Source of the DNA: Aneurinibacillus uraniidurans | Lineage (GTDB): Bacteria > Bacillota > Bacilli > Aneurinibacillales > Aneurinibacillaceae | Assembly: GCF_028471905.1 (NCBI RefSeq) | Contig: NZ_CP116902.1 | Location: forward strand, 2,994,501-3,058,500 | DNA: 64,000 nt | Direction: 5' to 3' | In this document: one piece after another, positions 1-64,000 of the stretch | Position numbering within the stretch: the stretch's first letter is position 1 | Layout: each line of letters starts with the position of its first letter | The notes under the pieces: generated by a model | Told to the model about the DNA's origin: nothing | What the model saw: the letters and a program-made list of their open reading frames with translations, nothing else | Databases searched by the model: none | Translations under genes and position numbers: made by a program

Positions 1-852
1 TGGATTAATGTTCGCAATCTCGTACACGTAGCGCGACGTGTTCGTCAACTGCTTCAGCTGCTCTGGCGGTACACACTCATACCCAAGCTTTAGCTGCAAG
101 TTTGGAATGATGGAGATTAAATTCGTATTCCCACACCGTTCGCCAAACCCATTGATTGTGCCTTGCACTTGACGTGCCCCTGCCCCAACAGCTGCTAGTG
201 AATTCGCCACCGCCAGTTCCCCATCATTATGACAATGAATCCCTACTGGTGTTGCAAACTCCTTACAGACACGACCAACGATCTCGCTAATCTCATGCGG
301 CAGAGAGCCACCATTCGTATCACACAACGCAAGCCAGTCTGCCCCCGCTTCGGACGCCTGACGCAGCGTTGCCAGCGCATAGTCTGGATTGTGCTTATAG
401 CCATCGAAGAAATGCTCCGCATCATAAATAACTTCCAGTCCATTTTCCTTTAAGAAGCGGACAGAATCATAAATCATACTTAAATTCTCATCAAGCGTCG
501 TACCAAGTGCCTCTGTTACATGAAAATCCCAGCTCTTGCCGAAGATGGCTACTGCCGAAACACCACTTTCCAGAATCATTCGCAGATTATCATCCGCCTC
601 TGCAGTCACACCGAAGCGGCGCGTGCTACCAAATGCGGTAACTTTGGCATGCTTCAATTTAAGCTCTTTAACACGTAGAAAAAACTCCATGTCTTTTGGA
701 TTGCTTCCGGGCCAACCGCCTTCGATATAAGAAACGCCTAGCTGATCGAGCTTACGAGCAATTTTAAGTTTGTCATCGACAGATAGGCTGATCCCCTCTC
801 CTTGCGTCCCATCTCGGAGTGTTGTGTCATACATGTATACGTGCTTGTTCAC
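1..852 (-). CDS. cimA: Citramalate synthase / 2-isopropylmalate synthase-like (5' part, runs off left edge)
   Basis: Condenses acetyl-CoA with an alpha-keto acid: pyruvate for citramalate synthase, feeding isoleucine synthesis. Only the N-terminal 284 codons of the TIM-barrel catalytic domain are present. The start reads [13 protein letters not shown], the LeuA/CimA/HCS signature, followed by [11 protein letters not shown] and the metal-binding HCHND motif near residue 240. The [11 protein letters not shown] run after the signature favours the CimA-type (TIGR00977-like) branch over classical LeuA, which is an inference. The start is GTG at 852 with GGAGG about 10 nt upstream; the nearer ATG upstream is followed by a stop. 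It is divergent from the DUF3109-type gene. Confidence 0.85.
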
Positions 853-1013
853 CTGAACATATCCTCCCTCATTGCATTCTCTCCAACTTATTTTTAGAGT
901 TTTCGTAATATATTATTTTTTTCTATAAATCATACCATACGATGAACAGGCTGGCTAGCCGAGCGGTTTTTCGCTATGATGAAGGAGACTTTGTACAAAG
1001 AGGGGGCACGGAC

Positions 1014-1763
1014 ATGCGAAGCCGTTATTATGGCACAGCGGAAGCGCTCGGATTTCAGGAAGCTCTCGCTGCCTACCATTATCTCACATCACGAATCGAC
1101 CGGACTATCCTTCGGCATGGCCGCTTTCTCATTGATACGGATGCGTTGCTCGTTCCGGTAAACCTTGACTGCTTCCACTGTCACCTGGTACACGGGCAGA
1201 CATGCTGTGAGCAAGGGCAACCATATTCCATGACAGGTGCGAATCTGTCACAGTTTGAAGCACATGCACTGCCGATTCTAGAGCGGCATGCGCAGGATGA
1301 GCGCATCGAGATTGCACGAAAACATGGTATTTTCGAAGCAACGGCTGCCACGAATCATCATTCGTGTATCCGTAAGTTTGCTGGGGATTGCTTGTATCTT
1401 GTAAAACAAGATGAAAAACATCTCTGTGCGATTCATCGCTATGCGCTGGAGGAAGCGATCGAACCTGCACAACTGAAACCGTTCAGCTGCTCACTCTTCC
1501 CGCTCGAAATTATCGAAATGGACGAAGGCATACTGCTTACAGCGGTCACACCAGATACGATGGACTTCAGTCGCTGGGGTGATTTTTATCATAAGCATTA
1601 CTCATGTGTAAACCCGGCACGACGGCCTAAAGGAACACCTTCGCACTATTTTGCTGCTACGGACTACCGGCCTGCCTGGATATGGGCACGTGATCTGCTT
1701 GTGTCGTACTGGGGAGAAGCGGACGTTGCCAGTATTGAATCCAAACTGCCGCTTCCGGTGTAA
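1014..1763 (+). CDS. Cys-rich DUF3109-type protein (probable metal-binding)
   Basis: A 249-residue soluble protein with conserved-looking Cys clusters: CFHCHLVHGQTCC near the N-terminus, then HHSCIRK, GDCLYL, HLCAIH and LKPFSCSLFPLEI. This pattern matches the uncharacterised DUF3109/YkgJ-like group thought to bind Zn or an Fe-S centre; function is unknown. The start was set at ATG 1014 because AGGGGG lies 7 nt upstream. An in-frame ATG at 942 has no ribosome site. It is followed after 70 nt by the PCP_red-like gene, which seems to have its own -10 (TATAAT at 1792-1797). Confidence 0.75.
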   Translation: MRSRYYGTAEALGFQEALAAYHYLTSRIDRTILRHGRFLIDTDALLVPVNLDCFHCHLVHGQTCCEQGQPYSMTGANLSQFEAHALPILERHAQDERIEIARKHGIFEATAATNHHSCIRKFAGDCLYLVKQDEKHLCAIHRYALEEAIEPAQLKPFSCSLFPLEIIEMDEGILLTAVTPDTMDFSRWGDFYHKHYSCVNPARRPKGTPSHYFAATDYRPAWIWARDLLVSYWGEADVASIESKLPLPV

Positions 1764-1833
1764 TCTGCTTCTTTTTTTTAGATAGTAGGCGTATAATGAA
1801 AGTAACTAGGCAAAGAAAGGGAGTAAGTTATTC

Positions 1834-2088
1834 ATGAAATGGCAGGACGAATCTTCCGCATTGCTGGACGAGCTGCTTAAGCCACTTCCAGTATTCGTAC
1901 GCCCAATGGCGAAGAAATCAATCAAAAGCAAAATCGAACAAGTAGCTCAGGAAAACGGTGCTGAAGAAATCAGTCACGACCACGTGATTCGCGGCTACAT
2001 TTTGGCTGCTCCAGATAAGGACCGTGCCGTAACGGCTCTGGAAGCTCATAATATCGATTTGGCTCCTTATGGAGAACTATTAAAATAG
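1834..2088 (+). CDS. Small PCP_red-domain-like protein
   Basis: An 84-residue protein that looks like a stand-alone version of the short helical domain at the C-terminus of light-independent protochlorophyllide reductase subunit B (PCP_red, PF08369). It has a Pro-Phe-Val-Arg segment, a basic helix, then a Glu-Glu-Ile-(S/T)-x-(D/E)-x-V helix and a C-terminal tail. Single-domain copies occur in non-photosynthetic Bacillales; their role is unknown. The ribosome site is AAAGGGAG upstream of ATG 1834. A strong terminator follows at 2110, so it is probably monocistronic. Confidence 0.6.
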   Translation: MKWQDESSALLDELLKPLPVFVRPMAKKSIKSKIEQVAQENGAEEISHDHVIRGYILAAPDKDRAVTALEAHNIDLAPYGELLK

Positions 2089-2109
2089 GCAACATACATT
2101 AAAGAGAAA

Positions 2110-2157
2110 GAGGATGTCTCAAAGTCGTAACATAGCGACTGAGACAGCCTCTTTTTT
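2110..2157 (+). terminator. Rho-independent terminator after the PCP_red-like gene
   Basis: Long stem with arms GAGGATGTCTCAAAGTCG and CGACTGAGACAGCCTC, followed by TTTTTT. Nearly the same hairpin, inverted, closes thiC at 51526-51577, so it appears to be part of a dispersed repeat unit. Confidence 0.85.
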
Positions 2158-2174
2158 CTTGGTTTATGTTTTCG

Positions 2175-2407
2175 CCAAAATGTGGTGGAGGAACGGGATC
2201 GGGCGGGGCCTCGTCACTTCGGTACGCTTACGAAGAAGTTGGGACTGTCCGCTCCAGGTGCCAGACGAACTCGCCCACAAAAGATGCCCCCGATGTATTC
2301 ACATCGAAGTATTGTGGGCAAAAGCCCGTTCTCCTGTCCCCTTCCGCTAGGAAGTCGCATACAGGCGTTCCGTTGCCCCACCCGATCCCGCTCCTAGCAC
2401 ACTTTGG
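2175..2407. repeat. Dispersed intergenic inverted-repeat element, copy A
   Basis: Fills most of the 444-nt gap between the convergent PCP_red-like and MFS genes. Its ends are imperfect inverted repeats of about 33 nt: the left arm at 2175-2209 contains TGTGGTGGAGGAACGGGATC and the right arm at 2375-2407 contains GATCCCGCTCCTAGCACAC. An inner inverted pair (GCCCACAA and TTGTGGGC) sits near 2272-2320. The left half is closely matched by copies at 8853-8967 and 51410-51505. Short ORFs across it show no protein-like features. From 2408 to 2460 it continues into sequence resembling the flank of copy C. Confidence 0.75.
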
Positions 2408-2532
2408 ATAAAAATCATCAAGAAAGATCAAGAGGCTGAGCTTTGCTATGCAGGCAAAAAATACGGAAGCCGTCTTTCGAGAAGTCAGTGGCGATCAAGC
2501 AAACCCGTTCTGACGCAGCATGTTTTTTATCA

Positions 2533-3732
2533 TTATGCAACAGCTGAATCATCTTTCTTCTCTGTTCGCTTCATTACGTACGCCATATAGACCGCTATGT
2601 AAACAACAAGTAGCAGGATCGAATACCGATACATATGCGCATAATTTACTCGTTCAGCAATTGCCCCAAGAATGAGTCCCCCGCCGCCGATCCCTAAATC
2701 AAAGGCATTGTAAAACGTCGCATTAGCCGCCCCACGTCGAGCCGGAGCTACACGATTGATAACCCACGCCTGTAGAGAAGGCTGAATCGCACCAAATCCA
2801 GCTCCATAAAAGATGGCCGCTATAATCAGAAGTAGTGTGGATGTCGCAGATGATAATAGAAATAAACCAAGTATGCTACACACAGCACCCGGAAGCAGTA
2901 CCCAATAATGCCCCTTTTTATCAAAAATTTTGCCTGAAATCGGACGAATAACAAATATGCTTGCCGCATTAACGAGAAAGAACCAGCCGACGTTCGCAAT
3001 TCCTGCCTCTTTTCCGAACAACGTAATAAAACTTACAATTCCTCCATATGTCACACCAAGCAACAGAGCAAGAAAAGAAGGAAATAACGCTTGCCGTTCT
3101 ACTAACCGAGCTAATAATGAAGTAAATGATTGTTTGACTATACCTCGTTCTGGATAAGGAATGGAGATGAACGGCGTCAAACCGAACGAAAGGAGCGTAC
3201 TTACGAATGTACAAATAAACAAGCTATTGAATCCATAGTCTCTCATAAGCCAAATCCCAATGAACGGACCGAGAGCCATCGCCAGGGTAGAACCGAGTCC
3301 AAAATAGCCCATCCCTTCCCCTCTACGTGCAGCTGGAATGATATCAGACGCAACCGCTCCATACGTTGTCGTCGAAATTCCCCATCCTACTCCATGCACG
3401 AAACGTAACACTAATACAGCAAAGACAGTCGTAGCTACATAATAGCCACCCATCGCAAGTAGCGTCATAATACCTGCTCCAGCAAACATGACATGTCGGT
3501 TCATTGTTTCCAGCGCAACACCCGTAAAAAATCGAATGATGATCGCCGACAGTGTTAAAAGCGCAATAACAAGGCCGACCTCAGTTCCATTCCCTCCATG
3601 CTCTGATACAAATACAGGCAGTGTAGGCAAAAGCATCTGGAACCCCATAAATAAAAAGAAATTAGAAAGCGATAGAAGAATAAAATTTTTGGTCCATAAT
3701 GGTTCTTTTTTTGCAGGAATATTTGTCGCCAT
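2533..3732 (-). CDS. MFS transporter (YwoG-like)
   Basis: A 399-residue, 12-TM-type major facilitator. The N-half has QMLLPTLPVFVSEHGG in the TM1-loop and motif A-like residues before TM3; the protein ends in a charged tail (KRTEKKDDSAVA). Length and pattern fit drug/metabolite exporters of the YwoG kind; the substrate is not evident. The start was taken as ATG 3732 with GGGGGTGAT upstream; an immediately upstream GTG is also possible. It lies 76 nt downstream of another MFS gene on the same strand, so the two may be co-transcribed, yet they are not close sequence duplicates. Confidence 0.8.
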   Translation of the reverse strand: MATNIPAKKEPLWTKNFILLSLSNFFLFMGFQMLLPTLPVFVSEHGGNGTEVGLVIALLTLSAIIIRFFTGVALETMNRHVMFAGAGIMTLLAMGGYYVATTVFAVLVLRFVHGVGWGISTTTYGAVASDIIPAARRGEGMGYFGLGSTLAMALGPFIGIWLMRDYGFNSLFICTFVSTLLSFGLTPFISIPYPERGIVKQSFTSLLARLVERQALFPSFLALLLGVTYGGIVSFITLFGKEAGIANVGWFFLVNAASIFVIRPISGKIFDKKGHYWVLLPGAVCSILGLFLLSSATSTLLLIIAAIFYGAGFGAIQPSLQAWVINRVAPARRGAANATFYNAFDLGIGGGGLILGAIAERVNYAHMYRYSILLLVVYIAVYMAYVMKRTEKKDDSAVA

Positions 3733-3808
3733 CACATCACCCCCGCTTATACTTTTCCATTATTATACTACATCTATTTCCCATATATAGTTATCACATC
3801 AAACGTAA

Positions 3809-5017
3809 TCATACAGAGAACACATCAACCTCTTTTTTCCTGTGCAGCTTTCCTCTTACCCAGAAAGCATTTATCAAAAATAAGACAGCAGCAAGCAAAA
3901 ACAGCCCATGCAGGCCAATCCAACTACTTAACGGGCCACCAATTACAGGTCCTAAGAGATTGCCTAGGTTCATCGCACTCGTGCTGTATGCAAATGTCCG
4001 ACTCTCCATGCCCTTCGGCGCGTACTGGCGAATTAAATTATGCACAGAAGGTACAAGCCCGCCCAGACATATTCCAAGTAAGAAGCGAAGAATAACCAAG
4101 AGCCAGACTGAATGTACGAACGCCTGTGGGATTAGCAAAACAGCCGTTCCAAGCAAGCAAATGAGCAATACATTGTGTGAGCCGACCTTATCTCCCCATT
4201 TCCCGAGCAAAGGCGCCACCAACACAGTAGAAATTCCGGCCGCAGACACCGTCAGCCCGATCACAAACGATAACAAATTCCGCCCTTGCCACAGCTCCTG
4301 TACATAGGAAGACAAAAACGGATTCGTGCTCATCATCGCATACTGAATTAAAAATCCGACTAAAAACAGCGCAAGCAGCGGCTCTGTATGCAAAATGCGG
4401 CGAAATCCACCTTCCTCACCTTCTACTACCTCCTTCGGCTGTGGACGATTCACTTCTTTTACAAACAAAACAACAAAGATCGATGCAGTAAGCAGCATAC
4501 TACCTGTCACCAAAAATACATGACGAAACCCTACCCACTCTGCCAACAGTCCACCTAACAGCGGTCCAAGAATCGTACCCGCAACCGCCCCTGACTGTAG
4601 AAAGCCAAGCGCATACCCGGTATGCTCCTTTGGGGTGTTGGTTGAGACAAGCGCAACTGCGGCCGGAATAAAACCCGAAATTATCCCATTCAGAAGCCTA
4701 AGTCCAAGCAGCTGTTCCGGCGATGTCACCATTCCCATAAGAACAGTGACAGTCGCCATGCCGATACCCGAACGAATGAGCATCACTTTACGTCCGGTAC
4801 GATCCGCTAATCGCCCCCATACCGGAGCCATCAAAAATGCGGTTAAGAAATTGGCACCAAAAATCCAGCCTGTCCAGCGATGTACCGCATCCATATCGGT
4901 CATTCCCATATCATGCTGAAGATACATCGGCAAAAACGGTATAATCAAACTCATAGCCGCCGTTACAATAAACTGCGCAGCCCACAAAATATACATGTTA
5001 CGCTTCCAGATTGGCAT
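3809..5017 (-). CDS. MFS multidrug-type efflux transporter
   Basis: A 402-residue 12-TM major facilitator. The TM2-TM3 loop has GRLADRTGRKVML, the classic motif A (GxLaDrxGrkxxl), and a second copy GKWGDKVGSHNVLL lies in the C-half. The overall form is that of MdtG/YttB-like drug exporters; the substrate is unknown. The start was placed at ATG 5017 with AAGGAG 9 nt upstream, removing a 16-residue Cys-rich N-extension that reads through the leader. It is the first gene of a possible two-MFS unit. Confidence 0.85.
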   Translation of the reverse strand: MPIWKRNMYILWAAQFIVTAAMSLIIPFLPMYLQHDMGMTDMDAVHRWTGWIFGANFLTAFLMAPVWGRLADRTGRKVMLIRSGIGMATVTVLMGMVTSPEQLLGLRLLNGIISGFIPAAVALVSTNTPKEHTGYALGFLQSGAVAGTILGPLLGGLLAEWVGFRHVFLVTGSMLLTASIFVVLFVKEVNRPQPKEVVEGEEGGFRRILHTEPLLALFLVGFLIQYAMMSTNPFLSSYVQELWQGRNLLSFVIGLTVSAAGISTVLVAPLLGKWGDKVGSHNVLLICLLGTAVLLIPQAFVHSVWLLVILRFLLGICLGGLVPSVHNLIRQYAPKGMESRTFAYSTSAMNLGNLLGPVIGGPLSSWIGLHGLFLLAAVLFLINAFWVRGKLHRKKEVDVFSV

Positions 5018-5255
5018 TGTATCTTTCTCCTTCCGCTGAAAACAACAAAATCCCCGGCATAACACGCACGAGGAACGTATCGTATAATCAATTAAGTAAC
5101 TTTTTCATTATACCCCTGTTGTTTTCTAAACAGAATAGACTTTTTTGAAGGTAGGTCCTATTTCATTCTCGGTCGCGTTTCAGCAAAGAATGCGCTACTA
5201 TGTACTAGAGAAACGATATGACACAACGATCCTAACTATAAGGAGTGCCCTTCCT

Positions 5256-5615
5256 ATGACAGAACAAGACATTCACCGCTTACTTGATCAGGCGCGACAC
5301 GCTATTTTTCTCGGAGAAGAACTGCCAGCCGAAGCCTCTGCTCTCACACAGGAGGACTATTTGGCTCAGTATGAGGCACGCACAGAGCGTAACCCGCTCC
5401 ATGAAAAAGAACTTCTCAGACAAGCGATCGCCCCACTGCTTGCTACATACCAGCACGTATGGAAGATGAATAACGCAGCTGCGGCTCTTATGACCGGAGA
5501 CTCGCTTCCGGAGCCGGAAGACGAAGAAGAATGGCTGCTGGAAATATACGATGAGATCATGAATACAGATACCGAAGAGGAATGGGAAAAGCTCACCCAG
5601 CGCTTTATGCCTTGA
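5256..5615 (+). CDS. Hypothetical acidic protein
   Basis: A 119-residue soluble acidic protein with no family I recognise. The C-terminal third is rich in Glu/Asp (EPEDEEEWLLEIYDEIMN) and looks helical. The start is ATG 5256 with AAGGAG 10 nt upstream; an in-frame ATG-like extension back to 5145 has no ribosome site. It is convergent with the radical SAM gene, sharing the hairpin at 5621-5667. It could be a small regulator or adaptor, but nothing shows that directly. Confidence 0.6.
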   Translation: MTEQDIHRLLDQARHAIFLGEELPAEASALTQEDYLAQYEARTERNPLHEKELLRQAIAPLLATYQHVWKMNNAAAALMTGDSLPEPEDEEEWLLEIYDEIMNTDTEEEWEKLTQRFMP

Positions 5616-5620
5616 TTTGC

Positions 5621-5667
5621 AAAAAAACAGCCATTTTTTCCGATGTATAATCAGAAAAAATGGCTGC
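5621..5667 (-). terminator. Terminator between convergent genes
   Basis: Perfect stem CAGCCATTTTTTC / GAAAAAATGGCTG with a run of seven T on the minus strand. It ends the ytqA-like gene and may also stop the plus-strand gene. Confidence 0.8.
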
Positions 5668-5669
5668 GC

Positions 5670-6626
5670 TTATGATTGGCTGTATTTCTTGCCCTGCCAT
5701 GATTCACGGCGTACAAGTTCACGATCAATCGCTGTGAGGATCTCCCACTTATTCCGACTCCACATCGGACCAATTAACAAATCTGGTGGGCCATCACCCG
5801 TCAGTCGGTGAATAATCATCTCCGGTGGAAGCATCTCCAACGTATCTACAATCAAGCGCACGTATTGATCCTGCTCCAAAAATTCAAGCAAGCCTGCTTC
5901 ATATTGCTTCACCATCGGAGTTTTCCGCAACAGATGGAGCAGATGCAATTTAACCCCCTGCACATCCATATGAGCCACAGCACGTGCTGTTTCAAGCATC
6001 ATCTCTTCCGTCTCACCTGGAAGACCGTAAATAATGTGGGAGCAGACACGAATATTATGCTTGCGCAGCTTTTCTACCGCTTCATAATAGCACGCTGTAT
6101 CATGCGCACGATTAATCAATTCTGATGTTGATTCATGAATCGTCTGTAAGCCAAGCTCCACCCATAAATACGTTTTTTCGTTCAATTCTGCCAACAGCTC
6201 AACTACATCATCAGGCAAACAGTCCGGACGAGTCGCAATCGATAGTCCGACTACATCCTCTTGTTCGAGAATCGTCTCATAGCATTCTCTAAGCACCTCA
6301 ACTGGCGCATACGTGTTGCTGTACGCCTGGAAATACCCAATGTATTTCGCATCCGGCCATTTGCGGTGCTGGCGATTCCTAACTTCATTGAATTGTGTCA
6401 CCAGGTCATCACGCCGCCAGCCGGCGAAGTCACCTGAGCCGCGTGCGCTACAGAACGTGCAGCCGCCGGTCGCAATGGACCCGTCGCGGTTTGGGCAGGT
6501 AAACCCTGCATCCAGCATCACTTTAAATACCTTCGTGCCAAATGTCTTGCGTAAATAACTGTTTAATGTATGATATCGTTTATCGCCCCAGAGAAGCGGA
6601 GCGGTTGTGTCTTGCATGCTGTTCAT
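5670..6626 (-). CDS. ytqA: TIGR01212-family radical SAM protein (YtqA/YhcC type)
   Basis: A 318-residue radical SAM enzyme. The Cys motif is CPNRDG...GGCTFC near residues 40-55, with the long first spacing typical of the YtqA/YhcC group, followed by TRPDCLPDD and HIIYGLPGET, which match the SAM-binding barrel strands of this family. The reaction is not established with certainty; relatives are linked to tRNA or small-molecule modification. The start was chosen at ATG 6626 with GGAGGAG upstream, not the longer frame that overlaps ytwI. It follows ytwI by 38 nt, probably in the same unit. Confidence 0.85.
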   Translation of the reverse strand: MNSMQDTTAPLLWGDKRYHTLNSYLRKTFGTKVFKVMLDAGFTCPNRDGSIATGGCTFCSARGSGDFAGWRRDDLVTQFNEVRNRQHRKWPDAKYIGYFQAYSNTYAPVEVLRECYETILEQEDVVGLSIATRPDCLPDDVVELLAELNEKTYLWVELGLQTIHESTSELINRAHDTACYYEAVEKLRKHNIRVCSHIIYGLPGETEEMMLETARAVAHMDVQGVKLHLLHLLRKTPMVKQYEAGLLEFLEQDQYVRLIVDTLEMLPPEMIIHRLTGDGPPDLLIGPMWSRNKWEILTAIDRELVRRESWQGKKYSQS

Positions 6627-6664
6627 TAGGTATTCTCCTCCTCCATTCAGTATAGCAGGATCGA

Positions 6665-7108
6665 CTACTTCATCCAATCGGCAAACAACGCCAGAATGCC
6701 TGCCGCAATAAGCGGTCCAACTGGAACCCCACGAAACAATGCCACTCCGACAATCGTACCGGCTAGAAGTCCTGTCACAATGTGCGGTTCAGACGTTAAC
6801 AGCCCGGTTCCACGCCCACCAAGATAAGCGACAAAAATCCCTACTGCTACAGCAAAAATTCCGATCATACTCTGACTTGTAAGCCAAAGATCCGCCAGTG
6901 TAATTTTGCCAAGTGCAATCGGTGCCAATACTCCTATCGTCAATACTGTAATCCCGATCTTTAAGCCATATTGATTCGTCCAGGTTAGTAGAGAACCAGA
7001 CGGTACAACTTTTACGATCATCAGCACGACAGCTGCGACCCATACCGTAGCATTCTTTGATAAAAAACCAAGTAACGCTACGGCACCCAAAATGATGTAT
7101 GCATCCAT
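6665..7108 (-). CDS. ytwI: UPF0756/DUF441 membrane protein YtwI
   Basis: A 147-residue integral membrane protein with about four to five hydrophobic segments and very few charges. The conserved-looking pattern includes LGFLSKNATVWVA near the N-terminus, VLTIGVLAPIALGKI in the middle and FRGVPVGPLIAAGI near the end, as expected for the DUF441 family (YtwI). Function is unknown. AGGGAGGTGGGGGA precedes ATG 7108. It probably leads the unit containing the radical SAM gene. Confidence 0.85.
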   Translation of the reverse strand: MDAYIILGAVALLGFLSKNATVWVAAVVLMIVKVVPSGSLLTWTNQYGLKIGITVLTIGVLAPIALGKITLADLWLTSQSMIGIFAVAVGIFVAYLGGRGTGLLTSEPHIVTGLLAGTIVGVALFRGVPVGPLIAAGILALFADWMK

Positions 7109-7155
7109 TCCCCCACCTCCCTTCTCTTCGATTATAGATGAATATACAGGAAGTC

Positions 7156-7189
7156 AAAAAGGACAGAAGCCGAATGGCCCTGTCCTTTT
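7156..7189 (-). terminator. Terminator of cshA
   Basis: Stem AAAAGGACAG / CTGTCCTTTT directly after the cshA stop on the minus strand, followed by T residues. It also faces the ytwI promoter region. Confidence 0.75.
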
Positions 7190-7194
7190 GCCTT

Positions 7195-8715
7195 CTATCG
7201 ATCCTGCTTCGGCTTGCCACCTGAGCGCGGACGACGGTCACGGTCACCACCGCGATTGCGGTCACCACTGCCACCGCCACGATTACGATCGCCGCTGCGT
7301 CCACCACGATCACCGCCACGATAATCACCACGTCCACGATTGCCACCGCCGTTACCAAACGGCTTGCTGTCGCGGCGCTTGATTTTTTTCGAACGAACCG
7401 GTGCTTCAGCTGTCAGTTGAATCTCTACATCATTGTTTGTACTCTTTGTCAGCATTTTCAGCGCGGCTGCTACGAGATCAATGGAATTGTACGTATGTAG
7501 TACTTCTTCCGCCATGCCCTGGTAATCATTCAGCCCGCCTTCTTCCATTACCTCTACCAGACGGTCCAATGCAACACGCTGCTTGCCTTCCATCGCTTCT
7601 ACCATGCTCGGAATCGGACGACGATCCATCTGACGCTTCGTAACTTTCTCGATAATCTTACGGTGATCAGACTCACGCGGCGTTACGAATGTTACAGCAG
7701 AACCTGTTTTACCCGCACGTCCAGTACGACCGATACGGTGTACATAACTTTCCGGATCCTGCGGAATATCGAAGTTGTATACGTGCGTTACGCCACTTAC
7801 ATCGAGGCCGCGTGCCGCTACGTCTGTTGCGACAAGTACTTCAAGCTGACCTTCCCGGAATTTACGCATTGCTACGTCACGCTGGCGCTGGCTTAAGTCA
7901 CCGTGAATGCCTTCTGCCATATAGCCGCGCTTGTTAAGTGCATCATTCAATTCATCAACCCGACGCTTCGTGCGGCCAAATACGATCGCAAGCTCCGGTG
8001 AATCAATGTCGAGCAAACGACACAGCACGTCAAACTTCTGACGTTCCTGTAGTTCCATATAATACTGAGAAATGTTCGGTACTGTTACTTCTTTTGCCTT
8101 AATCGCTACGTGCTCTGGGTTACGCAGGAATTTCTCTGTCAGGCGTTTAATCTGCGGTGGCATCGTCGCTGAGAAGAACAGGCCTTGGCGCTCTTCTGGA
8201 ATCTCTGTGAGGATCGATTCAATATCCTCAACAAAGCCCATGTCGAGCATTTCATCCGCCTCATCAAGTACAACCGTTGCTACGTTTTGCAGACGAATCG
8301 TCTTCCGACGGATATGGTCAAGTAGACGACCTGGTGTCCCAATAATAATATGAGGGCGGTTTTTCAATGCCCGAATCTGGCGGCTGATCTCTTGTCCACC
8401 GTATACCGGCAATACGCGAACGCCCGAACGAGAACCAAGCTTGCCGATTTCTTCTGCAACCTGAATCGCCAACTCGCGAGTCGGTGCCATAATCAATGCC
8501 TGAATAACCGGATTCGTCGGATCTACTCGTTCAATTACCGGAATTCCGAAGGCTGCTGTTTTACCTGTACCGGTCTGTGCTTGTCCAATAATGTCAGATC
8601 CTTGCAGTGCAAGCGGGATCGTTTTTTCCTGGATTGGTGTTGCTTCTTCAAATCCCATCTCGCTAATAGCGCGTGTCATCTGGGGGCTTAAACCTAATTC
8701 ATTAAATGTTGCCAA
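7195..8715 (-). CDS. cshA: DEAD-box ATP-dependent RNA helicase CshA
   Basis: A 506-residue RNA helicase that works in RNA decay and ribosome assembly, notably in the cold. Motifs in order: Q-motif region (FEEATPIQ), Walker A AQTGTGKT near residue 45, PTREL, TPGRL, DEAD box [10 protein letters not shown] near 150, SAT (FFSATMP), and [13 protein letters not shown] near 320. The C-terminal ~60 residues are a basic Arg-Gly-Asp-Asn tail (repeated GGDRNRGG-like units) expected to bind RNA. The start is TTG at 8715 with AAAGGAG 9 nt upstream; no nearer ATG exists. It is monocistronic and divergent from typA across repeat copy B. Confidence 0.93.
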
Positions 8716-8852
8716 TCGTATTATCTCCTTTATATTTCAATGGAATATTTTCGTACCGTTTATTTTTCGGACATTCTTACAGTATACTCTTTTTCTACAT
8801 AAATATATAGCCTAAAATTTAATAACTTATACAAACTTACCCGTATAGAATA

Positions 8853-8967
8853 CGTGTGGGCGAGTTCGTCTGGCACCTAGAGCAGACAGCCCCTTCTCTT
8901 AGCCAGCGTACCGAAGTGACGAGACCCTGTCCGATCCCGCTCCTCCACCACACATTTGAGAAAACCA
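8853..8967. repeat. Dispersed intergenic repeat, copy B (half element)
   Basis: Read on the minus strand, it matches the left half of copy A almost base for base for about 100 nt, including GTGGTGGAGGAGCGGGATCGG, CTCGTCACTTCGGTACGCT and GGTGCCAGACGAACTCGCCC. It lacks the right inverted arm. Together with the hairpin 8966-8992 (CAACCCCT / AGGGGTTG) it occupies the cshA-typA divergent region, a 364-nt gap that otherwise holds only leader sequence. Confidence 0.75.
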
Positions 8968-9079
8968 ACCCCTTTTTCATTCAGAGGGGTTGCGGCGAGG
9001 TAGTCGAAAGAAGTATGATGAAAGGGTTGTAACCCCGGAACTAAACGCGGGGGATTTGGAAAGGAGCTTTCACAAGCAT

Positions 9080-10906
9080 ATGAGTGTACGCAAAGACCTC
9101 CGCAATATCGCAATTATTGCACACGTTGACCACGGGAAAACAACCCTCGTTGATAAAATGCTGATCCAATCCGGAACTTTCCGTTCTAATGAACAAGTTC
9201 AGGAACGCATGATGGACTCAAACGATTTGGAACGTGAACGCGGCATTACGATTCTGGCCAAAAATACGGCCGTAACGTTCGAAGACTATACGATTAACAT
9301 CATGGATACACCAGGACACGCCGACTTCGGCGGTGAAGTAGAACGTATTATGAAAATGGTAGACGGTGTTCTGCTCGTTGTTGATGCGTTCGAAGGCTGT
9401 ATGCCACAGACACGCTTCGTGCTGAAAAAAGCACTCGAGCAAAAAGTAACACCGATCCTTGTTATTAACAAAATCGACCGCGAAAACGCCCGCCCGGCAG
9501 AAGTCGTGGATGAAGTATATGACCTGTTCATCGACCTGGATGCAACAGAAGAACAACTGGACTTCCCTGTTATTTACGCATCGGGTATTAACGGTACAGC
9601 CAGCCGTACACCGGAAAAGCAGGACGATGACCTGCGTGCACTGTTCGAAACGATTGTTGAGTATATTCCAGGACCAGCAGGCGATTTTGAAGCGCCGCTA
9701 CAGTTCCAGGTAACGATGCTTGACTATAACGAATACCTCGGTCGCATCGGGGTAGGCCGCATTCAACGCGGAACAATCCGCCGTGGCGATACCGTAGCCC
9801 AAATGCGCCGTGACGGATCTGTTAAACAGGTCCGCATCAACAAACTTTTTGGTTTCCTTGGCTTAAAACGTGTTGAGATTGAAGAAGCAAAAGCAGGCGA
9901 TATTATCGCTGTTGCAGGTGTAGATGAAATTAACGTTGGGGAAACACTCTCCGATGTAGAAGTACAGGAAGCACTGCCACTGCTCACAATCGATGAGCCA
10001 ACGCTGCAGATGTCTTTCCTTGTAAATAACAGTCCATTTGCCGGTCGCGAAGGCAAGCACGTAACATCCCGCAAGCTGCGTGATCGTCTGATGGCTGAGC
10101 TTGAAACAGATGTAAGTCTGCGTGTTGATGAAGTCACACCAGAGCAATATACCGTATCCGGACGCGGTGAACTTCACCTGTCCATCCTGGTTGAGAACAT
10201 GCGCCGTGAAGGATATGAGCTTCAAGTATCTAAACCAGAAGTTATCGTTCGTGAAATTGACGGTGTAAAATCCGAACCGACGGAGCGTCTGACGATTGAT
10301 GTTCCAGAAGAATATACGGGTGCTGTTATGGAATCCCTCGGTGCACGTAAAGCCGAAATGGTCAACATGATCAACAACGGCTTCGGCTCTGTCCGCCTTG
10401 AGTTCATCATTCCATCCCGTGGCCTAATCGGATACCGGACAGAATTCCTGACGCAAACACGCGGCTATGGCATTCTGAACCACTCATTTGACAGCTACCG
10501 TCCGGTTGTACCAGGTTCTGTCGGTGGACGCCGTGCCGGTGTACTCGTATCCATGATTGATGGCAAATCAACCATGTACGGTATGCTGGGCGTAGAAGAC
10601 CGCGGTCTTCTGTTCGTAAACCCAGGTACAGAAATTTATGAAGGCATGATCGTAGGCGAGCATAATCGTGATAACGATCTCGTTGTAAACATCAGCAAAG
10701 AAAAGCACGCAACCAATGTTCGCTCCGCAACAAAGGACGAAACCGTTAAGCTGAAAACTCCGCGCATTATGTCACTTGAAGAAGCGCTTGAGTACCTCAA
10801 TGACGATGAGTACTGTGAAGTTACGCCAGAATCAATCCGTCTGCGTAAGAAACACCTCAAGAAGTCTGACCGTGAACGTGCGGCCAAACAAGCAAAATTC
10901 GTATAA
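9080..10906 (+). CDS. typA: Translational GTPase TypA/BipA
   Basis: A 608-residue ribosome-associated GTPase of the EF-G/LepA class, linked to 50S assembly and growth in the cold. The N-terminus has [17 protein letters not shown] (G1), the switch region [31 protein letters not shown] (G3) and NKIDR (G4). EF-Tu domain 2, EF-G-like domains III/V and the TypA-specific C-terminal domain follow at the usual length. The start was set at ATG 9080 ([11 protein letters not shown]) with AAAGGAG about 13 nt upstream; the frame extends to 8990 but that part runs into repeat B and is unlikely to be translated. A terminator follows directly. Confidence 0.95.
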
Positions 10907-10913
10907 AAACAAA

Positions 10914-10946
10914 ACGGAGAGCCGTCGTGCTCTCCGTTTATTTTTC
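10914..10946 (+). terminator. Terminator of typA
   Basis: Stem ACGGAGAGC / GCTCTCCGT with a six-base loop and TTATTTTT. It overlaps the 3' end of the convergent hypothetical gene. Confidence 0.85.
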
Positions 10947-11390
10947 TGTCTGGCTCGTTTCTAACTTAAATTCTATTTTCTTCGGTGCAGTCGGTGCTTC
11001 CGGTTTTGCCGGTGCTGTTGGTCCGATCCGTTCAGGCACTTCCTTCATCTCAATGCTCTCACTAACCGGTTTTTCTGGATCAAGTAATGGCTTCGCCTCT
11101 TTCTGTTTGCTTTCTTGTTCTTTCTGCTTTCCAGATGATTGCTGTACAGCTTGCTTATCTGTTTTTCCCTTGTTCTCTTTACTGCTTGTCTGTTTTTTTA
11201 CCTCAGCAGATTCGACCTTCTTATCATTCGGTTTTTCACTCGGTTTTGCTTCGTTTGCAGTCGGTGAAAAGAACCCATTAAGTTGCAAGGTAATCACTCC
11301 AGCCACTCCTACAATAAATAAAAACAGCAAGAGCAACCCTATCCATGTTTTTTTAGGCTGTGACTTTTGCTTAATTTCCTTCTTATTCAT
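10938..11390 (-). CDS. Hypothetical single-pass membrane protein, Lys/Glu/Pro-rich
   Basis: A 150-residue protein with a short basic N-terminus, one TM helix at about residues 16-38 and a long low-complexity extracellular tail rich in Lys, Glu, Ser, Gln and Pro, ending in APAKPEAPTAPKK. N-in/C-out topology is expected from the positive charges before the TM. No family recognised; it could be a wall-spanning linker or anchor. The tail is reminiscent in style of the protein at 63276-63992. Confidence 0.6.
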   Translation of the reverse strand: MNKKEIKQKSQPKKTWIGLLLLFLFIVGVAGVITLQLNGFFSPTANEAKPSEKPNDKKVESAEVKKQTSSKENKGKTDKQAVQQSSGKQKEQESKQKEAKPLLDPEKPVSESIEMKEVPERIGPTAPAKPEAPTAPKKIEFKLETSQTEK

Positions 11391-11493
11391 AAGATTGTAT
11401 GTACACCTTTCCTTTCTTCTAAAAAACCTGCGCCTTTTCCAACGATAATCAACTTTATTCGTTTATTCAACTCATTTCTCTCCAGCCTCATAA

Positions 11494-11522
11494 TTGTTTT
11501 CACTGTAAAAATATGCTATAGT
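11494..11522 (+). promoter_or_regulatory. Sigma-A type promoter of the cold-shock gene
   Basis: -35 TTGTTT (11494-11499), 17-nt spacer, -10 TATAGT (11517-11522), 54 nt before the csp start codon. The leader is short, unlike the long cold-sensing leaders of enterobacterial cspA. Confidence 0.55.
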
Positions 11523-11575
11523 ATTTACGTATTCAAAATTATCTATCTTTTTCAAATGCTTTCAGGAGGGTTATT

Positions 11576-11773
11576 ATGACTGGTACAGTAAAATGGTTTA
11601 ATGCAGAAAAAGGATTCGGATTCATCGAAGTAGAAGGCGGAAGCGACGTATTCGTACACTTCTCCGCTATTCAGCAAGAAGGATATAAGTCACTTGAAGA
11701 AGGCCAGGCTGTTGAATTCGAAATCGTTGAAGGCGCTCGTGGTCCACAGGCCGCTAACGTTAGTAAATTATAA
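11576..11773 (+). CDS. csp: Cold-shock domain protein (Csp family)
   Basis: A 65-residue single CSD that binds single-stranded nucleic acid and acts as an RNA chaperone. The RNP1 motif is KGFGFIEV and RNP2 is VFVHFSAI, both intact; the length equals CspB/CspD of Bacillus. AGGAGGG sits 7 nt upstream of the ATG at 11576. It is monocistronic, with a promoter at 11494 and a terminator at 11794. Which csp paralogue it is cannot be told from one window. Confidence 0.95.
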
Positions 11774-11793
11774 TTATACGTCATCTGCATATA

Positions 11794-11820
11794 AAACCCC
11801 GGCTATACACCGGGGTTTTA
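11794..11820 (+). terminator. Terminator of csp
   Basis: Stem AAACCCCGG / CCGGGGTTT with a six-base loop. It is shared with the end of the convergent hydrolase gene. Confidence 0.8.
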
Positions 11821-12606
11821 TCTATGGTCCGCAAGCCAGCTAAGCAGCTGGTCCACTACGTTTATCTTCTCCGGTTCATTAAAAATCTCATGATATAACC
11901 CACTCCACTCCACGTAGTCAATCCGTTCCACAGGCTGACCTTCTACCCAGCGACGTACCGCCTGCACATCTACAATACGATCATCGCCTGCCTGCATCAC
12001 AAGCGTAGGAATCGCAGGATAGCGGTCCGCTTCCTGATGAGCAGCTTCCATCGCACGACAGAGTTGCTTATACCAGCGCACGCTTACCCGTGTCGTAATA
12101 TACGGGTCCGTTCCGTACTGCTTAGCAATCAACAAATCCCGGCTTACTTCATCTGCTCCAATCCCGGCGGAGAGACACAGGCGAGGAGCAACTACATTCA
12201 ACAAAGAAGCTAGGCCATCAAGCCATGGCGGAATACTCCGTACAAGCCCTAGACACGGTGAAGATAACACGACCCCGGCGATGTCTGGTTGCTTTTCTTC
12301 CATATACCGAATCGTAATCAGTCCTCCCATACTATGCCCAATGAGAAAGACTGGCTTCTTATATCCATATGCGCGGGCAAGCCACTCGTCAAGCGCCTGA
12401 TAATACTGATTGAAGTCATCAATATGACCGCGCCTTCCCCCTGAACGGCCAAGCCCCGGCAGATCTCCGCCAATCACATGGTACCCAGCCTCCTTCAGTC
12501 TGCCTGCAAGCCACTCATACCGCGCAAAGTACTCACCGGCTCCATGAACGAGTACAACCGTTGCATGTACGTGTTCAGCCAGATGACACTCTGTATAAAT
12601 ATTCAT
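11818..12606 (-). CDS. Alpha/beta hydrolase, monoacylglycerol lipase/lysophospholipase type
   Basis: A 262-residue serine hydrolase. Oxyanion-hole region LVHGAGEYFARYEWLA near residue 20, PGLGRSGGRRG, nucleophile elbow GHSMGGLI near residue 90, acid in QAGDDRIV near 205 and the catalytic His in GLYHEIFNE near 235; the arrangement matches the Hydrolase_4 (PF12146) group. Probably a cytoplasmic lipase/esterase for monoacylglycerols or lysophospholipids. The start is ATG 12606 with AAAGGAG just upstream. A longer frame begins at 12630, but its apparent ribosome site is the stem of the upstream terminator. Confidence 0.85.
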   Translation of the reverse strand: MNIYTECHLAEHVHATVVLVHGAGEYFARYEWLAGRLKEAGYHVIGGDLPGLGRSGGRRGHIDDFNQYYQALDEWLARAYGYKKPVFLIGHSMGGLITIRYMEEKQPDIAGVVLSSPCLGLVRSIPPWLDGLASLLNVVAPRLCLSAGIGADEVSRDLLIAKQYGTDPYITTRVSVRWYKQLCRAMEAAHQEADRYPAIPTLVMQAGDDRIVDVQAVRRWVEGQPVERIDYVEWSGLYHEIFNEPEKINVVDQLLSWLADHR

Positions 12607-12630
12607 ACGTCTCCTTTCCTCACCACACAT

Positions 12631-12663
12631 AAAAACTCTCCTGCCGAACGTTCAACAGGAGAG
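12631..12663 (-). terminator. Terminator after the YugN-like gene
   Basis: Stem CTCTCCTG / CAGGAGAG followed on the minus strand by TTTTT. Confidence 0.75.
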
Positions 12664-12674
12664 CGCTTTCTTAT

Positions 12675-13016
12675 TTAGTGAAGCTGCTGTGAGCGGTGAT
12701 ATGTGCTTAAATAATCTGCCACTTCTGAAAGTTTACATGCTGCTGCCCACGATACTGAGCGAGGTACACCTTCCTCTTCCCCCATACCATTTCGCACATA
12801 CGCATCTCCAAGTCGGACAAGCTGATCATTCTGCTTCTGCTCTTCCTGAAACGGAATTTCAAGTGCATACAATTGATGTGTCGCGGTGTCAATAATGTTC
12901 ATGCGATACACCGGCGCTTCCTTACTTCCCTTGCGCTGGAATCCCTGATCCACTAATACTTGTTCAACGAGCTGGAGTGGTTTCGATATACCGGATAACT
13001 TCTTATTTCTGAGCAC
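12675..13016 (-). CDS. YugN-like family protein
   Basis: A 113-residue protein that appears to fit the YugN-like family (PF08868): an N-terminal helix, a central part in which the protein recalls a hydrophobic-polar sandwich (YRMNIIDTATHQLYALEIPF), and a C-terminal helix with AAACKLSEVADYLSTY. Function unknown. The start is GTG 13016 with GGAGG 7 nt upstream. The family call rests on overall pattern only; it is the least certain of the named hypotheticals. It is divergent from pckA. Confidence 0.5.
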   Translation of the reverse strand: MLRNKKLSGISKPLQLVEQVLVDQGFQRKGSKEAPVYRMNIIDTATHQLYALEIPFQEEQKQNDQLVRLGDAYVRNGMGEEEGVPRSVSWAAACKLSEVADYLSTYHRSQQLH

Positions 13017-13301
13017 ATTGTTTCCTCCTTCTTGCTATTTCTTACACAAGAGCTGAGTGACATTTCGATTGTGCCATACATAATAGTAACGGTAGCAGCG
13101 TGAATTGATGCTTATTTGATTGTAGACTGATCGTATCACAAATGAAATATAGGGGAAAATGAAGAAATGACGGTTTTTCTGTACTATTTGATCGAATTCT
13201 GAAAATTATGCGCAATATTACTCCTATGCTTACAATTTCTCAATTTTATGTGTCGACCTTTTTTTATATGCCTAAACTCGATTATTTTTTCTTTATAACG
13301 G

Positions 13302-13369
13302 TTGCGTAAAACAGCAAACCATACTATTATTAAGACATACTATTCACTCGATAAGTGACATACTAATCT
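13302..13369 (+). promoter_or_regulatory. pckA promoter with CcpN-like boxes
   Basis: -35 TTGCGT (13302-13307), 17-nt spacer, -10 TATTAT (13325-13330). Three copies of CATACT(A/T) begin at 13320, 13336 and 13359. Extended leftwards, the second (TAAGACATACT) and third (AGTGACATACT) each match the published CcpN consensus TRTGHYATAYW at 10 of 11 positions; the first matches at 8. They overlap the -10, the start site and the early leader, as in B. subtilis pckA/gapB. The rest of the 392-nt gap (13017-13301) is AT-rich with nothing else evident. Confidence 0.6.
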
Positions 13370-13408
13370 TTCAACATAGGTGAAAGACGGAGGGAAAGGA
13401 CAGGGAAA

Positions 13409-14989
13409 ATGGAGACTAAGACGAACAAGGAATTGAAGGATATTCTCACAAATGAGAATGTGCACTTTAATTTGTCGGTGGCACAACTGTCTGAAATGGC
13501 AGTACTGCGCAACGGCAGCAAGCTGACTTCTACAGGAGCTGTAAGCGCTCAGACAGGCAAATACACCGGACGTTCTCCTAAAGATAAATTTATTGTTGAT
13601 GAACCTTCTGTACATGGCAAGGTTGACTGGGGTGACGTAAACCGACCAATCTCAGAAGAAGTATTCGACAACTTATACCAAGAAGTTCTGAACTATCTCG
13701 ACAAAAAAGAACTATTTGTATTCGACGGCTTTGCAGGAGCTGACAAAAAATATCAACTTCCGATTCGTGTTGTCAACGAATTCGCATGGCATAACCTATT
13801 TGTACACGAACTGTTTATCCGTCCAACTGCAGAAGAACTTACAACACACGCACCAGAATTCACAATTGTAAGTGCACCGACGTTCCAGGCTAATCCAGCT
13901 GTTCACGGTACGAATTCTGAAGCGTTCATTATTGTAAACTTTAAGAAAAAAATCGTTCTCATCGGTGGTACACACTATGCAGGCGAGATGAAGAAATCCA
14001 TCTTCTCTATCATGAACTACCTGCTTCCACAACAAGGTGTACTGTCCATGCACTGCTCTGCTAACATGGGTAAAGACGGCGATGTAGCACTGTTCTTTGG
14101 TTTGTCTGGAACAGGTAAAACTACTCTGTCTGCTGACCCAGAACGCATGCTGATCGGTGATGATGAGCACGGCTGGTCTGACCACGGTGTATTCAATATC
14201 GAAGGCGGATGCTATGCAAAATGCATCAATCTGTCCGCTGAAAAAGAACCTGAGATCTACAACGCCATCAAATTCGGTTCCGTACTGGAGAACGTTGTCG
14301 TTGATGAAAATACACGTGAGGCTGACTATGATGATAACAGCCTGACAGAAAATACACGGGCTGCCTACCCGATCGATTACATTCCGAATGCGCTTATTCC
14401 AAGCGTTGCAGGTAACCCGAACGTTGTGATTTTCCTGACAGCTGACGCATTCGGCGTACTGCCTCCAATCGCGAAGCTGACAAAAGAACAGGCGATGTTC
14501 CACTTCCTGTCTGGCTACACAAGTAAACTTGCTGGTACAGAGCGTGGCGTAACAGAACCAGAAGCAACGTTCTCTACATGCTTCGGCTCGCCGTTCCTTC
14601 CACTCGCACCACGCGTATATGCAGAAATGCTCGGTGAGAAAATTGATCAGCATAACGCACAAGTATATCTCGTGAACACAGGCTGGTCTGGTGGTCCATA
14701 CGGCGTAGGTAAGCGCATGAACTTGCCATACACACGTGCGATGATTACATCTGCTCTTAAAGGTGAACTGGATAAAGAAGAATTCGAAGCACATCCGGTA
14801 TTCGGTGTACTCGTACCGAAAAATGTAACAGGCGTTCCAGCTGACATTTTGAATCCGCGTAACACATGGACGGATAAGGAAGCATATGATGCACAGGCGA
14901 AGAAACTCGCTACCCTGTTCGTGGAAAACTTCAAGAAGTTCTCCGATATGCCTGAAAACATTCGCAACGCTGCTCCAAAAGCAGACTAA
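13409..14989 (+). CDS. pckA: Phosphoenolpyruvate carboxykinase (ATP)
   Basis: A 526-residue enzyme that converts oxaloacetate and ATP to PEP, CO2 and ADP, the entry to gluconeogenesis. Motifs: [10 protein letters not shown] near residue 53, the kinase-1 P-loop [11 protein letters not shown] near 232, the metal/kinase-2 region [20 protein letters not shown] and the C-terminal [15 protein letters not shown] (ATP-type family signature). Full length, ATG at 13409 after AGGGAAAGGACAGGG. It has a terminator at 15010 and its own promoter with CcpN-like sites, so repression by glycolytic carbon is likely. Confidence 0.97.
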
Positions 14990-15009
14990 TTATTTTGATA
15001 CATTATATA

Positions 15010-15040
15010 GAAAGTCCGGAAATATATTCCGGACTTTTTC
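15010..15040 (+). terminator. Terminator of pckA
   Basis: Stem AAAGTCCGGA / TCCGGACTTT with TTTTT. Confidence 0.85.
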
Positions 15041-15167
15041 TAGTAGATGAATAGTTGCAAGCAAATGTGATAGAATAACGATATGGGCGCTTCTATACCC
15101 GGCAGCACTACCTGTATGATGGATGTTCTTTTATGTATGACGATACTAAACGAACGAGGTGATGTCC

Positions 15168-15353
15168 GTGGAAACTGTAAGACTCGAAACGATTGTTACG
15201 AGTGTAATGCCCGAAGTACTTCATGTGTTAACCCCTAAAGAACTAGATGTTCCAATCGTTCTACGCAACGGGATGCATACACTTGATCGGCATGATGTAC
15301 TCGAAATTGTAGAGGCAACGATTCACACACATTCAGGAAATATCTTGCATTAA
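15168..15353 (+). CDS. Small hypothetical protein
   Basis: A 61-residue protein of unknown function with alternating hydrophobic residues suggesting a mixed fold; no TM. The start is probably GTG 15168, six nt after GAGGTG; ATG 15162 is closer to the ribosome site. It stands alone between two terminators, which supports a real transcript. Confidence 0.5.
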   Translation: METVRLETIVTSVMPEVLHVLTPKELDVPIVLRNGMHTLDRHDVLEIVEATIHTHSGNILH

Positions 15354-15370
15354 CGCAATGTGCATTATAT

Positions 15371-15403
15371 AAAAAAGGCCAGGAGCGAATCCTGGCCTTT
15401 TTT
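15371..15403 (+). terminator. Bidirectional terminator
   Basis: Stem AAAAAAGGCCAGGA / TCCTGGCCTTTTTT; symmetrical A and T runs allow it to serve both the small plus-strand gene and the minus-strand acyl-CoA dehydrogenase. Confidence 0.85.
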
Positions 15404-15431
15404 ATTGTCTACCTTTTTTACGTAATCAGGT

Positions 15432-16643
15432 TTAGATTTCTACTGCTTCTTCTGAGAAGGGCCAAGCAGGAAGCATTTTGCGCAGCGCCTTATCCTGACG
15501 ATAATCAAGCGCATATTCCGCCTGCATAACGGTATGAATCTCGCGCGTTCCTTCATAGATTACCGGCGCTTTTGCATTACGCATGAAGCGTTCAACCGGA
15601 TATTCGTTTGAGTATCCATATGCACCGTGAATCTGTACCGCATCGCATGCCGCTTCAAACGCCGCATCACACGCATGCCACTTGGCCAGTGACGTCTCAC
15701 GTGTATTGCGTTTCCCTTCATTTTTCAACCAGCCAGCACGATATACAAGCAGACGGGATGTTTCCAGGCTACTTACCATTTTCGCAATCATCTGCTGAAC
15801 AAGTTGATGCTTACCGATTTCTTTGCCGAATGTACTTCGCTCATGACAATACTTCAAGCTTTCTTCAAGGCATGCCTGAATCAAGCCGCACGCCCCAGCC
15901 GCCACTGTAAAGCGTCCATTATCAAGGGCAGACATCGCAATCTTAAACCCTTCTCCTTCTTCTCCCAGTAAGTTTGCAGCCGGAACCCGCACATTATCAA
16001 AGAAAATTTCACCGGTATTACCCGCGCGAATCCCCAGCTTACCTTTAATCGCTTTAGATGAAAATCCTGCAAATTCACGCTCTACGATAAAGCAGCTAAT
16101 CCCTTTATGCTTCTGTGATTTGTCCGTATAAGCGAACACAAGGAAATAATCGGCTACATCACACAACGAAATCCAAGTCTTCTGGCCATTAAGAATGTAT
16201 GCATCTCCATCCTTCACCGCCGTTGTTTGCATCGCTGCTACATCTGAGCCCGCGTTCGGCTCTGTTAGCCCGAATGCACCTATTTTTTCACCTTTAGCCT
16301 GTGGTACCAGATATTTTTGTTTTTGTTCCTCATTTCCCCACTGAAGAAGCGTCATACTATTTAGACCCGTATGCACAGATACGGCTGTACGGAATGCTGT
16401 ATCCCCCCGCTCCAGTTCATCACATACAATCGCAAGCGTATTATAATCCATGCCCGTGCCACCGTATTCTTCCGGAATGCATACACCCATCAGATCAAGA
16501 TCGGCTAGGCGGGTCATAATGCTACGTTCGAAATGACCTTGTGCATCCCACTCCTGAATATACGGCAGAATCTCCTTATCTACAAAGCTACGTACCATCT
16601 TACGCACAGCATCTTGTTCTTCTGTCAAAGCAAAATTCATCAT
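15432..16643 (-). CDS. Acyl-CoA dehydrogenase
   Basis: A 403-residue FAD enzyme that introduces the alpha-beta double bond in an acyl-CoA. FAD/substrate signature FGLTEPNAGSDVAA near residue 130, GQKTWISL, the Arg-rich CHERSTFGKEI near 275 and the catalytic base region VIYEGTREIH near 370 (Glu of EGT) are intact. It sits 20 nt downstream of a class III CoA-transferase, suggesting a pair that activates and then oxidises a carboxylic acid; glutarate is one precedent, but the substrate cannot be read here. Start uncertain among in-frame ATGs at 16652, 16643 and 16640. Confidence 0.9.
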   Translation of the reverse strand: MMNFALTEEQDAVRKMVRSFVDKEILPYIQEWDAQGHFERSIMTRLADLDLMGVCIPEEYGGTGMDYNTLAIVCDELERGDTAFRTAVSVHTGLNSMTLLQWGNEEQKQKYLVPQAKGEKIGAFGLTEPNAGSDVAAMQTTAVKDGDAYILNGQKTWISLCDVADYFLVFAYTDKSQKHKGISCFIVEREFAGFSSKAIKGKLGIRAGNTGEIFFDNVRVPAANLLGEEGEGFKIAMSALDNGRFTVAAGACGLIQACLEESLKYCHERSTFGKEIGKHQLVQQMIAKMVSSLETSRLLVYRAGWLKNEGKRNTRETSLAKWHACDAAFEAACDAVQIHGAYGYSNEYPVERFMRNAKAPVIYEGTREIHTVMQAEYALDYRQDKALRKMLPAWPFSEEAVEI

Positions 16644-16663
16644 CTTCCTCATCGCCCCTTATA

Positions 16664-17905
16664 TTAAATGATACAATCATGAATCCACTGCTCAATTTGT
16701 TCTTGTCCAAAGCCGTGCTCTAACAAAATATCGCGTGTATGCTCACCTGCCATTGGCGGGTGCTGTCGAATCTGGACCGGTGTTCTTGATAGCTTAAGCG
16801 GAGTGCCCACCATCGGAATGCTCCCGACAGTCGGATGATCCATCTCTACTTTCATTTCTCTTGCCTGTACATGCGGATCATCAAATAACTGCTTCAAGTC
16901 ATACACCGGAGCATTGGGTACTCCCGCATCCGTCAGCAAAGCCAGCCATTCGGCAGCCGGTCGTTTGCTCAACTCTACTTGCAATAACCCGCATAGCTCC
17001 TCACGGTGTGCAAGGCGCGATGAATTCGTCGCGAAACGGACATCATGTCCCCATTCTTCTTTCCCCAGCAACGCACACAGTTTACGGAATTGTCCATCAT
17101 TTCCTACTGCAACAACCATATCGATATCAGCGGCAGAAAATAGTTGGTACGGTACAATGTTAGGATGAGCATTGCCGTAACGTTTTGGTGTGTTGCCAGA
17201 TACAAGATAATTACTGGCTACATTGACCAACAGCGAGATCTGGGCATCAAACAATGCCAGATCAATCATCTGGCCCCGCCCAGATTGCTTTCGTTCATGG
17301 AGAGCGGCCAAAATCCCAATAGTAGCGTATAAACCAGTAGCGACATCTGCAATCGCTACCCCTACTTTCATAGGCCCTGTTTCCTCACTCCCTGTAATGC
17401 TCATCATGCCACCCATAGCCTGTACAATATAATCATATCCTGGTACGTCTTTGTACGGCCCGGTCTGACCAAATCCACTAATGGAAGCATAAATGAGGCG
17501 GGGATTGATTTCAGCCAATGCTTCGTAGCCGAGTCCCCATTTTTCCATCGTACCGGTTCGGAAGTTATTAATGACTACATCTGCGTCTTTTAGCAGATGC
17601 CGCAGTACATCCCGCGCTTCACTTTTTTTCAAATTTAATGTCAAAGCTCGTTTGTTGCGATTAGTGCACAAATAGTAAGCGCTTTCTCCTCCTACATCCG
17701 GCGGACCCCAGCCGCGAGTTTCATCACTGCCTCCCGGTGCCTCGATTTTAATCACATCTGCACCTAGATCTCCAAGGATCATCGTGCAAAATGGCCCTGC
17801 CAATACTCGTGTCAGATCAACAATCTTAATCCCTTTTAGCGCACCAGACTTATCCTTTTCGGAAAAATCAGTCTCTTCTACTCCTTCTGACGTCGACGTA
17901 ATCAT
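16664..17905 (-). CDS. Class III (CaiB/BaiF) CoA-transferase
   Basis: A 413-residue CoA-transferase that moves CoA between carboxylic acids via an enzyme-bound anhydride. N-terminal GIKIVDLTRVLAGPFCTM, LGDLGADVIKIEAPGGSDETR and FGQTGPYKDVPGYD are family hallmarks; the catalytic Asp lies in the PGYDYIVQAM region near residue 145. The start was set at ATG 17905 with GGGAGGG 6 nt upstream, removing a 42-residue extension without family features. First gene of a two-gene operon with the acyl-CoA dehydrogenase. Confidence 0.88.
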   Translation of the reverse strand: MITSTSEGVEETDFSEKDKSGALKGIKIVDLTRVLAGPFCTMILGDLGADVIKIEAPGGSDETRGWGPPDVGGESAYYLCTNRNKRALTLNLKKSEARDVLRHLLKDADVVINNFRTGTMEKWGLGYEALAEINPRLIYASISGFGQTGPYKDVPGYDYIVQAMGGMMSITGSEETGPMKVGVAIADVATGLYATIGILAALHERKQSGRGQMIDLALFDAQISLLVNVASNYLVSGNTPKRYGNAHPNIVPYQLFSAADIDMVVAVGNDGQFRKLCALLGKEEWGHDVRFATNSSRLAHREELCGLLQVELSKRPAAEWLALLTDAGVPNAPVYDLKQLFDDPHVQAREMKVEMDHPTVGSIPMVGTPLKLSRTPVQIRQHPPMAGEHTRDILLEHGFGQEQIEQWIHDCII

Positions 17906-18106
17906 ACGTTCCCTCCTTTTTCCGTCATACATGAAAAAAGCCAGAACAATCCCAGGTATCGTAATACGCAAAGGAGTGCGACTGGCTATTTTGCCTGTGG
18001 ACTCATTTCTGGTAGGAAAGAGGACAGCCATAAACAGTCATGTACTTTGACGTTTCTGTCTTACAGGCATAATTATACTATAAGGTTAGTATTTTCCGTC
18101 AAACAC

Positions 18107-18865
18107 TTATCTTGTCGAAATATTTGTTCTTTTGTCGGTAATAATTCCATCATAAAAATATTTCCACGCTTCCCGTATCCCGCCGGCACAAGCATGTTTT
18201 GCTCGAAACACTGACGGATGAGCGGGCAATTGCAGCAATTCAGGCTGTGCATTGCTGACAATAACCGCAGGATAGCCAAGCATGATCATCTCATGGTCGT
18301 TGCCAGAATCTCCAGCGACGAGTATCCGTGCCCTCTCCCAACCACGAGATGCAAGCACATAACGTAACACCTCCCCTTTTCCCCCATTCGGAGGAAGGAT
18401 ATCGACATCACGACCGCTACTTACAATAAGCTTGTGCGGAATTCCTACCGACTGCAATCGTTCTTCCAGCTCATAGATCGGATGCTCATTCCAAACCGTA
18501 TAGGAAAGACGGTGAGCGGCTGGAACATTCTGAGGCACAAGCCCTGCGCAGCAGGCTGCAACCTCGGCAATTCGTTCCGGTTCCCAGGAAGCTTCCATCC
18601 GCTGCTTCCAGCCTTCATCCCGCACAAAGTCTGGCCCACTATATACCTCTGTTCCAACATCTGTAATCAAGATATCTGGCAGCGGCAGCTGCTCCTGTTG
18701 AATTAGCTCCATTGCTGATTCCTTATGACGACCTGTGATATAGATCAGTGCTACCCGATACGGAAGCTCACTGTAATACATAAGCAGTTCGCGCAAAGCC
18801 TTTTCATCACCAACCAATGTTCCGTCCAGATCCGTAGCTAAAAGATGTGTGACGGACTGCGCCAC
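18107..18865 (-). CDS. HAD phosphatase of the sucrose-phosphatase (SPP) family
   Basis: A 252-residue HAD hydrolase with Asp nucleophile motif DLDGTLV (residues ~10-16), YITGRH (motif II Thr), and AGDSGNDHEM near 190 (motif IV), with the C2-type cap expected of Cof/SPP enzymes. Cyanobacterial and plant SPP removes phosphate from sucrose-6F-phosphate. The start is GTG 18865 with a perfect AGGAGGTG upstream; this places the first 59 nt inside the 3' end of the glycosyltransferase gene, implying translational coupling. The actual substrate is inferred. Confidence 0.75.
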   Translation of the reverse strand: MAQSVTHLLATDLDGTLVGDEKALRELLMYYSELPYRVALIYITGRHKESAMELIQQEQLPLPDILITDVGTEVYSGPDFVRDEGWKQRMEASWEPERIAEVAACCAGLVPQNVPAAHRLSYTVWNEHPIYELEERLQSVGIPHKLIVSSGRDVDILPPNGGKGEVLRYVLASRGWERARILVAGDSGNDHEMIMLGYPAVIVSNAQPELLQLPAHPSVFRAKHACAGGIREAWKYFYDGIITDKRTNISTR

Positions 18866-20075
18866 GGGCAAGCACCTCCTCATATAAAGCATCCATCCGT
18901 TCGGAAATAGCTGTCCATTGATAATCCCGTTGTGCTACTTGTGCCGCCTGCTTACCTAGACGCTGCGCCAGCAGATCATTCCCGACAACCGCCTCAAGTG
19001 CTAGCGATAAATCTTCAACATTTCTCGGCTCTACAAGTAGTCCTGTTTCCCCGTCATGCACAACATTCTGCAAACCGCCGACCCGCGACGCAATAACTGG
19101 ACTGCCGCATGCTTGTGCTTCTGCTGCTACCATGCCGAATGATTCATAGTAAGACGGCACAACGGTTACCGTTGCTGCATTAAACAACTCGGCAAGCTCT
19201 GCCTGTGATTTCGACCCGACGAATTCCACGTGATCTTTCAGCCCACATGTCCAGGACAACACCTGCTTATCAAGTGGAAGTCTCGCGTTTAAATCAATCG
19301 CACCCATCTGTCCTCCTGCCAGTACAAGGCGTGTCCCTTCCGACGTGCCTTGTCGTGCCAGAAGTTGACGAAATGCTTGGAGAAGCGTTCTCACTCCTTT
19401 TGTTTCTTCCAGGCGACCCGCAAAGAAAATAAGCGGTCCCTTATATCCGAGCTGACGCCGCAGATGCATACGATTCGGACGCATATAAAAAGAGGACGCC
19501 ACACCGATCGGAAGTACCGATACCGGAGCAGGCTGTGCTACAAATGCATGTATGAGTTCCGATTCATTCACAGTTGTGGCGACAATTGCGTCAACGGAAC
19601 TGAGCACATCTCGCTCGGCTTCAAGTCTGACCTCATCTTTTATACCTGTTGCTTTCTGTTTAGCAATTCCTAAAGAATGCGATGTGTGTACAAGTGGAAC
19701 GCTGTATTCATTACGGATACGCTTGCCAAGCAGTCCGGACAGCCAGTAATGAGTATGAATAATGTCATAAGAACGAGGCAATAGAACTTGATTCATTTCT
19801 TTATAAAAAGCTGATAATCGATCGTACATTTCATTCTTCGATACAAATCCTTTGTACCCTGCAGCAATGCGAATCACTCGGCATCTCTCACCAAACGACT
19901 CAAAGCGGGGGGCATCTGCATCACACCAGTGTGTAACTACATCGATTCGGTATCCACGTTTTTCAAGGGCCAATGCGAGCTGACGTACATAATTATTCTG
20001 ACCACCTGCCTGAACCCCGCCCAGTTTGGCCAGCGGATCGCCATGATCAGAAATAAACAGGACTCTACGCTTCAC
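18807..20075 (-). CDS. GT4 glycosyltransferase, sucrose-phosphate-synthase-like
   Basis: A 422-residue GT-B enzyme. The N-terminal acceptor domain has GGVQAGGQNNYVRQLALAL, recalling the GGQ-x-x-Y-V of sucrose(-phosphate) synthases, and THYWLSGLLG. The C-terminal donor domain has FAGRLEETKGV near residue 235 and ESFGMVAAEAQACGSPVIAS near 330 (E-x7-E). Likely uses a nucleotide sugar (UDP/ADP-glucose) to make a disaccharide phosphate, which the overlapping SPP-like HAD would dephosphorylate. The start is GTG 20075 with AAAGGGGACGG upstream. Sucrose itself is a hypothesis; other glycosyl solutes are possible. Confidence 0.75.
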   Translation of the reverse strand: MKRRVLFISDHGDPLAKLGGVQAGGQNNYVRQLALALEKRGYRIDVVTHWCDADAPRFESFGERCRVIRIAAGYKGFVSKNEMYDRLSAFYKEMNQVLLPRSYDIIHTHYWLSGLLGKRIRNEYSVPLVHTSHSLGIAKQKATGIKDEVRLEAERDVLSSVDAIVATTVNESELIHAFVAQPAPVSVLPIGVASSFYMRPNRMHLRRQLGYKGPLIFFAGRLEETKGVRTLLQAFRQLLARQGTSEGTRLVLAGGQMGAIDLNARLPLDKQVLSWTCGLKDHVEFVGSKSQAELAELFNAATVTVVPSYYESFGMVAAEAQACGSPVIASRVGGLQNVVHDGETGLLVEPRNVEDLSLALEAVVGNDLLAQRLGKQAAQVAQRDYQWTAISERMDALYEEVLARGAVRHTSFSYGSGRNIGW

Positions 20076-20169
20076 TATTTTCCGTCCCCTTTCCTCTTCC
20101 GTGGGTAACAGCCCTCCTGTTCACTACACCTTCTTTCGCCATGAACAGGAGAACAAATAAAAATAGCAA

Positions 20170-21129
20170 TTATCTTACCTTCTGATACATATTCACGCCC
20201 TGCTCGTCATATACCGTTATAATGCCCGTCTCTTCCAAATAGCGAAGATGCGCAATCGTCTCGCCAATGGCAAACCGGTGTTCATGTACACTTAACTCTC
20301 GGTCAAACAATGCACACGAAACATCATACGCACTCATTGCACCTGACATACGTTCGAGCATAAATGCTAGCCGTTCTTCATGATGGTGAACAATCTCTTC
20401 AATCCGCTCTTTCACATCGGTAAAGATTGGACCATGCCCTGGAAGCGCTACACGAATGTCGCGCCGATTCATCTGCTCAAGCGAATGCAAATACGTGGCG
20501 AGTGGATTAGGATCGCCGTATCCATGATATGAAATATTCGGGGTAATTTTTCGTAAAATATGGTCTCCAGCAATGAGCACTTGCTCAGTCTGATTGTAAA
20601 AACAAATATGACCTTCCGCATGACCCGGTGTATGAATCGCTTCGTAATCAAGATCACCAATCCGGTATGTATTCCCGTCTACAAGCGGCTTCATTTGCTG
20701 CGGCAATGGACGCACCAGATGATAGAAAGCGCTATCATTCTCAGCAAGCTTCTGCCGCAATTCGCTAGGCATTCCCGCCTGCGCAAAAAATGTACGATTG
20801 CACGCAAAACGCTCCTCTGTCCAGGTAGAGAGTCCAATCTGCTGGGCAATCTCACTCATATAAACGTCTGCTCCTGTCCACTGCTGCATCGCCCCTGCAA
20901 AGCCAAAATGATCCGGGTGATAATGTGTGACAATAATTCGGTGAATATCACGTTCCGGTATAATGCCATGGGCAGCAAACGCTTCTTTCCACGCCGTGCG
21001 CGTCTCTTCCCGATTCAATCCTGGATCAATTACAGTCCAGCCGTTTTCTTCCTGAGCTAGATATCCATGTACATGATTAAGGCGGAATGGAAGAGGGATA
21101 GTTACTTGATAAAGTCCATACTGTTCCAT
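20170..21129 (-). CDS. MBL-fold metallo-hydrolase
   Basis: A 319-residue metallo-beta-lactamase-fold hydrolase. Zn ligands: THYHPDHFG near residue 70 (HxHxDH), TPGHAEGH near 170, the bridging Asp in AGDHIL near 188 and PGHGPIF near 230. The ~80-residue C-terminal part resembles the winged-helix tail of glyoxalase-II/LACTB2-like proteins (YLEETGIITVYDE). Substrate unknown; thioester or nucleic-acid hydrolase both possible. Ribosome site AAAGGA, ATG 21129. Stands 95 nt upstream of the glycosyltransferase on the same strand. Confidence 0.85.
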   Translation of the reverse strand: MEQYGLYQVTIPLPFRLNHVHGYLAQEENGWTVIDPGLNREETRTAWKEAFAAHGIIPERDIHRIIVTHYHPDHFGFAGAMQQWTGADVYMSEIAQQIGLSTWTEERFACNRTFFAQAGMPSELRQKLAENDSAFYHLVRPLPQQMKPLVDGNTYRIGDLDYEAIHTPGHAEGHICFYNQTEQVLIAGDHILRKITPNISYHGYGDPNPLATYLHSLEQMNRRDIRVALPGHGPIFTDVKERIEEIVHHHEERLAFMLERMSGAMSAYDVSCALFDRELSVHEHRFAIGETIAHLRYLEETGIITVYDEQGVNMYQKVR

Positions 21130-21207
21130 ATTTTCGTCCTTTCTAAAGGTGAGTAGTGATGTTTGCTTCTTCTCTATCTTAGCACATCGGTATTCAACGA
21201 GTAGCAG

Positions 21208-21254
21208 AAAAAGCCTGACGCACTACCCCGATAAAGGATATGTCAGGCTTTTAT
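21208..21254 (-). terminator. Terminator of the first chemoreceptor gene
   Basis: Stem AAAAGCCTGAC / GTCAGGCTTTT, just past the minus-strand chemoreceptor stop. Confidence 0.8.
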
Positions 21255-21291
21255 GTATTGCTACCTATTTGGGTAGTTGTTAACTATGTAC

Positions 21292-23031
21292 TTATACTTT
21301 AAACTTGGCTGCTTCACTATTTAAATTGTTGGCCAATGCCGCCAACTGACTGGCGCTTGATGCGATTTCTTCTATCATGCCGGATTGTTCCTGAGCTGAA
21401 GCAGCTACTTCCTCTGTACCTGCTGCCGTTTGTTCTGTGATACTTGAGATTTCCCCAATAGCATTAAGTACTTCTTCAACATTGCGGCTTAAGCTAGACA
21501 GCGTATCTTTCATTTTTCTTGAATCGATATCGGTCTGCTGCACATGGTCTACAATCGTCTGAAGAATGTCCCCGCTTTGACGTACAAAGACAGCTTGCTT
21601 TTCAACGCCTTGCAAACTACTTTCGATTTCCGCTACCGTCTCGTTTGTTTCCAACTGAATGCTTTGAATTAAATTGGTAATTTGGCCGGCTGCACGATTA
21701 GATGCCTCTGCTAATTTCCGAACTTCATCTGCTACCACAGCAAATCCTCGCCCGTGTTCCCCAGCCCGAGCCGCTTCGATCGCAGCATTTAATGCCAGCA
21801 GATTAGTCTGCGAGGAAATATTCGTGATCAATGTGATGATATTTCCGATTTCTTCTGATCGTTTTCCTAGCTGTTTGACCGAACTAGCAACATGATATAC
21901 AGTCTGACTCACTTCTTCTGTATTTTTAACTGCTACTTGCACACCCTTGCTTCCTTCAAGTGAAATTTCCTTGGCCTGACTTGCATTCTGCACATTGCGC
22001 TCAGCCTGACGATTTCCAGACGCCATTAGCCTCTGTGCCTCTTGTATCATGTGAAGAATGCGACCGGATCCTTCTGTCTGACGAGATGCACCTGCAGCGA
22101 TTTCATCGATGGCATCAGCTACATGGACGGATGTCTCTCCCGCTTGAGAAGAAGCCTGCGATAAGTCTGTAGAGGCATCCAGAACATTTTGCGCGGTATA
22201 TTGAACCTGGCGAATTAAGTGTCCGATATTTTGTCTCATGCTTTCAAATGCCTGCGATAGACGTCCGATTTCATCCTTGCTGCGAACGCTTATCAAGTCA
22301 TTTTCCCCGTCCAAAGCTTTGATATTTCCTTGTGCCATGTTCGTGGCAATTTCACTAATAAACTGAAGAGGTCGCAAGCTTCTTTTTACAATGTAATTGG
22401 CTAATAATATGATAACTACTAATAAAACTGCACTTCCAATCAGAAAAACAGGTAGACTACTACTGATTACTTTTTGAATCAGTGTATCCACAAACGTAGC
22501 TGAAATGTCCACCTCTAGTATTCCGATTACCTGCCCGGTCTCGTCTTTAATTGGGACATATGCTGGTAGAAACTTTCCATACCTTTTATCAGTAACAATA
22601 TCTTTCGATGTTACTCCTCCTTTTAGTACAGGAGCTAGTTCCTCGGGGCTCACATTTTTTGTCTTTTCTTTGATAGGGGAAGCGATATCGGATCCACGAG
22701 GCTGTCCATCCACCATAACTTCCACAGTATTCCCGTTAACTGCAAGCGTATCGATATACAACGCTCCTGTCTTTTCTCTTACATCGTTTAGCACGTTACG
22801 GATATTCCAGTAGGCAGTGGTTTCCTCGGGATTTTGTAAAAATTCCTTATATGCTGTAACATCAATGTACTTCACGGTGTTAGAAGCAGTTTGTATGCTA
22901 TATTCTGCAATCGTTTGTTGCACTGCTTTCTGTAAAGTATGATACGATATGATTCCAAGCGTTAGTATGACAAAAATAACGACAAACGCTATCAGTAATG
23001 ATACCTTTTGTCTTAGTCCCATATTCCTCAT
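21292..23031 (-). CDS. Methyl-accepting chemotaxis protein
   Basis: A 579-residue transmembrane chemoreceptor. TM1 at ~10-30, an extracellular sensor of about 150 residues (single-Cache size; [19 protein letters not shown] matches the end of a Cache fold), TM2 at ~188-212, HAMP to ~270, then a long signalling coiled coil. The tip carries [18 protein letters not shown] and [13 protein letters not shown], the CheA/CheW-binding hairpin. Ligand unknown. Monocistronic; divergent from the GH16 gene. Confidence 0.92.
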
Positions 23032-23224
23032 GTTGCCCTATCCCCCAATGTTGTCTCTTTCTTATTCAGGTCTTTTATCCCCTGAATAAATCCCTAAATA
23101 TAACTCTAACACTTTTGCAGTAAAGTAACTATTATAGAAGCGCTAAGATTTTGTTAAAATTGAAGAATAAACCTTCCGACTCCTACTAGATAAAGAAGCG
23201 ATCTCCTAAAAAAGAGGAACCGAT

Positions 23225-24244
23225 ATGAAAATCAAAAATAGTTATATCATCGCTAGTATCTGCCTCGCTTTTATCCTGGCTCTTTCTTCCGTTTTAACTA
23301 GTACTAGCGCAGAGCAGAAAGTCAGTGTTGTGTCATATGGAACAAATGGAAATGTATTTACCATCGGAGATACTATTTCTTCTTTTATTCAAATAAAAAA
23401 TGGGAATAAGGATGCGCGAACCTACTGGATTGGGGCCAGCATTATCGACCCGCGCGGCATAGAATTCCCAAGTCCTTCCCATAAAGTCACTGTTTCATCG
23501 GGTGGTACATCAGGAAAGGAAGAGAGCCACTGGAACACTTCTCTTCTTGCGTCGAAGATGATTAGCGGCAAACATACTGTCATTTTATCCGTATGGGACG
23601 GACCACCAGAAAAAGGATCAGCCCACCGCCTGGCCTCCGTTCAATGTAAACCAATTGACATCTTTCGAGGAATCGATGACTTCACTACTTTAGACTCAAG
23701 CAAATGGACAAAAGCAAATCATCGCCTTGGTAGGGGAACGGTAGCTTCTCAAAATACAGCCATTCAAAACAAACAGTTAGTCCTAACCACTTTGCCATCT
23801 TTTCTTGAAGGTGCAGAAATACAGTCAAAAGACACTTTTCTCTACGGCAGCTATCGAGCCCGAATCCAAACACCTATTTCTCCGTCTTCTCTTACTGGAT
23901 TCTTTCTGTATACAGAACCTGATTTCTACTATGAAATCGATATCGAGATTGTAAATCGTCCACGTAGCACGATCATGTTTACTACATATGCGGGTGGTAA
24001 AAAGACAAATACAAAAAGTATACCGTTGCACTTTGACCCATCAAAAGCATTTCATGAATATCGATTTGATTATTATCCAAATCATCTTTCGTTTTATGTA
24101 GACGGAAAATTGGCGTATACCGTCTCCCATGGTCTGCCACAAAAACCGATGCGTTTAATGATAAATCACTGGTTTCCGGACTGGCTTCCTGAACTTGATA
24201 CGACCGATGAAAAAAATCTCTATGTTGATTGGGTAAAATACTAG
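23225..24244 (+). CDS. Secreted GH16-like glycoside hydrolase with N-terminal beta domain
   Basis: A 339-residue exported protein: signal peptide ~1-29 (cleavage likely after STSA), an Ig-like/filamin-style domain ~30-145 and a GH16 (lichenase/laminarinase) jelly roll ~150-339. The catalytic motif is EIDIE at 237-241, where the two Glu act as nucleophile and acid/base and the Asp assists; HWFPDW near the end is a typical cleft Trp segment. It probably cuts beta-1,3/1,4-glucans outside the cell. AAAAGAGGAACCGAT precedes ATG 23225. The cupin gene follows 74 nt later. Confidence 0.8.
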   Translation: MKIKNSYIIASICLAFILALSSVLTSTSAEQKVSVVSYGTNGNVFTIGDTISSFIQIKNGNKDARTYWIGASIIDPRGIEFPSPSHKVTVSSGGTSGKEESHWNTSLLASKMISGKHTVILSVWDGPPEKGSAHRLASVQCKPIDIFRGIDDFTTLDSSKWTKANHRLGRGTVASQNTAIQNKQLVLTTLPSFLEGAEIQSKDTFLYGSYRARIQTPISPSSLTGFFLYTEPDFYYEIDIEIVNRPRSTIMFTTYAGGKKTNTKSIPLHFDPSKAFHEYRFDYYPNHLSFYVDGKLAYTVSHGLPQKPMRLMINHWFPDWLPELDTTDEKNLYVDWVKY

Positions 24245-24318
24245 GCTCCTCCCTATAAACAGATACATATGTTATCTTATTAATCCAACATATGATAAAC
24301 GAAGGGCGGAAACTGCGA

Positions 24319-24972
24319 ATGGCGATTTCTTATATGGACTATGCCTCACCCTCAACCCAATTTACTTACGATCTAAGCAATAACCAATCATTCAAAAAAA
24401 ATGATCAGAACTTTATTAATGAGCTATCCATTAACCAATTAAATACTTTAGGGAATGTGTCATTGCTTGATATTTACCTTAGCACAGGTAATATTATTGA
24501 GCCTCATATTCATCAAAATGCTTCTGAGCTCGTATACGGTATCTCCGGGTCAGCGATTGTTTCTTTAATAAACCCATTTACGAATCAACTACTTAACTAC
24601 CCGATTCAACCAGGCCAGGTCGTTAATATCCCGCAAGGCTGGTGGCATTATGAGATAGCTTCCACTGATAACACGCATTTGCTCGCTATTTTTGATGCGC
24701 CCGTTCCAGAAACCATCTTTGGGTCCGATATTTTGCGCCTGACACCCGCAAATGTCCTTGCACATTCGTACTGCCTTGATGAAGCGAAAGTAAAAGATAC
24801 GCTCGCACCTATTAAACAAACGACCGTCATCGGCCCACCTAGTGACTGTAACCAAACGCAATCACAAATGAAGCCTGCCACGATGCAACATGTAAATCAA
24901 ATGTATATAAACCCAGGTTATCAATATCAAGGGTATTATAACCCTATGTACTCGCAACAGTATCCCTATTGA
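24319..24972 (+). CDS. Cupin-domain protein, spore-coat-like tail
   Basis: A 217-residue protein with one cupin barrel. Metal ligands His63, His65, Glu70 and His110 (PHIHQNASE and PQGWWHYE) form the standard His-x-His...Glu...His set, so it should bind Mn or Fe. The last ~50 residues are rich in Gln, Tyr, Asn and Pro (GYQYQGYYNPMYSQQYPY), a composition common in Bacillus coat or outer-layer proteins. Start ATG 24319 follows GGGCGG; ATG 24292 upstream lacks a ribosome site. Enzymatic role not evident. Confidence 0.7.
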   Translation: MAISYMDYASPSTQFTYDLSNNQSFKKNDQNFINELSINQLNTLGNVSLLDIYLSTGNIIEPHIHQNASELVYGISGSAIVSLINPFTNQLLNYPIQPGQVVNIPQGWWHYEIASTDNTHLLAIFDAPVPETIFGSDILRLTPANVLAHSYCLDEAKVKDTLAPIKQTTVIGPPSDCNQTQSQMKPATMQHVNQMYINPGYQYQGYYNPMYSQQYPY

Positions 24973-24988
24973 AATGAAGGTACTCGTC

Positions 24989-25036
24989 AAAAAAGCCGGA
25001 CATACCACCCTGTCAGGGAATATGTCCGGCTTTTTA
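24989..25036. terminator. Bidirectional terminator
   Basis: Stem AAAAAAGCCGGACATA / TATGTCCGGCTTTTT between the convergent cupin and SLH genes. Confidence 0.85.
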
Positions 25037-25044
25037 TTACTTTG

Positions 25045-28000
25045 TTATTTTATTGTGAGCGCATTAGCAATCATCGTGACCGCTTCTGCCCTCGTAGCTA
25101 CCTTTTTCGGTTGGAAGGTTTGATTCGGATAGCCCGTAATGATTCCTTCCTCTACCGCTTGGCGTACTGCTTTCTGTGCCCATGTGGAGATCAAAGCTGT
25201 ATCTTTGAACGATACTTGCTTTCCTTCTGTACCGCTCTTCTTGATGTTCGTCAGAATTACCGCCATTTGTTCGCGCGTGATCGTATCATTTGCGCCAAAC
25301 GTTGTGGTGTTATAGCCGTTGATGATGCCGTTTGTGTAAGCGGTACGAATCGCTTCTTTCGCCCAGTGGTTTTTCGTATCAGTAAAAGCAATATCCTTAT
25401 TCTCTTGCGGCTGTAATTCAAATGCTTTGACGACCATTGCCACAAACTCGGCACGGGTAATCGTCTTGTTTGGTTTAAACGTTCCGTCTGGATAGCCTGT
25501 AACCGCTCCGCTTTGTACAAGTTGCTGAATACGTGATTGAGCCCAATGACCTTGAATATCGGTGAATACCGGAGCTTGCGGTTTCGGATCGTCTTTTGTT
25601 TTCGGCAGATTAACAAGCGTGAACGTGCTGAATTTATCTACCCAAACAGAGAGACCGATCGGATTATGCTTCTCATCATATTGAATCTCGCCTTTGTCGA
25701 CTTTTTTCTCCCCATCACTATGTTCAATAAAGATGGCAAGTGATTGGAGAAAATCTTCCTGTTTCTTCGCGTCTGTCGGAATGTTCATTCCGGTTAATGG
25801 AAGCGTGATTTTCGTACGACCAGAGAAGTTCGTCTCGATGTGTAACGGTGTTCTGATTACGCTTCCATCTTTCGCTTGTACGCCCAACAGCGCTTTCGTT
25901 TGCTGGATTTCTGTCGCTTTGGTGACCGGCTCGATTTTCATATACACATCTTGTTTCGTTAGCGCTGCTACCGTTTCTTTTGGAAGCTCAAGAGTCACCT
26001 TATCGGTGATGACTTGCGTAGCGAATCCGCTGTCAGCTATTTTCGTCAGCGCATCTTTTGGCAAGTTGGCCACGATTTGCTGCGCTTCGTTTCCTTTAAG
26101 ATCCGGGATCGGGATTACCAGAGTGTTCATGTTAGCTGCCGCTTTTGCGATGGCTTCGGCTGCTTTTTTCGCATCAAGTGTTACACTATCCTGTTTTTTC
26201 CCGTCTGCTGTGATGGTTCGAGTGATGGATACTTGAGCAGCTTCTGTTCCTTTGGTATTCGTGCCGACTAGAACGGAAGCTGGTCTTGTATTACTGGTAG
26301 TGGAGGAACCACCGCCACCACCGGAAGAACCGCCATTGGTGGCTGCCGCACGTACGACTGTAATCGTATACGTCTTGGAAGTGACTGTATCTTGAGCGGT
26401 AACGACAACAGGAATCGGATTATTTCCTACAGAAAGCGTGATCGTATCCGCTGTTGTCTCCCTCCCCTTGATGGCAACTTTCGCGTTCGCATCGTTGGCC
26501 GTCGCGGTAATCCCAATCGAAGACACATCATTAGGGACGTTCACGTTATATGAATTCGTATTGGCAGAAAAAGCAGGACTTAATGTTCCGGTACTTACTT
26601 CTAGACTATTTAAAGTGGCATCACTTGAACCCTGCGGATTTACGGTAATCGTATACGTTTTGGAAGTAGTTCCATCTTGTGACGTAGCTTTTACTTTAAT
26701 GACATTCATGCCTGGCACAAGGGAGAGCGTATCTGCGGTGGTGGTTGTTCCGTTAAGCGACATCTCAAGCGAATCGTTCGTATCGGTTAGACTCGGTGTC
26801 ACCGTAAGCGAAGTGATATCACTACCTAATGTAACCGAATATGACTCCGTATCAGGTGAAAAAGCAGGCTGGAGCTTTCCAGAGTCTATCGCAAGAGAAC
26901 TGAGTGTCGGCTGTACGGTTACCGTGCAGGTTGCTTGGTTAGCTATCCCCCCCCATGCTGTAATGGCTGTAATGATTGCAGTTCCTGCCTTCTTGGCAGT
27001 AATCGTTCCGTCGCTTGACACACTAGCGATTGCGTCGTTACTAGATGTCCAGGTCACACTTTTAGTTATGACATTCGCAGGTGTAATCATAGCCGTCAAT
27101 GTGTCGGTCTTGCCGACTGTTAAGGTAGTCGTAGTTTTGTTAAGTTTAAAGCCATCTGTCATCCCAAACGGATTCATTCCCCAGGTCACAATTGTTCCAT
27201 CAGCCTGCAAGGCTACGGTAGTATTCAATCCAGCGGCAATTGCCACTACATTGTTTAATCCAACAGGAACATCCGTCGGCCCACCAGGGATCGGTGGAAA
27301 ACCAGGGGGAATGTTAAAATCCAAAGCCACAATGGTTCCATCATTTTTCAAAGCTATCATATGATTCATTCCAACTACAATCGTCTTTACATCTGTTAAG
27401 TTAGTAATCCAGTCAGTAATCCATGGAGACGTTGGTGGAAATATACGGAAATCCTTAATGATCGCCACTTTCCCATCCTGTTTTACTGCCATGAGATAAG
27501 ATCCGTTAACTGCGATATCTACTACTGGAGATCCGGTAGGATTTATTACTTCAGGTGGTAGTGACAGGCCCCATACGACAATCGAACCATTCTTCTTTAA
27601 GGCTGCGCTATACATACCTCCTGCCGCAATCTCGACTACATCTGTTTGAGCCTCAATAGGTACAGACTCTGGTGGATTAGGAACCGTTGGTATACCCCAA
27701 GCTATTCCTCCCCAGCCCACGACTTTTCCATTATCCGTTAATGCCAACGTATGGTTTTCTCCGGCGGCGATTGCGATTACATTTGTGAGATCAGCAGGTA
27801 CATTCGTCGGTCCACCTGAACCATTAGAAGGGAGAGTTGGCCAGGCTACGACTTTTCCATTACTTTTCAATGCTACTGCCTGGCTTAGCCCAGCCGCAAC
27901 CGCGACTACATCTGTTTGAGCATCAACAGGTACATCCGCCACGCTACCAAAAAACGACATAGCATTTCCCCAAACGATGACTTTTCCATCCCGGATTCCC

Positions 28001-28152
28001 ATACTATAATTTCCATTAGTAGAAATTTTCCCTTTATAGTCCCCGATATTGGCAGCAGAAACAGGGGCGGGTGCATAAAGGGCGAGCAGGGCGAGTATCA
28101 TGAAGCACCTTATCCAAAATCCTTTCTGTTTTTTGTGTGTACTTTTTTTCAT
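25045..28152 (-). CDS. S-layer-homology surface protein with RCC1-like, Big-2 and cadherin-like domains
   Basis: A 1035-residue exported protein. Signal peptide ~1-33 (ends VSAA). Residues ~35-335 are RCC1-like beta-propeller repeats, about six units of the form VVAIAAG-x-x-x-ALK-x-x-G-x-VV-x-WG. Next come a Big-2 Ig-like domain (~340-420), two cadherin-like beta-sandwich repeats (each starting LxSLxxxxGxLxPAFS and ending TYTITV), a Gly/Ser linker, a beta-rich region, and three SLH motifs at the C-terminus (FTDIQGHWAQ, FTDTKNHWAK, FKDTALISTWAQ) that bind pyruvylated wall polymer. The start is ATG 28152, GGAGG 7 nt upstream. Probably a wall-anchored adhesin or receptor. Confidence 0.9.
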   Translation of the reverse strand: MKKSTHKKQKGFWIRCFMILALLALYAPAPVSAANIGDYKGKISTNGNYSMGIRDGKVIVWGNAMSFFGSVADVPVDAQTDVVAVAAGLSQAVALKSNGKVVAWPTLPSNGSGGPTNVPADLTNVIAIAAGENHTLALTDNGKVVGWGGIAWGIPTVPNPPESVPIEAQTDVVEIAAGGMYSAALKKNGSIVVWGLSLPPEVINPTGSPVVDIAVNGSYLMAVKQDGKVAIIKDFRIFPPTSPWITDWITNLTDVKTIVVGMNHMIALKNDGTIVALDFNIPPGFPPIPGGPTDVPVGLNNVVAIAAGLNTTVALQADGTIVTWGMNPFGMTDGFKLNKTTTTLTVGKTDTLTAMITPANVITKSVTWTSSNDAIASVSSDGTITAKKAGTAIITAITAWGGIANQATCTVTVQPTLSSLAIDSGKLQPAFSPDTESYSVTLGSDITSLTVTPSLTDTNDSLEMSLNGTTTTADTLSLVPGMNVIKVKATSQDGTTSKTYTITVNPQGSSDATLNSLEVSTGTLSPAFSANTNSYNVNVPNDVSSIGITATANDANAKVAIKGRETTADTITLSVGNNPIPVVVTAQDTVTSKTYTITVVRAAATNGGSSGGGGGSSTTSNTRPASVLVGTNTKGTEAAQVSITRTITADGKKQDSVTLDAKKAAEAIAKAAANMNTLVIPIPDLKGNEAQQIVANLPKDALTKIADSGFATQVITDKVTLELPKETVAALTKQDVYMKIEPVTKATEIQQTKALLGVQAKDGSVIRTPLHIETNFSGRTKITLPLTGMNIPTDAKKQEDFLQSLAIFIEHSDGEKKVDKGEIQYDEKHNPIGLSVWVDKFSTFTLVNLPKTKDDPKPQAPVFTDIQGHWAQSRIQQLVQSGAVTGYPDGTFKPNKTITRAEFVAMVVKAFELQPQENKDIAFTDTKNHWAKEAIRTAYTNGIINGYNTTTFGANDTITREQMAVILTNIKKSGTEGKQVSFKDTALISTWAQKAVRQAVEEGIITGYPNQTFQPKKVATRAEAVTMIANALTIK

Positions 28153-28252
28153 TCCGTGTCCTCCTTTTTTCAAAGAAATAAGTCGGTTATTTTTTCATGA
28201 TGTCTCTCTATATCCATACTATCACCTGCCTCTGAACAAATTCTGAACATAC

Positions 28253-28295
28253 AAAAGCCTGGCATCTATCCCCATGAAAAAGAAGATGCCAGGCC
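28253..28295 (-). terminator. Terminator of ydcF-like gene
   Basis: Stem GCCTGGCATCT / AGATGCCAGGC followed by TTTT on the minus strand, 30 nt past the ydcF-like stop. Confidence 0.7.
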
Positions 28296-28327
28296 AGTTC
28301 CATTTTTAAAATTAATTTTTTTAATCT

Positions 28328-28933
28328 CTAATACTTCACATAATACACAAGCATCCGCGCCCACTCGCTAGCAATCACCTGAAGGCTTTCATGATCCAAC
28401 CACCATTTTTTAAAGCGTACAGTACGCAGTTGGTGTGAACCAACACTAGCAATCTCAATTCCCGTATGGGCGAATACATGCCGGAATACATAAACCGCAC
28501 GCCTTGTATGCCAGTCATCTGTCACTAGCGTTAGTCGTTTGACCGAACGGCCGCTCTTCTGTAGTAACTCCTTTGTATACAAAGCATTCTCATATGTACT
28601 AAGCGATTTCTCTTCTTTACTGATCGCGTGCGCAGGAATTCCAAGTTCAAGCAGCAGGGCTACCATCTCTCTTGATTCCGTTGTACGCCAAGATAGTTGT
28701 CCACCGCTTGATACGATAATAAGCGGTGCAATGCCCTCTTTATATAGTTCAGCCGCCTTACGCGTGCGCTGTCCGTCCTGTTCTCCGCCGAGCAGCACAA
28801 TCACATCACTCTTTTGTCGGTTGTCAGGGTAGACGAGATAGCGGGCTGCTCCTTCTAAGATCGGCTCGTACGATAGCCAAAGTATTAACAGGAGCACTAC
28901 GATTACGGCTGCCCCTTTTTTTCGTTTTGTCAC
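28328..28933 (-). CDS. YdcF/DUF218 family membrane-anchored protein
   Basis: A 201-residue protein with one N-terminal TM (~8-27) and a DUF218 domain: DVIVLLGG, AAELYKEG, IIVSSGG, STYENALYT and LVTDDWHTRRA, the last being the conserved TsxyHxxR-like segment. Relatives bind SAM (YdcF) or take part in envelope carbohydrate metabolism (SanA/ElyC); the exact role is unknown. The start is likely GTG 28933, 8 nt after GGGGGG; GTG 28939 is too close to the ribosome site. Confidence 0.75.
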   Translation of the reverse strand: MTKRKKGAAVIVVLLLILWLSYEPILEGAARYLVYPDNRQKSDVIVLLGGEQDGQRTRKAAELYKEGIAPLIIVSSGGQLSWRTTESREMVALLLELGIPAHAISKEEKSLSTYENALYTKELLQKSGRSVKRLTLVTDDWHTRRAVYVFRHVFAHTGIEIASVGSHQLRTVRFKKWWLDHESLQVIASEWARMLVYYVKY

Positions 28934-28976
28934 ATCCACTTCCCCCCTTTTTGTTTATCGTACTCCACATCCAATC

Positions 28977-29007
28977 AAAAAAGGAACAGTCAGCGAAAGA
29001 CTGTTCC
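28977..29007 (-). terminator. Terminator of the lutABC operon
   Basis: Stem GGAACAGTC / GACTGTTCC with TTTTTT on the minus strand just after lutC. Confidence 0.85.
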
Positions 29008-29019
29008 CTATACGTTCTT

Positions 29020-29712
29020 TTATTTCTGAAGCAAAATCACATGTACACTGCCTGGTCCATGCACACCGAACACCAGATCCATCTCGATATCCCCGGTCCG
29101 GCTTGGTCCTGTAATAAAGTTCAAACAAGCCGGAATCCCACCCGGAACCCGTTCATGAATGTAGGCAGCAGCATGTGTAAGACGCGGCAACAATGTATCT
29201 TCCGCCAGGACGAGTACAAGACGTGGTGGCAGTAGACTCACCATTCTCCCTCTCCCAGCCCCATTCCAGAGCAGGACGGTTCCGGTCTCACATAAGCCTA
29301 GATCGGCATATACAATCCCTACATCTGTTTCAGCAGCATAAGCACGAAGCTCATCTGCATCCTCTTCTGTACGCCAGGTTTTGTAATTCATGCCTGCTTC
29401 CTCTAACGCTTGATGTAGCCCCAGTTGATTCAGACGCTCATCATCCCAGCCAAGAGCATCTTGCACGTCCCATTGTTTCAGCACAGCTGCCAGTGCTTTG
29501 CCCGCTTCTTCTGGACGAACGCGCGTTACTTCTGTGCGAAGCTCTTGCAGATTTCCGATAAACTGTTCGACAAGTGCAGCCTGATCCATCCCAGCATATA
29601 AGTGCGTATACGGCTTGTCATTCCATTCTGGCATGCGCACGCCACTGCGCCGCGGGCGACCAAGACGATCCGCAAGCCGATTCAGAAAAGCTTCTCTTTC
29701 TTGCGTACTCAT
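29020..29712 (-). CDS. lutC: L-lactate utilisation protein LutC
   Basis: A 230-residue LUD-domain protein (DUF162). The domain shows GIVYADLGLCETGTVLL and FITGPSRTGDIEMDLVFGVHGP, its signature end. With LutA and LutB it forms the cytoplasmic enzyme that oxidises L-lactate to pyruvate. Start ATG 29712, one base after the lutB stop; a longer frame from 29790 lies inside lutB. Last gene of the operon. Confidence 0.93.
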   Translation of the reverse strand: MSTQEREAFLNRLADRLGRPRRSGVRMPEWNDKPYTHLYAGMDQAALVEQFIGNLQELRTEVTRVRPEEAGKALAAVLKQWDVQDALGWDDERLNQLGLHQALEEAGMNYKTWRTEEDADELRAYAAETDVGIVYADLGLCETGTVLLWNGAGRGRMVSLLPPRLVLVLAEDTLLPRLTHAAAYIHERVPGGIPACLNFITGPSRTGDIEMDLVFGVHGPGSVHVILLQK

Positions 29713-29713
29713 C

Positions 29714-31126
29714 TTATCGGCCCCCTTCCTTTTTCTCTTTCCACCAGGAGCGAAACGATTGCTCGGCTGGCTGTGGCAAATCACGCACATTCGTCCAGCC
29801 AGCCATCATGCCTGGACCCGATGAGATCACGCCGTCTTTTGCGAGTCCGTCTGTCATTTTATGCGCACTGTTTACGGCCGCATCATATACAGCCGGATGG
29901 CTCGTCATAAAGCCAAATCCTTTAAACGCCAGTTTGTCCTGCCACTTGCCATGCCCTTGCTCCACCTGATCCTTGCGGTGCTCTAATAAAAGATCATGCA
30001 GCGGAATTTTGACTGGACATACATCTGTACAAGCTCCGCACAAGCTTGAAGCATTCGGAAGGTCCTTCCAGTCTTCGTATCCGTCAAAAAGCGGTGTCAG
30101 TACCGAGCCGATTGGACCGCTATACACACCACCATACGCATGCCCACCGATATGACGATACACCGGGCATACATTCAGGCAGGCACCACAACGAATACAC
30201 TTCAGCACTTCCTGATACGCGGTGCCAAGAATATCCGAACGACCGTTATCAAGTACAATCAGATGGAACTCCTCTGGCCCATCTGTATCTTCCGGGCGAC
30301 GCGGACCGCTCAGCGCCGTTACATACACGCTAATTTTCTGGCCGGTCGCACTTCGCGTCAGCATGGAAATCACGATATCAAGCTCTTCCCATGTCGGAAC
30401 AAGACGCTCCATCCCCATAATCGCAATATGAACTTTCGGCAATGTCGTCGTCAGACGAGCATTCCCTTCATTGCTGACGAGCACAACGGAACCGGATTCG
30501 GCTACCCCGAAGTTGCAACCAGAGATTCCGATGTCAGCATCAAGAAATTTACGGCGCAGCTCTTCACGTGCGAATTGACACAGCTCTTCTGTCTGATCTG
30601 ATAATTCGCGCCCGGCTACTTCCGAGAATAACTCCGCTACCTGAGCGCGGTTCTTATGAATGGCAGGGGCAATAATATGAGAAGGGGTTTCCCCGGCTAA
30701 CTGAATGATATATTCCCCAAGGTCTGTCTCTACTACCTGCACACCTGCTTCTTCAAGATGGCGATTCAGGTGAATTTCTTCCGATACCATCGACTTCGAT
30801 TTTACAACCGAGCGTGCTCCACTTGCCTTAGCAATGCGCAGCACATGATTTACTGCATCGGATGCTGTCTGTGCAAAATGCACGTGTCCACCGTTTTTCT
30901 CTACATTATCGGCGAGCTCTTCCAAATAGCTATCCAGATTCTCAACAGTATGACGGCGAATACGCGAGGCCAATTCGCGCCATTCTTCGACATTCCCCAG
31001 CTCGTCTGCCGCTTTAAAACGTCCTCCACGCAGCCGATCCTGTGTAAACGGGGTAGCTTTTTGCAACTGCTCGTCTAGCAATGCTTTTTTCACACGCCCG
31101 ACAAATGGGAGAGACTGTGCGCTCAT
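29714..31126 (-). CDS. lutB: L-lactate utilisation iron-sulfur protein LutB
   Basis: A 470-residue protein with an N-terminal LUD domain (ISGCNFGVAESGSVVLVSNE, residues ~190-210) and two 4Fe-4S ferredoxin motifs, CIRCGACLNVCPVYR near 310 and CGACTDVCPVKIPL near 360, followed by a DUF3390-like C-terminal segment. Carries electrons in the LutABC lactate oxidase. Its ATG overlaps the lutA stop by four bases (ATGA), a sign of coupling. Confidence 0.95.
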   Translation of the reverse strand: MSAQSLPFVGRVKKALLDEQLQKATPFTQDRLRGGRFKAADELGNVEEWRELASRIRRHTVENLDSYLEELADNVEKNGGHVHFAQTASDAVNHVLRIAKASGARSVVKSKSMVSEEIHLNRHLEEAGVQVVETDLGEYIIQLAGETPSHIIAPAIHKNRAQVAELFSEVAGRELSDQTEELCQFAREELRRKFLDADIGISGCNFGVAESGSVVLVSNEGNARLTTTLPKVHIAIMGMERLVPTWEELDIVISMLTRSATGQKISVYVTALSGPRRPEDTDGPEEFHLIVLDNGRSDILGTAYQEVLKCIRCGACLNVCPVYRHIGGHAYGGVYSGPIGSVLTPLFDGYEDWKDLPNASSLCGACTDVCPVKIPLHDLLLEHRKDQVEQGHGKWQDKLAFKGFGFMTSHPAVYDAAVNSAHKMTDGLAKDGVISSGPGMMAGWTNVRDLPQPAEQSFRSWWKEKKEGGR

Positions 31127-31851
31127 TTTGCTCCCCCCTTCGCCAATACTTCTGCGACATGCATAACTTTCACCGATTTACCAGTACGCTGCAAACGACC
31201 ACCAATATTCATCAGGCAGCCCATGTCCGAGCCAATCAATAACTCAGCACCTGTTTCTTCGATATGCTGAACTTTCTCATCAACCATCGCTTCGGATATC
31301 TCGCTCATCTTCGCGGAGAATGTCCCACCGAATCCACAGCAATCCTGGCAGTACGGCAATTCTTCCATATGCAACCCCTTCATGCCAGCAAGCAGCTTAC
31401 CCGGCTCTTCTTTTACACCAAGGGAACGGCTCATATGACAGGAATGATGATACGTTGCATGCGCCGGAAGTTCCCCTTCCAGCTTCTCTAAACCCATCAC
31501 TTTTACAATAAATTCAGAAAATTCATATGTTTTAGCTGCTAATTCAACAGCTTCCTGATGCCAGGTCGGATCATCTTTTAACAACTCTGGATACTCCCGA
31601 CGGATCATCGTGACACAAGAGCCTGATGGTGCTACTACATATTCACTTTCCCGAAAAGCCGTGATCATCTGCCGAGCCGCTTTGGCTGCATCTTTCTGGT
31701 ATCCACTATTATAAGCAGGCTGTCCGCAGCACGTCTGCGCCGCCGGAAAATCCACTTCCACCCCAAGCCGCTCCAACACTTCTACTACACTTTGCCCTAC
31801 CTGTGGGAAAAAAACATCAGACAGGCATGTGATAAACAATGAAACTCTCAC
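31123..31851 (-). CDS. lutA: L-lactate utilisation protein LutA
   Basis: A 242-residue protein with two CCG domains, CCGQPAYNSG near residue 41 and CCGFGGTFS near 170, which ligate a non-cubane Fe-S centre in heterodisulfide-reductase-like enzymes. First gene of lutABC. The start is GTG 31851, AGAGGTGG upstream. A perfect palindrome 57 nt upstream overlaps a likely -35. No lutR or lactate permease is in the window. Confidence 0.95.
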   Translation of the reverse strand: MRVSLFITCLSDVFFPQVGQSVVEVLERLGVEVDFPAAQTCCGQPAYNSGYQKDAAKAARQMITAFRESEYVVAPSGSCVTMIRREYPELLKDDPTWHQEAVELAAKTYEFSEFIVKVMGLEKLEGELPAHATYHHSCHMSRSLGVKEEPGKLLAGMKGLHMEELPYCQDCCGFGGTFSAKMSEISEAMVDEKVQHIEETGAELLIGSDMGCLMNIGGRLQRTGKSVKVMHVAEVLAKGGAK

Positions 31852-31907
31852 ATTTCCACCTCTTTAGTATTGCAATTCTGTTATCATTTCTTTTCACTCT
31901 AACACGC

Positions 31908-31924
31908 TTGTTAACTGTTAACAA
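31908..31924. promoter_or_regulatory. Perfect 17-bp palindrome upstream of lutA (probable operator)
   Basis: TTGTTAACTGTTAACAA, arms of eight bases around one central base. On the minus strand a possible -35 TTGTTA lies inside it, with TAGAGT 17 nt on. GntR/FadR-type regulators such as LutR bind palindromes of this size, but the identity of the regulator is inferred. Confidence 0.45.
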
Positions 31925-32032
31925 TAGAAGAGCAGGATTTTATAAAAAATATTCAGAAAAGGCGTGAAAAAAATGCTTTAATCCATTACTATAGAACATA
32001 AGTAAAGAAAGAATGAAAGCGGGGACGTGTCA

Positions 32033-32215
32033 ATGGAGAACGAGAAGATTATGATTTTAATGCCGCTAAGTGGAAAGATTCTCTGGGAGATGTATGGGGA
32101 ATCATTTGGGTATTTTCAAAAACCGCCTTCTCTACACGTACCGCTCGAAGAACACGAAGTTCACACCGACTGGATTCAAGAAATTGAACGCGGCGTCATT
32201 TATCTACAGAGATAA
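32033..32215 (+). CDS. Small hypothetical protein
   Basis: A 60-residue protein without recognised family; hydrophobic first third, acidic end. ATG 32033 follows GGGGAC by 6 nt; it is flanked by a terminator at 32223, giving a compact single-gene unit divergent from lutABC. Confidence 0.5.
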   Translation: MENEKIMILMPLSGKILWEMYGESFGYFQKPPSLHVPLEEHEVHTDWIQEIERGVIYLQR

Positions 32216-32222
32216 ACATATA

Positions 32223-32263
32223 AGCCACCGATTGTCCAAGACGGACACTCGGTGGCTTTTTCT
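32223..32263 (+). terminator. Terminator after small hypothetical gene
   Basis: Stem AGCCACCGA / TCGGTGGCT with an inner GTCC/GGAC extension and TTTTT. Confidence 0.85.
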
Positions 32264-32294
32264 GTGGAAATAAATGAGGGAGTCTTGCGGTTGA

Positions 32295-32930
32295 TTATGA
32301 ACGCAGCTTAATCGTGCAATTCCCCCATACCTCTTCACCATATACGAGTTCAAGGCTATCGCCGTCCGCAACTGGACCAACGCCTGCTGGTGTCCCCGTA
32401 TAAATCACATCGCCTTTGCCAAGGCCAAAATGCTCGGCTGTGAATACGACAATCGTTGGGATGTCAAACAGCATGTCCTGAATGTTTCCATCCTGAACCG
32501 TTTCTCCATTTTTGCGAAGGGAGAAATTTTGCGCCGCACACGCTTCTACACTCTCGAACGGGCGGAATTTCGTCAGCAATGCCGCATTCGGAAATCCTTT
32601 CGCCCGCAGCCACGGATGACTTTTTTTCTTCAGATCACTCTGCACATCACGAAGGGTAAAATCGATCCCTAACGCAATCTGATCAATGACATCTTCCATC
32701 CGCATCCCCTGCTCATATGAGCGGGCAATATGCAGCACAAGCTCAGCTTCATGATGCACTTCTCCTCGGTTTCCAGGAAGATTAACCTCCTGTCCATTCG
32801 CTTCTACAAGTGAATGAGTTGGCTTTCCGAACAGGAACGGCATAGTTGGCACGGCATTGCCGAGTTCTTCTGCATGCAGGCGATAATTACGCCCCACACA
32901 ATATATGTTGCGAATCGTTTCAATCATCAT
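32295..32930 (-). CDS. Fumarylacetoacetate hydrolase family protein
   Basis: A 211-residue short FAH-fold enzyme, acting as hydrolase, decarboxylase or isomerase on beta-diketo or 2-oxo acids. Metal ligands lie in EVHHEAELVLHIA (Glu-x-Glu) near residue 58 and a distal Asp in GIDFTLRDVQ near 88; FGLGKGDVIYTGTPAGVGP is the conserved C-terminal core. Ribosome site AAGGA, ATG 32930. It follows the SDR gene by 23 nt, so the pair is probably one operon for catabolism of an unknown oxo-acid. Confidence 0.85.
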   Translation of the reverse strand: MMIETIRNIYCVGRNYRLHAEELGNAVPTMPFLFGKPTHSLVEANGQEVNLPGNRGEVHHEAELVLHIARSYEQGMRMEDVIDQIALGIDFTLRDVQSDLKKKSHPWLRAKGFPNAALLTKFRPFESVEACAAQNFSLRKNGETVQDGNIQDMLFDIPTIVVFTAEHFGLGKGDVIYTGTPAGVGPVADGDSLELVYGEEVWGNCTIKLRS

Positions 32931-32953
32931 GCTTCCTTCTTTCTTCCTTAAGA

Positions 32954-33739
32954 TTAAATACTTTTGATCATGCCACCGTCTACAAGTATCGAACTGCCGG
33001 TCACATATGTATTTGCCCCAGATAACAAGAATGCAACCACACGTGCGAATTCTTCCGGTTGTCCGTAACGACCAAGCGGAATATTTGCTTCCATCTGCTG
33101 CTGAATCTCTTCGCGAGACACACCCTGCCGCTGTGCATTCATCTCATCTAGATAAATAAGACGATCAGTCGCAATTCGTCCTGGTGCTACCGTATTGACG
33201 AGAACATTATACGGTGCTAATTCCACCGACAGTGTCTTTGATAATCCTACGATGCCCGTGCGGAATGTATTGGACAGCACAAGCCCTGGAATGGGTTGTT
33301 TAATAGAAGAAGAGGCAATATTGACGATATGGCCGCCCCCCTGCTTAAGATCAGGTATCACTTCACGAATGACACGAATATAACTTAACAGTGTCAGCTC
33401 AAATGCTTTTATCCAATCCTCATCCGTAAACTGTTCAAACGTACCGCTTGGAGGCCCACCCGCATTGTTGACTAAAATCTCAATGCGGCCAAACGTATCA
33501 CGCACCGCCTGAACAAGTGCTTGAATCTCTTCTACTTTCGTAATATCAGCACGGCAGTAAGCCGCTTTACCAGCACCAAGTGCATTCAATTCATCTGCTA
33601 CCTGCTTTAATTTTTCTTCATCGCGGCTCGTCAGCATAACGTTTGCGCCTTCTTTAACGAGCTGCTCGGCTATCGCCCGCCCCAATCCCTGGCTAGAAGC
33701 GATAACAAGCGCTGTTTTTCCGGTAAGATTCAGATCCAT
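32954..33739 (-). CDS. SDR-family protein with replaced catalytic Tyr and Lys
   Basis: A 261-residue Rossmann protein of the short-chain dehydrogenase family. The nucleotide-binding part is normal apart from ASSQGLG in place of TGxxxGxG; NNAGG is intact. Counting 13 residues from the catalytic Ser (NIASSS), the place of the catalytic Tyr holds Ser and the Lys four on holds Arg (SNTFRTGIVGLSK against the usual YxxxK). It is therefore either a member of a divergent SDR branch or not a standard oxidoreductase. Start ATG 33739. Forms a pair with the FAH-family gene. Confidence 0.8.
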   Translation of the reverse strand: MDLNLTGKTALVIASSQGLGRAIAEQLVKEGANVMLTSRDEEKLKQVADELNALGAGKAAYCRADITKVEEIQALVQAVRDTFGRIEILVNNAGGPPSGTFEQFTDEDWIKAFELTLLSYIRVIREVIPDLKQGGGHIVNIASSSIKQPIPGLVLSNTFRTGIVGLSKTLSVELAPYNVLVNTVAPGRIATDRLIYLDEMNAQRQGVSREEIQQQMEANIPLGRYGQPEEFARVVAFLLSGANTYVTGSSILVDGGMIKSI

Positions 33740-33829
33740 TCGGTTCCTCTCCCTGCTGTCAGTATTTTCACTCTCTTCCGATTGTACGGGATGAACTGCT
33801 ATCGGTCAAACCAAGCTGGACGCAGGAAA

Positions 33830-33870
33830 GGCGAACAAGCAGGTGAGAATACTCTCGCTACTTGTTCGCC
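33830..33870 (-). terminator. Probable terminator of the metQ-ligase operon
   Basis: Stem GGCGAACAAG / CTTGTTCGCC 24 nt after the ligase stop, followed by only three T on the minus strand. It separates the ligase from the SDR-FAH pair. Confidence 0.55.
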
Positions 33871-33893
33871 TATAAGCCAGACTTCGTATCGAT

Positions 33894-35471
33894 TTATGCC
33901 TGTATCTCCTCTTTCACTTCTCCTTCTAATACAAACTTCTGGATTTTTCCGCTTGCCGTCTTCGGTAATTCATCTACAAAGCGATATTCACGTGGGCGCT
34001 TGTACGACGCAAGCTTTCCGCCATCCAGCAGGAACGTATTCAGATCGGCTTCTGTGAGATTACTTCCTTTGGCGGCTACAATGTATGCCAAAACAATCTG
34101 TCCCCATTTCGGGTCTGGCTTGCCAATTACAGCGGCTTCCTTCACACCTGTATGTTCCACCAGACGGTCTTCTACTTCACGTGGATAGATATTTTCTGCA
34201 CCCGAGATAATCATATGATTCATCCGATCACGAATCCAGATGTATCCATCCTCGTCATATTCGCCAAGATCTCCTGTATGATACCAACCGTACGCAAGCG
34301 CCTTTTCTGTTGCTTCCGGTCGATTGTAATACCCATTCATCATGCACGGGCCTTTGACGAGAATCTCACCGACTTCCCCCACTTCACAACGGTCAGCCGG
34401 ATTCGTTGGCTCCCCATCCTCTTGAACACGGGCAATTACGACTTCATGCGTTAAGCTTGCCTTTCCAGCTGCCCCGGCTCTTGTAAGCTGTTCGTCTGGA
34501 TGCAGCACGGCCATACACGGTCCCATCTCTGTTGTACCGAATATTTGCACCAGGTCTGCACCGATTTTTTGATCGAACTCATGAATTAAGACAGGTGCCA
34601 TCGATGCTCCGCCGTATTCCACCAGGCGAAGCGATGACAGGTTGTATTGTTCAATATTCTCAACGTGCAAAACCATTGTGATCATCGTAGGTGCTGCAAA
34701 CATATGCGTCACTTGTTCACGCTCAATGATCGCCAGCACTTCTGTCGCATCAAAATGGTGCAGCAATACGTTCGTCGCTCCGACTTGAACACGCGGTAAG
34801 AATGATGTATGCAGTTCTGCTGTATGATTCAGCGGTGCTGCCGAAAGCCCAATGTCATTCTTGGTTAGCCCCATGCACTGCATCATCATAAAATTATGGT
34901 GGATCTTGCTGCGGTGCGTGTGAAGTACGCCTTTCGGACGGCCAGTTGTACCACTTGTATACATCATGATGCAGTAATCAGTCTCAGCAACAGTCACTTC
35001 CGGCTTCTCTACTGATTCTGCATCGAGAAGTTGATAGAAGTCCAGAGCACCTGCTGGCACGGATGAATCTACATAAATCCAGTGCAGCACTGGTGTTCCG
35101 ATTTGACGTGCCTGTTCTACGATCTGTGACCCCATCTCTTCATACAACACCACTTTAGCGTTCGCATCCTGCAGAATGTATTGTAGTTCATGTGAAGCTA
35201 AGCGATAATTAATCGGGTTAAAAATCGCCCCGATTTTCGCTACAGCAAACATCGCGATGACATATTCACTTGTATTGTAGAGGAATGACGATACAACGTC
35301 CCCTTTTTCTACACCCAGGCGCTGTAGCGCCCGGGTAAATTGATTCACTTTATTGTCAAGTTCGCGATACGTAAAGTGATGCTGTTTTACTCCGTATTCA
35401 TACACAAGAGCAAGCTTCTCCGGATAATTCCGAGCTGACCACTCTACTATACTTCCGATTGTCGTACTCAC
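33894..35471 (-). CDS. Acyl-CoA synthetase (AMP-forming)
   Basis: A 525-residue ANL-family ligase that activates a carboxylic acid with ATP and CoA. P-loop MYTSGTTGRPKGVLHTH near residue 170, FGTTEMGP near 305, YGWYHTGDLGEYDEDGYI near 400 and the C-terminal lysine in PKTASGKIQKF near 510. Substrate unknown; medium/long acyl or aryl acids fit. The start is GTG 35471 with GGAGGG about 7 nt upstream; ATG 35486 overlaps that site. It begins 25 nt after metQ, so it falls under the S-box. Confidence 0.9.
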   Translation of the reverse strand: MSTTIGSIVEWSARNYPEKLALVYEYGVKQHHFTYRELDNKVNQFTRALQRLGVEKGDVVSSFLYNTSEYVIAMFAVAKIGAIFNPINYRLASHELQYILQDANAKVVLYEEMGSQIVEQARQIGTPVLHWIYVDSSVPAGALDFYQLLDAESVEKPEVTVAETDYCIMMYTSGTTGRPKGVLHTHRSKIHHNFMMMQCMGLTKNDIGLSAAPLNHTAELHTSFLPRVQVGATNVLLHHFDATEVLAIIEREQVTHMFAAPTMITMVLHVENIEQYNLSSLRLVEYGGASMAPVLIHEFDQKIGADLVQIFGTTEMGPCMAVLHPDEQLTRAGAAGKASLTHEVVIARVQEDGEPTNPADRCEVGEVGEILVKGPCMMNGYYNRPEATEKALAYGWYHTGDLGEYDEDGYIWIRDRMNHMIISGAENIYPREVEDRLVEHTGVKEAAVIGKPDPKWGQIVLAYIVAAKGSNLTEADLNTFLLDGGKLASYKRPREYRFVDELPKTASGKIQKFVLEGEVKEEIQA

Positions 35472-35496
35472 AGCAACGCCCTCCATATTTTACCGA

Positions 35497-36330
35497 TTAT
35501 TTCAAATATTCAGGTTTTTGGAACCCTTGAAAATCCTTCTCTACAACCGCTTTAAATTCTGGTGATTTGTATGCTTCGATGATATCTTTTGTAATTTGGA
35601 TATCTTTGTCTGCTGTTTTTACAGCTACAATGTTCATGTATTTTTCCGGAAGCTGCTCTAATTGCAATGCTTCTGTTAATTTAAGTCCAGATGCAATGGC
35701 GAAGTTACCATTTACGAATGCATAGTCTGCATCAGCAAGAGAACGCGGAAGCTGCGCAGCTTCAAGCGGCTTCAGTTGAATATTTTTCACGTATTGTGTC
35801 ACGTCTTTTTCTGATGCTTTTGTCGGGTCAATGCCTGCTTTTAGTTTAATCCAGCCAAACTTCTCCAGCATTCCAAGTGCACGTGCCTGGTTAGTCGGGT
35901 CATTTGGCAGCGTTACCGTCGCGCCAGCTGGTACTTCATCAAGCGATTTGTGCTTGTTAGAATATACGCCAAGCGGTGCCGTTGGAACTTGCAGCACATT
36001 CGTAATTTGGAGATTATGATCCTTCGCAAATTTATTCAGATACACAACATGCTGGAATACGTTCGCATTCAGCGATCCTTCTGCTAATGCATTATTCGGC
36101 TGCACATAATCATTGAACTCTACTACTTTTACGGTATAGCCTTTCTTCTCAAGAATCGGCTGAATCCCTTTTTTAATTTGATCACTATACGGACCGGCTG
36201 TTGCACCAATCGTGATTTCTTTTGTTCCTGTCTGTCCAGAGGAAGCAGCCTTATCTCCACCACCGCATGCAGCAAGCAATCCTGCTAGAATAACGAATAC
36301 CCATGTTAAAATAAATGATTTTACTTTCAT
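35497..36330 (-). CDS. metQ: MetQ-like substrate-binding lipoprotein of a methionine-type ABC importer
   Basis: A 277-residue NlpA/MetQ lipoprotein: signal peptide with lipobox LLAACGGG (Cys22), then the bilobed binding domain (TIGATAGPYSDQIKKGI, FQHVVYLNKFA, LPNDPTNQARAL). It captures methionine or a related amino acid at the membrane. The usual partners metN (ATPase) and metI (permease) are absent on both sides, so it is an orphan. A SAM-I riboswitch lies 84 nt upstream on the same strand, supporting a link to methionine supply. An acyl-CoA ligase follows. Confidence 0.9.
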   Translation of the reverse strand: MKVKSFILTWVFVILAGLLAACGGGDKAASSGQTGTKEITIGATAGPYSDQIKKGIQPILEKKGYTVKVVEFNDYVQPNNALAEGSLNANVFQHVVYLNKFAKDHNLQITNVLQVPTAPLGVYSNKHKSLDEVPAGATVTLPNDPTNQARALGMLEKFGWIKLKAGIDPTKASEKDVTQYVKNIQLKPLEAAQLPRSLADADYAFVNGNFAIASGLKLTEALQLEQLPEKYMNIVAVKTADKDIQITKDIIEAYKSPEFKAVVEKDFQGFQKPEYLK

Positions 36331-36413
36331 CTGTATGTCCCCCTTTTTTTATAAATGACATGCATCAAAATCATAATTCTGTTATCTCCCTAGCTTGCCT
36401 ATTCCCCCCTTGC

Positions 36414-36595
36414 AAATAAAAACGACCTCTTACCAAAGTAAGAGGTCGACGACAGACGTTTAGAAGCTCCGCCGGACCTCTTATCTCTCAGCGTCATTAC
36501 GCTGCTGGAATTGGCACCGTTTGAACCATATAGTTCAAGGTTGCCGAGGCTTCATAGGGCCAGTCCCTCCGCCTCTCTGGATAAGAGTCCGAAAC
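36414..36595 (-). promoter_or_regulatory. SAM-I (S-box) riboswitch with terminator
   Basis: On the minus strand: P1 5' strand CTTATC, AGAGAGG-GGAGGGACTGGCCC, GAAGCC-CGGCAACC, the P3 arms, and GCTGAGAGATAAG closing P1; all are S-box consensus elements (aptamer 36480-36595). An intrinsic terminator GACCTCTTAC / GTAAGAGGTC plus T-run lies at 36414-36448. The 3' P1 strand runs into AAGAGGTC, complementary to the terminator's 5' arm, giving the expected antiterminator. High SAM should stop transcription of metQ and the ligase. Confidence 0.93.
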
Positions 36596-36621
36596 TATTT
36601 AATTTTCTTGCTGTTATGGTT

Positions 36622-36649
36622 ATTCTACCACATTAAACCACAAAGTCAA
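36622..36649 (-). promoter_or_regulatory. Promoter of the S-box metQ operon
   Basis: Minus strand -35 TTGACT (36644-36649), 16-nt spacer, -10 TAGAAT (36622-36627), about 27 nt before the aptamer. Confidence 0.6.
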
Positions 36650-36663
36650 CTAGGAATTATAAG

Positions 36664-38640
36664 TTATTTATCTGTTTTAAATTGCTGCATCGCTTCCTCA
36701 AGTTCAACTGCCATTCGACTTAACGCTACAGAAGCCGCAGCAATCTGATCAATGGAGGAAATTTGTTCTTGTGCATACCCGGCTACATCACGCGATTTCT
36801 CGGCAGACTTTTTCGAAACACCAAGTATCTCCTGCCCAGACCTCAGGATGTTTTCAGAACGGACTGCCATTTCTTCAGACGAGACAGAAATCTGACTACT
36901 TTTCTCAGAAATAGACTCTACCGAATTCATGATACTTTGAAAAATGAGCCCTGCTTCATCAACGGCCCGGATCCCTGTGTCAACTTCCTTCGTTCCTTTA
37001 TCCATCGATTGTACAGCTCGCAATGTCTCTCCTTGAATCTCCTGAATCACCTGGGCAATCTGATCAGCAGACTGCTTGGACTGCTCGGCCAGCTTACGTA
37101 CCTCATCTGCTACCACTGCGAATCCCTTGCCTTGTTCACCAGCTCGTGCCGCCTCGATTGCCGCATTCAACGCTAGCAAATTTGTCTGTTCAGCAATCGA
37201 TGTAATCACGCCAATGATCCCACCAATCTCCTGCGAACGTTCTCCAAGTAACCTCACTACACCTGCTGCTTCTTCCACCGATGTACCAATCGTATTCATC
37301 TGCTGTACCGCCTGCTGAATGGTTTGGTTTCCTTTGTCGGCTTCTACAGCTGTCCGCTGTACCGCTTCTGTCACAACCGAAGATGACGAAGCAATCTGCT
37401 TGGCACCATTCGTCATATATTCCATTGTTTGTGCTGTCCTCGTGATGCCCTCCATTTCTTGCTGGGCACCAACAGCCACTTCCTGGGTAGCCACTGTAAT
37501 TTGATTCAATGTACTACCGGCATGCGCTACGCCTGCTGCCAGCTCCTGCGAAGACGATGCAACCTGCTTGGCTGTCTGATTGACCTGGTGAATGAGGTGA
37601 CGCAAGTTTGCTAACATACCGTTCACAGCATGAGATAAGTGACCGATCTCATCTTCTGTATCCACTGGAAGCTCTTCTGCCCGCAGGTCCCCGGAGGAAA
37701 TCTGCTCTGCAACCGATGCAATATCACGAATTCTCCGCACTGGGCGCAATAAGGAGATATATACAAAGAGTGCAATCGCCAACAGCGTAACCAGTCCTGA
37801 AACTACAACTTTTACAAGCAGCGAAGTAAGTGGGCTTATAAATTCATCTAACGGCACTTCAAGCGCCATCATCCAACTTGTTCCAGGCACTTGATGATAA
37901 AACACCATATAATCGCGCCCATTTTTCGTAAACTCTTTCATTCCTTCTTTCGTTTTAAGCATCTCAGCTGCGAGTCCTGTGCTATCCTTCAGTACATTTT
38001 CTTTTAGGATCTTGTTTTTATCTGGATGATGAATAACTAGGCCATCTGACTGAAACACGTATACTTGATCAGATTGTCCGACTTTAAAATTCGTAGCCTG
38101 CCGGAATACTTCTCCGATCGGAGACGCTCCACTGACCAGACCTTTCACGTTATTATTCATATCCCGCACAGGTGCCTCGAAAGAAATAATCAAATTACCA
38201 TTCTCTTTAGCAGGAAATGGATTCGAGACAATCGGCTTACCTGCCATAACATCTGGAAATGTCGGTTCGCTTCCAATCTGAATCACTAGATTTTTATCAA
38301 TAATAAGATTTCCCTTTGTGTCTCCTATACTGAGGGATGCATACGTTCCATTCATACGTGCTTTTTCCCGCTCAAAATAGGCTAAAATTTGATCCGTTGT
38401 ACCAGTTCGGACAAGATCTGTGTTCGCCATTACAATAATCTCGGACAAGCGTGTGTTTAACCACGTTTCTAGTTGTGTCGCATGAATGCGAACTTGCGAA
38501 CTCGCATTATTCTGTAAGGAGGTCTGAATGATTTGTTTGGCAGAAATATAATTGATCGTCCCCATTACGGTAAGCGCCATCCCCGTCAAAATCAAAATAA
38601 TCAATAAAATTTTGACAATAAAAGATTTTCCCTCTCTCAT
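36664..38640 (-). CDS. Methyl-accepting chemotaxis protein with dCache sensor (McpA/TlpA-like)
   Basis: A 658-residue chemoreceptor: TM1 ~8-30, a large extracellular double-Cache domain ~35-275 ([53 protein letters not shown]), TM2 ~280-302, HAMP ~304-357 and the signalling coil with [18 protein letters not shown] and [15 protein letters not shown]. Double-Cache receptors of this size in Bacillus sense amino acids, so a link to the adjacent metQ is attractive but only an inference. ATG 38640. Confidence 0.93.
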
Positions 38641-38691
38641 AGCATCCCAACCCTTCTATATGCTTTTAATTGATAAGCATGCTTACCACGA

Positions 38692-39393
38692 TTATAAGTA
38701 CGTATCGAGCATCGTTCCGCTAGTAAATGCTTGTGTATACATCATGTTGGAAACTGTGTGGTAGTATCTAGATGGTTGTTGATTTAATAAAGAAGAAGTA
38801 AAAATAGCAGGTATAGATAGTAGCAATCCAGAGGCGGGGACATATTTTATTGCTTGAATCTGTTCCGATATGGTAGATGCAATTCCACCACTCCCACTAA
38901 TCACTGATTGGACACGAACAGCGTCGTTCGTGAGAGCCTTGTTAAGTTTTTGCGAGTCAATCTCAAGTACTCCGTCTGCTTGAACCGAAATTCCAACGTT
39001 CTGTAGGACTTCCGAATCGAATAATAGACTGCGAGACATGTTGTGTACAGTCTGCTGTGGCAGCCCGTCTTTCTCATCCTGTACAGTACGCAGCATATCA
39101 TTATACGCAGCAGCAAAATCTCCAATGGCCTGATAGATTTCTCGATGATCCTGCTTACTGTATATACCGTCTAGATTCGACTCAAGAAGCACTTCCGCTG
39201 CTTTGCTCGCTTCTGCTATACTGCGGTGTACTTCCACAGCCGCTGCTGTTCCACTGCGAACGATACCAGACAAATTGCTCTGGGGCGGAAAGGATATCGT
39301 AGGCATCGTACTTCCTACCCGGCGTGTTTGTGGTTTCGGCCATGCAGCAGGCTTGTTGTACCATTCTGTATAGTGCTGGATTTGCGAAATCAC
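38692..39393 (-). CDS. FliD C-terminal-like protein (orphan)
   Basis: A 233-residue protein. After ~90 residues of unclear nature (Pro/Thr-rich), residues ~95-200 resemble the C-terminal region of the flagellar cap protein FliD: helix-rich repeats, then the stretch in which SEVLQNVGISVQADGVLEID and QKLNKAL fit the FliD 'Lxx-IGI-x-x-DG-x-LxLDxxKL' pattern. The N-terminal FliD polymerisation segment is missing. The start is GTG 39393, after GGAGAGGAG; the frame extends upstream to 39543 without a ribosome site. Possibly a filament-associated accessory or remnant. Confidence 0.5.
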   Translation of the reverse strand: MISQIQHYTEWYNKPAAWPKPQTRRVGSTMPTISFPPQSNLSGIVRSGTAAAVEVHRSIAEASKAAEVLLESNLDGIYSKQDHREIYQAIGDFAAAYNDMLRTVQDEKDGLPQQTVHNMSRSLLFDSEVLQNVGISVQADGVLEIDSQKLNKALTNDAVRVQSVISGSGGIASTISEQIQAIKYVPASGLLLSIPAIFTSSLLNQQPSRYYHTVSNMMYTQAFTSGTMLDTYL

Positions 39394-39502
39394 TTCAATC
39401 ACTCCTCTCCTACCATAGAAGTATTTTACAACATGTGGATCACGATGCACACTATGCAATCTAACTTTATTCCTGCAAAAAACTGCCCAGATGGACAGCT
39501 TG

Positions 39503-39787
39503 CTACGCAAAAGTAACCACAAAATAACCATAACAGGCAGCATTCACCAAAAATGTTACAACAGCCGCCAGCCACAAACCCTGCATCGTTCGAACTTTGC
39601 CTTTGGTATTAAAATAAAGGGCTGCCGGTATGATATACACCAGTTGGACAAGACCAATCGCAAAAATGGGGATACCACCAAACAGTAAAATCGATGAACC
39701 ACCTGCCACGCTCACGTGCAGCCCAATTGCAAGAAAAATTCCAAGCGCCACACTCCCTTTATCCTCCTCATTTTGATACTCTTCCAT
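39503..39787 (-). CDS. Small three-TM membrane protein (third gene of radical SAM cassette)
   Basis: A 94-residue integral membrane protein with three hydrophobic segments (~14-32, ~36-58, ~70-93) and an acidic N-terminus. No family recognised. AAAGGAG precedes two adjacent ATGs (39790, 39787); the second has better spacing. It begins 14 nt after the radical SAM gene, which itself overlaps the Lgt-like gene, so all three should be one transcript; a membrane partner role is inferred. Confidence 0.6.
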   Translation of the reverse strand: MEEYQNEEDKGSVALGIFLAIGLHVSVAGGSSILLFGGIPIFAIGLVQLVYIIPAALYFNTKGKVRTMQGLWLAAVVTFLVNAACYGYFVVTFA

Positions 39788-39801
39788 CATCCCTCTCCTT
39801 T

Positions 39802-41214
39802 CTAGCCCCGCTGAATTTCCATCTGCTCCCGCATCTCTTGCAGCTGCTCTTCTTTATCATCGCGATAGAACATGTTATACGTGTCAAACGGAATAATACG
39901 TCCGTCCGGATGCACGATATGCACACACGACTTTTTGACAGAGCGCACATCAAAATTATATGGATCAAGAAACTGCATAATGAGCACGCGAAATACATGA
40001 TCGTATCCAAGCGACTTCGGCAGCATCACTTTCGGCAAACAGCACAATAATTCTTTGAGCGACGAAAACGAAGACGCCGGTGAATGATTAAGCGAGAACA
40101 ACTGAAACACTTTTGCTTTCAGTGTTTCATCCTGTTCAAAAACAATCGTATTCCGTCCCCCTTCAAGCAAAATCTCTGGGTCGATCATGCCGGTCAGCGG
40201 CGTTACCTGCTCTCCCATCTTGAGCGCGTAGCCCATCGCCAGGCAGTCCGGGTGACACGGAACCGGAATAATATCTTCTTCGTTAAAAACACCTGACTGG
40301 TCAATAATCATCCGGCGCACTTCTCCAAGTGTCAGACGGTCCTGTACTGGGTCGAACTGTTCGAGGCGACCTGCAATCTGAATCGGCTGGAATGTTACGC
40401 CCCGTACTGCTCGCTGCTTCAAGCCGTATTGAATAATCTCGCCTACTTCGTGATCATTGAGTCCTTTTTTCAGCGTCACCACAAGTGTCGTCGAAATATT
40501 GAACTCATTCAGGTGTTCAATTGCTTTCTTGCGAATATCTCGCAAGTCCGCACCGCGCAGCTCCATCAGCGTATTTTTCTCAAAACTATCAAACTGCAAG
40601 TACAACTCAAATCCTGGCAAATATGATGAAAGACGACGCACAAACTCCCGGTCCTGTGCAATGCGAATACCGTTCGTGTTAACCATCAGATGACGAATTG
40701 GTTTTGTTTTGGCAAGGTCCAAAATCTCAAAAAACTGCGGATGCAGCGTCGGTTCCCCACCGCTAATCTGGACAATATCGGGTGTCCCTTCATTCCGCAC
40801 AACACAATCCAGCATATACTCGATCTCATCAAGTGAACGCCATGTCTGACGCGCAGGGGACGCTTCCGCATAGCAAATTGGGCACTGCAAATTGCATGCA
40901 TCGGTTACTTCTACAATCGTCAGACAGCTGTGCTGTTCATGGTCAGGACAAAGCCCGCAATCATACGGACAGCCATACTTCACCGGCGTGTTCCACACAA
41001 GCGGCATTTCGGATGGCTTACTGAATTCCCGGCACTGCTTGTAATAAGCAGCATCGTTAGAGATCAGTACTTTCTCCATGCCGTGCTTGAAGCATCGCTT
41101 CACCATATAAACACAATCGTTTTCAATGATGATTTTCGCTTCGATTTTCGTATAACAGGTGGAGCAGATACTGTTGGTCAGCTCATAAAATAAATACGGT
41201 CTATTATTCGGCAT
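39802..41214 (-). CDS. Cys-rich radical SAM protein of the Tes/MJ0619-like family
   Basis: A 470-residue radical SAM enzyme. The SAM cluster motif is CNLQCPIC (Cys107, 111, 114), followed by SGGEP (151-155) and VNTNGIRIA. Extra cysteines: 17, 20, 34, 41 (a CxxC...CFKHG site like a rubredoxin knuckle), 82, 86, 89, 97 (GCPYDCGLCPDHEQHSC), then 320, 324 (CHPDC) and 391/392, 430. This layout, with the closing HPDGRIIPFDTYNMFYR, resembles archaeal tetraether synthase Tes and the MJ0619 group, which join lipid alkyl chains. The lipid role here is inferred. ATG 41214 overlaps the Lgt-like gene by 11 nt. Confidence 0.8.
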   Translation of the reverse strand: MPNNRPYLFYELTNSICSTCYTKIEAKIIIENDCVYMVKRCFKHGMEKVLISNDAAYYKQCREFSKPSEMPLVWNTPVKYGCPYDCGLCPDHEQHSCLTIVEVTDACNLQCPICYAEASPARQTWRSLDEIEYMLDCVVRNEGTPDIVQISGGEPTLHPQFFEILDLAKTKPIRHLMVNTNGIRIAQDREFVRRLSSYLPGFELYLQFDSFEKNTLMELRGADLRDIRKKAIEHLNEFNISTTLVVTLKKGLNDHEVGEIIQYGLKQRAVRGVTFQPIQIAGRLEQFDPVQDRLTLGEVRRMIIDQSGVFNEEDIIPVPCHPDCLAMGYALKMGEQVTPLTGMIDPEILLEGGRNTIVFEQDETLKAKVFQLFSLNHSPASSFSSLKELLCCLPKVMLPKSLGYDHVFRVLIMQFLDPYNFDVRSVKKSCVHIVHPDGRIIPFDTYNMFYRDDKEEQLQEMREQMEIQRG

Positions 41215-41968
41215 ATGGAATAACCTCGCTTTTTCTTTGAACTATATGGCGTGCAATGAGGCGGCCGTAATAAAGAAGACCAGCCAGCGCTGCGATCTGA
41301 ATGTTATTGAATCCCCCATATGGATGAGGAGTTGGCTTAATAAAGTCGATGCCAAAGCGAAACAGCAGGTAGCCCACCATAAAAAACTGAAACCCGCTTC
41401 CTTCCCACAGCGTGTAATTCCGTTTCACTCCCCACAATATAAGACCAAGACAAAATAAAAAGACAATTTCATACAATTTTGTCGGGTGCCGCATGATGCC
41501 GTCTCCAAAATCCACGCCAATACTCCAGTCAGTGGCGATTCCATACGTATGGTCAGACAGTCCAGTCAAAAAACAGCCGATCCGTCCAATACTCATTCCA
41601 ACCAGCAGCGGGAACACAAAATCATCACCTGTTGACCGTGTCCATCCGATTCGTTTTTTCATATACTCAACACCGATCAATCCACCAAGCAGACCTCCGA
41701 CGATCGTTTTGCCTGCGAGCAAATAGTGCACATCTGTGATGTGCTGTACAGTAAGGGTAGGCTGTTCGAGCCAGTACAGCGCCTTAGAGCCAAATGCCGC
41801 TCCGGTAGCGGCTCCAATCATAACCCAGATGGCTTTGTCATAAGGAATGCGTTCTTTATTGCGCGTGTACAGGTAAATACGAAATCCAATAAAATAAGCA
41901 AGACATTCAAAGATAAAGTGCGGGTGAAACGTCCAAGAGCCAATATGGATATAATACGGAAATGTCAT
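41204..41968 (-). CDS. Lgt-like (prolipoprotein diacylglyceryl transferase family) membrane protein
   Basis: A 254-residue polytopic membrane protein with about six to seven TM helices. Lgt hallmarks are present: GRIGCFLTG (residues 128-136; canonical GRIGNFxNG) and RHPTKLYE (160-167; canonical RHPSQLYE). Two residues important in E. coli Lgt are changed: the Asn of GRIGN is Cys, and the HGGL His region reads VGGLLGGLIG. So it is likely a paralogue transferring a diacylglyceryl or related group elsewhere, not the housekeeping lgt. GAGGTGAATC precedes ATG 41968. First gene of the cassette. Confidence 0.8.
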   Translation of the reverse strand: MTFPYYIHIGSWTFHPHFIFECLAYFIGFRIYLYTRNKERIPYDKAIWVMIGAATGAAFGSKALYWLEQPTLTVQHITDVHYLLAGKTIVGGLLGGLIGVEYMKKRIGWTRSTGDDFVFPLLVGMSIGRIGCFLTGLSDHTYGIATDWSIGVDFGDGIMRHPTKLYEIVFLFCLGLILWGVKRNYTLWEGSGFQFFMVGYLLFRFGIDFIKPTPHPYGGFNNIQIAALAGLLYYGRLIARHIVQRKSEVIPYAE

Positions 41969-42068
41969 GATTCACCTCATTTCATCCAAAAATCATAGTC
42001 AATCCCATTTTATAACATAAAAATCCGGAAGGATATGGAATTATGAGATCAACCTGTGTTTTTACACA

Positions 42069-42110
42069 AGAAGGGAGCCAGGCAGTATAAACAGCCTGGC
42101 TCCCTTCTTT
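42069..42110. terminator. Bidirectional terminator after paaK
   Basis: Stem AAGAAGGGAGCCAGGC / GCCTGGCTCCCTTCTT between paaK and the Lgt-like gene; long and symmetric. Confidence 0.85.
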
Positions 42111-42142
42111 ATCTATTGATTTGCAAACGCTTTCTATTTTGG

Positions 42143-43471
42143 CTAACCAATCAATGATTTTGTCCGGTTATCTACAATTCGTACCGCTTTTCCTTCACTA
42201 CGCATGATGCTGTTCGGCTCACGAATCCGCAGCAGTACCGATACGCCAAGCGCATTTTTCATCTCATGGCCAATGCGGCGTACAAGGTCAGCAATCGTAT
42301 CGTTCTCTTCCAGTGATCCGACAACTGCTTTGTATTCCTTTGTTATCTCAGCATGCACCTCGAAGCGATCCAGTGCACCGTCTCTTTCAATTACGACTTG
42401 ATAATGCGGGGCAAGCTCACGGAATTGGAACAATACGCCCTCGATCTCAGTCGGGAACACGTTCACACCACGAATGATCAGCATATCGTCTACGCGGCCC
42501 TTAATGCGTGACATACGCAAACTCGTCCGCCCGCATTTACAGGTAGCAGGATTCAGCGACGCAATATCTCCAGTCCGATAACGAATGACCGGAAAAGCTT
42601 CCTTCGTCAACGAAGTAAAGACGAGCTCTCCTTCCATACCGTATGGCAGCACCTCACCGGTTTCTGGATCTACAATCTCAGCAATAAAATGGTCATCTGC
42701 GATATGCAGGCCATCCTGTGCCTCAATGCACTCAATCGAAACACCTGGTCCTAGTACTTCACTCAGTCCATAAATATCAATCGCCTTAATATTCAGTCTT
42801 TCTTCAAGCTGCATCCGCATCTCTTCCGACCATGGCTCTGCTCCGAAGATTCCATACTCAATTGTAGTCGCACGCGGGTCTTTTCCCATCCGCTCCATCT
42901 CTTCCGCAATGTTCATCACATACGACGGTGTTCCGGAAATGCCGCGCGGCTTAAAATCTTCAATCAACGTAATCTGACGCGGCGTATTCCCACCTGATAC
43001 CGGAACGGCAACCGCACGCAAATGCTCAATACCATAGTGTAGACCAAGGCCCCCCGTAAACAAGCCATAGCCGTACGCATTATGAAAAATATCCCCTGGT
43101 CTTCCGCCTGCTGCACAGATCGCACGAGCGACAATCTCGCCCCAGTTCTCAATGTCCTGCTTTGTATAGCCAACAACTGTTGGCTTGCCTTTCGTACCCG
43201 AAGAGCCGTGGATCCGTACAACGTCTGACATATCTACCGCGAACAAATTGAATGGATAATTCTCTCGTAGGTCCGTTTTTTTCATGAATGGGAGACGCTG
43301 CAAGTCTTCAAGCGATTGAATGTCATCCGGTGTAATTCCAGCTTGATCAAGCGCTTCCTTATGAAACGATACACGCTCATACGCATGTCGTACCGTTTGC
43401 TGCAACCGTTCAAGTTGAAGCGCTTCCTTTTGTTCACGCCCCATCGTCTCCATTGCTTCATTGAAAATCAC
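42143..43471 (-). CDS. paaK: Phenylacetate-CoA ligase
   Basis: A 442-residue ANL-family enzyme that makes phenylacetyl-CoA from phenylacetate, ATP and CoA. P-loop HGSSGTKGKPTVVGYT near residue 88, YGLSEVLGPGVSIEC near 235, YRTGDIASL near 300 and GRVDDMLIIRGVNVFPTEIE near 325; length matches PaaK. Lies 15 nt downstream of an enoyl-CoA hydratase gene, in the paaX-led unit. Confidence 0.95.
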   Translation of the reverse strand: MIFNEAMETMGREQKEALQLERLQQTVRHAYERVSFHKEALDQAGITPDDIQSLEDLQRLPFMKKTDLRENYPFNLFAVDMSDVVRIHGSSGTKGKPTVVGYTKQDIENWGEIVARAICAAGGRPGDIFHNAYGYGLFTGGLGLHYGIEHLRAVAVPVSGGNTPRQITLIEDFKPRGISGTPSYVMNIAEEMERMGKDPRATTIEYGIFGAEPWSEEMRMQLEERLNIKAIDIYGLSEVLGPGVSIECIEAQDGLHIADDHFIAEIVDPETGEVLPYGMEGELVFTSLTKEAFPVIRYRTGDIASLNPATCKCGRTSLRMSRIKGRVDDMLIIRGVNVFPTEIEGVLFQFRELAPHYQVVIERDGALDRFEVHAEITKEYKAVVGSLEENDTIADLVRRIGHEMKNALGVSVLLRIREPNSIMRSEGKAVRIVDNRTKSLIG

Positions 43472-43486
43472 ATGAACGCCTCCCTT

Positions 43487-44275
43487 TTATTCGCCGAGAA
43501 ATATCGGTTTTCTTTTCTCACTGAATGCTGTCAGCGCCTCTACCCGGTCCTTCGTCGGAATAATTACCTCGTATGCTTTCGTTTCAATATCAAGACCTGT
43601 TTGCAAATCTACACTGCTGCCTTTGCTAATCGCGTATTTAGCCTGATACACAGCAAGCGGCGCATTCTGAACAATCTCTTCCGCCAATGCGAAAGCTGCC
43701 GCAAGCATTGCATCGCAGTCCTCGGCCACACCGTTGAGAATGCCATATTCATACGCTTGCTCTGCCGTAATTTTACGAGCTGTGAACACAAGCTCCTTCG
43801 CTTTCGCTGGGCCGATCAGACGCGTCAAGCGCTGTGTACCGCCCGCTCCCGGAATAATGCCCAAGCTAACTTCTGTCAATCCCATGCCTGCTCCGGCTAC
43901 AGAAAAGCGGAAATCACAAGCAAGCGCTAACTCAAATCCTCCGCCAAACGCATACCCATTAATAGCTGCAATCACCGGCTGCGGCAAACGCTCAACCGCT
44001 GTAAACACATCACGGATTTTCGCAACATTACGACGCACTTCCTGTTCATTCAATGTACGGCGCTCTTTCAAATCAGCACCGGCAGAAAATGCTCTGCCGG
44101 CTGCCGTGATGATTACCGTACGAATATCTTTCGTACGCTGCGCAATATTTTCTACTAGTTCACCGAGTTCCTTAAGCGTTTCGTAATTAAACGTATTCAT
44201 GCTCTCTGGACGATTCAAGGTAATAATCCCAATATATCCTTTTTGCTCAAATAAAATATTTTCTGTCTTTACCAT
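43487..44275 (-). CDS. Enoyl-CoA hydratase/isomerase (crotonase)
   Basis: A 262-residue crotonase-fold enzyme. CoA oxyanion segments AFSAGADLKE near residue 64 and NGYAFGGGFELALACDFR near 105; both hydratase Glu are present (FELA and TEVSLGIIPGAGG). So it should hydrate an enoyl-CoA. One of three crotonases in the cluster. Downstream of paaX by 39 nt and directly before paaK. Exact substrate not determined. Confidence 0.9.
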   Translation of the reverse strand: MVKTENILFEQKGYIGIITLNRPESMNTFNYETLKELGELVENIAQRTKDIRTVIITAAGRAFSAGADLKERRTLNEQEVRRNVAKIRDVFTAVERLPQPVIAAINGYAFGGGFELALACDFRFSVAGAGMGLTEVSLGIIPGAGGTQRLTRLIGPAKAKELVFTARKITAEQAYEYGILNGVAEDCDAMLAAAFALAEEIVQNAPLAVYQAKYAISKGSSVDLQTGLDIETKAYEVIIPTKDRVEALTAFSEKRKPIFLGE

Positions 44276-44314
44276 GAAAAATTCTCCTCTCTAGTACGAT
44301 GATGATCGCGTCAA

Positions 44315-45142
44315 CTATACAACGGGAGCTGTTTCAAAAAACGACAGAAAGAATCGGACAGCACCCGGATGCAATAAATCATAATAGCCACGGAATAGCT
44401 CTTCTGCTTCCTTCCCCAACCAGAAATCCGGCAGCAGTACATCTGGCAAACTTGGATCAATAAATAAAAATTTCCTATATTCATGTACAAGCTTCGTCTT
44501 CTCTACAAAACATTCATTGTCCTGTAAACCTTCACGCTGACGTAATTTTTCTTTTATATCATCATATTTCGGACGATACTCTGTAATGAACGCTTCATAC
44601 GCAGCATTAATCTCATCCAGATTCCAGCAGCGGCTCACCAGCCCAGCCGGGTCGCTCCAACCAAGATGCTGTGCGTGAAAAATCTCTACATACGATGTAA
44701 TCTCATATGCCTCGTTCATATCTTTAACCCGCTCTTCAAGATTGTGCGGGCTAATCCATGTGCTGTTCGCCAGCATTCCAAATCCCATCCACGATAACTC
44801 TTTGCGCAGCTGATCGCGTAAATGTCGTTTCTCTTCTGGAATGTTATAGCTCACAATACTCCAGTTGCCATCCCATTCCGCAGGCATCTCCTTATAAATA
44901 CGCAATGCAGCTTCATCTAACCGCTTCTTGCCGCGCGATGTCATACGATAATAGCTCCGATTCCCGATCTTGCGCGATTCAATCCATCCCTGCTTCATCA
45001 TGCGTGAAATTGCAGCACGGATGGCCGGCTCGGATAGTCCGAATTCTCCCATCAGCTTCGTCAGACTTCCAACCCATATCTCGCCACCATAATGACGTAC
45101 ATATTCACCATAAATGGTAAACAACATAGACTGAGATTTCAC
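44315..45142 (-). CDS. paaX: PaaX-family transcriptional regulator
   Basis: A 275-residue regulator. N-terminal winged helix (~1-75; LFTIYGEYVRHYGGEIW, PAIRAAISRMMKQGW), PaaX central domain (WSIVSYNIPEEKR, LRKELSWMGFGML) and PaaX C-terminal domain (HEYRKFLFIDPSLPDVLLP). Relatives repress phenylacetate genes until phenylacetyl-CoA binds. The start is GTG 45142 with GGAGGG 7 nt upstream; an upstream ATG at 45199 has no site. Leads a unit with the crotonase and paaK. Confidence 0.9.
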   Translation of the reverse strand: MKSQSMLFTIYGEYVRHYGGEIWVGSLTKLMGEFGLSEPAIRAAISRMMKQGWIESRKIGNRSYYRMTSRGKKRLDEAALRIYKEMPAEWDGNWSIVSYNIPEEKRHLRDQLRKELSWMGFGMLANSTWISPHNLEERVKDMNEAYEITSYVEIFHAQHLGWSDPAGLVSRCWNLDEINAAYEAFITEYRPKYDDIKEKLRQREGLQDNECFVEKTKLVHEYRKFLFIDPSLPDVLLPDFWLGKEAEELFRGYYDLLHPGAVRFFLSFFETAPVV

Positions 45143-45271
45143 TTTGTTTCCCTCCAACCCTTCTGTAAAACATTTTGCTTGTCTATTATAGCGCATCACA
45201 TCCCTTTTTTTCCGCTGATGCGTACCGATATTGACGCTCGTTCAGAATTTGATTACTATAAAAAAGAAAAG

Positions 45272-45310
45272 TATAGCGCTATAGAAACGAACTTATAATA
45301 AAGCGTTATA
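45272..45310. promoter_or_regulatory. Tandem palindromes, probable PaaX operator
   Basis: TATAGCGCTATA (45272-45283, perfect) and ATAAAGCGTTATA (45298-45310), both of the form TATA-(G/A)CGC-T-(A/T)TA, 26 nt apart. They overlap the -35 zone and the -10/start of the plus-strand gene at 45335 (TATAAT at 45294-45299) and lie about 130 nt upstream of paaX. Confidence 0.45.
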
Positions 45311-45334
45311 CAAAAGTAGGGTGGAGGAATCTCA

Positions 45335-45619
45335 ATGAATATAACAAAGGTAAAAGGATTAGATTCGACAGCCAATCCTTATCCATATGAAGCACACATC
45401 ATAAATATTCAGCGCTCGGATACAACAAATGCAGAAGTCATTACCTGGCAGTTTACGAATGGTGAACTTGTTCAGCTTATGCTATATAGCCCGGATGACG
45501 CCGTTCTACTATCTGTATCACCTGCTATTGTACTTCCAGAAGAAAACGAAGAGGGACATTTCTTTACCGCAGGTGAGATCAAACTGTTTCTATCTCGTAT
45601 CAAAAACCATAACAGCTAG
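45335..45619 (+). CDS. Hypothetical protein inside the paa cluster
   Basis: A 94-residue soluble protein, beta-rich by pattern, acidic at the end (PEENEEGHFFTAGEIKLFLSRI). Unknown family. GGAGG 7 nt before ATG 45335. It is divergent from paaX, and its promoter overlaps the palindromes at 45272-45310, so it may be regulated with the cluster. Confidence 0.55.
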   Translation: MNITKVKGLDSTANPYPYEAHIINIQRSDTTNAEVITWQFTNGELVQLMLYSPDDAVLLSVSPAIVLPEENEEGHFFTAGEIKLFLSRIKNHNS

Positions 45620-45655
45620 CAAAAAAGCCGGAGTCAGATGATTCCGGCTTTTTTG
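45620..45655. terminator. Bidirectional terminator
   Basis: Stem AAAAAAGCCGGA / TCCGGCTTTTTT between convergent genes at 45335 and 45666. Confidence 0.85.
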
Positions 45656-45665
45656 CCGGGTACGC

Positions 45666-46070
45666 CTATGATTCGAGTGCTTCTCGTAGTTCCTGAAGCT
45701 TCTTCTCCATACGAGCCTTGCGAAAAATCGCTTGTGTAAATGTACCCTGTCCAATCACTCCGTGTGAGGTACGAGCCGTTACTTCACATACAACTCGACG
45801 TTCCGTTACCTGTGTACAGACTGCGGTAAATACCACTTTCTCGCCTACGATCGCGGGCCCCGTATGCGTAATCGACACATCATAACCCGCTCCTTCTTCC
45901 CCCTCTTCGAGGTAAGGCAAAATGACATGTCGGCCGGCTTTTTCCATATAATAAATCATCGTTACCGTAGACATGACTTGATGGACTACTTCTCCATCAA
46001 AAGCGGGACGCATCTCGTCTGTCACTGTAATCTCGAGATTCGCTGTCACACCCGGTGTAAGTTCCTTCAT
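45666..46070 (-). CDS. FlK-type hotdog acyl-CoA thioesterase
   Basis: A 134-residue hotdog protein of the fluoroacetyl-CoA thioesterase (FlK) family. LTPGVTANLEITVT at the N-terminus, then MSTVTMIYYMEKAGRHVILPYLEEGEE (the VLSTPAMIxxMExA-like helix) and the end GVIGQGTFTQAIF (IGxGxHxR-like). Relatives hydrolyse short or aromatic acyl-CoAs. The start is ATG 46070 following GGGGGTGAGAG. Last gene of the EthD-PaaI-crotonase unit; may recycle CoA from blocked intermediates. Confidence 0.75.
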   Translation of the reverse strand: MKELTPGVTANLEITVTDEMRPAFDGEVVHQVMSTVTMIYYMEKAGRHVILPYLEEGEEGAGYDVSITHTGPAIVGEKVVFTAVCTQVTERRVVCEVTARTSHGVIGQGTFTQAIFRKARMEKKLQELREALES

Positions 46071-46086
46071 ACTCTCACCCCCACGG

Positions 46087-46866
46087 TTATTTCCCCGTGA
46101 ACACTGGCACGCGCTTCTCGAAAAACGCCTGTACGCCTTCTTTATGATCAGCGGTATTTCCTGCGATATCTTGCGAGTATGCTTCATACTCAAGCGCTTC
46201 TTCAAGTGTCATATGAAGGCTTTTATACATCGCCTTTTTAATTAAACCAATGCTTCTCGTTGGCAGCACAGCTAGACGCTCGGCGTATGCACGTACGCGT
46301 TCTGCAAACTGCTCCGCTGGATATACTTGATTGACCATGCCAATCCGGTGCGCTTCTGTAGCATCAAGCTTATCCCCACTAAGCGCCAATTCAAGTGCAC
46401 GCCCGATGCCTACGATACGCGGGAGAAAATAGCATCCACCGGAATCCGGCACAAGTCCAATATTGATGAACGCATTACTGAACACAGCATTGTCTGCCGC
46501 CAACCTGAGATCACAAGCAAGTGCCAGACTCATTCCAGCTCCTGCTGCTGCACCGTTCACAGCCGCAATTACCGGCTTACCCATATTTTGAATCTGCATA
46601 ACCATCGGATTGTATCGCTCACGTAACAGTGCGCTGAACTCTACTGGTTCACCCGACTGTACTTCTCCGAGATCTTGCCCGGCATTGAACGCCTTACCTG
46701 CGCCAGTAATGACCACGCACCGTACATCTGCATCCTTCTCTGCCTGCTTGAGCGCCGTAATAATCTCCTTATGCATCTGCTTCGTAAACGCGTTATATCG
46801 TTCCGGGCGGTTCAGTGTCAGCGTTGCCACATGATTGATCACTTCGTATTGAATTGTTTCGTACAT
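46087..46866 (-). CDS. paaG: PaaG-like ring-epoxyphenylacetyl-CoA isomerase (crotonase)
   Basis: A 259-residue crotonase. AFNAGQDLGEV, NGAAAGAGMSLALACDLR and IGLVPDSGGCYFLPRIVG; the Asp in VPDSGG replaces the second hydratase Glu, the mark of PaaG isomerases, which turn the ring epoxide into an oxepin. Followed by a 16-nt gap to the FlK-type gene and preceded by the paaF-like gene by 16 nt. The epoxidase that would supply its substrate is not in the window. Confidence 0.8.
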   Translation of the reverse strand: MYETIQYEVINHVATLTLNRPERYNAFTKQMHKEIITALKQAEKDADVRCVVITGAGKAFNAGQDLGEVQSGEPVEFSALLRERYNPMVMQIQNMGKPVIAAVNGAAAGAGMSLALACDLRLAADNAVFSNAFINIGLVPDSGGCYFLPRIVGIGRALELALSGDKLDATEAHRIGMVNQVYPAEQFAERVRAYAERLAVLPTRSIGLIKKAMYKSLHMTLEEALEYEAYSQDIAGNTADHKEGVQAFFEKRVPVFTGK

Positions 46867-46882
46867 GGAGACACTCCCTTCC

Positions 46883-47656
46883 TTATTTTCCGGTAAAATT
46901 CGGTGTCCGCTTTTCTATAAACGCATTCATACCTTCTGCCTTATCTTCACTTGCAAACAAAAGATAGAAGCAATTGCGTTCATATTCAAGCCCTTCCATC
47001 GTTGTCGTATCAACTGCTTTGCCGACAGATTTTTTGATCAGACGTACCGCAAGTGGAGGCATGGTAGCGATGCGACGAGCAGTTTTGAGCGCTTCCACCC
47101 GGTATAGCTCAACCGGAACTACCCGATTAACAAGCCGATACTGCAGAGCTTCCTGTGCTGTAATCGGCTCACCTGTCAAAAGCATCTCCATTGCTTTCAA
47201 CTTGCCAACCGCTTTTGTTAAGCGCTGTGTACCACCCGCACCCGGCATAACACCAAGCTTAATCTCAGGCTGTCCGATCCGTGTGGTCTCAGATGCGATG
47301 ACCATATCACAGCTCATCATCAGCTCACAGCCACCACCGAGAACAAAACCGCTAACCGCTGCAATAATCGGCTTTGTCACAAGCATAATTCGATCCCACA
47401 CAGCAAACTGGTCCTTGACGAGCATCGAGATGACTCCATCGTGTGCCATCTCTTCAATATCTGCACCGGCAGCGAACGCTCGATCATTTCCTGTGATCAC
47501 CATACACCGTATCGCCTGATCTCGATCAAACGCTTCAAGTGCTGCGACAATCTCCTCAACCATCTGAAGGTTAAGCGCATTCAATACGTATGGTCGGTTC
47601 AACTCAATGATTCCAACGTTTTCTTCTACTGAAACAGTAATGAATGTATCGTTCAT
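46883..47656 (-). CDS. paaF: PaaF-like enoyl-CoA hydratase
   Basis: A 257-residue crotonase with AFAAGADIEEM near residue 60, SGFVLGGGCELMMSCDM near 100 and PEIKLGVMPGAGGTQRL near 128; both catalytic Glu are present. In the phenylacetate route PaaF hydrates 2,3-dehydroadipyl-CoA. Assignment as PaaF rests on context; general enoyl-CoA hydratase is the alternative. Confidence 0.8.
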   Translation of the reverse strand: MNDTFITVSVEENVGIIELNRPYVLNALNLQMVEEIVAALEAFDRDQAIRCMVITGNDRAFAAGADIEEMAHDGVISMLVKDQFAVWDRIMLVTKPIIAAVSGFVLGGGCELMMSCDMVIASETTRIGQPEIKLGVMPGAGGTQRLTKAVGKLKAMEMLLTGEPITAQEALQYRLVNRVVPVELYRVEALKTARRIATMPPLAVRLIKKSVGKAVDTTTMEGLEYERNCFYLLFASEDKAEGMNAFIEKRTPNFTGK

Positions 47657-47694
47657 AGCTATCTCCTTACTTATTCAACAATTACGAGTAGCTT

Positions 47695-48093
47695 TTAAGA
47701 TGTAATCGCTTTCGTTTTTCGCGCATACGTGCCAAGAGCAACGGCGACAAGTTCACCTTCTCCTGTTCGTACTTCCGCTTGCATAACGATTGTGCGTCCC
47801 CCACGCTTTACCACCTTGGATTGGGCAATCAACTTATCCCCTCGTGCAGGGGCAAGATAATTGACTTTACTCTCAAGGGTGACACACTGCTGCACACCAT
47901 CGATATGAGGAGCTGCTGCATGTCCCATAGCCACATCAGCTAGCGTACTTGTAACACCGCCGTGTACCACACCTTCGATACTATTGTAGTGTTCCGGTCG
48001 AATATCGAGCACAGCCGTGCATGTATCTTCATCCTGATGCTCGATTACAATGCCAACATACTGATTAAATCGGTTATTAGATATCATCTGCAA
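47695..48093 (-). CDS. paaI: PaaI-type hotdog thioesterase
   Basis: A 132-residue hotdog protein. NSIEGVVHGGVTSTLADVAMGHAA carries the PaaI His-Gly-Gly and helix-borne Asp; AEVRTGEGELVAVALGTY closes the fold. PaaI clears stalled phenylacetyl-CoA derivatives. Start is either TTG 48093 (AGGA 6 nt upstream) or ATG 48087. Confidence 0.8.
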   Translation of the reverse strand: MQMISNNRFNQYVGIVIEHQDEDTCTAVLDIRPEHYNSIEGVVHGGVTSTLADVAMGHAAAPHIDGVQQCVTLESKVNYLAPARGDKLIAQSKVVKRGGRTIVMQAEVRTGEGELVAVALGTYARKTKAITS

Positions 48094-48125
48094 TCACGTT
48101 CCTATTCTGTGAATATCAGGATGAA

Positions 48126-48425
48126 TTACTCAACTTCTGCGAAGTGCATCGAAACCAACTTCCCTGCAAATCCCATCAGATCTTTGCCTGCTGCCCGTCC
48201 TTCTGGAGAACTCAATGCTTCCGTGAGCGCTTCCTTTGTTTCGAAATACATCTCGGCAATAAGATGAAGGTTGCTGTCTCCCATTGGTCCACCATAAATC
48301 CGATTTACTTCGAGTTTAATGAGACCTGGCATTTTTGCTGCAAGCGGAGCATGCACTTCATTATAATGTTGATCAAAAGCTCCTGTATCTTCTGGCTTCT
48401 TATAAATAGCAATTAGCTTAACCAT
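48126..48425 (-). CDS. EthD-family protein
   Basis: A 99-residue ferredoxin-like dimeric barrel: VKLIAIYKKPEDTGAFDQHYNEVHAPLA is the EthD start pattern, with FxxHYxxxHxPLA, and GGPMGDSNLHLIAEMYFE follows. Relatives assist ring-oxygenating systems or degrade ring-cleavage products. First gene of the unit running to the FlK-type gene; ATG 48425 with GGAGGG upstream and a clear promoter at 48502-48531. Confidence 0.8.
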   Translation of the reverse strand: MVKLIAIYKKPEDTGAFDQHYNEVHAPLAAKMPGLIKLEVNRIYGGPMGDSNLHLIAEMYFETKEALTEALSSPEGRAAGKDLMGFAGKLVSMHFAEVE

Positions 48426-48501
48426 ATGTCCCTCCATGTATAAACGAATTAATATTACAAAATAAACGTACAGCGTGTAAAAATCGTATAGTAATAGTTA
48501 A

Positions 48502-48531
48502 AGTATAGTATTAAATGAGAACAAACGTCAA
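48502..48531 (-). promoter_or_regulatory. Promoter of the EthD-paaI-paaF-paaG-FlK unit
   Basis: Minus strand -35 TTGACG (48526-48531), 18-nt spacer, -10 TATACT (48502-48507). With the plus-strand promoter at 48666 it explains the 337-nt gap 48426-48762; the rest of that gap is AT-rich with nothing else seen. Confidence 0.6.
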
Positions 48532-48665
48532 TATTTTTAGAAAATTTCTATGATTCATTTACACCTTCTGCTACCTTACTAGTGCTTTATCATTACTTTA
48601 CAATTACTTTTCATCAATCGAACTAATGCCATATTCCTAGCTATTCCATAATATCCAATTGATAG

Positions 48666-48695
48666 TTGAAATACTCACAAGTCTTACGATATGAT
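48666..48695 (+). promoter_or_regulatory. Promoter of the HD-GYP gene
   Basis: -35 TTGAAA (48666-48671), 18-nt spacer, -10 TATGAT (48690-48695). Confidence 0.5.
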
Positions 48696-48762
48696 CTAAC
48701 TAATTACAATGGATTACTATACGATTTAGATAGAAAGACAGGCTTTTCAGGGGGGACTTGAT

Positions 48763-49830
48763 GTGAATCGTAAAAAATTATCGTATCTTCTAAAAGATGC
48801 CGTTCTAGCAGAAGATATTTATTCAAATACTGGCACACTATTGCTTGAGAAAGGCTCTCGGCTGCGCGGTACGGATATTACACTCCTTTTTAACCACGAT
48901 ATTGACAGCATTATGGTAGACGATGAAGAAAAGCATATTAAGCGAGACCTGATTCAGCAAATCCGAAATATTACCGGATCAGATAATAAGTCATTCGGTA
49001 ACTCCTATGTAAATAATCTGGATCAGATTAAAAGAATGTTTGAAGAAATTGAAGAAAATCGCCCAGTTTCTCTTCACTCGTATCTGGCCAGTTACTCCAA
49101 TCTATTGGAATCGGCACTTGAGAATACATCCATGCTCCTAGCTCTGCATAAAGTACGCGGCTTCGATGACTACACATATCGGCACAGTCTTAATGTCAGC
49201 CTGTTATGCGGTGTGATCGCCCGTCTGCTTCGACTCTCACCAGACGATATCTGGTTATACGGTCAGTGTGGACTGCTACATGACATCGGAAAACTTAAAC
49301 TCAACCCGATTCTTATTCAAAAAGACTATCAAAAACTAACAGATAGAGAAGAAGAACAGCTTCGTTCTCACACATCATCCGGGTATGAAATTCTCTCTCT
49401 AGTCTCCGGTGCGAACGATACAATTATGGAAGCAGCGCTATACCACCACGAATTTTTGGATGGCTCCGGTTATCCGAATGGTCTGCGAGGAGATCAGATT
49501 CCATTCCCTGCACAAGTAGTTGCTGTTGCCAATGAGTATGATCGATACTGTTCAGATCAAGTCGGCTCCCCGCATCTTTCACCTTACCAAGCCGCTCAGG
49601 AATTAACCAATGCCGCTTTCGCCAACCAGCTGAATCCTCGCATTGTTCTTCCTTTCGTACACTTTATCGTCGGCGGCTATATCGGCCACAATGTGACCCT
49701 TAATGACCAGACACGCGGAACGATTGTCTATTTAAACCCGGATGAACCGTTACGACCGCTTATTAAAACGGAAACGGGCTATATAGACTTGCGTCAGGCA
49801 CGCATGCTTTCCATTATCGAAATCGACTGA
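48763..49830 (+). CDS. HD-GYP domain protein (probable cyclic-di-GMP phosphodiesterase)
   Basis: A 355-residue cytoplasmic protein. N-terminal ~110 residues are a DUF3391-like beta/helical part; the HD-GYP domain has His141, the HD pair in LLHDIGK (173-174), YHHE (227-230) and DGSGYPNG (233-240), all needed for c-di-GMP cleavage. It should lower c-di-GMP and so favour motility. GTG 48763 follows GGGGGGAC. Single gene with its own promoter and terminator. Confidence 0.9.
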   Translation: MNRKKLSYLLKDAVLAEDIYSNTGTLLLEKGSRLRGTDITLLFNHDIDSIMVDDEEKHIKRDLIQQIRNITGSDNKSFGNSYVNNLDQIKRMFEEIEENRPVSLHSYLASYSNLLESALENTSMLLALHKVRGFDDYTYRHSLNVSLLCGVIARLLRLSPDDIWLYGQCGLLHDIGKLKLNPILIQKDYQKLTDREEEQLRSHTSSGYEILSLVSGANDTIMEAALYHHEFLDGSGYPNGLRGDQIPFPAQVVAVANEYDRYCSDQVGSPHLSPYQAAQELTNAAFANQLNPRIVLPFVHFIVGGYIGHNVTLNDQTRGTIVYLNPDEPLRPLIKTETGYIDLRQARMLSIIEID

Positions 49831-49835
49831 TTACA

Positions 49836-49885
49836 GAAAGGCTCCGATCGTCTACCAAGCATGTAGACAGTCGGAGCCTTTTTTC
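49836..49885 (+). terminator. Terminator of the HD-GYP gene
   Basis: Stem AAAGGCTCCGA / TCGGAGCCTTT with inner GTCTAC/GTAGAC pairing and TTTTT. Confidence 0.85.
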
Positions 49886-49900
49886 TATATTTGTATTCGA

Positions 49901-50290
49901 TTATTTTCCGGCGGGTTCAACAAATTGTAGAAGTTCCTGATCCGGTCCATGGAAGAAAATTGTTCGTCCCCCATCAATTGCCCGCTTCGGCTCTTCTGTC
50001 GTAAATATAATCCCTCGTTCCCCGTAATATGCCATCGCTTCTTCTATATTGTCCACTGTAAATGCAAGATGGTTTACTACGCTCTGTGTACTGTATTCAC
50101 TGCCTGAGGCAAGATCTCGAATCAGTTCAATCTCAAAACCTGGTTGATTCGGATGTAGCAGAAAAGCCATCTCTCGTACAGCATTCTCTCCACGTGCGCG
50201 TACTTGATAGCCAAACATTTCTGTATAAAAAGAAATAGAGCGGTCCATATCTACTACGACAAGTGCTACGTGTTCTGCTTTTCTAATCAT
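49901..50290 (-). CDS. VOC-family protein (glyoxalase-like)
   Basis: A 129-residue vicinal-oxygen-chelate protein. IRKAEHVALVVVDMDRSISFYTEMFG at the start, VNHLAFTVDNIEEAMAYY in the middle and FFHGPDQELLQFVEP at the end give the paired beta-alpha-beta-beta-beta units with metal ligands His7, Glu54-region, His76-region and Glu123-region. Could be a lactoylglutathione-lyase-like or dioxygenase-type enzyme. Start ATG 50290, GAGG 7 nt upstream. Confidence 0.8.
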   Translation of the reverse strand: MIRKAEHVALVVVDMDRSISFYTEMFGYQVRARGENAVREMAFLLHPNQPGFEIELIRDLASGSEYSTQSVVNHLAFTVDNIEEAMAYYGERGIIFTTEEPKRAIDGGRTIFFHGPDQELLQFVEPAGK

Positions 50291-50440
50291 CGTATGTATC
50301 CTCGCTTTCATATCGTATGTAACCATCTTACTATACAATCTTCATGTACTGGGTCGATGAATACATTTTCTATCAAGCAAAATTCGTGCCAGTATGATAA
50401 AATGGCAAAAGGTATTGTTATTTCGTAGGAGGATCACAGC

Positions 50441-50959
50441 ATGACACAACAAACAATACAAGCCAAATACGTACGCGAGTCGCGTACAATAAAAGAAAGC
50501 ATGGTGCTACCACCTGATACCAATCACCATGGTACGATGTTCGGTGGTGAAGTGATGGCCTACATTGATGATGTAGCAACAATTGCAGCAACGAAACACG
50601 CTCGTCACCCAGTTGTAACTGCATCGACTGATTCCGTCGACTTCCTTCATCCGATTAAAGCAGGCTATGCGGTGCGTCTCGAATCATTCGTTACCTGGAC
50701 ACACAAAACGTCTATGGAGATTTTCGTCCGCATCGTATCAGAAGACTTGCTGACCGGTGAAAAAATCGTCTGCGCTACCTCGTTTCTGACATTCGTAGCA
50801 CTTGATGAAGCTGGCAAACCGATCTCGGTACCACCCATCGTACCAGAAACACCAGAAGAAATCGCCCTGCATGAATCTGCCCCACGTCGCGCCTCCGCAC
50901 GCCGCGAACGCCGTAGCGAAAGCAAAGTATTCGCCGCAGAGTTTGGTATCGTGAACTAG
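50441..50959 (+). CDS. ykhA: Acyl-CoA thioesterase (YkhA/YciA type)
   Basis: A 172-residue hotdog thioesterase. PPDTNHHGTMFGGEVMAYID near residue 24 carries the ACOT-type His-Gly...Gly-Gly; ASTDSVDFLHPIKAG is the second conserved strand. Hydrolyses medium/long-chain acyl-CoA. A basic C-terminal tail (APRRASARRERRSESK) is longer than usual. AGGAGGATC precedes ATG 50441; the next gene follows by 35 nt. Confidence 0.88.
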   Translation: MTQQTIQAKYVRESRTIKESMVLPPDTNHHGTMFGGEVMAYIDDVATIAATKHARHPVVTASTDSVDFLHPIKAGYAVRLESFVTWTHKTSMEIFVRIVSEDLLTGEKIVCATSFLTFVALDEAGKPISVPPIVPETPEEIALHESAPRRASARRERRSESKVFAAEFGIVN

Positions 50960-50994
50960 GGATCATTCTTATTTCATAGAATAGGAGACACACA

Positions 50995-51339
50995 ATGAGT
51001 ACAATGCACCCAACTCTTGATTTCCATATTGATGCCTTCCGTCCAATGATGGACGAACCTACATTCGAACTGTTCACAGACTGGTGCCACCGTTATCAGG
51101 AAGATACGATGCCGTATCCATTCGCGATGTTAAGTTGGATGCTTGATGATTATGGCTACTGGGGCAAGCAGATTGGCAAAGAGAACCTTTATGAGTACTA
51201 TTATGACGCACTTGAATTCGATGAACTGTACGCGCTGCTGTACAAAATTCAGGCGTTTACGCTGTATGGCTATGGCAACTGGTCAAACAATGACCGCAAA
51301 CGCAAAGGGCTGCAGCCAGTTCGATTTAAACAAGTATAA
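50995..51339 (+). CDS. Hypothetical protein downstream of the thioesterase
   Basis: A 114-residue acidic protein rich in Tyr, Trp and Phe (MLDDYGYWGKQIGKENLYEYYYDALEFDELY). No recognised family and no TM. AGGAGA precedes ATG 50995. Likely in one transcript with the thioesterase, ended at 51354-51397. Confidence 0.6.
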   Translation: MSTMHPTLDFHIDAFRPMMDEPTFELFTDWCHRYQEDTMPYPFAMLSWMLDDYGYWGKQIGKENLYEYYYDALEFDELYALLYKIQAFTLYGYGNWSNNDRKRKGLQPVRFKQV

Positions 51340-51353
51340 AGACCGTCAAGAGA

Positions 51354-51397
51354 GACTGCCCCAAGCCAGAACATGGCCATAGGGGCAGTTTTTTTGT
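51354..51397 (+). terminator. Terminator of ykhA unit
   Basis: Stem ACTGCCCC / GGGGCAGT with an inner GCCA/TGGC pair and TTTTTTT. Confidence 0.85.
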
Positions 51398-51409
51398 GGT
51401 ATCGACAAC

Positions 51410-51505
51410 GTGTGGTGGTGAGGGAGTGGGAGAAGGGAGGAGTCGTTTCGGTACGCTTGCAGGGAAGTGACGAGGTCCCACCCGATCCCGGCTTCTCCAC
51501 CACAC
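51410..51505. repeat. Dispersed intergenic inverted-repeat element, copy C
   Basis: Between the convergent 50995 gene and thiC. Inverted ends GTGTGGTGGTGAGGGAGTGG (51410-51429) and the reverse of GTGTGGTGGAGAAGCCGGGA (ending 51505). On the minus strand it aligns with copy A through GGGATCGGGTGGGACCTCG and the neighbouring terminator and CTTGG spacer also align. Confidence 0.75.
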
Positions 51506-51525
51506 TTTGGAGAAAACAGCCACCA

Positions 51526-51577
51526 AGAAAAAAGAGGCTGTCTCAGCCGCTTTGTTACAGCTTTTGAGACAGCCTCT
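51526..51577 (-). terminator. Terminator of thiC, part of the repeat unit
   Basis: Stem GAGGCTGTCTCA / TGAGACAGCCTC with TTTTTT on the minus strand; nearly the same hairpin as 2110-2157. Confidence 0.85.
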
Positions 51578-51602
51578 TCCTTTTAATCACAACTCTTCTT
51601 GC

Positions 51603-53622
<2,020 letters not shown>

Positions 53623-53707
53623 AGTAAACATGTTATGTTTTTATTGTATTCGTGATTACATAGAAACATTAACACTTTCTATTTTAAAAATCAATATGTC
53701 GGTATTG

Positions 53708-54646
53708 CTACTTTTTCGTAACCAATTCAAGCTTAACCGGGATACTCGCTGGAACTTTCTCCCCTTTTACTACTTTTTTCGCAGCTTCTACCGCTTGTTT
53801 TCCAATCAGCTCTGGTTTCTGAGCAATGGTAGCGCTCATCCGACCGTCTTGTACAGCTTTTACCGCATCAGCTGTAGCATCAAACCCGACAACGACCACA
53901 TCTTTTAAGCCCGCTGCCTGAATCGCTTGAATAGCTCCGAGTGCCATTTCATCGTTATGGGCAAATACAGCTTTGACATCTTTATTAGCCTGAAGAATGT
54001 TCTCCATTACGCTCAATCCTTTGGCGCGGTCAAAATCAGCTGGCTGCTTCGCGACAACTTTTACGCCTGGTTCTTTATCGACGATTTCATGGAATCCTTG
54101 GCCACGCTCACGAGCTGCTGAAGAACCTGGAATGCCTTCAAGTTCAACGATATTACCCTTCTTGCCGATTTTATCGAGTAAATATTTAGCTGCCATACGG
54201 CCACCCTCTACGTTATCAGACGCTACATGAGAGACAACCTTGCCCCCTTCTGCACTACGGTCAACTGTAATAACCGGGATATTAGCATTATTAGCAGACT
54301 TAATCGCAGACGCAATCGCGGCAGAGTCTGTAGGATTTACCAGAATCACATCGACCTTACGCTGAATCAAATCCTCAATGCCGGAGATTTGCTTCGCCGG
54401 GTCATCCTGTGCATCTACTGTTACCAGTTTCATCCCGTTCGCGGTCGCTGCTTTCTCTGCCCCCTGTTTTAAGCTGACGAAAAATGGATTGTTTTGCGTA
54501 GAGACAGCTAGACCAACTGTTGCTTGTCCTGTCTTGCCACCTTGCGCACCCTTATTATCGCTTGTACCTGGTGCCTGTGTCGTACAGCCTGCTAACAAAG
54601 AGATGCCAAGCAAGCCGGCTACCATTCCTTTAATAAGTCGTTTCAT
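53708..54646 (-). CDS. rbsB: Ribose ABC transporter substrate-binding lipoprotein
   Basis: A 312-residue periplasmic-binding-protein-fold lipoprotein; lipobox LLAGCTTQ (Cys21). TVGLAVSTQNNPFFVSLKQG, ITVDRSAEGGKVVSHVASDN and AVFAHNDEMALGAIQA are typical of RbsB. Binds ribose outside the membrane for RbsAC. Last gene of rbsRKDACB. Confidence 0.93.
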   Translation of the reverse strand: MKRLIKGMVAGLLGISLLAGCTTQAPGTSDNKGAQGGKTGQATVGLAVSTQNNPFFVSLKQGAEKAATANGMKLVTVDAQDDPAKQISGIEDLIQRKVDVILVNPTDSAAIASAIKSANNANIPVITVDRSAEGGKVVSHVASDNVEGGRMAAKYLLDKIGKKGNIVELEGIPGSSAARERGQGFHEIVDKEPGVKVVAKQPADFDRAKGLSVMENILQANKDVKAVFAHNDEMALGAIQAIQAAGLKDVVVVGFDATADAVKAVQDGRMSATIAQKPELIGKQAVEAAKKVVKGEKVPASIPVKLELVTKK

Positions 54647-54676
54647 GTGTGATGCCCCCTTAAGTAGATAAATAAA

Positions 54677-55618
54677 CTATGCTGCTTTTTTGCGGTCAAG
54701 AAGCACCGCCAGCAAAATGACAGCCCCTTTGACTACCTGCTGGTAGAAAGAGGAGACTTCCAGTAAGTTCAGGCCGTTGTTCAGTACCCCGATAATCATG
54801 GCACCAATCAGCGTACCAAAAATCCAACCGCGTCCACCTGACAGGCTTGTCCCGCCAAGCACAACCGCGGCGATTGCATCCAGCTCATAGCCCGCTCCGG
54901 CATTCGGCTGTGCTGAGTTTAGGCGCGAAGTGAGAATAATCCCCGCGAAGGCTGACAGAAAACCTGTTAGCGCATAAATGTATAGTTTGACACGGCCTAC
55001 CTTAATGCCAGATAGAATAGAGGCTTCCTCATTCCCCCCAATGGCATACACGCGGCGGCCAAATGCGGTTCTACGAAGAACGAAATACAGAATGATAAAT
55101 AAGATCAACATCCAGATAACCGGAACAGGAATATACGAAAAATACCCTGCACCTAGCATCGTAAACAGGTCGCTATTAAATCCAGTAATTGGACTCCCGT
55201 CCGTATAGACGAGTGCCAGTCCACGGAAAATCGTCATCGTAGCCAGCGTAGCAATGAATGGTGCTACTTTTCCTTTTGTAATCAACAAACCGTTGATTGC
55301 TCCCATTACCGTACCTGCCGCAAGACCACACAAGATTGCAAGCACAGCGCTCATACCATTCGTCATCATACTAGCCGTAACGGCACCGGAAAGTGCGAGA
55401 ACCGCACCGACAGATAGGTCAATGCCACCTGTCAGAATGACGAACGTCATCCCGAATGCAATCAGTGCGTTAACAGACACCTGGCGCATGACATTTAGAA
55501 TATTATTTTCAGTCAAAAAATCCGGGCTCATAATCGACAAAATCACAATAATGACAAGAAGCCCGATCAGCGAACCAAGTCGCTGTATACTCGTAGAAAA
55601 TTTTTTAGTCGTTCCCAT
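54677..55618 (-). CDS. rbsC: Ribose ABC transporter permease
   Basis: A 313-residue permease with 8-10 TM segments; AFGMTFVILTGGIDLSVGAVLALSG is the hallmark of the BPD_transp_2 family and GGTSLSGGRG lies near the EAA-like coupling loop. Dimer channel for ribose. Start ATG 55618 is 3 nt from the rbsA stop. Confidence 0.95.
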   Translation of the reverse strand: MGTTKKFSTSIQRLGSLIGLLVIIVILSIMSPDFLTENNILNVMRQVSVNALIAFGMTFVILTGGIDLSVGAVLALSGAVTASMMTNGMSAVLAILCGLAAGTVMGAINGLLITKGKVAPFIATLATMTIFRGLALVYTDGSPITGFNSDLFTMLGAGYFSYIPVPVIWMLILFIILYFVLRRTAFGRRVYAIGGNEEASILSGIKVGRVKLYIYALTGFLSAFAGIILTSRLNSAQPNAGAGYELDAIAAVVLGGTSLSGGRGWIFGTLIGAMIIGVLNNGLNLLEVSSFYQQVVKGAVILLAVLLDRKKAA

Positions 55619-55620
55619 TG

Positions 55621-57108
55621 TTACTTCCCTCCGGTCGCTGCGTGCATAATCGCTTCCTGTGTCGCATCGCAGGCATCCATCACAGCAGTCAGCTTTCCTT
55701 CATGCATAACCAAAATTCGATCACTCATCCCGAGAATCTCCGGTAGCTCGGATGAAATCATGATGATGGTGACACCTTCTGCTGTCAGTTCGTTCATAAT
55801 GTGATAAATTTCTTTCTTAGCACCAATATCAACACCACGTGTCGGCTCGTCTAAAATGAGAACTTTCGGCTGGATACCGAGCCATTTGCCAATGACGACT
55901 TTTTGCTGATTGCCGCCTGACAGTGATTTGACGTGCTGTTCAGCATCTCTTGTTTTAATGTTTAGACGCGTAATCATATCGCGTACGAGATGCTTTTCTT
56001 TCCCGACCGCCATCAAGCCGTTGCGAGATAAAACGGACAGGTTCGGCAAGGCAATGTTCTCACGTACCGATAGTTCAAGCACGAGCCCCTCAGCTTTGCG
56101 ATCTTCCGTAACGAACGCAATCCCTTGGCGAATTGCATCTTCCGGTTTGCGAATGGTAACTTCTTGTCCGTCAAGTACAACCCGACCGCTTTTCTTTGGA
56201 ACCACACCGAATAAGGTGCGCATAATTTCTGTCCGACCTGCTCCCATAAGCCCTGCGACACCTAGAATTTCGCCCTGGCGTGCGGTAAAGCTAATATCCT
56301 GCAAGATACCACCGTCACTTAAATTCTCAACACGAAGCCGTTCTTCTCCCGGCTTGGCGGATCGTTCCGGGAAGCGTTCTCCCAGCTCACGACCAACCAT
56401 CATCTGTACGATGCGGTCAAGCGTTGTCTCTTTAATGATCTCCGTTCCGACAAACGTACCGTCACGCAACACTGAGATGCGATCGCAAAGCGCAAAAATT
56501 TCTTCCATTCGGTGCGAGATGTATACGATCCCGACACCTTGCTTGCGCAGGTCACGAATCACGCTGAACAGTGCCTCAATTTCCCGCTCTGTCAAAGCAG
56601 CGGTCGGTTCATCCATAATTAATACTTCTGCATTCAACGATAACGCACGTGCAATCTCGATCATCTGCTGCTGCCCAATCGAAAGCGTTCCCGCCTCTGT
56701 ATCTGGATCAATCTGAACCCCGAGCCGACCTAAATACTCTTTTGTTCTGGCCTTCATTTCTTTTGTGCGCAGAACGCCAAAAGCCCCGGTCAAATCCCGC
56801 CCGAGAAACATATTCTCCATTACGGTCAGCTGCGGAATAATGTTGAGTTCCTGGTGAATGACCGCGATTCCCTTTTCCTCCGCGTCCTTCGGTCCACTGA
56901 ACTCTACTTCCTCTCCGCGCACCCGGATTACTCCTGTGTCTTTTGGATAAATGCCGGTTAAAATTTTCATTAACGTTGATTTTCCGGCCCCATTCTCACC
57001 CATTAACGCATGAATTTCACCTTTGTCGAGCGAGAAGGAAACATTTTTGAGTACATGCACCGCACCGAACGACTTGCTGATGTCCGTCATTTCAATTACT
57101 TGATTCAT
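55621..57108 (-). CDS. rbsA: Ribose ABC transporter ATPase (two domains)
   Basis: A 495-residue ATPase with two ABC modules. Module 1: Walker [10 protein letters not shown] near residue 37, signature [15 protein letters not shown], Walker [12 protein letters not shown]. Module 2 has a degenerate Walker A (GLMGAGRTE) and signature [15 protein letters not shown] with [15 protein letters not shown]; this asymmetry is normal for RbsA. Powers ribose uptake. Confidence 0.96.
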
Positions 57109-57126
57109 GCCTATCCTTCCCTCGCT

Positions 57127-57522
57127 TTAAAAAATAACGCCCGCCTGCAAAATAATATTCGCATACGGTGTCGCCTCTCCCGTACGAATGATAGCCTTTG
57201 CCTGTTGGGTAAGCGCCTTGAACTGCTCATGCGCAACATACGTAACTGTTGTTTCATTCAGAAGCGAAAGTGTTTGTTCTTTTACTACAGGATTGTGTAC
57301 GGTAATCTCAGAAGCAAGCACCGCGCTTTCGACTTGCATATCTGCAAGTACAACTTCGAGCGTCTCCAGAAATGACGGCATCCCCTGTTTCAATGCGAGA
57401 TCAATCCGTTTCACACCATCCGGGATCGGCAATCCGCAATCTGCAATGACAATCGTGTCTGTATGACCAAGACGGGCGAGCACAGCGGTAATCTCGCTGT
57501 TTAGTGTGCCATGTTTTTTCAT
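57127..57522 (-). CDS. rbsD: D-ribose pyranase
   Basis: A 131-residue enzyme converting beta-pyranose to furanose ribose for the kinase. [22 protein letters not shown] is the family start with the catalytic His20; [11 protein letters not shown] is the family end. ATG 57522, AAGGAG upstream, 4 nt after rbsK. Confidence 0.96.
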
Positions 57523-57526
57523 GCTG

Positions 57527-58444
57527 CTACTCCTTTATCTGCCCTAAAAATTGCTCCACTTCCTGCTCTGTTGGCATGCCTCCCTGCGCACCAAACTTGG
57601 TAACGGACAGGGCACTCGCTGCAACCGCATATCGGACCGCTGCAGCCATGTCAGCCCCACGACCAATCATGACAGCAAGCGCTGCGTTGCATGTATCTCC
57701 GGCACCTGTTGTATCGACCACATTCACCTGAAAACCTGGTTGGTGGACGACGCTACCATCTTGTTGCTTGTAGTATGCACCATCTCCGCCTTTTGTCATC
57801 ATGATAACGCCTGAATACATCTGCAACAGCTCATGGAAATCTTCTGTTTGCTCCGGGTTACGATTGAGCATAATCGCTAGTTCATATTCATTAGGGGTTA
57901 CCACCGCTACCCCGGCTAATAGTTCAGCGGGAAGCGCGATCGCTGGAGCCGGATTCAACACAACAGGCACACCATATTTGCCGGCAATCCGAACGGCTTC
58001 CGCTACCGCAGGCAGCGGAATTTCAAGCTGAAGCAGCACGACATCTGCCTGCTTAATCGCCTCTTCTGCCTGCTGGACTTTTTCAGGTGTCACGGCGTGG
58101 TTCGCTCCCGGCACGACAATAATCGAGTTGTCCCCGTTCTCTACCACGATGGATGCGATTCCTGTTGATGCATGTGTAATCGGTTCCACATAGTCGACAT
58201 TTACGTTTTCTTCTTGCAAACGTTGAACAAGTTCCGCCCCGAATCCATCATCTCCCACACAGCCAACCATCGTAACCTGCGCACCAAGCCTAGCACATGC
58301 TACCGCCTGATTGGCTCCCTTGCCGCCAGGAAGTGTGGAGAAGCCTGTGCCAAGCACGGTTTCTCCAATCGTCGGAACACGCGGCGTTTCCGTCACCAGA
58401 TCCATGTTGATGCTTCCAATGACTGTAATACGTGGTTGTTTCAC
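57527..58444 (-). CDS. rbsK: Ribokinase
   Basis: A 305-residue PfkB kinase phosphorylating ribose to ribose-5-phosphate. [12 protein letters not shown] at the start, [15 protein letters not shown] near residue 40 (PfkB signature 1) and [15 protein letters not shown] near 245 (signature 2, catalytic Asp). Start GTG 58444 with AAGGGG upstream; the longer frame to 58528 overlaps rbsR and is rejected. Confidence 0.95.
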
Positions 58445-58448
58445 AAAA

Positions 58449-59435
58449 CTACCCCTTCCCTGTTGTGCCTCGTTCCACCATCTGAACATCGAGGCAGTAA
58501 TGAAGTGAATCAAGCGGCTGTTTTTCAATCTGCTTAATCAGCATACGCGCCGCCAATGCCCCCATATCATAGATCGGCTGGGCAATTGTTGTTAGTTCCG
58601 GGAACACAATCTCACCAAGCGCAATTCCGTCATATCCGACAATCTCGATCTCATACGGAATCGTCCGTCCCAGTACCTGCACGGCTCGCATCGCACCAAT
58701 CGCCATCATGTCATTACCAGCAAATATTCCATCCACATCTGGATGTGCTCGAAGCAGTTCAAGTGTCGCTTCCATCGCCTGCTTCATTTCATACTTACCT
58801 GAAACAATCAGACTTCTGTCAAACCAGTCTATATCCTGTACAACATCAAGATATCCCTGACAGCGTTCTTCTGCGTTCAGGAGATGCTCCGGTCCCCGGA
58901 TATGAGCAATTTTTCGACAGCCTTGGCCGAGTAAAAACTCGGTCGCCATCTGCGCTCCTTTTCGATTATCTGACATGACAGTCGGGATCGTATCCCCCTC
59001 AATCAATCGGTCTACCACGACAACCGGCATGTCAAATTCCCGAACGTCTTCTACAGACAAGGCATTCGAAGCTACAATCATTCCATCGATATATTTTTGC
59101 TTTAAAACTTCAATATAGTGTTTCTCTTTCGCAGCACTTTCATCCGAATTACACAAAATGACAGTATAGCCATACAATTGCATGACATCTTCCACCGCCC
59201 GTGCAAGTTCAGGAAAGAATGGGTTCGTAATATCAGGCACCAGCAGGCCGATCGTGCTCGTCTTTTTGTTGGACAGACTGCGCGCTACGAAATTCGGTGT
59301 ATAATTCAGCGCCTTGATTGCGTGCAGCACCTTTTGTTCCGTATCTGTATGTACATATCCACTTCGGTTTAATACACGAGAGACTGTCGCTACCGATACA
59401 CCTGCGAGCTTCGATACGTCCTTAATCGTCGCCAT
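58449..59435 (-). CDS. rbsR: LacI-family ribose operon repressor
   Basis: A 328-residue LacI/GalR repressor. HTH MATIKDVSKLAGVSVATVSR, hinge, then a periplasmic-binding-like core (LLVPDITNPFFPELARAVED, GIFAGNDMMAIGAMRA). GGAGGGAGAAATA precedes ATG 59435. First gene of the operon; two LacI-type operators lie upstream. Confidence 0.94.
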   Translation of the reverse strand: MATIKDVSKLAGVSVATVSRVLNRSGYVHTDTEQKVLHAIKALNYTPNFVARSLSNKKTSTIGLLVPDITNPFFPELARAVEDVMQLYGYTVILCNSDESAAKEKHYIEVLKQKYIDGMIVASNALSVEDVREFDMPVVVVDRLIEGDTIPTVMSDNRKGAQMATEFLLGQGCRKIAHIRGPEHLLNAEERCQGYLDVVQDIDWFDRSLIVSGKYEMKQAMEATLELLRAHPDVDGIFAGNDMMAIGAMRAVQVLGRTIPYEIEIVGYDGIALGEIVFPELTTIAQPIYDMGALAARMLIKQIEKQPLDSLHYCLDVQMVERGTTGKG

Positions 59436-59454
59436 TATTTCTCCCTCCTCATGA

Positions 59455-59522
59455 GAAATCGGTTACACATGACATACATAAAACCTTATACAATAAGGTT
59501 TCTCTCATGCGTAACCGATTAC
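59455..59522 (-). promoter_or_regulatory. Two LacI-type operators upstream of rbsR
   Basis: GTAACCGATTAC (59511-59522, near-perfect GTAAnCGnTTAC) and GAAATCGGTTAC (59455-59466). Centres are 56 bp apart. Each also resembles a cre with one mismatch, so RbsR and CcpA may both act here. An unexplained inverted repeat AAACCTTA / TAAGGTTT lies between them (59480-59502). Confidence 0.6.
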
Positions 59523-59552
59523 ACATAATATAAAACGAAAGCAGACAATCTG

Positions 59553-60056
59553 TCAATCTCCAAAGTCGTTCTTTCGTTCGATATGAGGTTCTCCATACCA
59601 GGCTTGAACAAACCCAGCTTCGGATGTAAATGCATCCGCCTCATACTGCTGGATGCTCTGAATAATACGGTGAGCTTCTCCCATCAATGTACGGATACCT
59701 CGTAACAGTGTTCGGCTTTGACGGCGCCGCACTTCGTCTGGAAGTGCTACATACGGTGCAAACAAGCGCGGGATGTCTTCTCCTACTATATGAATAATAC
59801 GCGTACAAAGCGGCTGTGGTATAACGAGCACATACGGAACAAGCAGTTCAGCATACCACAACAAGTGTCGACATGCATCTGCCACATCATGATCGATTTC
59901 ACTCCTGTCCCGCATCACACTAACTACCCGCTGCCATTTTTTTATGGTGCAAGACAGCTCATATGTGTGATCAGGTGCGTGAAACTCGGATGCATATGGT
60001 GCAATATTTGCACTATAATACCTGCGACGCTTCCAGAACTGCCACCACTTTTTCAT
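59553..60056 (-). CDS. Hypothetical basic/helical protein
   Basis: A 167-residue protein of unknown family. Begins MKKWWQFWKRRRYY, a Trp/Arg-rich start that may touch the membrane, then helices. No catalytic motif visible. ATG 60056 with GGAGGATAT upstream. Single gene between the rbs control region and the Spo0E-like gene. Confidence 0.6.
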   Translation of the reverse strand: MKKWWQFWKRRRYYSANIAPYASEFHAPDHTYELSCTIKKWQRVVSVMRDRSEIDHDVADACRHLLWYAELLVPYVLVIPQPLCTRIIHIVGEDIPRLFAPYVALPDEVRRRQSRTLLRGIRTLMGEAHRIIQSIQQYEADAFTSEAGFVQAWYGEPHIERKNDFGD

Positions 60057-60242
60057 CCATATCCTCCTTTTTTCGGCCTTTTTCTTCCTATTACAGTATT
60101 TCCTGTTTGTCCTATCATCTTACCTATTTGTAACAAATTGTCGAACGATTACACTTGTCAAATCCCATAAAATTACCAATAATAATGTAGTGTTTGTTAA
60201 CCGTGAACAATGCAAAACCACGATAAAGGCGGTCTAAACAAA

Positions 60243-60410
60243 ATGGAAACTGAACACAACCTGCCGGATAAAATCGACGAACTGAAACAAGTTCTTGTTT
60301 TAACAGCAACCCAATATAATTTTGATTTTCAAAATCCACGTGTACTCCATCTAAGTCAAAAACTTGATACACTTATCCTGAAGTCGATGAGAAAAACGTA
60401 TTCGTCATAA
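60243..60410 (+). CDS. Spo0E-like aspartyl-phosphate phosphatase
   Basis: A 55-residue helical-hairpin protein. Second helix has HLSQKLDTLIL, matching the Spo0E family core SQxLDxLI, where the Asp/Ser region contacts Spo0A. Should dephosphorylate Spo0A-P and delay sporulation. The start is ATG 60243; upstream ATG 60210 has no ribosome site and even this start has only AGGCGG at a long spacing. Confidence 0.8.
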   Translation: METEHNLPDKIDELKQVLVLTATQYNFDFQNPRVLHLSQKLDTLILKSMRKTYSS

Positions 60411-60428
60411 GCAAATATCCGGCACATA

Positions 60429-60469
60429 ACGAAAAAGAACCTCCATAATGGCAGGTTCTTTTTCGTTTC
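60429..60469. terminator. Bidirectional terminator
   Basis: Stem GAAAAAGAACCT / AGGTTCTTTTTC between the Spo0E-like gene and the convergent small gene. Confidence 0.8.
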
Positions 60470-60473
60470 CATA

Positions 60474-60656
60474 TTATGACTCACCATCACTAAGCTTCAT
60501 ATCGCCCATATTTTCCATTGTGGACGCATTCATCGCTTCACCACTCGGAGATGGCTTTGCTGGTTTGTCCGCATTGCCCAGATACGGTGTGTCCTCGACA
60601 TGACGATGATACGACGGATTTTGATGAGGGTAATTGCGCACGGTTCGTTCTCCCAT
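60474..60656 (-). CDS. Small hypothetical protein
   Basis: A 60-residue polar protein with no TM: GERTVRNYPHQNPSYHRHVED then a Pro/Ser/Met-rich end. Likely disordered. Unknown family. A strong GAGGAGGAT site precedes ATG 60656, which supports expression. Confidence 0.6.
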   Translation of the reverse strand: MGERTVRNYPHQNPSYHRHVEDTPYLGNADKPAKPSPSGEAMNASTMENMGDMKLSDGES

Positions 60657-60866
60657 ATGAATATCCTCCTCGTATAAGAATGAAGTAAGCGCTTCTAGTT
60701 TTCACCGCATCTTCCACTGTTATTCTTTGTATTATTTTACCTTATCAATTTCGTAGAAACTTTGTTACAAAAATAGAACCATTTCATTTTGCCCAGAAAA
60801 AAGAAGGTTTTTATGTTATAAAGAGAGAAATAGTCTATATTACATAAAACACAGGGGGATTATGTC

Positions 60867-61466
60867 ATGAAACCACGAATCAACTCACTTCTTATCGCTG
60901 TTTGTCTCAGTTTCGGGTTCCAATCTATCCTGCATACCCCTGTAGAAGCTGCTAAAAGTACTAAGACATTAGTCCAAAAAAAAGCGGTGCCTACCGTTAC
61001 CATTACTGGTGATAAGACATTTACAGCGCGTACTCAGGCTGCACTTGCCTTGTTAAAAGAAAAGTCACCGGATGACTACGCTTTAGTCGTTCAATATATC
61101 GGCCTGATTAAGCAGGATGCTTTCAGTGGCATGGCTGCCTACGAAAAAATTCCAACATATAAAGTCGGTGCTGCTACCTCTTCTTCGTCAACAACATGGT
61201 ATGCTAGCACCATTGTGCATGATGCGTATCATTCCAAGCTGTACAATGACTATGCTCGAACAAAAAAAACAGCGGTACCCGATGACGTATGGACCGGCAT
61301 GAAAGCGGAGATGCAATGCCTTGCACGCCAGACCAATACATTAAAAAAAATAAACGCCCCGTTATCCGAACAAAAATACGCTCAATCTTTGCAAAACCAA
61401 AACTGGTGGGATAACAATAAAGACGGTCTTTATACAGAAGAAGATGAACGTATGAGAAGCTGGTAA
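60867..61466 (+). CDS. Secreted protein with HxxxH and EF-hand-like loop (possible metallo-enzyme)
   Basis: A 199-residue exported protein; signal peptide ~1-28 (ending VEA-A). Mature part: helical ~50-95, a Ser/Thr loop, then IVHDAYHSKLY (His118, His122) and GMKAEMQCLARQ (Glu148), an arrangement like a zinc peptidase HxxxH...E; the end has DNNKDGLYTEED (182-193), fitting an EF-hand or dockerin-type calcium loop. Family not recognised and the activity is a guess. AGGGGGAT precedes ATG 60867. Confidence 0.6.
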   Translation: MKPRINSLLIAVCLSFGFQSILHTPVEAAKSTKTLVQKKAVPTVTITGDKTFTARTQAALALLKEKSPDDYALVVQYIGLIKQDAFSGMAAYEKIPTYKVGAATSSSSTTWYASTIVHDAYHSKLYNDYARTKKTAVPDDVWTGMKAEMQCLARQTNTLKKINAPLSEQKYAQSLQNQNWWDNNKDGLYTEEDERMRSW

Positions 61467-61506
61467 TATGTGATAAAATAGAATAATATGCATTGATTCT
61501 GTACAT

Positions 61507-62361
61507 ATGAAAGGGTCGTATAAAAACGTGATAGATTCACTAGCTAAACATATTATGACTGCACTGCCGCAAAACGTCATCTCCCGTGCGGTTGGCAGCC
61601 TTGGGCGTTCATCACTCAGCCGACATATGATAAAGCCTTACATTTCTTTTTTTCATGTTAATGTTGACGAGGTTGAAAAACCATTATCTGATTATCCAAA
61701 TCTGACTGCATTTTTCACCCGTCAACTGAAATCCGGAGCTCGTCCAGTCTGTCCGGATGTTAACACACTGGCCAGCCCGGTTGACGGTCGTGTTGCTCAA
61801 TTCGGAACGATTACAGACGGTACGCTCATTCAGGCAAAGGGCATCAACTATACAGTCGAACAACTGCTCGGCTGTACGCCAGAGCAAGCTGAACGCTATG
61901 AAGGCGGGGTATTTCTTACGATTTATCTCAGCCCGCGTGATTATCACCGGATTCATATGCCACTTGCAGGCAAATTAACACGTGCCACATATTTGCCCGG
62001 TCGCCTGTTTCCTGTTAATCGGATCGGTGTCCATCATGTACCAGGTTTGTTCACGAAAAATGAGCGGCTTATTACGTATGCACATACACCAGCTGGTGAG
62101 ATGGCACTCGTGAAAGTCGGAGCATTTATCGTAGGAAGTGTTCGAGTACCGTATGGCGAACATACAACGAATGTCCGAAACGGGCGTGCCTATTCGATGG
62201 ATTTACCAGAACTCCCTTATGAAAAAGGACAGGAAGTCGGACTTTTTGAGTTCGGGTCCACCGTTGTCCTGCTTTTTGAAAAAGATCGGATCACATTTAG
62301 TGAACGCATTCAGCCTGACGCTTATTTGCAATATGGCGAATGCATCGGAACGTTCCGCTAA
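61507..62361 (+). CDS. psd: Phosphatidylserine decarboxylase
   Basis: A 284-residue membrane-associated pyruvoyl enzyme making phosphatidylethanolamine. LASPVDGRVAQFG near residue 90, YLSPRDYHRIHMP near 140 (catalytic Asp/His), VGAFIVGSVRVPYG and the self-cleavage site EFGSTVV near 252 (cleaves before Ser to form pyruvoyl). ATG 61507 has a weak ribosome site; GTG 61528 is an alternative. No pssA nearby. Confidence 0.93.
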   Translation: MKGSYKNVIDSLAKHIMTALPQNVISRAVGSLGRSSLSRHMIKPYISFFHVNVDEVEKPLSDYPNLTAFFTRQLKSGARPVCPDVNTLASPVDGRVAQFGTITDGTLIQAKGINYTVEQLLGCTPEQAERYEGGVFLTIYLSPRDYHRIHMPLAGKLTRATYLPGRLFPVNRIGVHHVPGLFTKNERLITYAHTPAGEMALVKVGAFIVGSVRVPYGEHTTNVRNGRAYSMDLPELPYEKGQEVGLFEFGSTVVLLFEKDRITFSERIQPDAYLQYGECIGTFR

Positions 62362-62374
62362 TTTCTCTTATAAG

Positions 62375-62410
62375 CGAAAAAACCTGGACTTAGTCATCCA
62401 GGTTTTTTTT
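62375..62410. terminator. Terminator between psd and the convergent gene
   Basis: Stem AAAAACCTGGA / TCCAGGTTTTT with T-run; the convergent gene's stop lies inside it. Confidence 0.85.
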
Positions 62411-63163
62411 ATTCGATATATGCCCGTGAAGATAGCGACCAAATCGATCCATTACCCACAAATGAATGCGTGCTTGTGTCAATCGATACAGTAGCCATGG
62501 GAGGCGGGGTACAAAATTATGAAGCGCAGTTATAACTTCTCCCCTCCCTGCTATCTCTCGAAATTCAAGTCGTCCCCTATGTGCATTTGTTTCCTTTTGA
62601 TTTACTAGCAAACCGCCCGTAATGCGGTACACCTGACAGCCTGGCCTGCTTTCTTCTGCATCATGCTGCAAAATCAGCAGTGGAAGAGGAATTTTCATTG
62701 CCTTAAAATGAAAAACATCTGTTTCTTTTCGTTGTACCTGCACAAACGGAAATAACAGTTGCGGAAGCCATGCCAGATAAGTATCTCCTACCCATGCCGC
62801 ATCCCACTCTGCTGGAAGACAAAAGCGCTGAACAGACGATACAGTATTGCCCCCTTGCCACTGGCTCACCGCAAGCGCTACCTCTCCCCCTTCTTCTCCT
62901 TCTCGTACCGAAACACCATATGCCCCCAGAATGTGCGAAAGTTCTGGATGGTCTGATGGATGCATAATACAGGATACCCCTGCAAGCGCCGCCGCCCGCC
63001 CGACTGTATCAGCATACAGAATAGCCAGATCTTCTTCGCTTCCTTGTACAAGCCGAGCAGAACGGGACAATGCATCTCCACTATAATAAATGAGTGATTT
63101 TCCTTGAATTTCTTCTTTTGTTTTTATAATGGAAAACAAATCAATATATCTTTGGCAATTCAT
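62390..63163 (-). CDS. Hypothetical protein
   Basis: A 257-residue protein, apparently soluble, of unknown family. The N-terminal half contains a Rossmann-like pattern (LAILYADTVGRAAALAGVSCIM); the C-terminal half is rich in Leu, Trp and Arg. Start ATG 63163 with GAGGAAAAAGG upstream; the frame extends to 63391 but that part overlaps the divergent gene's leader and lacks a site. Confidence 0.55.
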   Translation of the reverse strand: MNCQRYIDLFSIIKTKEEIQGKSLIYYSGDALSRSARLVQGSEEDLAILYADTVGRAAALAGVSCIMHPSDHPELSHILGAYGVSVREGEEGGEVALAVSQWQGGNTVSSVQRFCLPAEWDAAWVGDTYLAWLPQLLFPFVQVQRKETDVFHFKAMKIPLPLLILQHDAEESRPGCQVYRITGGLLVNQKETNAHRGRLEFREIAGRGEVITALHNFVPRLPWLLYRLTQARIHLWVMDRFGRYLHGHISNKKNLDD

Positions 63164-63275
63164 GACCTTTTTCCTCAACAAACTTCTTAAAATTTGTCTA
63201 AAATGACCTTCAAAAAGGATAAACAATATGCGAATATTATATAAAGAAAACTGTTCGAATGAAAGGAATCTTACC

Positions 63276-63992
63276 ATGAAAAAATGGATGCAATCTCCGA
63301 TGCGTATTAAACGTATGTATTTGCTTATTGCAACAGGCATCGTTGTAATTCTGGTCGGCATTGCCGCCACCCTATTGTCTAAATCGAGCACCCCACCAGC
63401 ATCTCCACAGGCTGCACAGCCGGCAGCTTCTGGTACCGCTCAACAACAGGTTGCTTCTTCTACTGACGTAACCGATTCAGCAGTAACACAGGTACCGCTT
63501 AATAAAACACGAGATGAAGCCGAAGCGGAAGGGTTGCTAGATGATCAAGGATCAGTTTCGAAACCTTCCAAACACAATCGAAATTCTACCGCTTCAGAGT
63601 CTGATAGCAAACAAACAGTCGATAAAACAAGTGATACCCAAAATGCTTCATCCATCACTCCCCCGGCAGCTACAGCTAGCAGCACTCCCCCTTCTGCACA
63701 GGCAGGAGCTGGACTCGATGCTGCTACTGTCAATCAGCTTCGCAGCTATGGCATTCGGGAAGGCGATTTATCTAAAATCAACAAAATGGTTGCCGATGGC
63801 TTCGATCCAAAAGAAATCGCACAATCACTGCGCAAGAACGGCAACCATAATCTTGCCTCTGTAATTGATCAGGTTCCACGGCGCCCGAAAGCAGAACCAG
63901 CACCGCAGGACAAGAAAAAAGATGAAAAAGTAGAAAAACAGCCAAAAAAAGACGAGCAAAAGCAAGATCAGCAAGACGACAAAAACAACTAA
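63276..63992 (+). CDS. Hypothetical membrane-anchored protein with helical domain between low-complexity linkers
   Basis: A 238-residue protein: cytoplasmic basic start, TM ~13-34, an Ala/Ser/Pro/Gln-rich linker ~36-140, a compact helical segment ~146-200 (VNQLRSYGIREGDLSKINKM and FDPKEIAQSLRKNG), and a Lys/Asp/Glu/Gln tail ending DQQDDKNN. Unknown family; the helical part may bind a surface or nucleic acid. ATG 63276, AAAGGA upstream. The stop lies 8 nt from the window end. Confidence 0.6.
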   Translation: MKKWMQSPMRIKRMYLLIATGIVVILVGIAATLLSKSSTPPASPQAAQPAASGTAQQQVASSTDVTDSAVTQVPLNKTRDEAEAEGLLDDQGSVSKPSKHNRNSTASESDSKQTVDKTSDTQNASSITPPAATASSTPPSAQAGAGLDAATVNQLRSYGIREGDLSKINKMVADGFDPKEIAQSLRKNGNHNLASVIDQVPRRPKAEPAPQDKKKDEKVEKQPKKDEQKQDQQDDKNN

Positions 63993-64000
63993 AAAGAAGC

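Follow-up and report, generated by a model that had tools for sequence, protein, structure and literature searches.

The locus studied here raises the question of whether three neighbouring genes of Aneurinibacillus uraniidurans, coding for an Lgt-like protein, a radical SAM enzyme resembling Tes and a small membrane protein, work together, and what they may modify. The window, that is, the whole stretch of DNA analysed, has a length of 64,000 nucleotides, and the features of interest within it are the following:

41204..41968, minus strand: Lgt-like integral membrane protein, 254 aa (ORF, PF01790 match of 72 bits, conservation in 79 loci)
39802..41214, minus strand: radical SAM enzyme of the Tes/TrsS superfamily, in a clade of its own, 470 aa (ORF, profiles, tree, model)
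39503..39790, minus strand: small three-helix membrane protein, third member of the cassette, 95 aa (ORF, alignment)
39533..39535, minus strand: codon for the invariant Cys (C86) in the last helix of the small protein, the proposed target (alignment of 32 proteins)
39795..39800, minus strand: AAGGAG, which probably serves the small gene as ribosome-binding site (sequence reading)

Gene layout and distribution of the pair

The three genes are tightly packed on the same strand, as the original prediction had described, with the Lgt-like and radical SAM frames overlapping by 11 nt. The spacing of 14 nt that it gave for the small gene holds when the second ATG (39787), 7 nt behind the AAGGAG, is taken as the start; from the first ATG (39790) the distance to the radical SAM stop is 11 nt. 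The cassette is flanked by a phenylacetate-CoA-ligase-like gene on its 5' side and by a flagellar-cap-like frame on its 3' side, both named from the sequence. The gap that separates the cassette from the phenylacetate-CoA-ligase-like gene contains an inverted repeat (window 42070-42109), after which no T run follows on either strand. No sigma-70-like promoter was detected in a scan of the region 5' of the Lgt-like gene, such sites being fewer than in shuffled sequences.

To determine the distribution of the pair, 300 Bacilli genomes were searched with thresholds of E <= 1e-100 for the radical SAM protein and E <= 1e-25 for the Lgt-like protein. Each gene was present in 20 genomes, the same 20 in both cases, belonging to 11 of 118 genera, and the two genes were adjacent in all of them. 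Of seven genomes from the host's own genus that were searched, a single one has the cassette, which is therefore patchily distributed. Among the Cyanobacteria (class of G310, 145 genomes) each gene was present in 10 genomes, nine of them common to both, and the radical SAM match without a partner starts at base 2 of its contig. At least 551 relatives of the radical SAM protein were obtained from 84,980 species genomes. The best 80 of them, a set retrieved through two short motifs and therefore under-sampling distant relatives, share 62-79% identity, several come from MAGs, and they belong to Bacillota, Cyanobacteria, Acidobacteriota, Planctomycetota, Verrucomicrobiota, Melainabacteria-type bacteria, Myxococcota and others.

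In 79 of 84 loci the Lgt-like gene was on the same strand as the radical SAM gene and always upstream of it, and this constant order and orientation argues that the pairing is not due to chance. Three of the five exceptional loci (Nostoc, Leptolyngbya and a MAG labelled as Actinomycetota) carry a Lgt-like gene of the cassette type elsewhere or at the end of a contig; the Nostoc genome, in which the pair is unlinked, thus still has both genes. The other two, from draft genomes, gave weaker matches, one to a canonical Lgt and one to another type with GRLGCFLNGCCYG. Pairwise distances of the Lgt-like and radical SAM proteins were correlated (r = 0.92), which, with no control gene in the comparison, establishes co-inheritance and not interaction. 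Overall, these data support the idea that the two proteins, both with the fold of lipid enzymes, constitute one functional unit, and the co-occurrence extends widely beyond this strain. A search of openly accessible journal papers turned up no description of this combination. The absence of a described function in Bacillales had been anticipated; the reach of the pair far beyond this order had been missed.

The two enzymes and their closest relatives

The Lgt-like protein matched PF01790 well above the cut-off (24.9 bits) and reached 58 bits against an equivalog cut-off of 334 bits. Its structural model (pLDDT 91.8) had a sole confident match in the PDB, 5azb (E 3.9e-6, TM 0.58). It thus shares with Lgt of E. 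coli (PDB 5AZB/5AZC) the Pfam family, the fold and, by motif pairing, the residues R143, R239, Y235 and E243, which hold phosphatidylglycerol in the E. coli enzyme and belong to its phospholipid-binding and catalytic network (PMC4728403): the equivalents R129 and R204 are present in 79 of 79 loci, Y200 is conserved in these loci, and the position of E243 is D208 here and Asp or Glu in 79/79. On the other hand, three residues of Lgt are replaced across the family. H103 of the HGG motif corresponds to Val90 (78/79), N146 of the signature GRxGN to Cys132 (79/79) and R246 to Lys211 (79/79), so that HGG(L) reads VGG(L) and GRIGN reads GRIGC, in agreement with the predicted loss of the canonical His and Asn. 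An insertion follows GRIGC, and the pairing of E151 of the signature is uncertain. In E. coli Lgt both H103 and R246 are essential, and the variants H103A/N/Q/R/Y and R246K are inactive (PMC4728403); therefore, the role of the Lgt-like protein may be limited to lipid binding. From its sequence we infer that it would still bind phospholipid and have an acceptor other than the normal lipobox.

A profile search of the complete host genome (3.85 Mb) identified three PF01790 genes, one of them a canonical lgt, so the cassette gene is not the sole lgt. The canonical gene adjoins a hprK-like gene and encodes HGA at the HGG position and GRWGNF. The second paralogue (L002:1447-2280; positions 2611476-2612204 of the host genome) lies beside a serA-like gene, and since it has QGG at the HGG position and a GRDAN signature it may also be no ordinary Lgt.

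The radical SAM protein has the predicted motifs CX3CX2C (C107/C111/C114), CHPDC (320-324) and HPDGRIIPF, and a total of 18 Cys, which is more than had been counted. Its best NCBIfam models, as the profile check showed, are TrsS (NF045646; 324 bits, full length, cut-off 490) and Tes (295 bits, cut-off 450) and not those of an unrelated family. The Tes profile matches acidobacterial Tes over its full length, whereas in nearly all cassette enzymes the main stretch ends at about 311-324 of the model. In a tree of 48 sequences the cassette enzymes formed a clade with 100/100 support and a long stem, apart from both Tes (archaeal and acidobacterial, 98/94) and TrsS; the sister of this clade was a single protein, L168 (93/88). 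The radical SAM enzyme therefore represents a separate clade within the Tes/TrsS superfamily. The assignment to Tes in the original prediction is not supported, given this separate position, the scores under the two curated cut-offs and the loss of Tyr459 and of the Cys of IPFC in every or almost every one of the 84 members. In three acidobacterial genomes (L125, L126 and L127) the cassette enzyme is accompanied by what seems to be a true Tes, matched over its full length with 315-319 bits.

The AlphaFold model of the radical SAM protein (pLDDT 78.9) was most similar in Foldseek to 7TOL (E 6.8e-35, TM 0.80/0.76, 500 columns, 31% identity), and the next match outside Tes had a TM of 0.38. The likeness to Tes or GDGT-MAS (MJ0619; PDB 7TOL/7TOM) thus comprises the whole fold, including the C-terminal domain (TM 0.80), although the model is unreliable at residues 345-396, which include C391 and C392. 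The two enzymes also have in common the ligand motifs given for Tes in PMC9433317, namely rubredoxin CX2CX20CX2H, N-auxiliary CX3CX2C plus His, and RS CX3CX2C; the corresponding sites C17/C20/C41/H44, C82/C86/C89/H92 and C107/C111/C114 were each complete in 84 of 84 members. By contrast, the region of the C-terminal cluster is altered: C320, C391, C392, C430 and D444 are invariant and C324 is present in 73 of the 84, the Cys ligands of the Tes C-cluster being paired with this enzyme by alignment only. The IPFC motif, whose Cys is a presumed C-cluster ligand by alignment and is found in archaeal and acidobacterial Tes, is IPFD (Asp444) in 84/84. Met439 and Tyr459 are stated to be invariant in 1000 archaeal homologues (PMC9433317). 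As universal residues they are missing in the cassette family, which has Ile at the Tyr459 position in 83/84 and Met at the Met439 position in 61/84. Unlike Tes, the cassette enzyme is nearly always beside a Lgt-like gene.

With respect to TrsS, a radical SAM (seleno)protein, the full-length match to its model, the best in NCBIfam, is offset by the position of true TrsS (511-703 bits) in another clade, and the Lgt-like profile had no match at the TrsS loci scanned. Another enzyme to consider is Mss, the membrane-spanning lipid synthase of Clostridia and Thermotogota, a radical SAM enzyme reported to model like Tes (PMC13274423); its likeness to the cassette enzyme comes from this published description, and Lgt is mentioned 0 times in the paper. 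A viperin-type defence function was discarded, since the matches to viperin models in PADLOC and NCBIfam (about 50 bits) are confined to the radical SAM core. In summary, neither cassette enzyme fits Lgt, Tes or TrsS, and both are diverged versions of known folds.

In papers on membrane-spanning lipids, the Tes homologues of bacteria are counted among the possible makers of brGDGT (PMC8941075, PMC11868695). Since the cassette clade is a look-alike of Tes, these gene counts could wrongly include it; the cassette enzyme can be recognised by its Lgt-like neighbour, IPFD and CHPD, which would permit cleaner gene surveys related to paleoclimate.

The small membrane protein and its cysteine tail

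The small protein is a genuine third part of the cassette, with an invariant Cys, and was not defined as such in the original prediction. It adjoins the pair in Bacilli and in Cyanobacteria, and it has no significant match to a known domain in Pfam or NCBIfam. An alignment of 32 small proteins, with a mean identity of 25%, has no invariant residues other than L81 and C86. The latter lies nine residues from the C-terminus in the last helix, which follows a basic loop. In a Paenibacillaceae group the small gene is absent and an unrelated gene is found directly 5' of the Lgt-like gene instead. Its product consists of a zinc finger resembling a B-box (Pfam matches of up to 27 bits) and one C-terminal helix with a tail of the form LLL[AT]ICGxxxF, in which the Cys is 7-10 residues from the end. 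This bacterial B-box-like protein was observed at L035:6948-7244 and at eleven similar loci. At one locus a tail protein of yet a third kind is present in addition; it ends in SACYGFLYLS (LLLMSACYGFLYLS).

In the small proteins the Cys is 5-17 residues before the C-terminus and the last basic residue precedes it by a median of 20 residues (range 15-24). The tail resembles a lipobox in its basic residues, hydrophobic stretch, small residues and Cys at the outer end. It differs in that the lipobox Cys follows an N-terminal signal peptide and the cassette Cys is in the last helix, that position -3 is usually Asn (small membrane protein) or position -1 Ile (B-box type), and that 5-17 residues come after the Cys.

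One fixed rule recognised Cys-tailed neighbours at 71 of the 84 family loci and none at 20 Tes, TrsS and related control loci (Fisher p 4e-13, a value that overstates independence because the 84 loci are related by descent). A stronger point than this p value is that the Cys tail is common to unrelated partner proteins. In 18 further regions from the Bacilli and Cyanobacteria survey genomes, some of species already in the first set, the rule was positive in 13, compared with 4 among 300 other ORFs. The five misses include members that do carry the Cys and have low hydropathy or another position. At about 10 of the 84 loci, mostly of Acidobacteriota, no Cys-tailed neighbour was found, and the tail protein may therefore be elsewhere or dispensable there.

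No other Cys-tail protein was found in the host genome, where a profile of the C-terminal tail (31 positions) recognised only the cassette protein; two further matches (E 0.7 and 4.9) cover only positions 2-18 and miss the Cys. Matches to the small protein in genus g48 of family f31 (E 1e-6 to 1e-9) were also rejected, as they have no Cys and lie beside MFS-transporter-like and diacylglycerol-kinase-like genes.

Proposed modification and alternative explanations

The explanation we prefer, tentatively and at somewhat below even probability, is that of a three-part cassette in which the pair modifies the Cys of the small protein, the lipid joined to this Cys, or both. Judging from charge and hydropathy, the basic-loop rule would place the Cys at the end of the last helix that faces outward, the side where Lgt works. 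The Lgt-like protein might join a diacylglyceryl-type group from phosphatidylglycerol to the Cys, or hold lipid and Cys together, and the radical SAM enzyme might direct a 5'-deoxyadenosyl radical to the lipid chain or to the Cys-bearing segment and create an additional bond there. A membrane protein carrying an unusual lipid on a C-terminal cysteine would result. The radical SAM enzyme may or may not form a lipid C-C bond. The active site of a radical SAM enzyme is expected in the cytosol, and a Cys near the outer face counts against the preferred explanation. Alternatively, the Cys could act as a ligand or form a dimer contact. A broader version, possible though doubtful, is a new kind of protein lipidation, present in several phyla, in which enzymes with the Lgt and Tes folds act on a C-terminal transmembrane Cys signal, portable between unrelated proteins, and yield a lipid-anchored or lipid-cross-linked protein.

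An alternative close to the idea of the original prediction, which we consider unlikely, without being far-fetched, is a pathway for lipids only: the radical SAM enzyme would couple or alter the acyl tails of free phospholipids, giving products of the iso-diabolic or membrane-spanning type, the Lgt-like protein would supply or receive phosphatidylglycerol, and the small protein would be an accessory subunit. The whole Tes fold and the preservation in 84/84 of all three N-terminal and core cluster sites are consistent with it, and Bacillota do have membrane-spanning lipids, attributed to Mss (PMC13274423). Tes also binds phospholipids of bacteria and retains activity as the M439A variant (PMC9433317). 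The loss of residues typical of Tes (IPFD for IPFC, Ile for Tyr459, Met439 position variable) need therefore not end coupling, and this is the reason why the lipid-only pathway keeps some probability. These replacements nevertheless argue against it, together with the separate clade and the Tes encoded by Acidobacteria as a separate gene. The cassette is present in Cyanobacteria and aerobic Bacilli, which, to our knowledge, are not known to make membrane-spanning lipids. Moreover, the invariant Cys of unrelated partners would be left unexplained.

Maturation of a peptide is improbable. The radical SAM enzyme would act on the C-terminal segment of the small protein, for example by making a thioether at the Cys, and the Lgt-like protein would anchor the complex or release a short product. 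A single invariant Cys in a short tail, common to unrelated partners, would suit such a reaction, as would the single protein of this kind in the host genome, as for a dedicated precursor beside its maturase; but the closest structure is Tes, with peptide maturases at TM <= 0.38, TrsS and Tes give the two best family models, the tail is a hydrophobic segment embedded in the membrane, and the tight linkage to a Lgt fold would have no explanation. Still less probable is that the small proteins serve solely as membrane subunits or as redox partners, with a Cys that binds a metal or cluster or gives electrons to the radical SAM enzyme: a small adjacent protein with a conserved Cys, in the B-box type with a soluble part like a zinc finger, would be in accordance with this role, but a lone Cys in the outer half of a helix is a poor electron or metal site and the orientation suggested by the basic loops turns it away from the cytosol.

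If the preferred reading of the Cys tail is true, the cassette would represent a protein-lipid modification that is new and occurs in bacteria common in soil and water, and three genes and one cysteine would make it easy to approach genetically. Several of its carriers are culturable environmental bacteria.

Additional gene clusters with related enzymes were observed. The sister radical SAM protein L168 is encoded at L181:9442-11963 (G502, same broad phylum), where its gene overlaps a Lgt-like gene of another type (GRIGCLLGGCCFG). A small membrane protein with the terminal residues VVLCF is encoded before the latter; on the 3' side are permease, DUF3343-like and YedE-like genes, named from sequence, as in selenium/sulfur clusters. 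In the same genome (L182:5038-16832) two tandem radical SAM genes of the Tes/TrsS superfamily are located in a cluster resembling those of fatty acid synthesis, with FabF-, FabG-, ACP- and FabZ-like, hydrolase and methyltransferase-like genes, a possible unusual lipid pathway. In Acidobacteriota (L183:6069-8455 and L185:180-2378) another branch of the Tes/TrsS superfamily is paired with a SAM methyltransferase-like gene with a SCCAxFYxSD-like motif.
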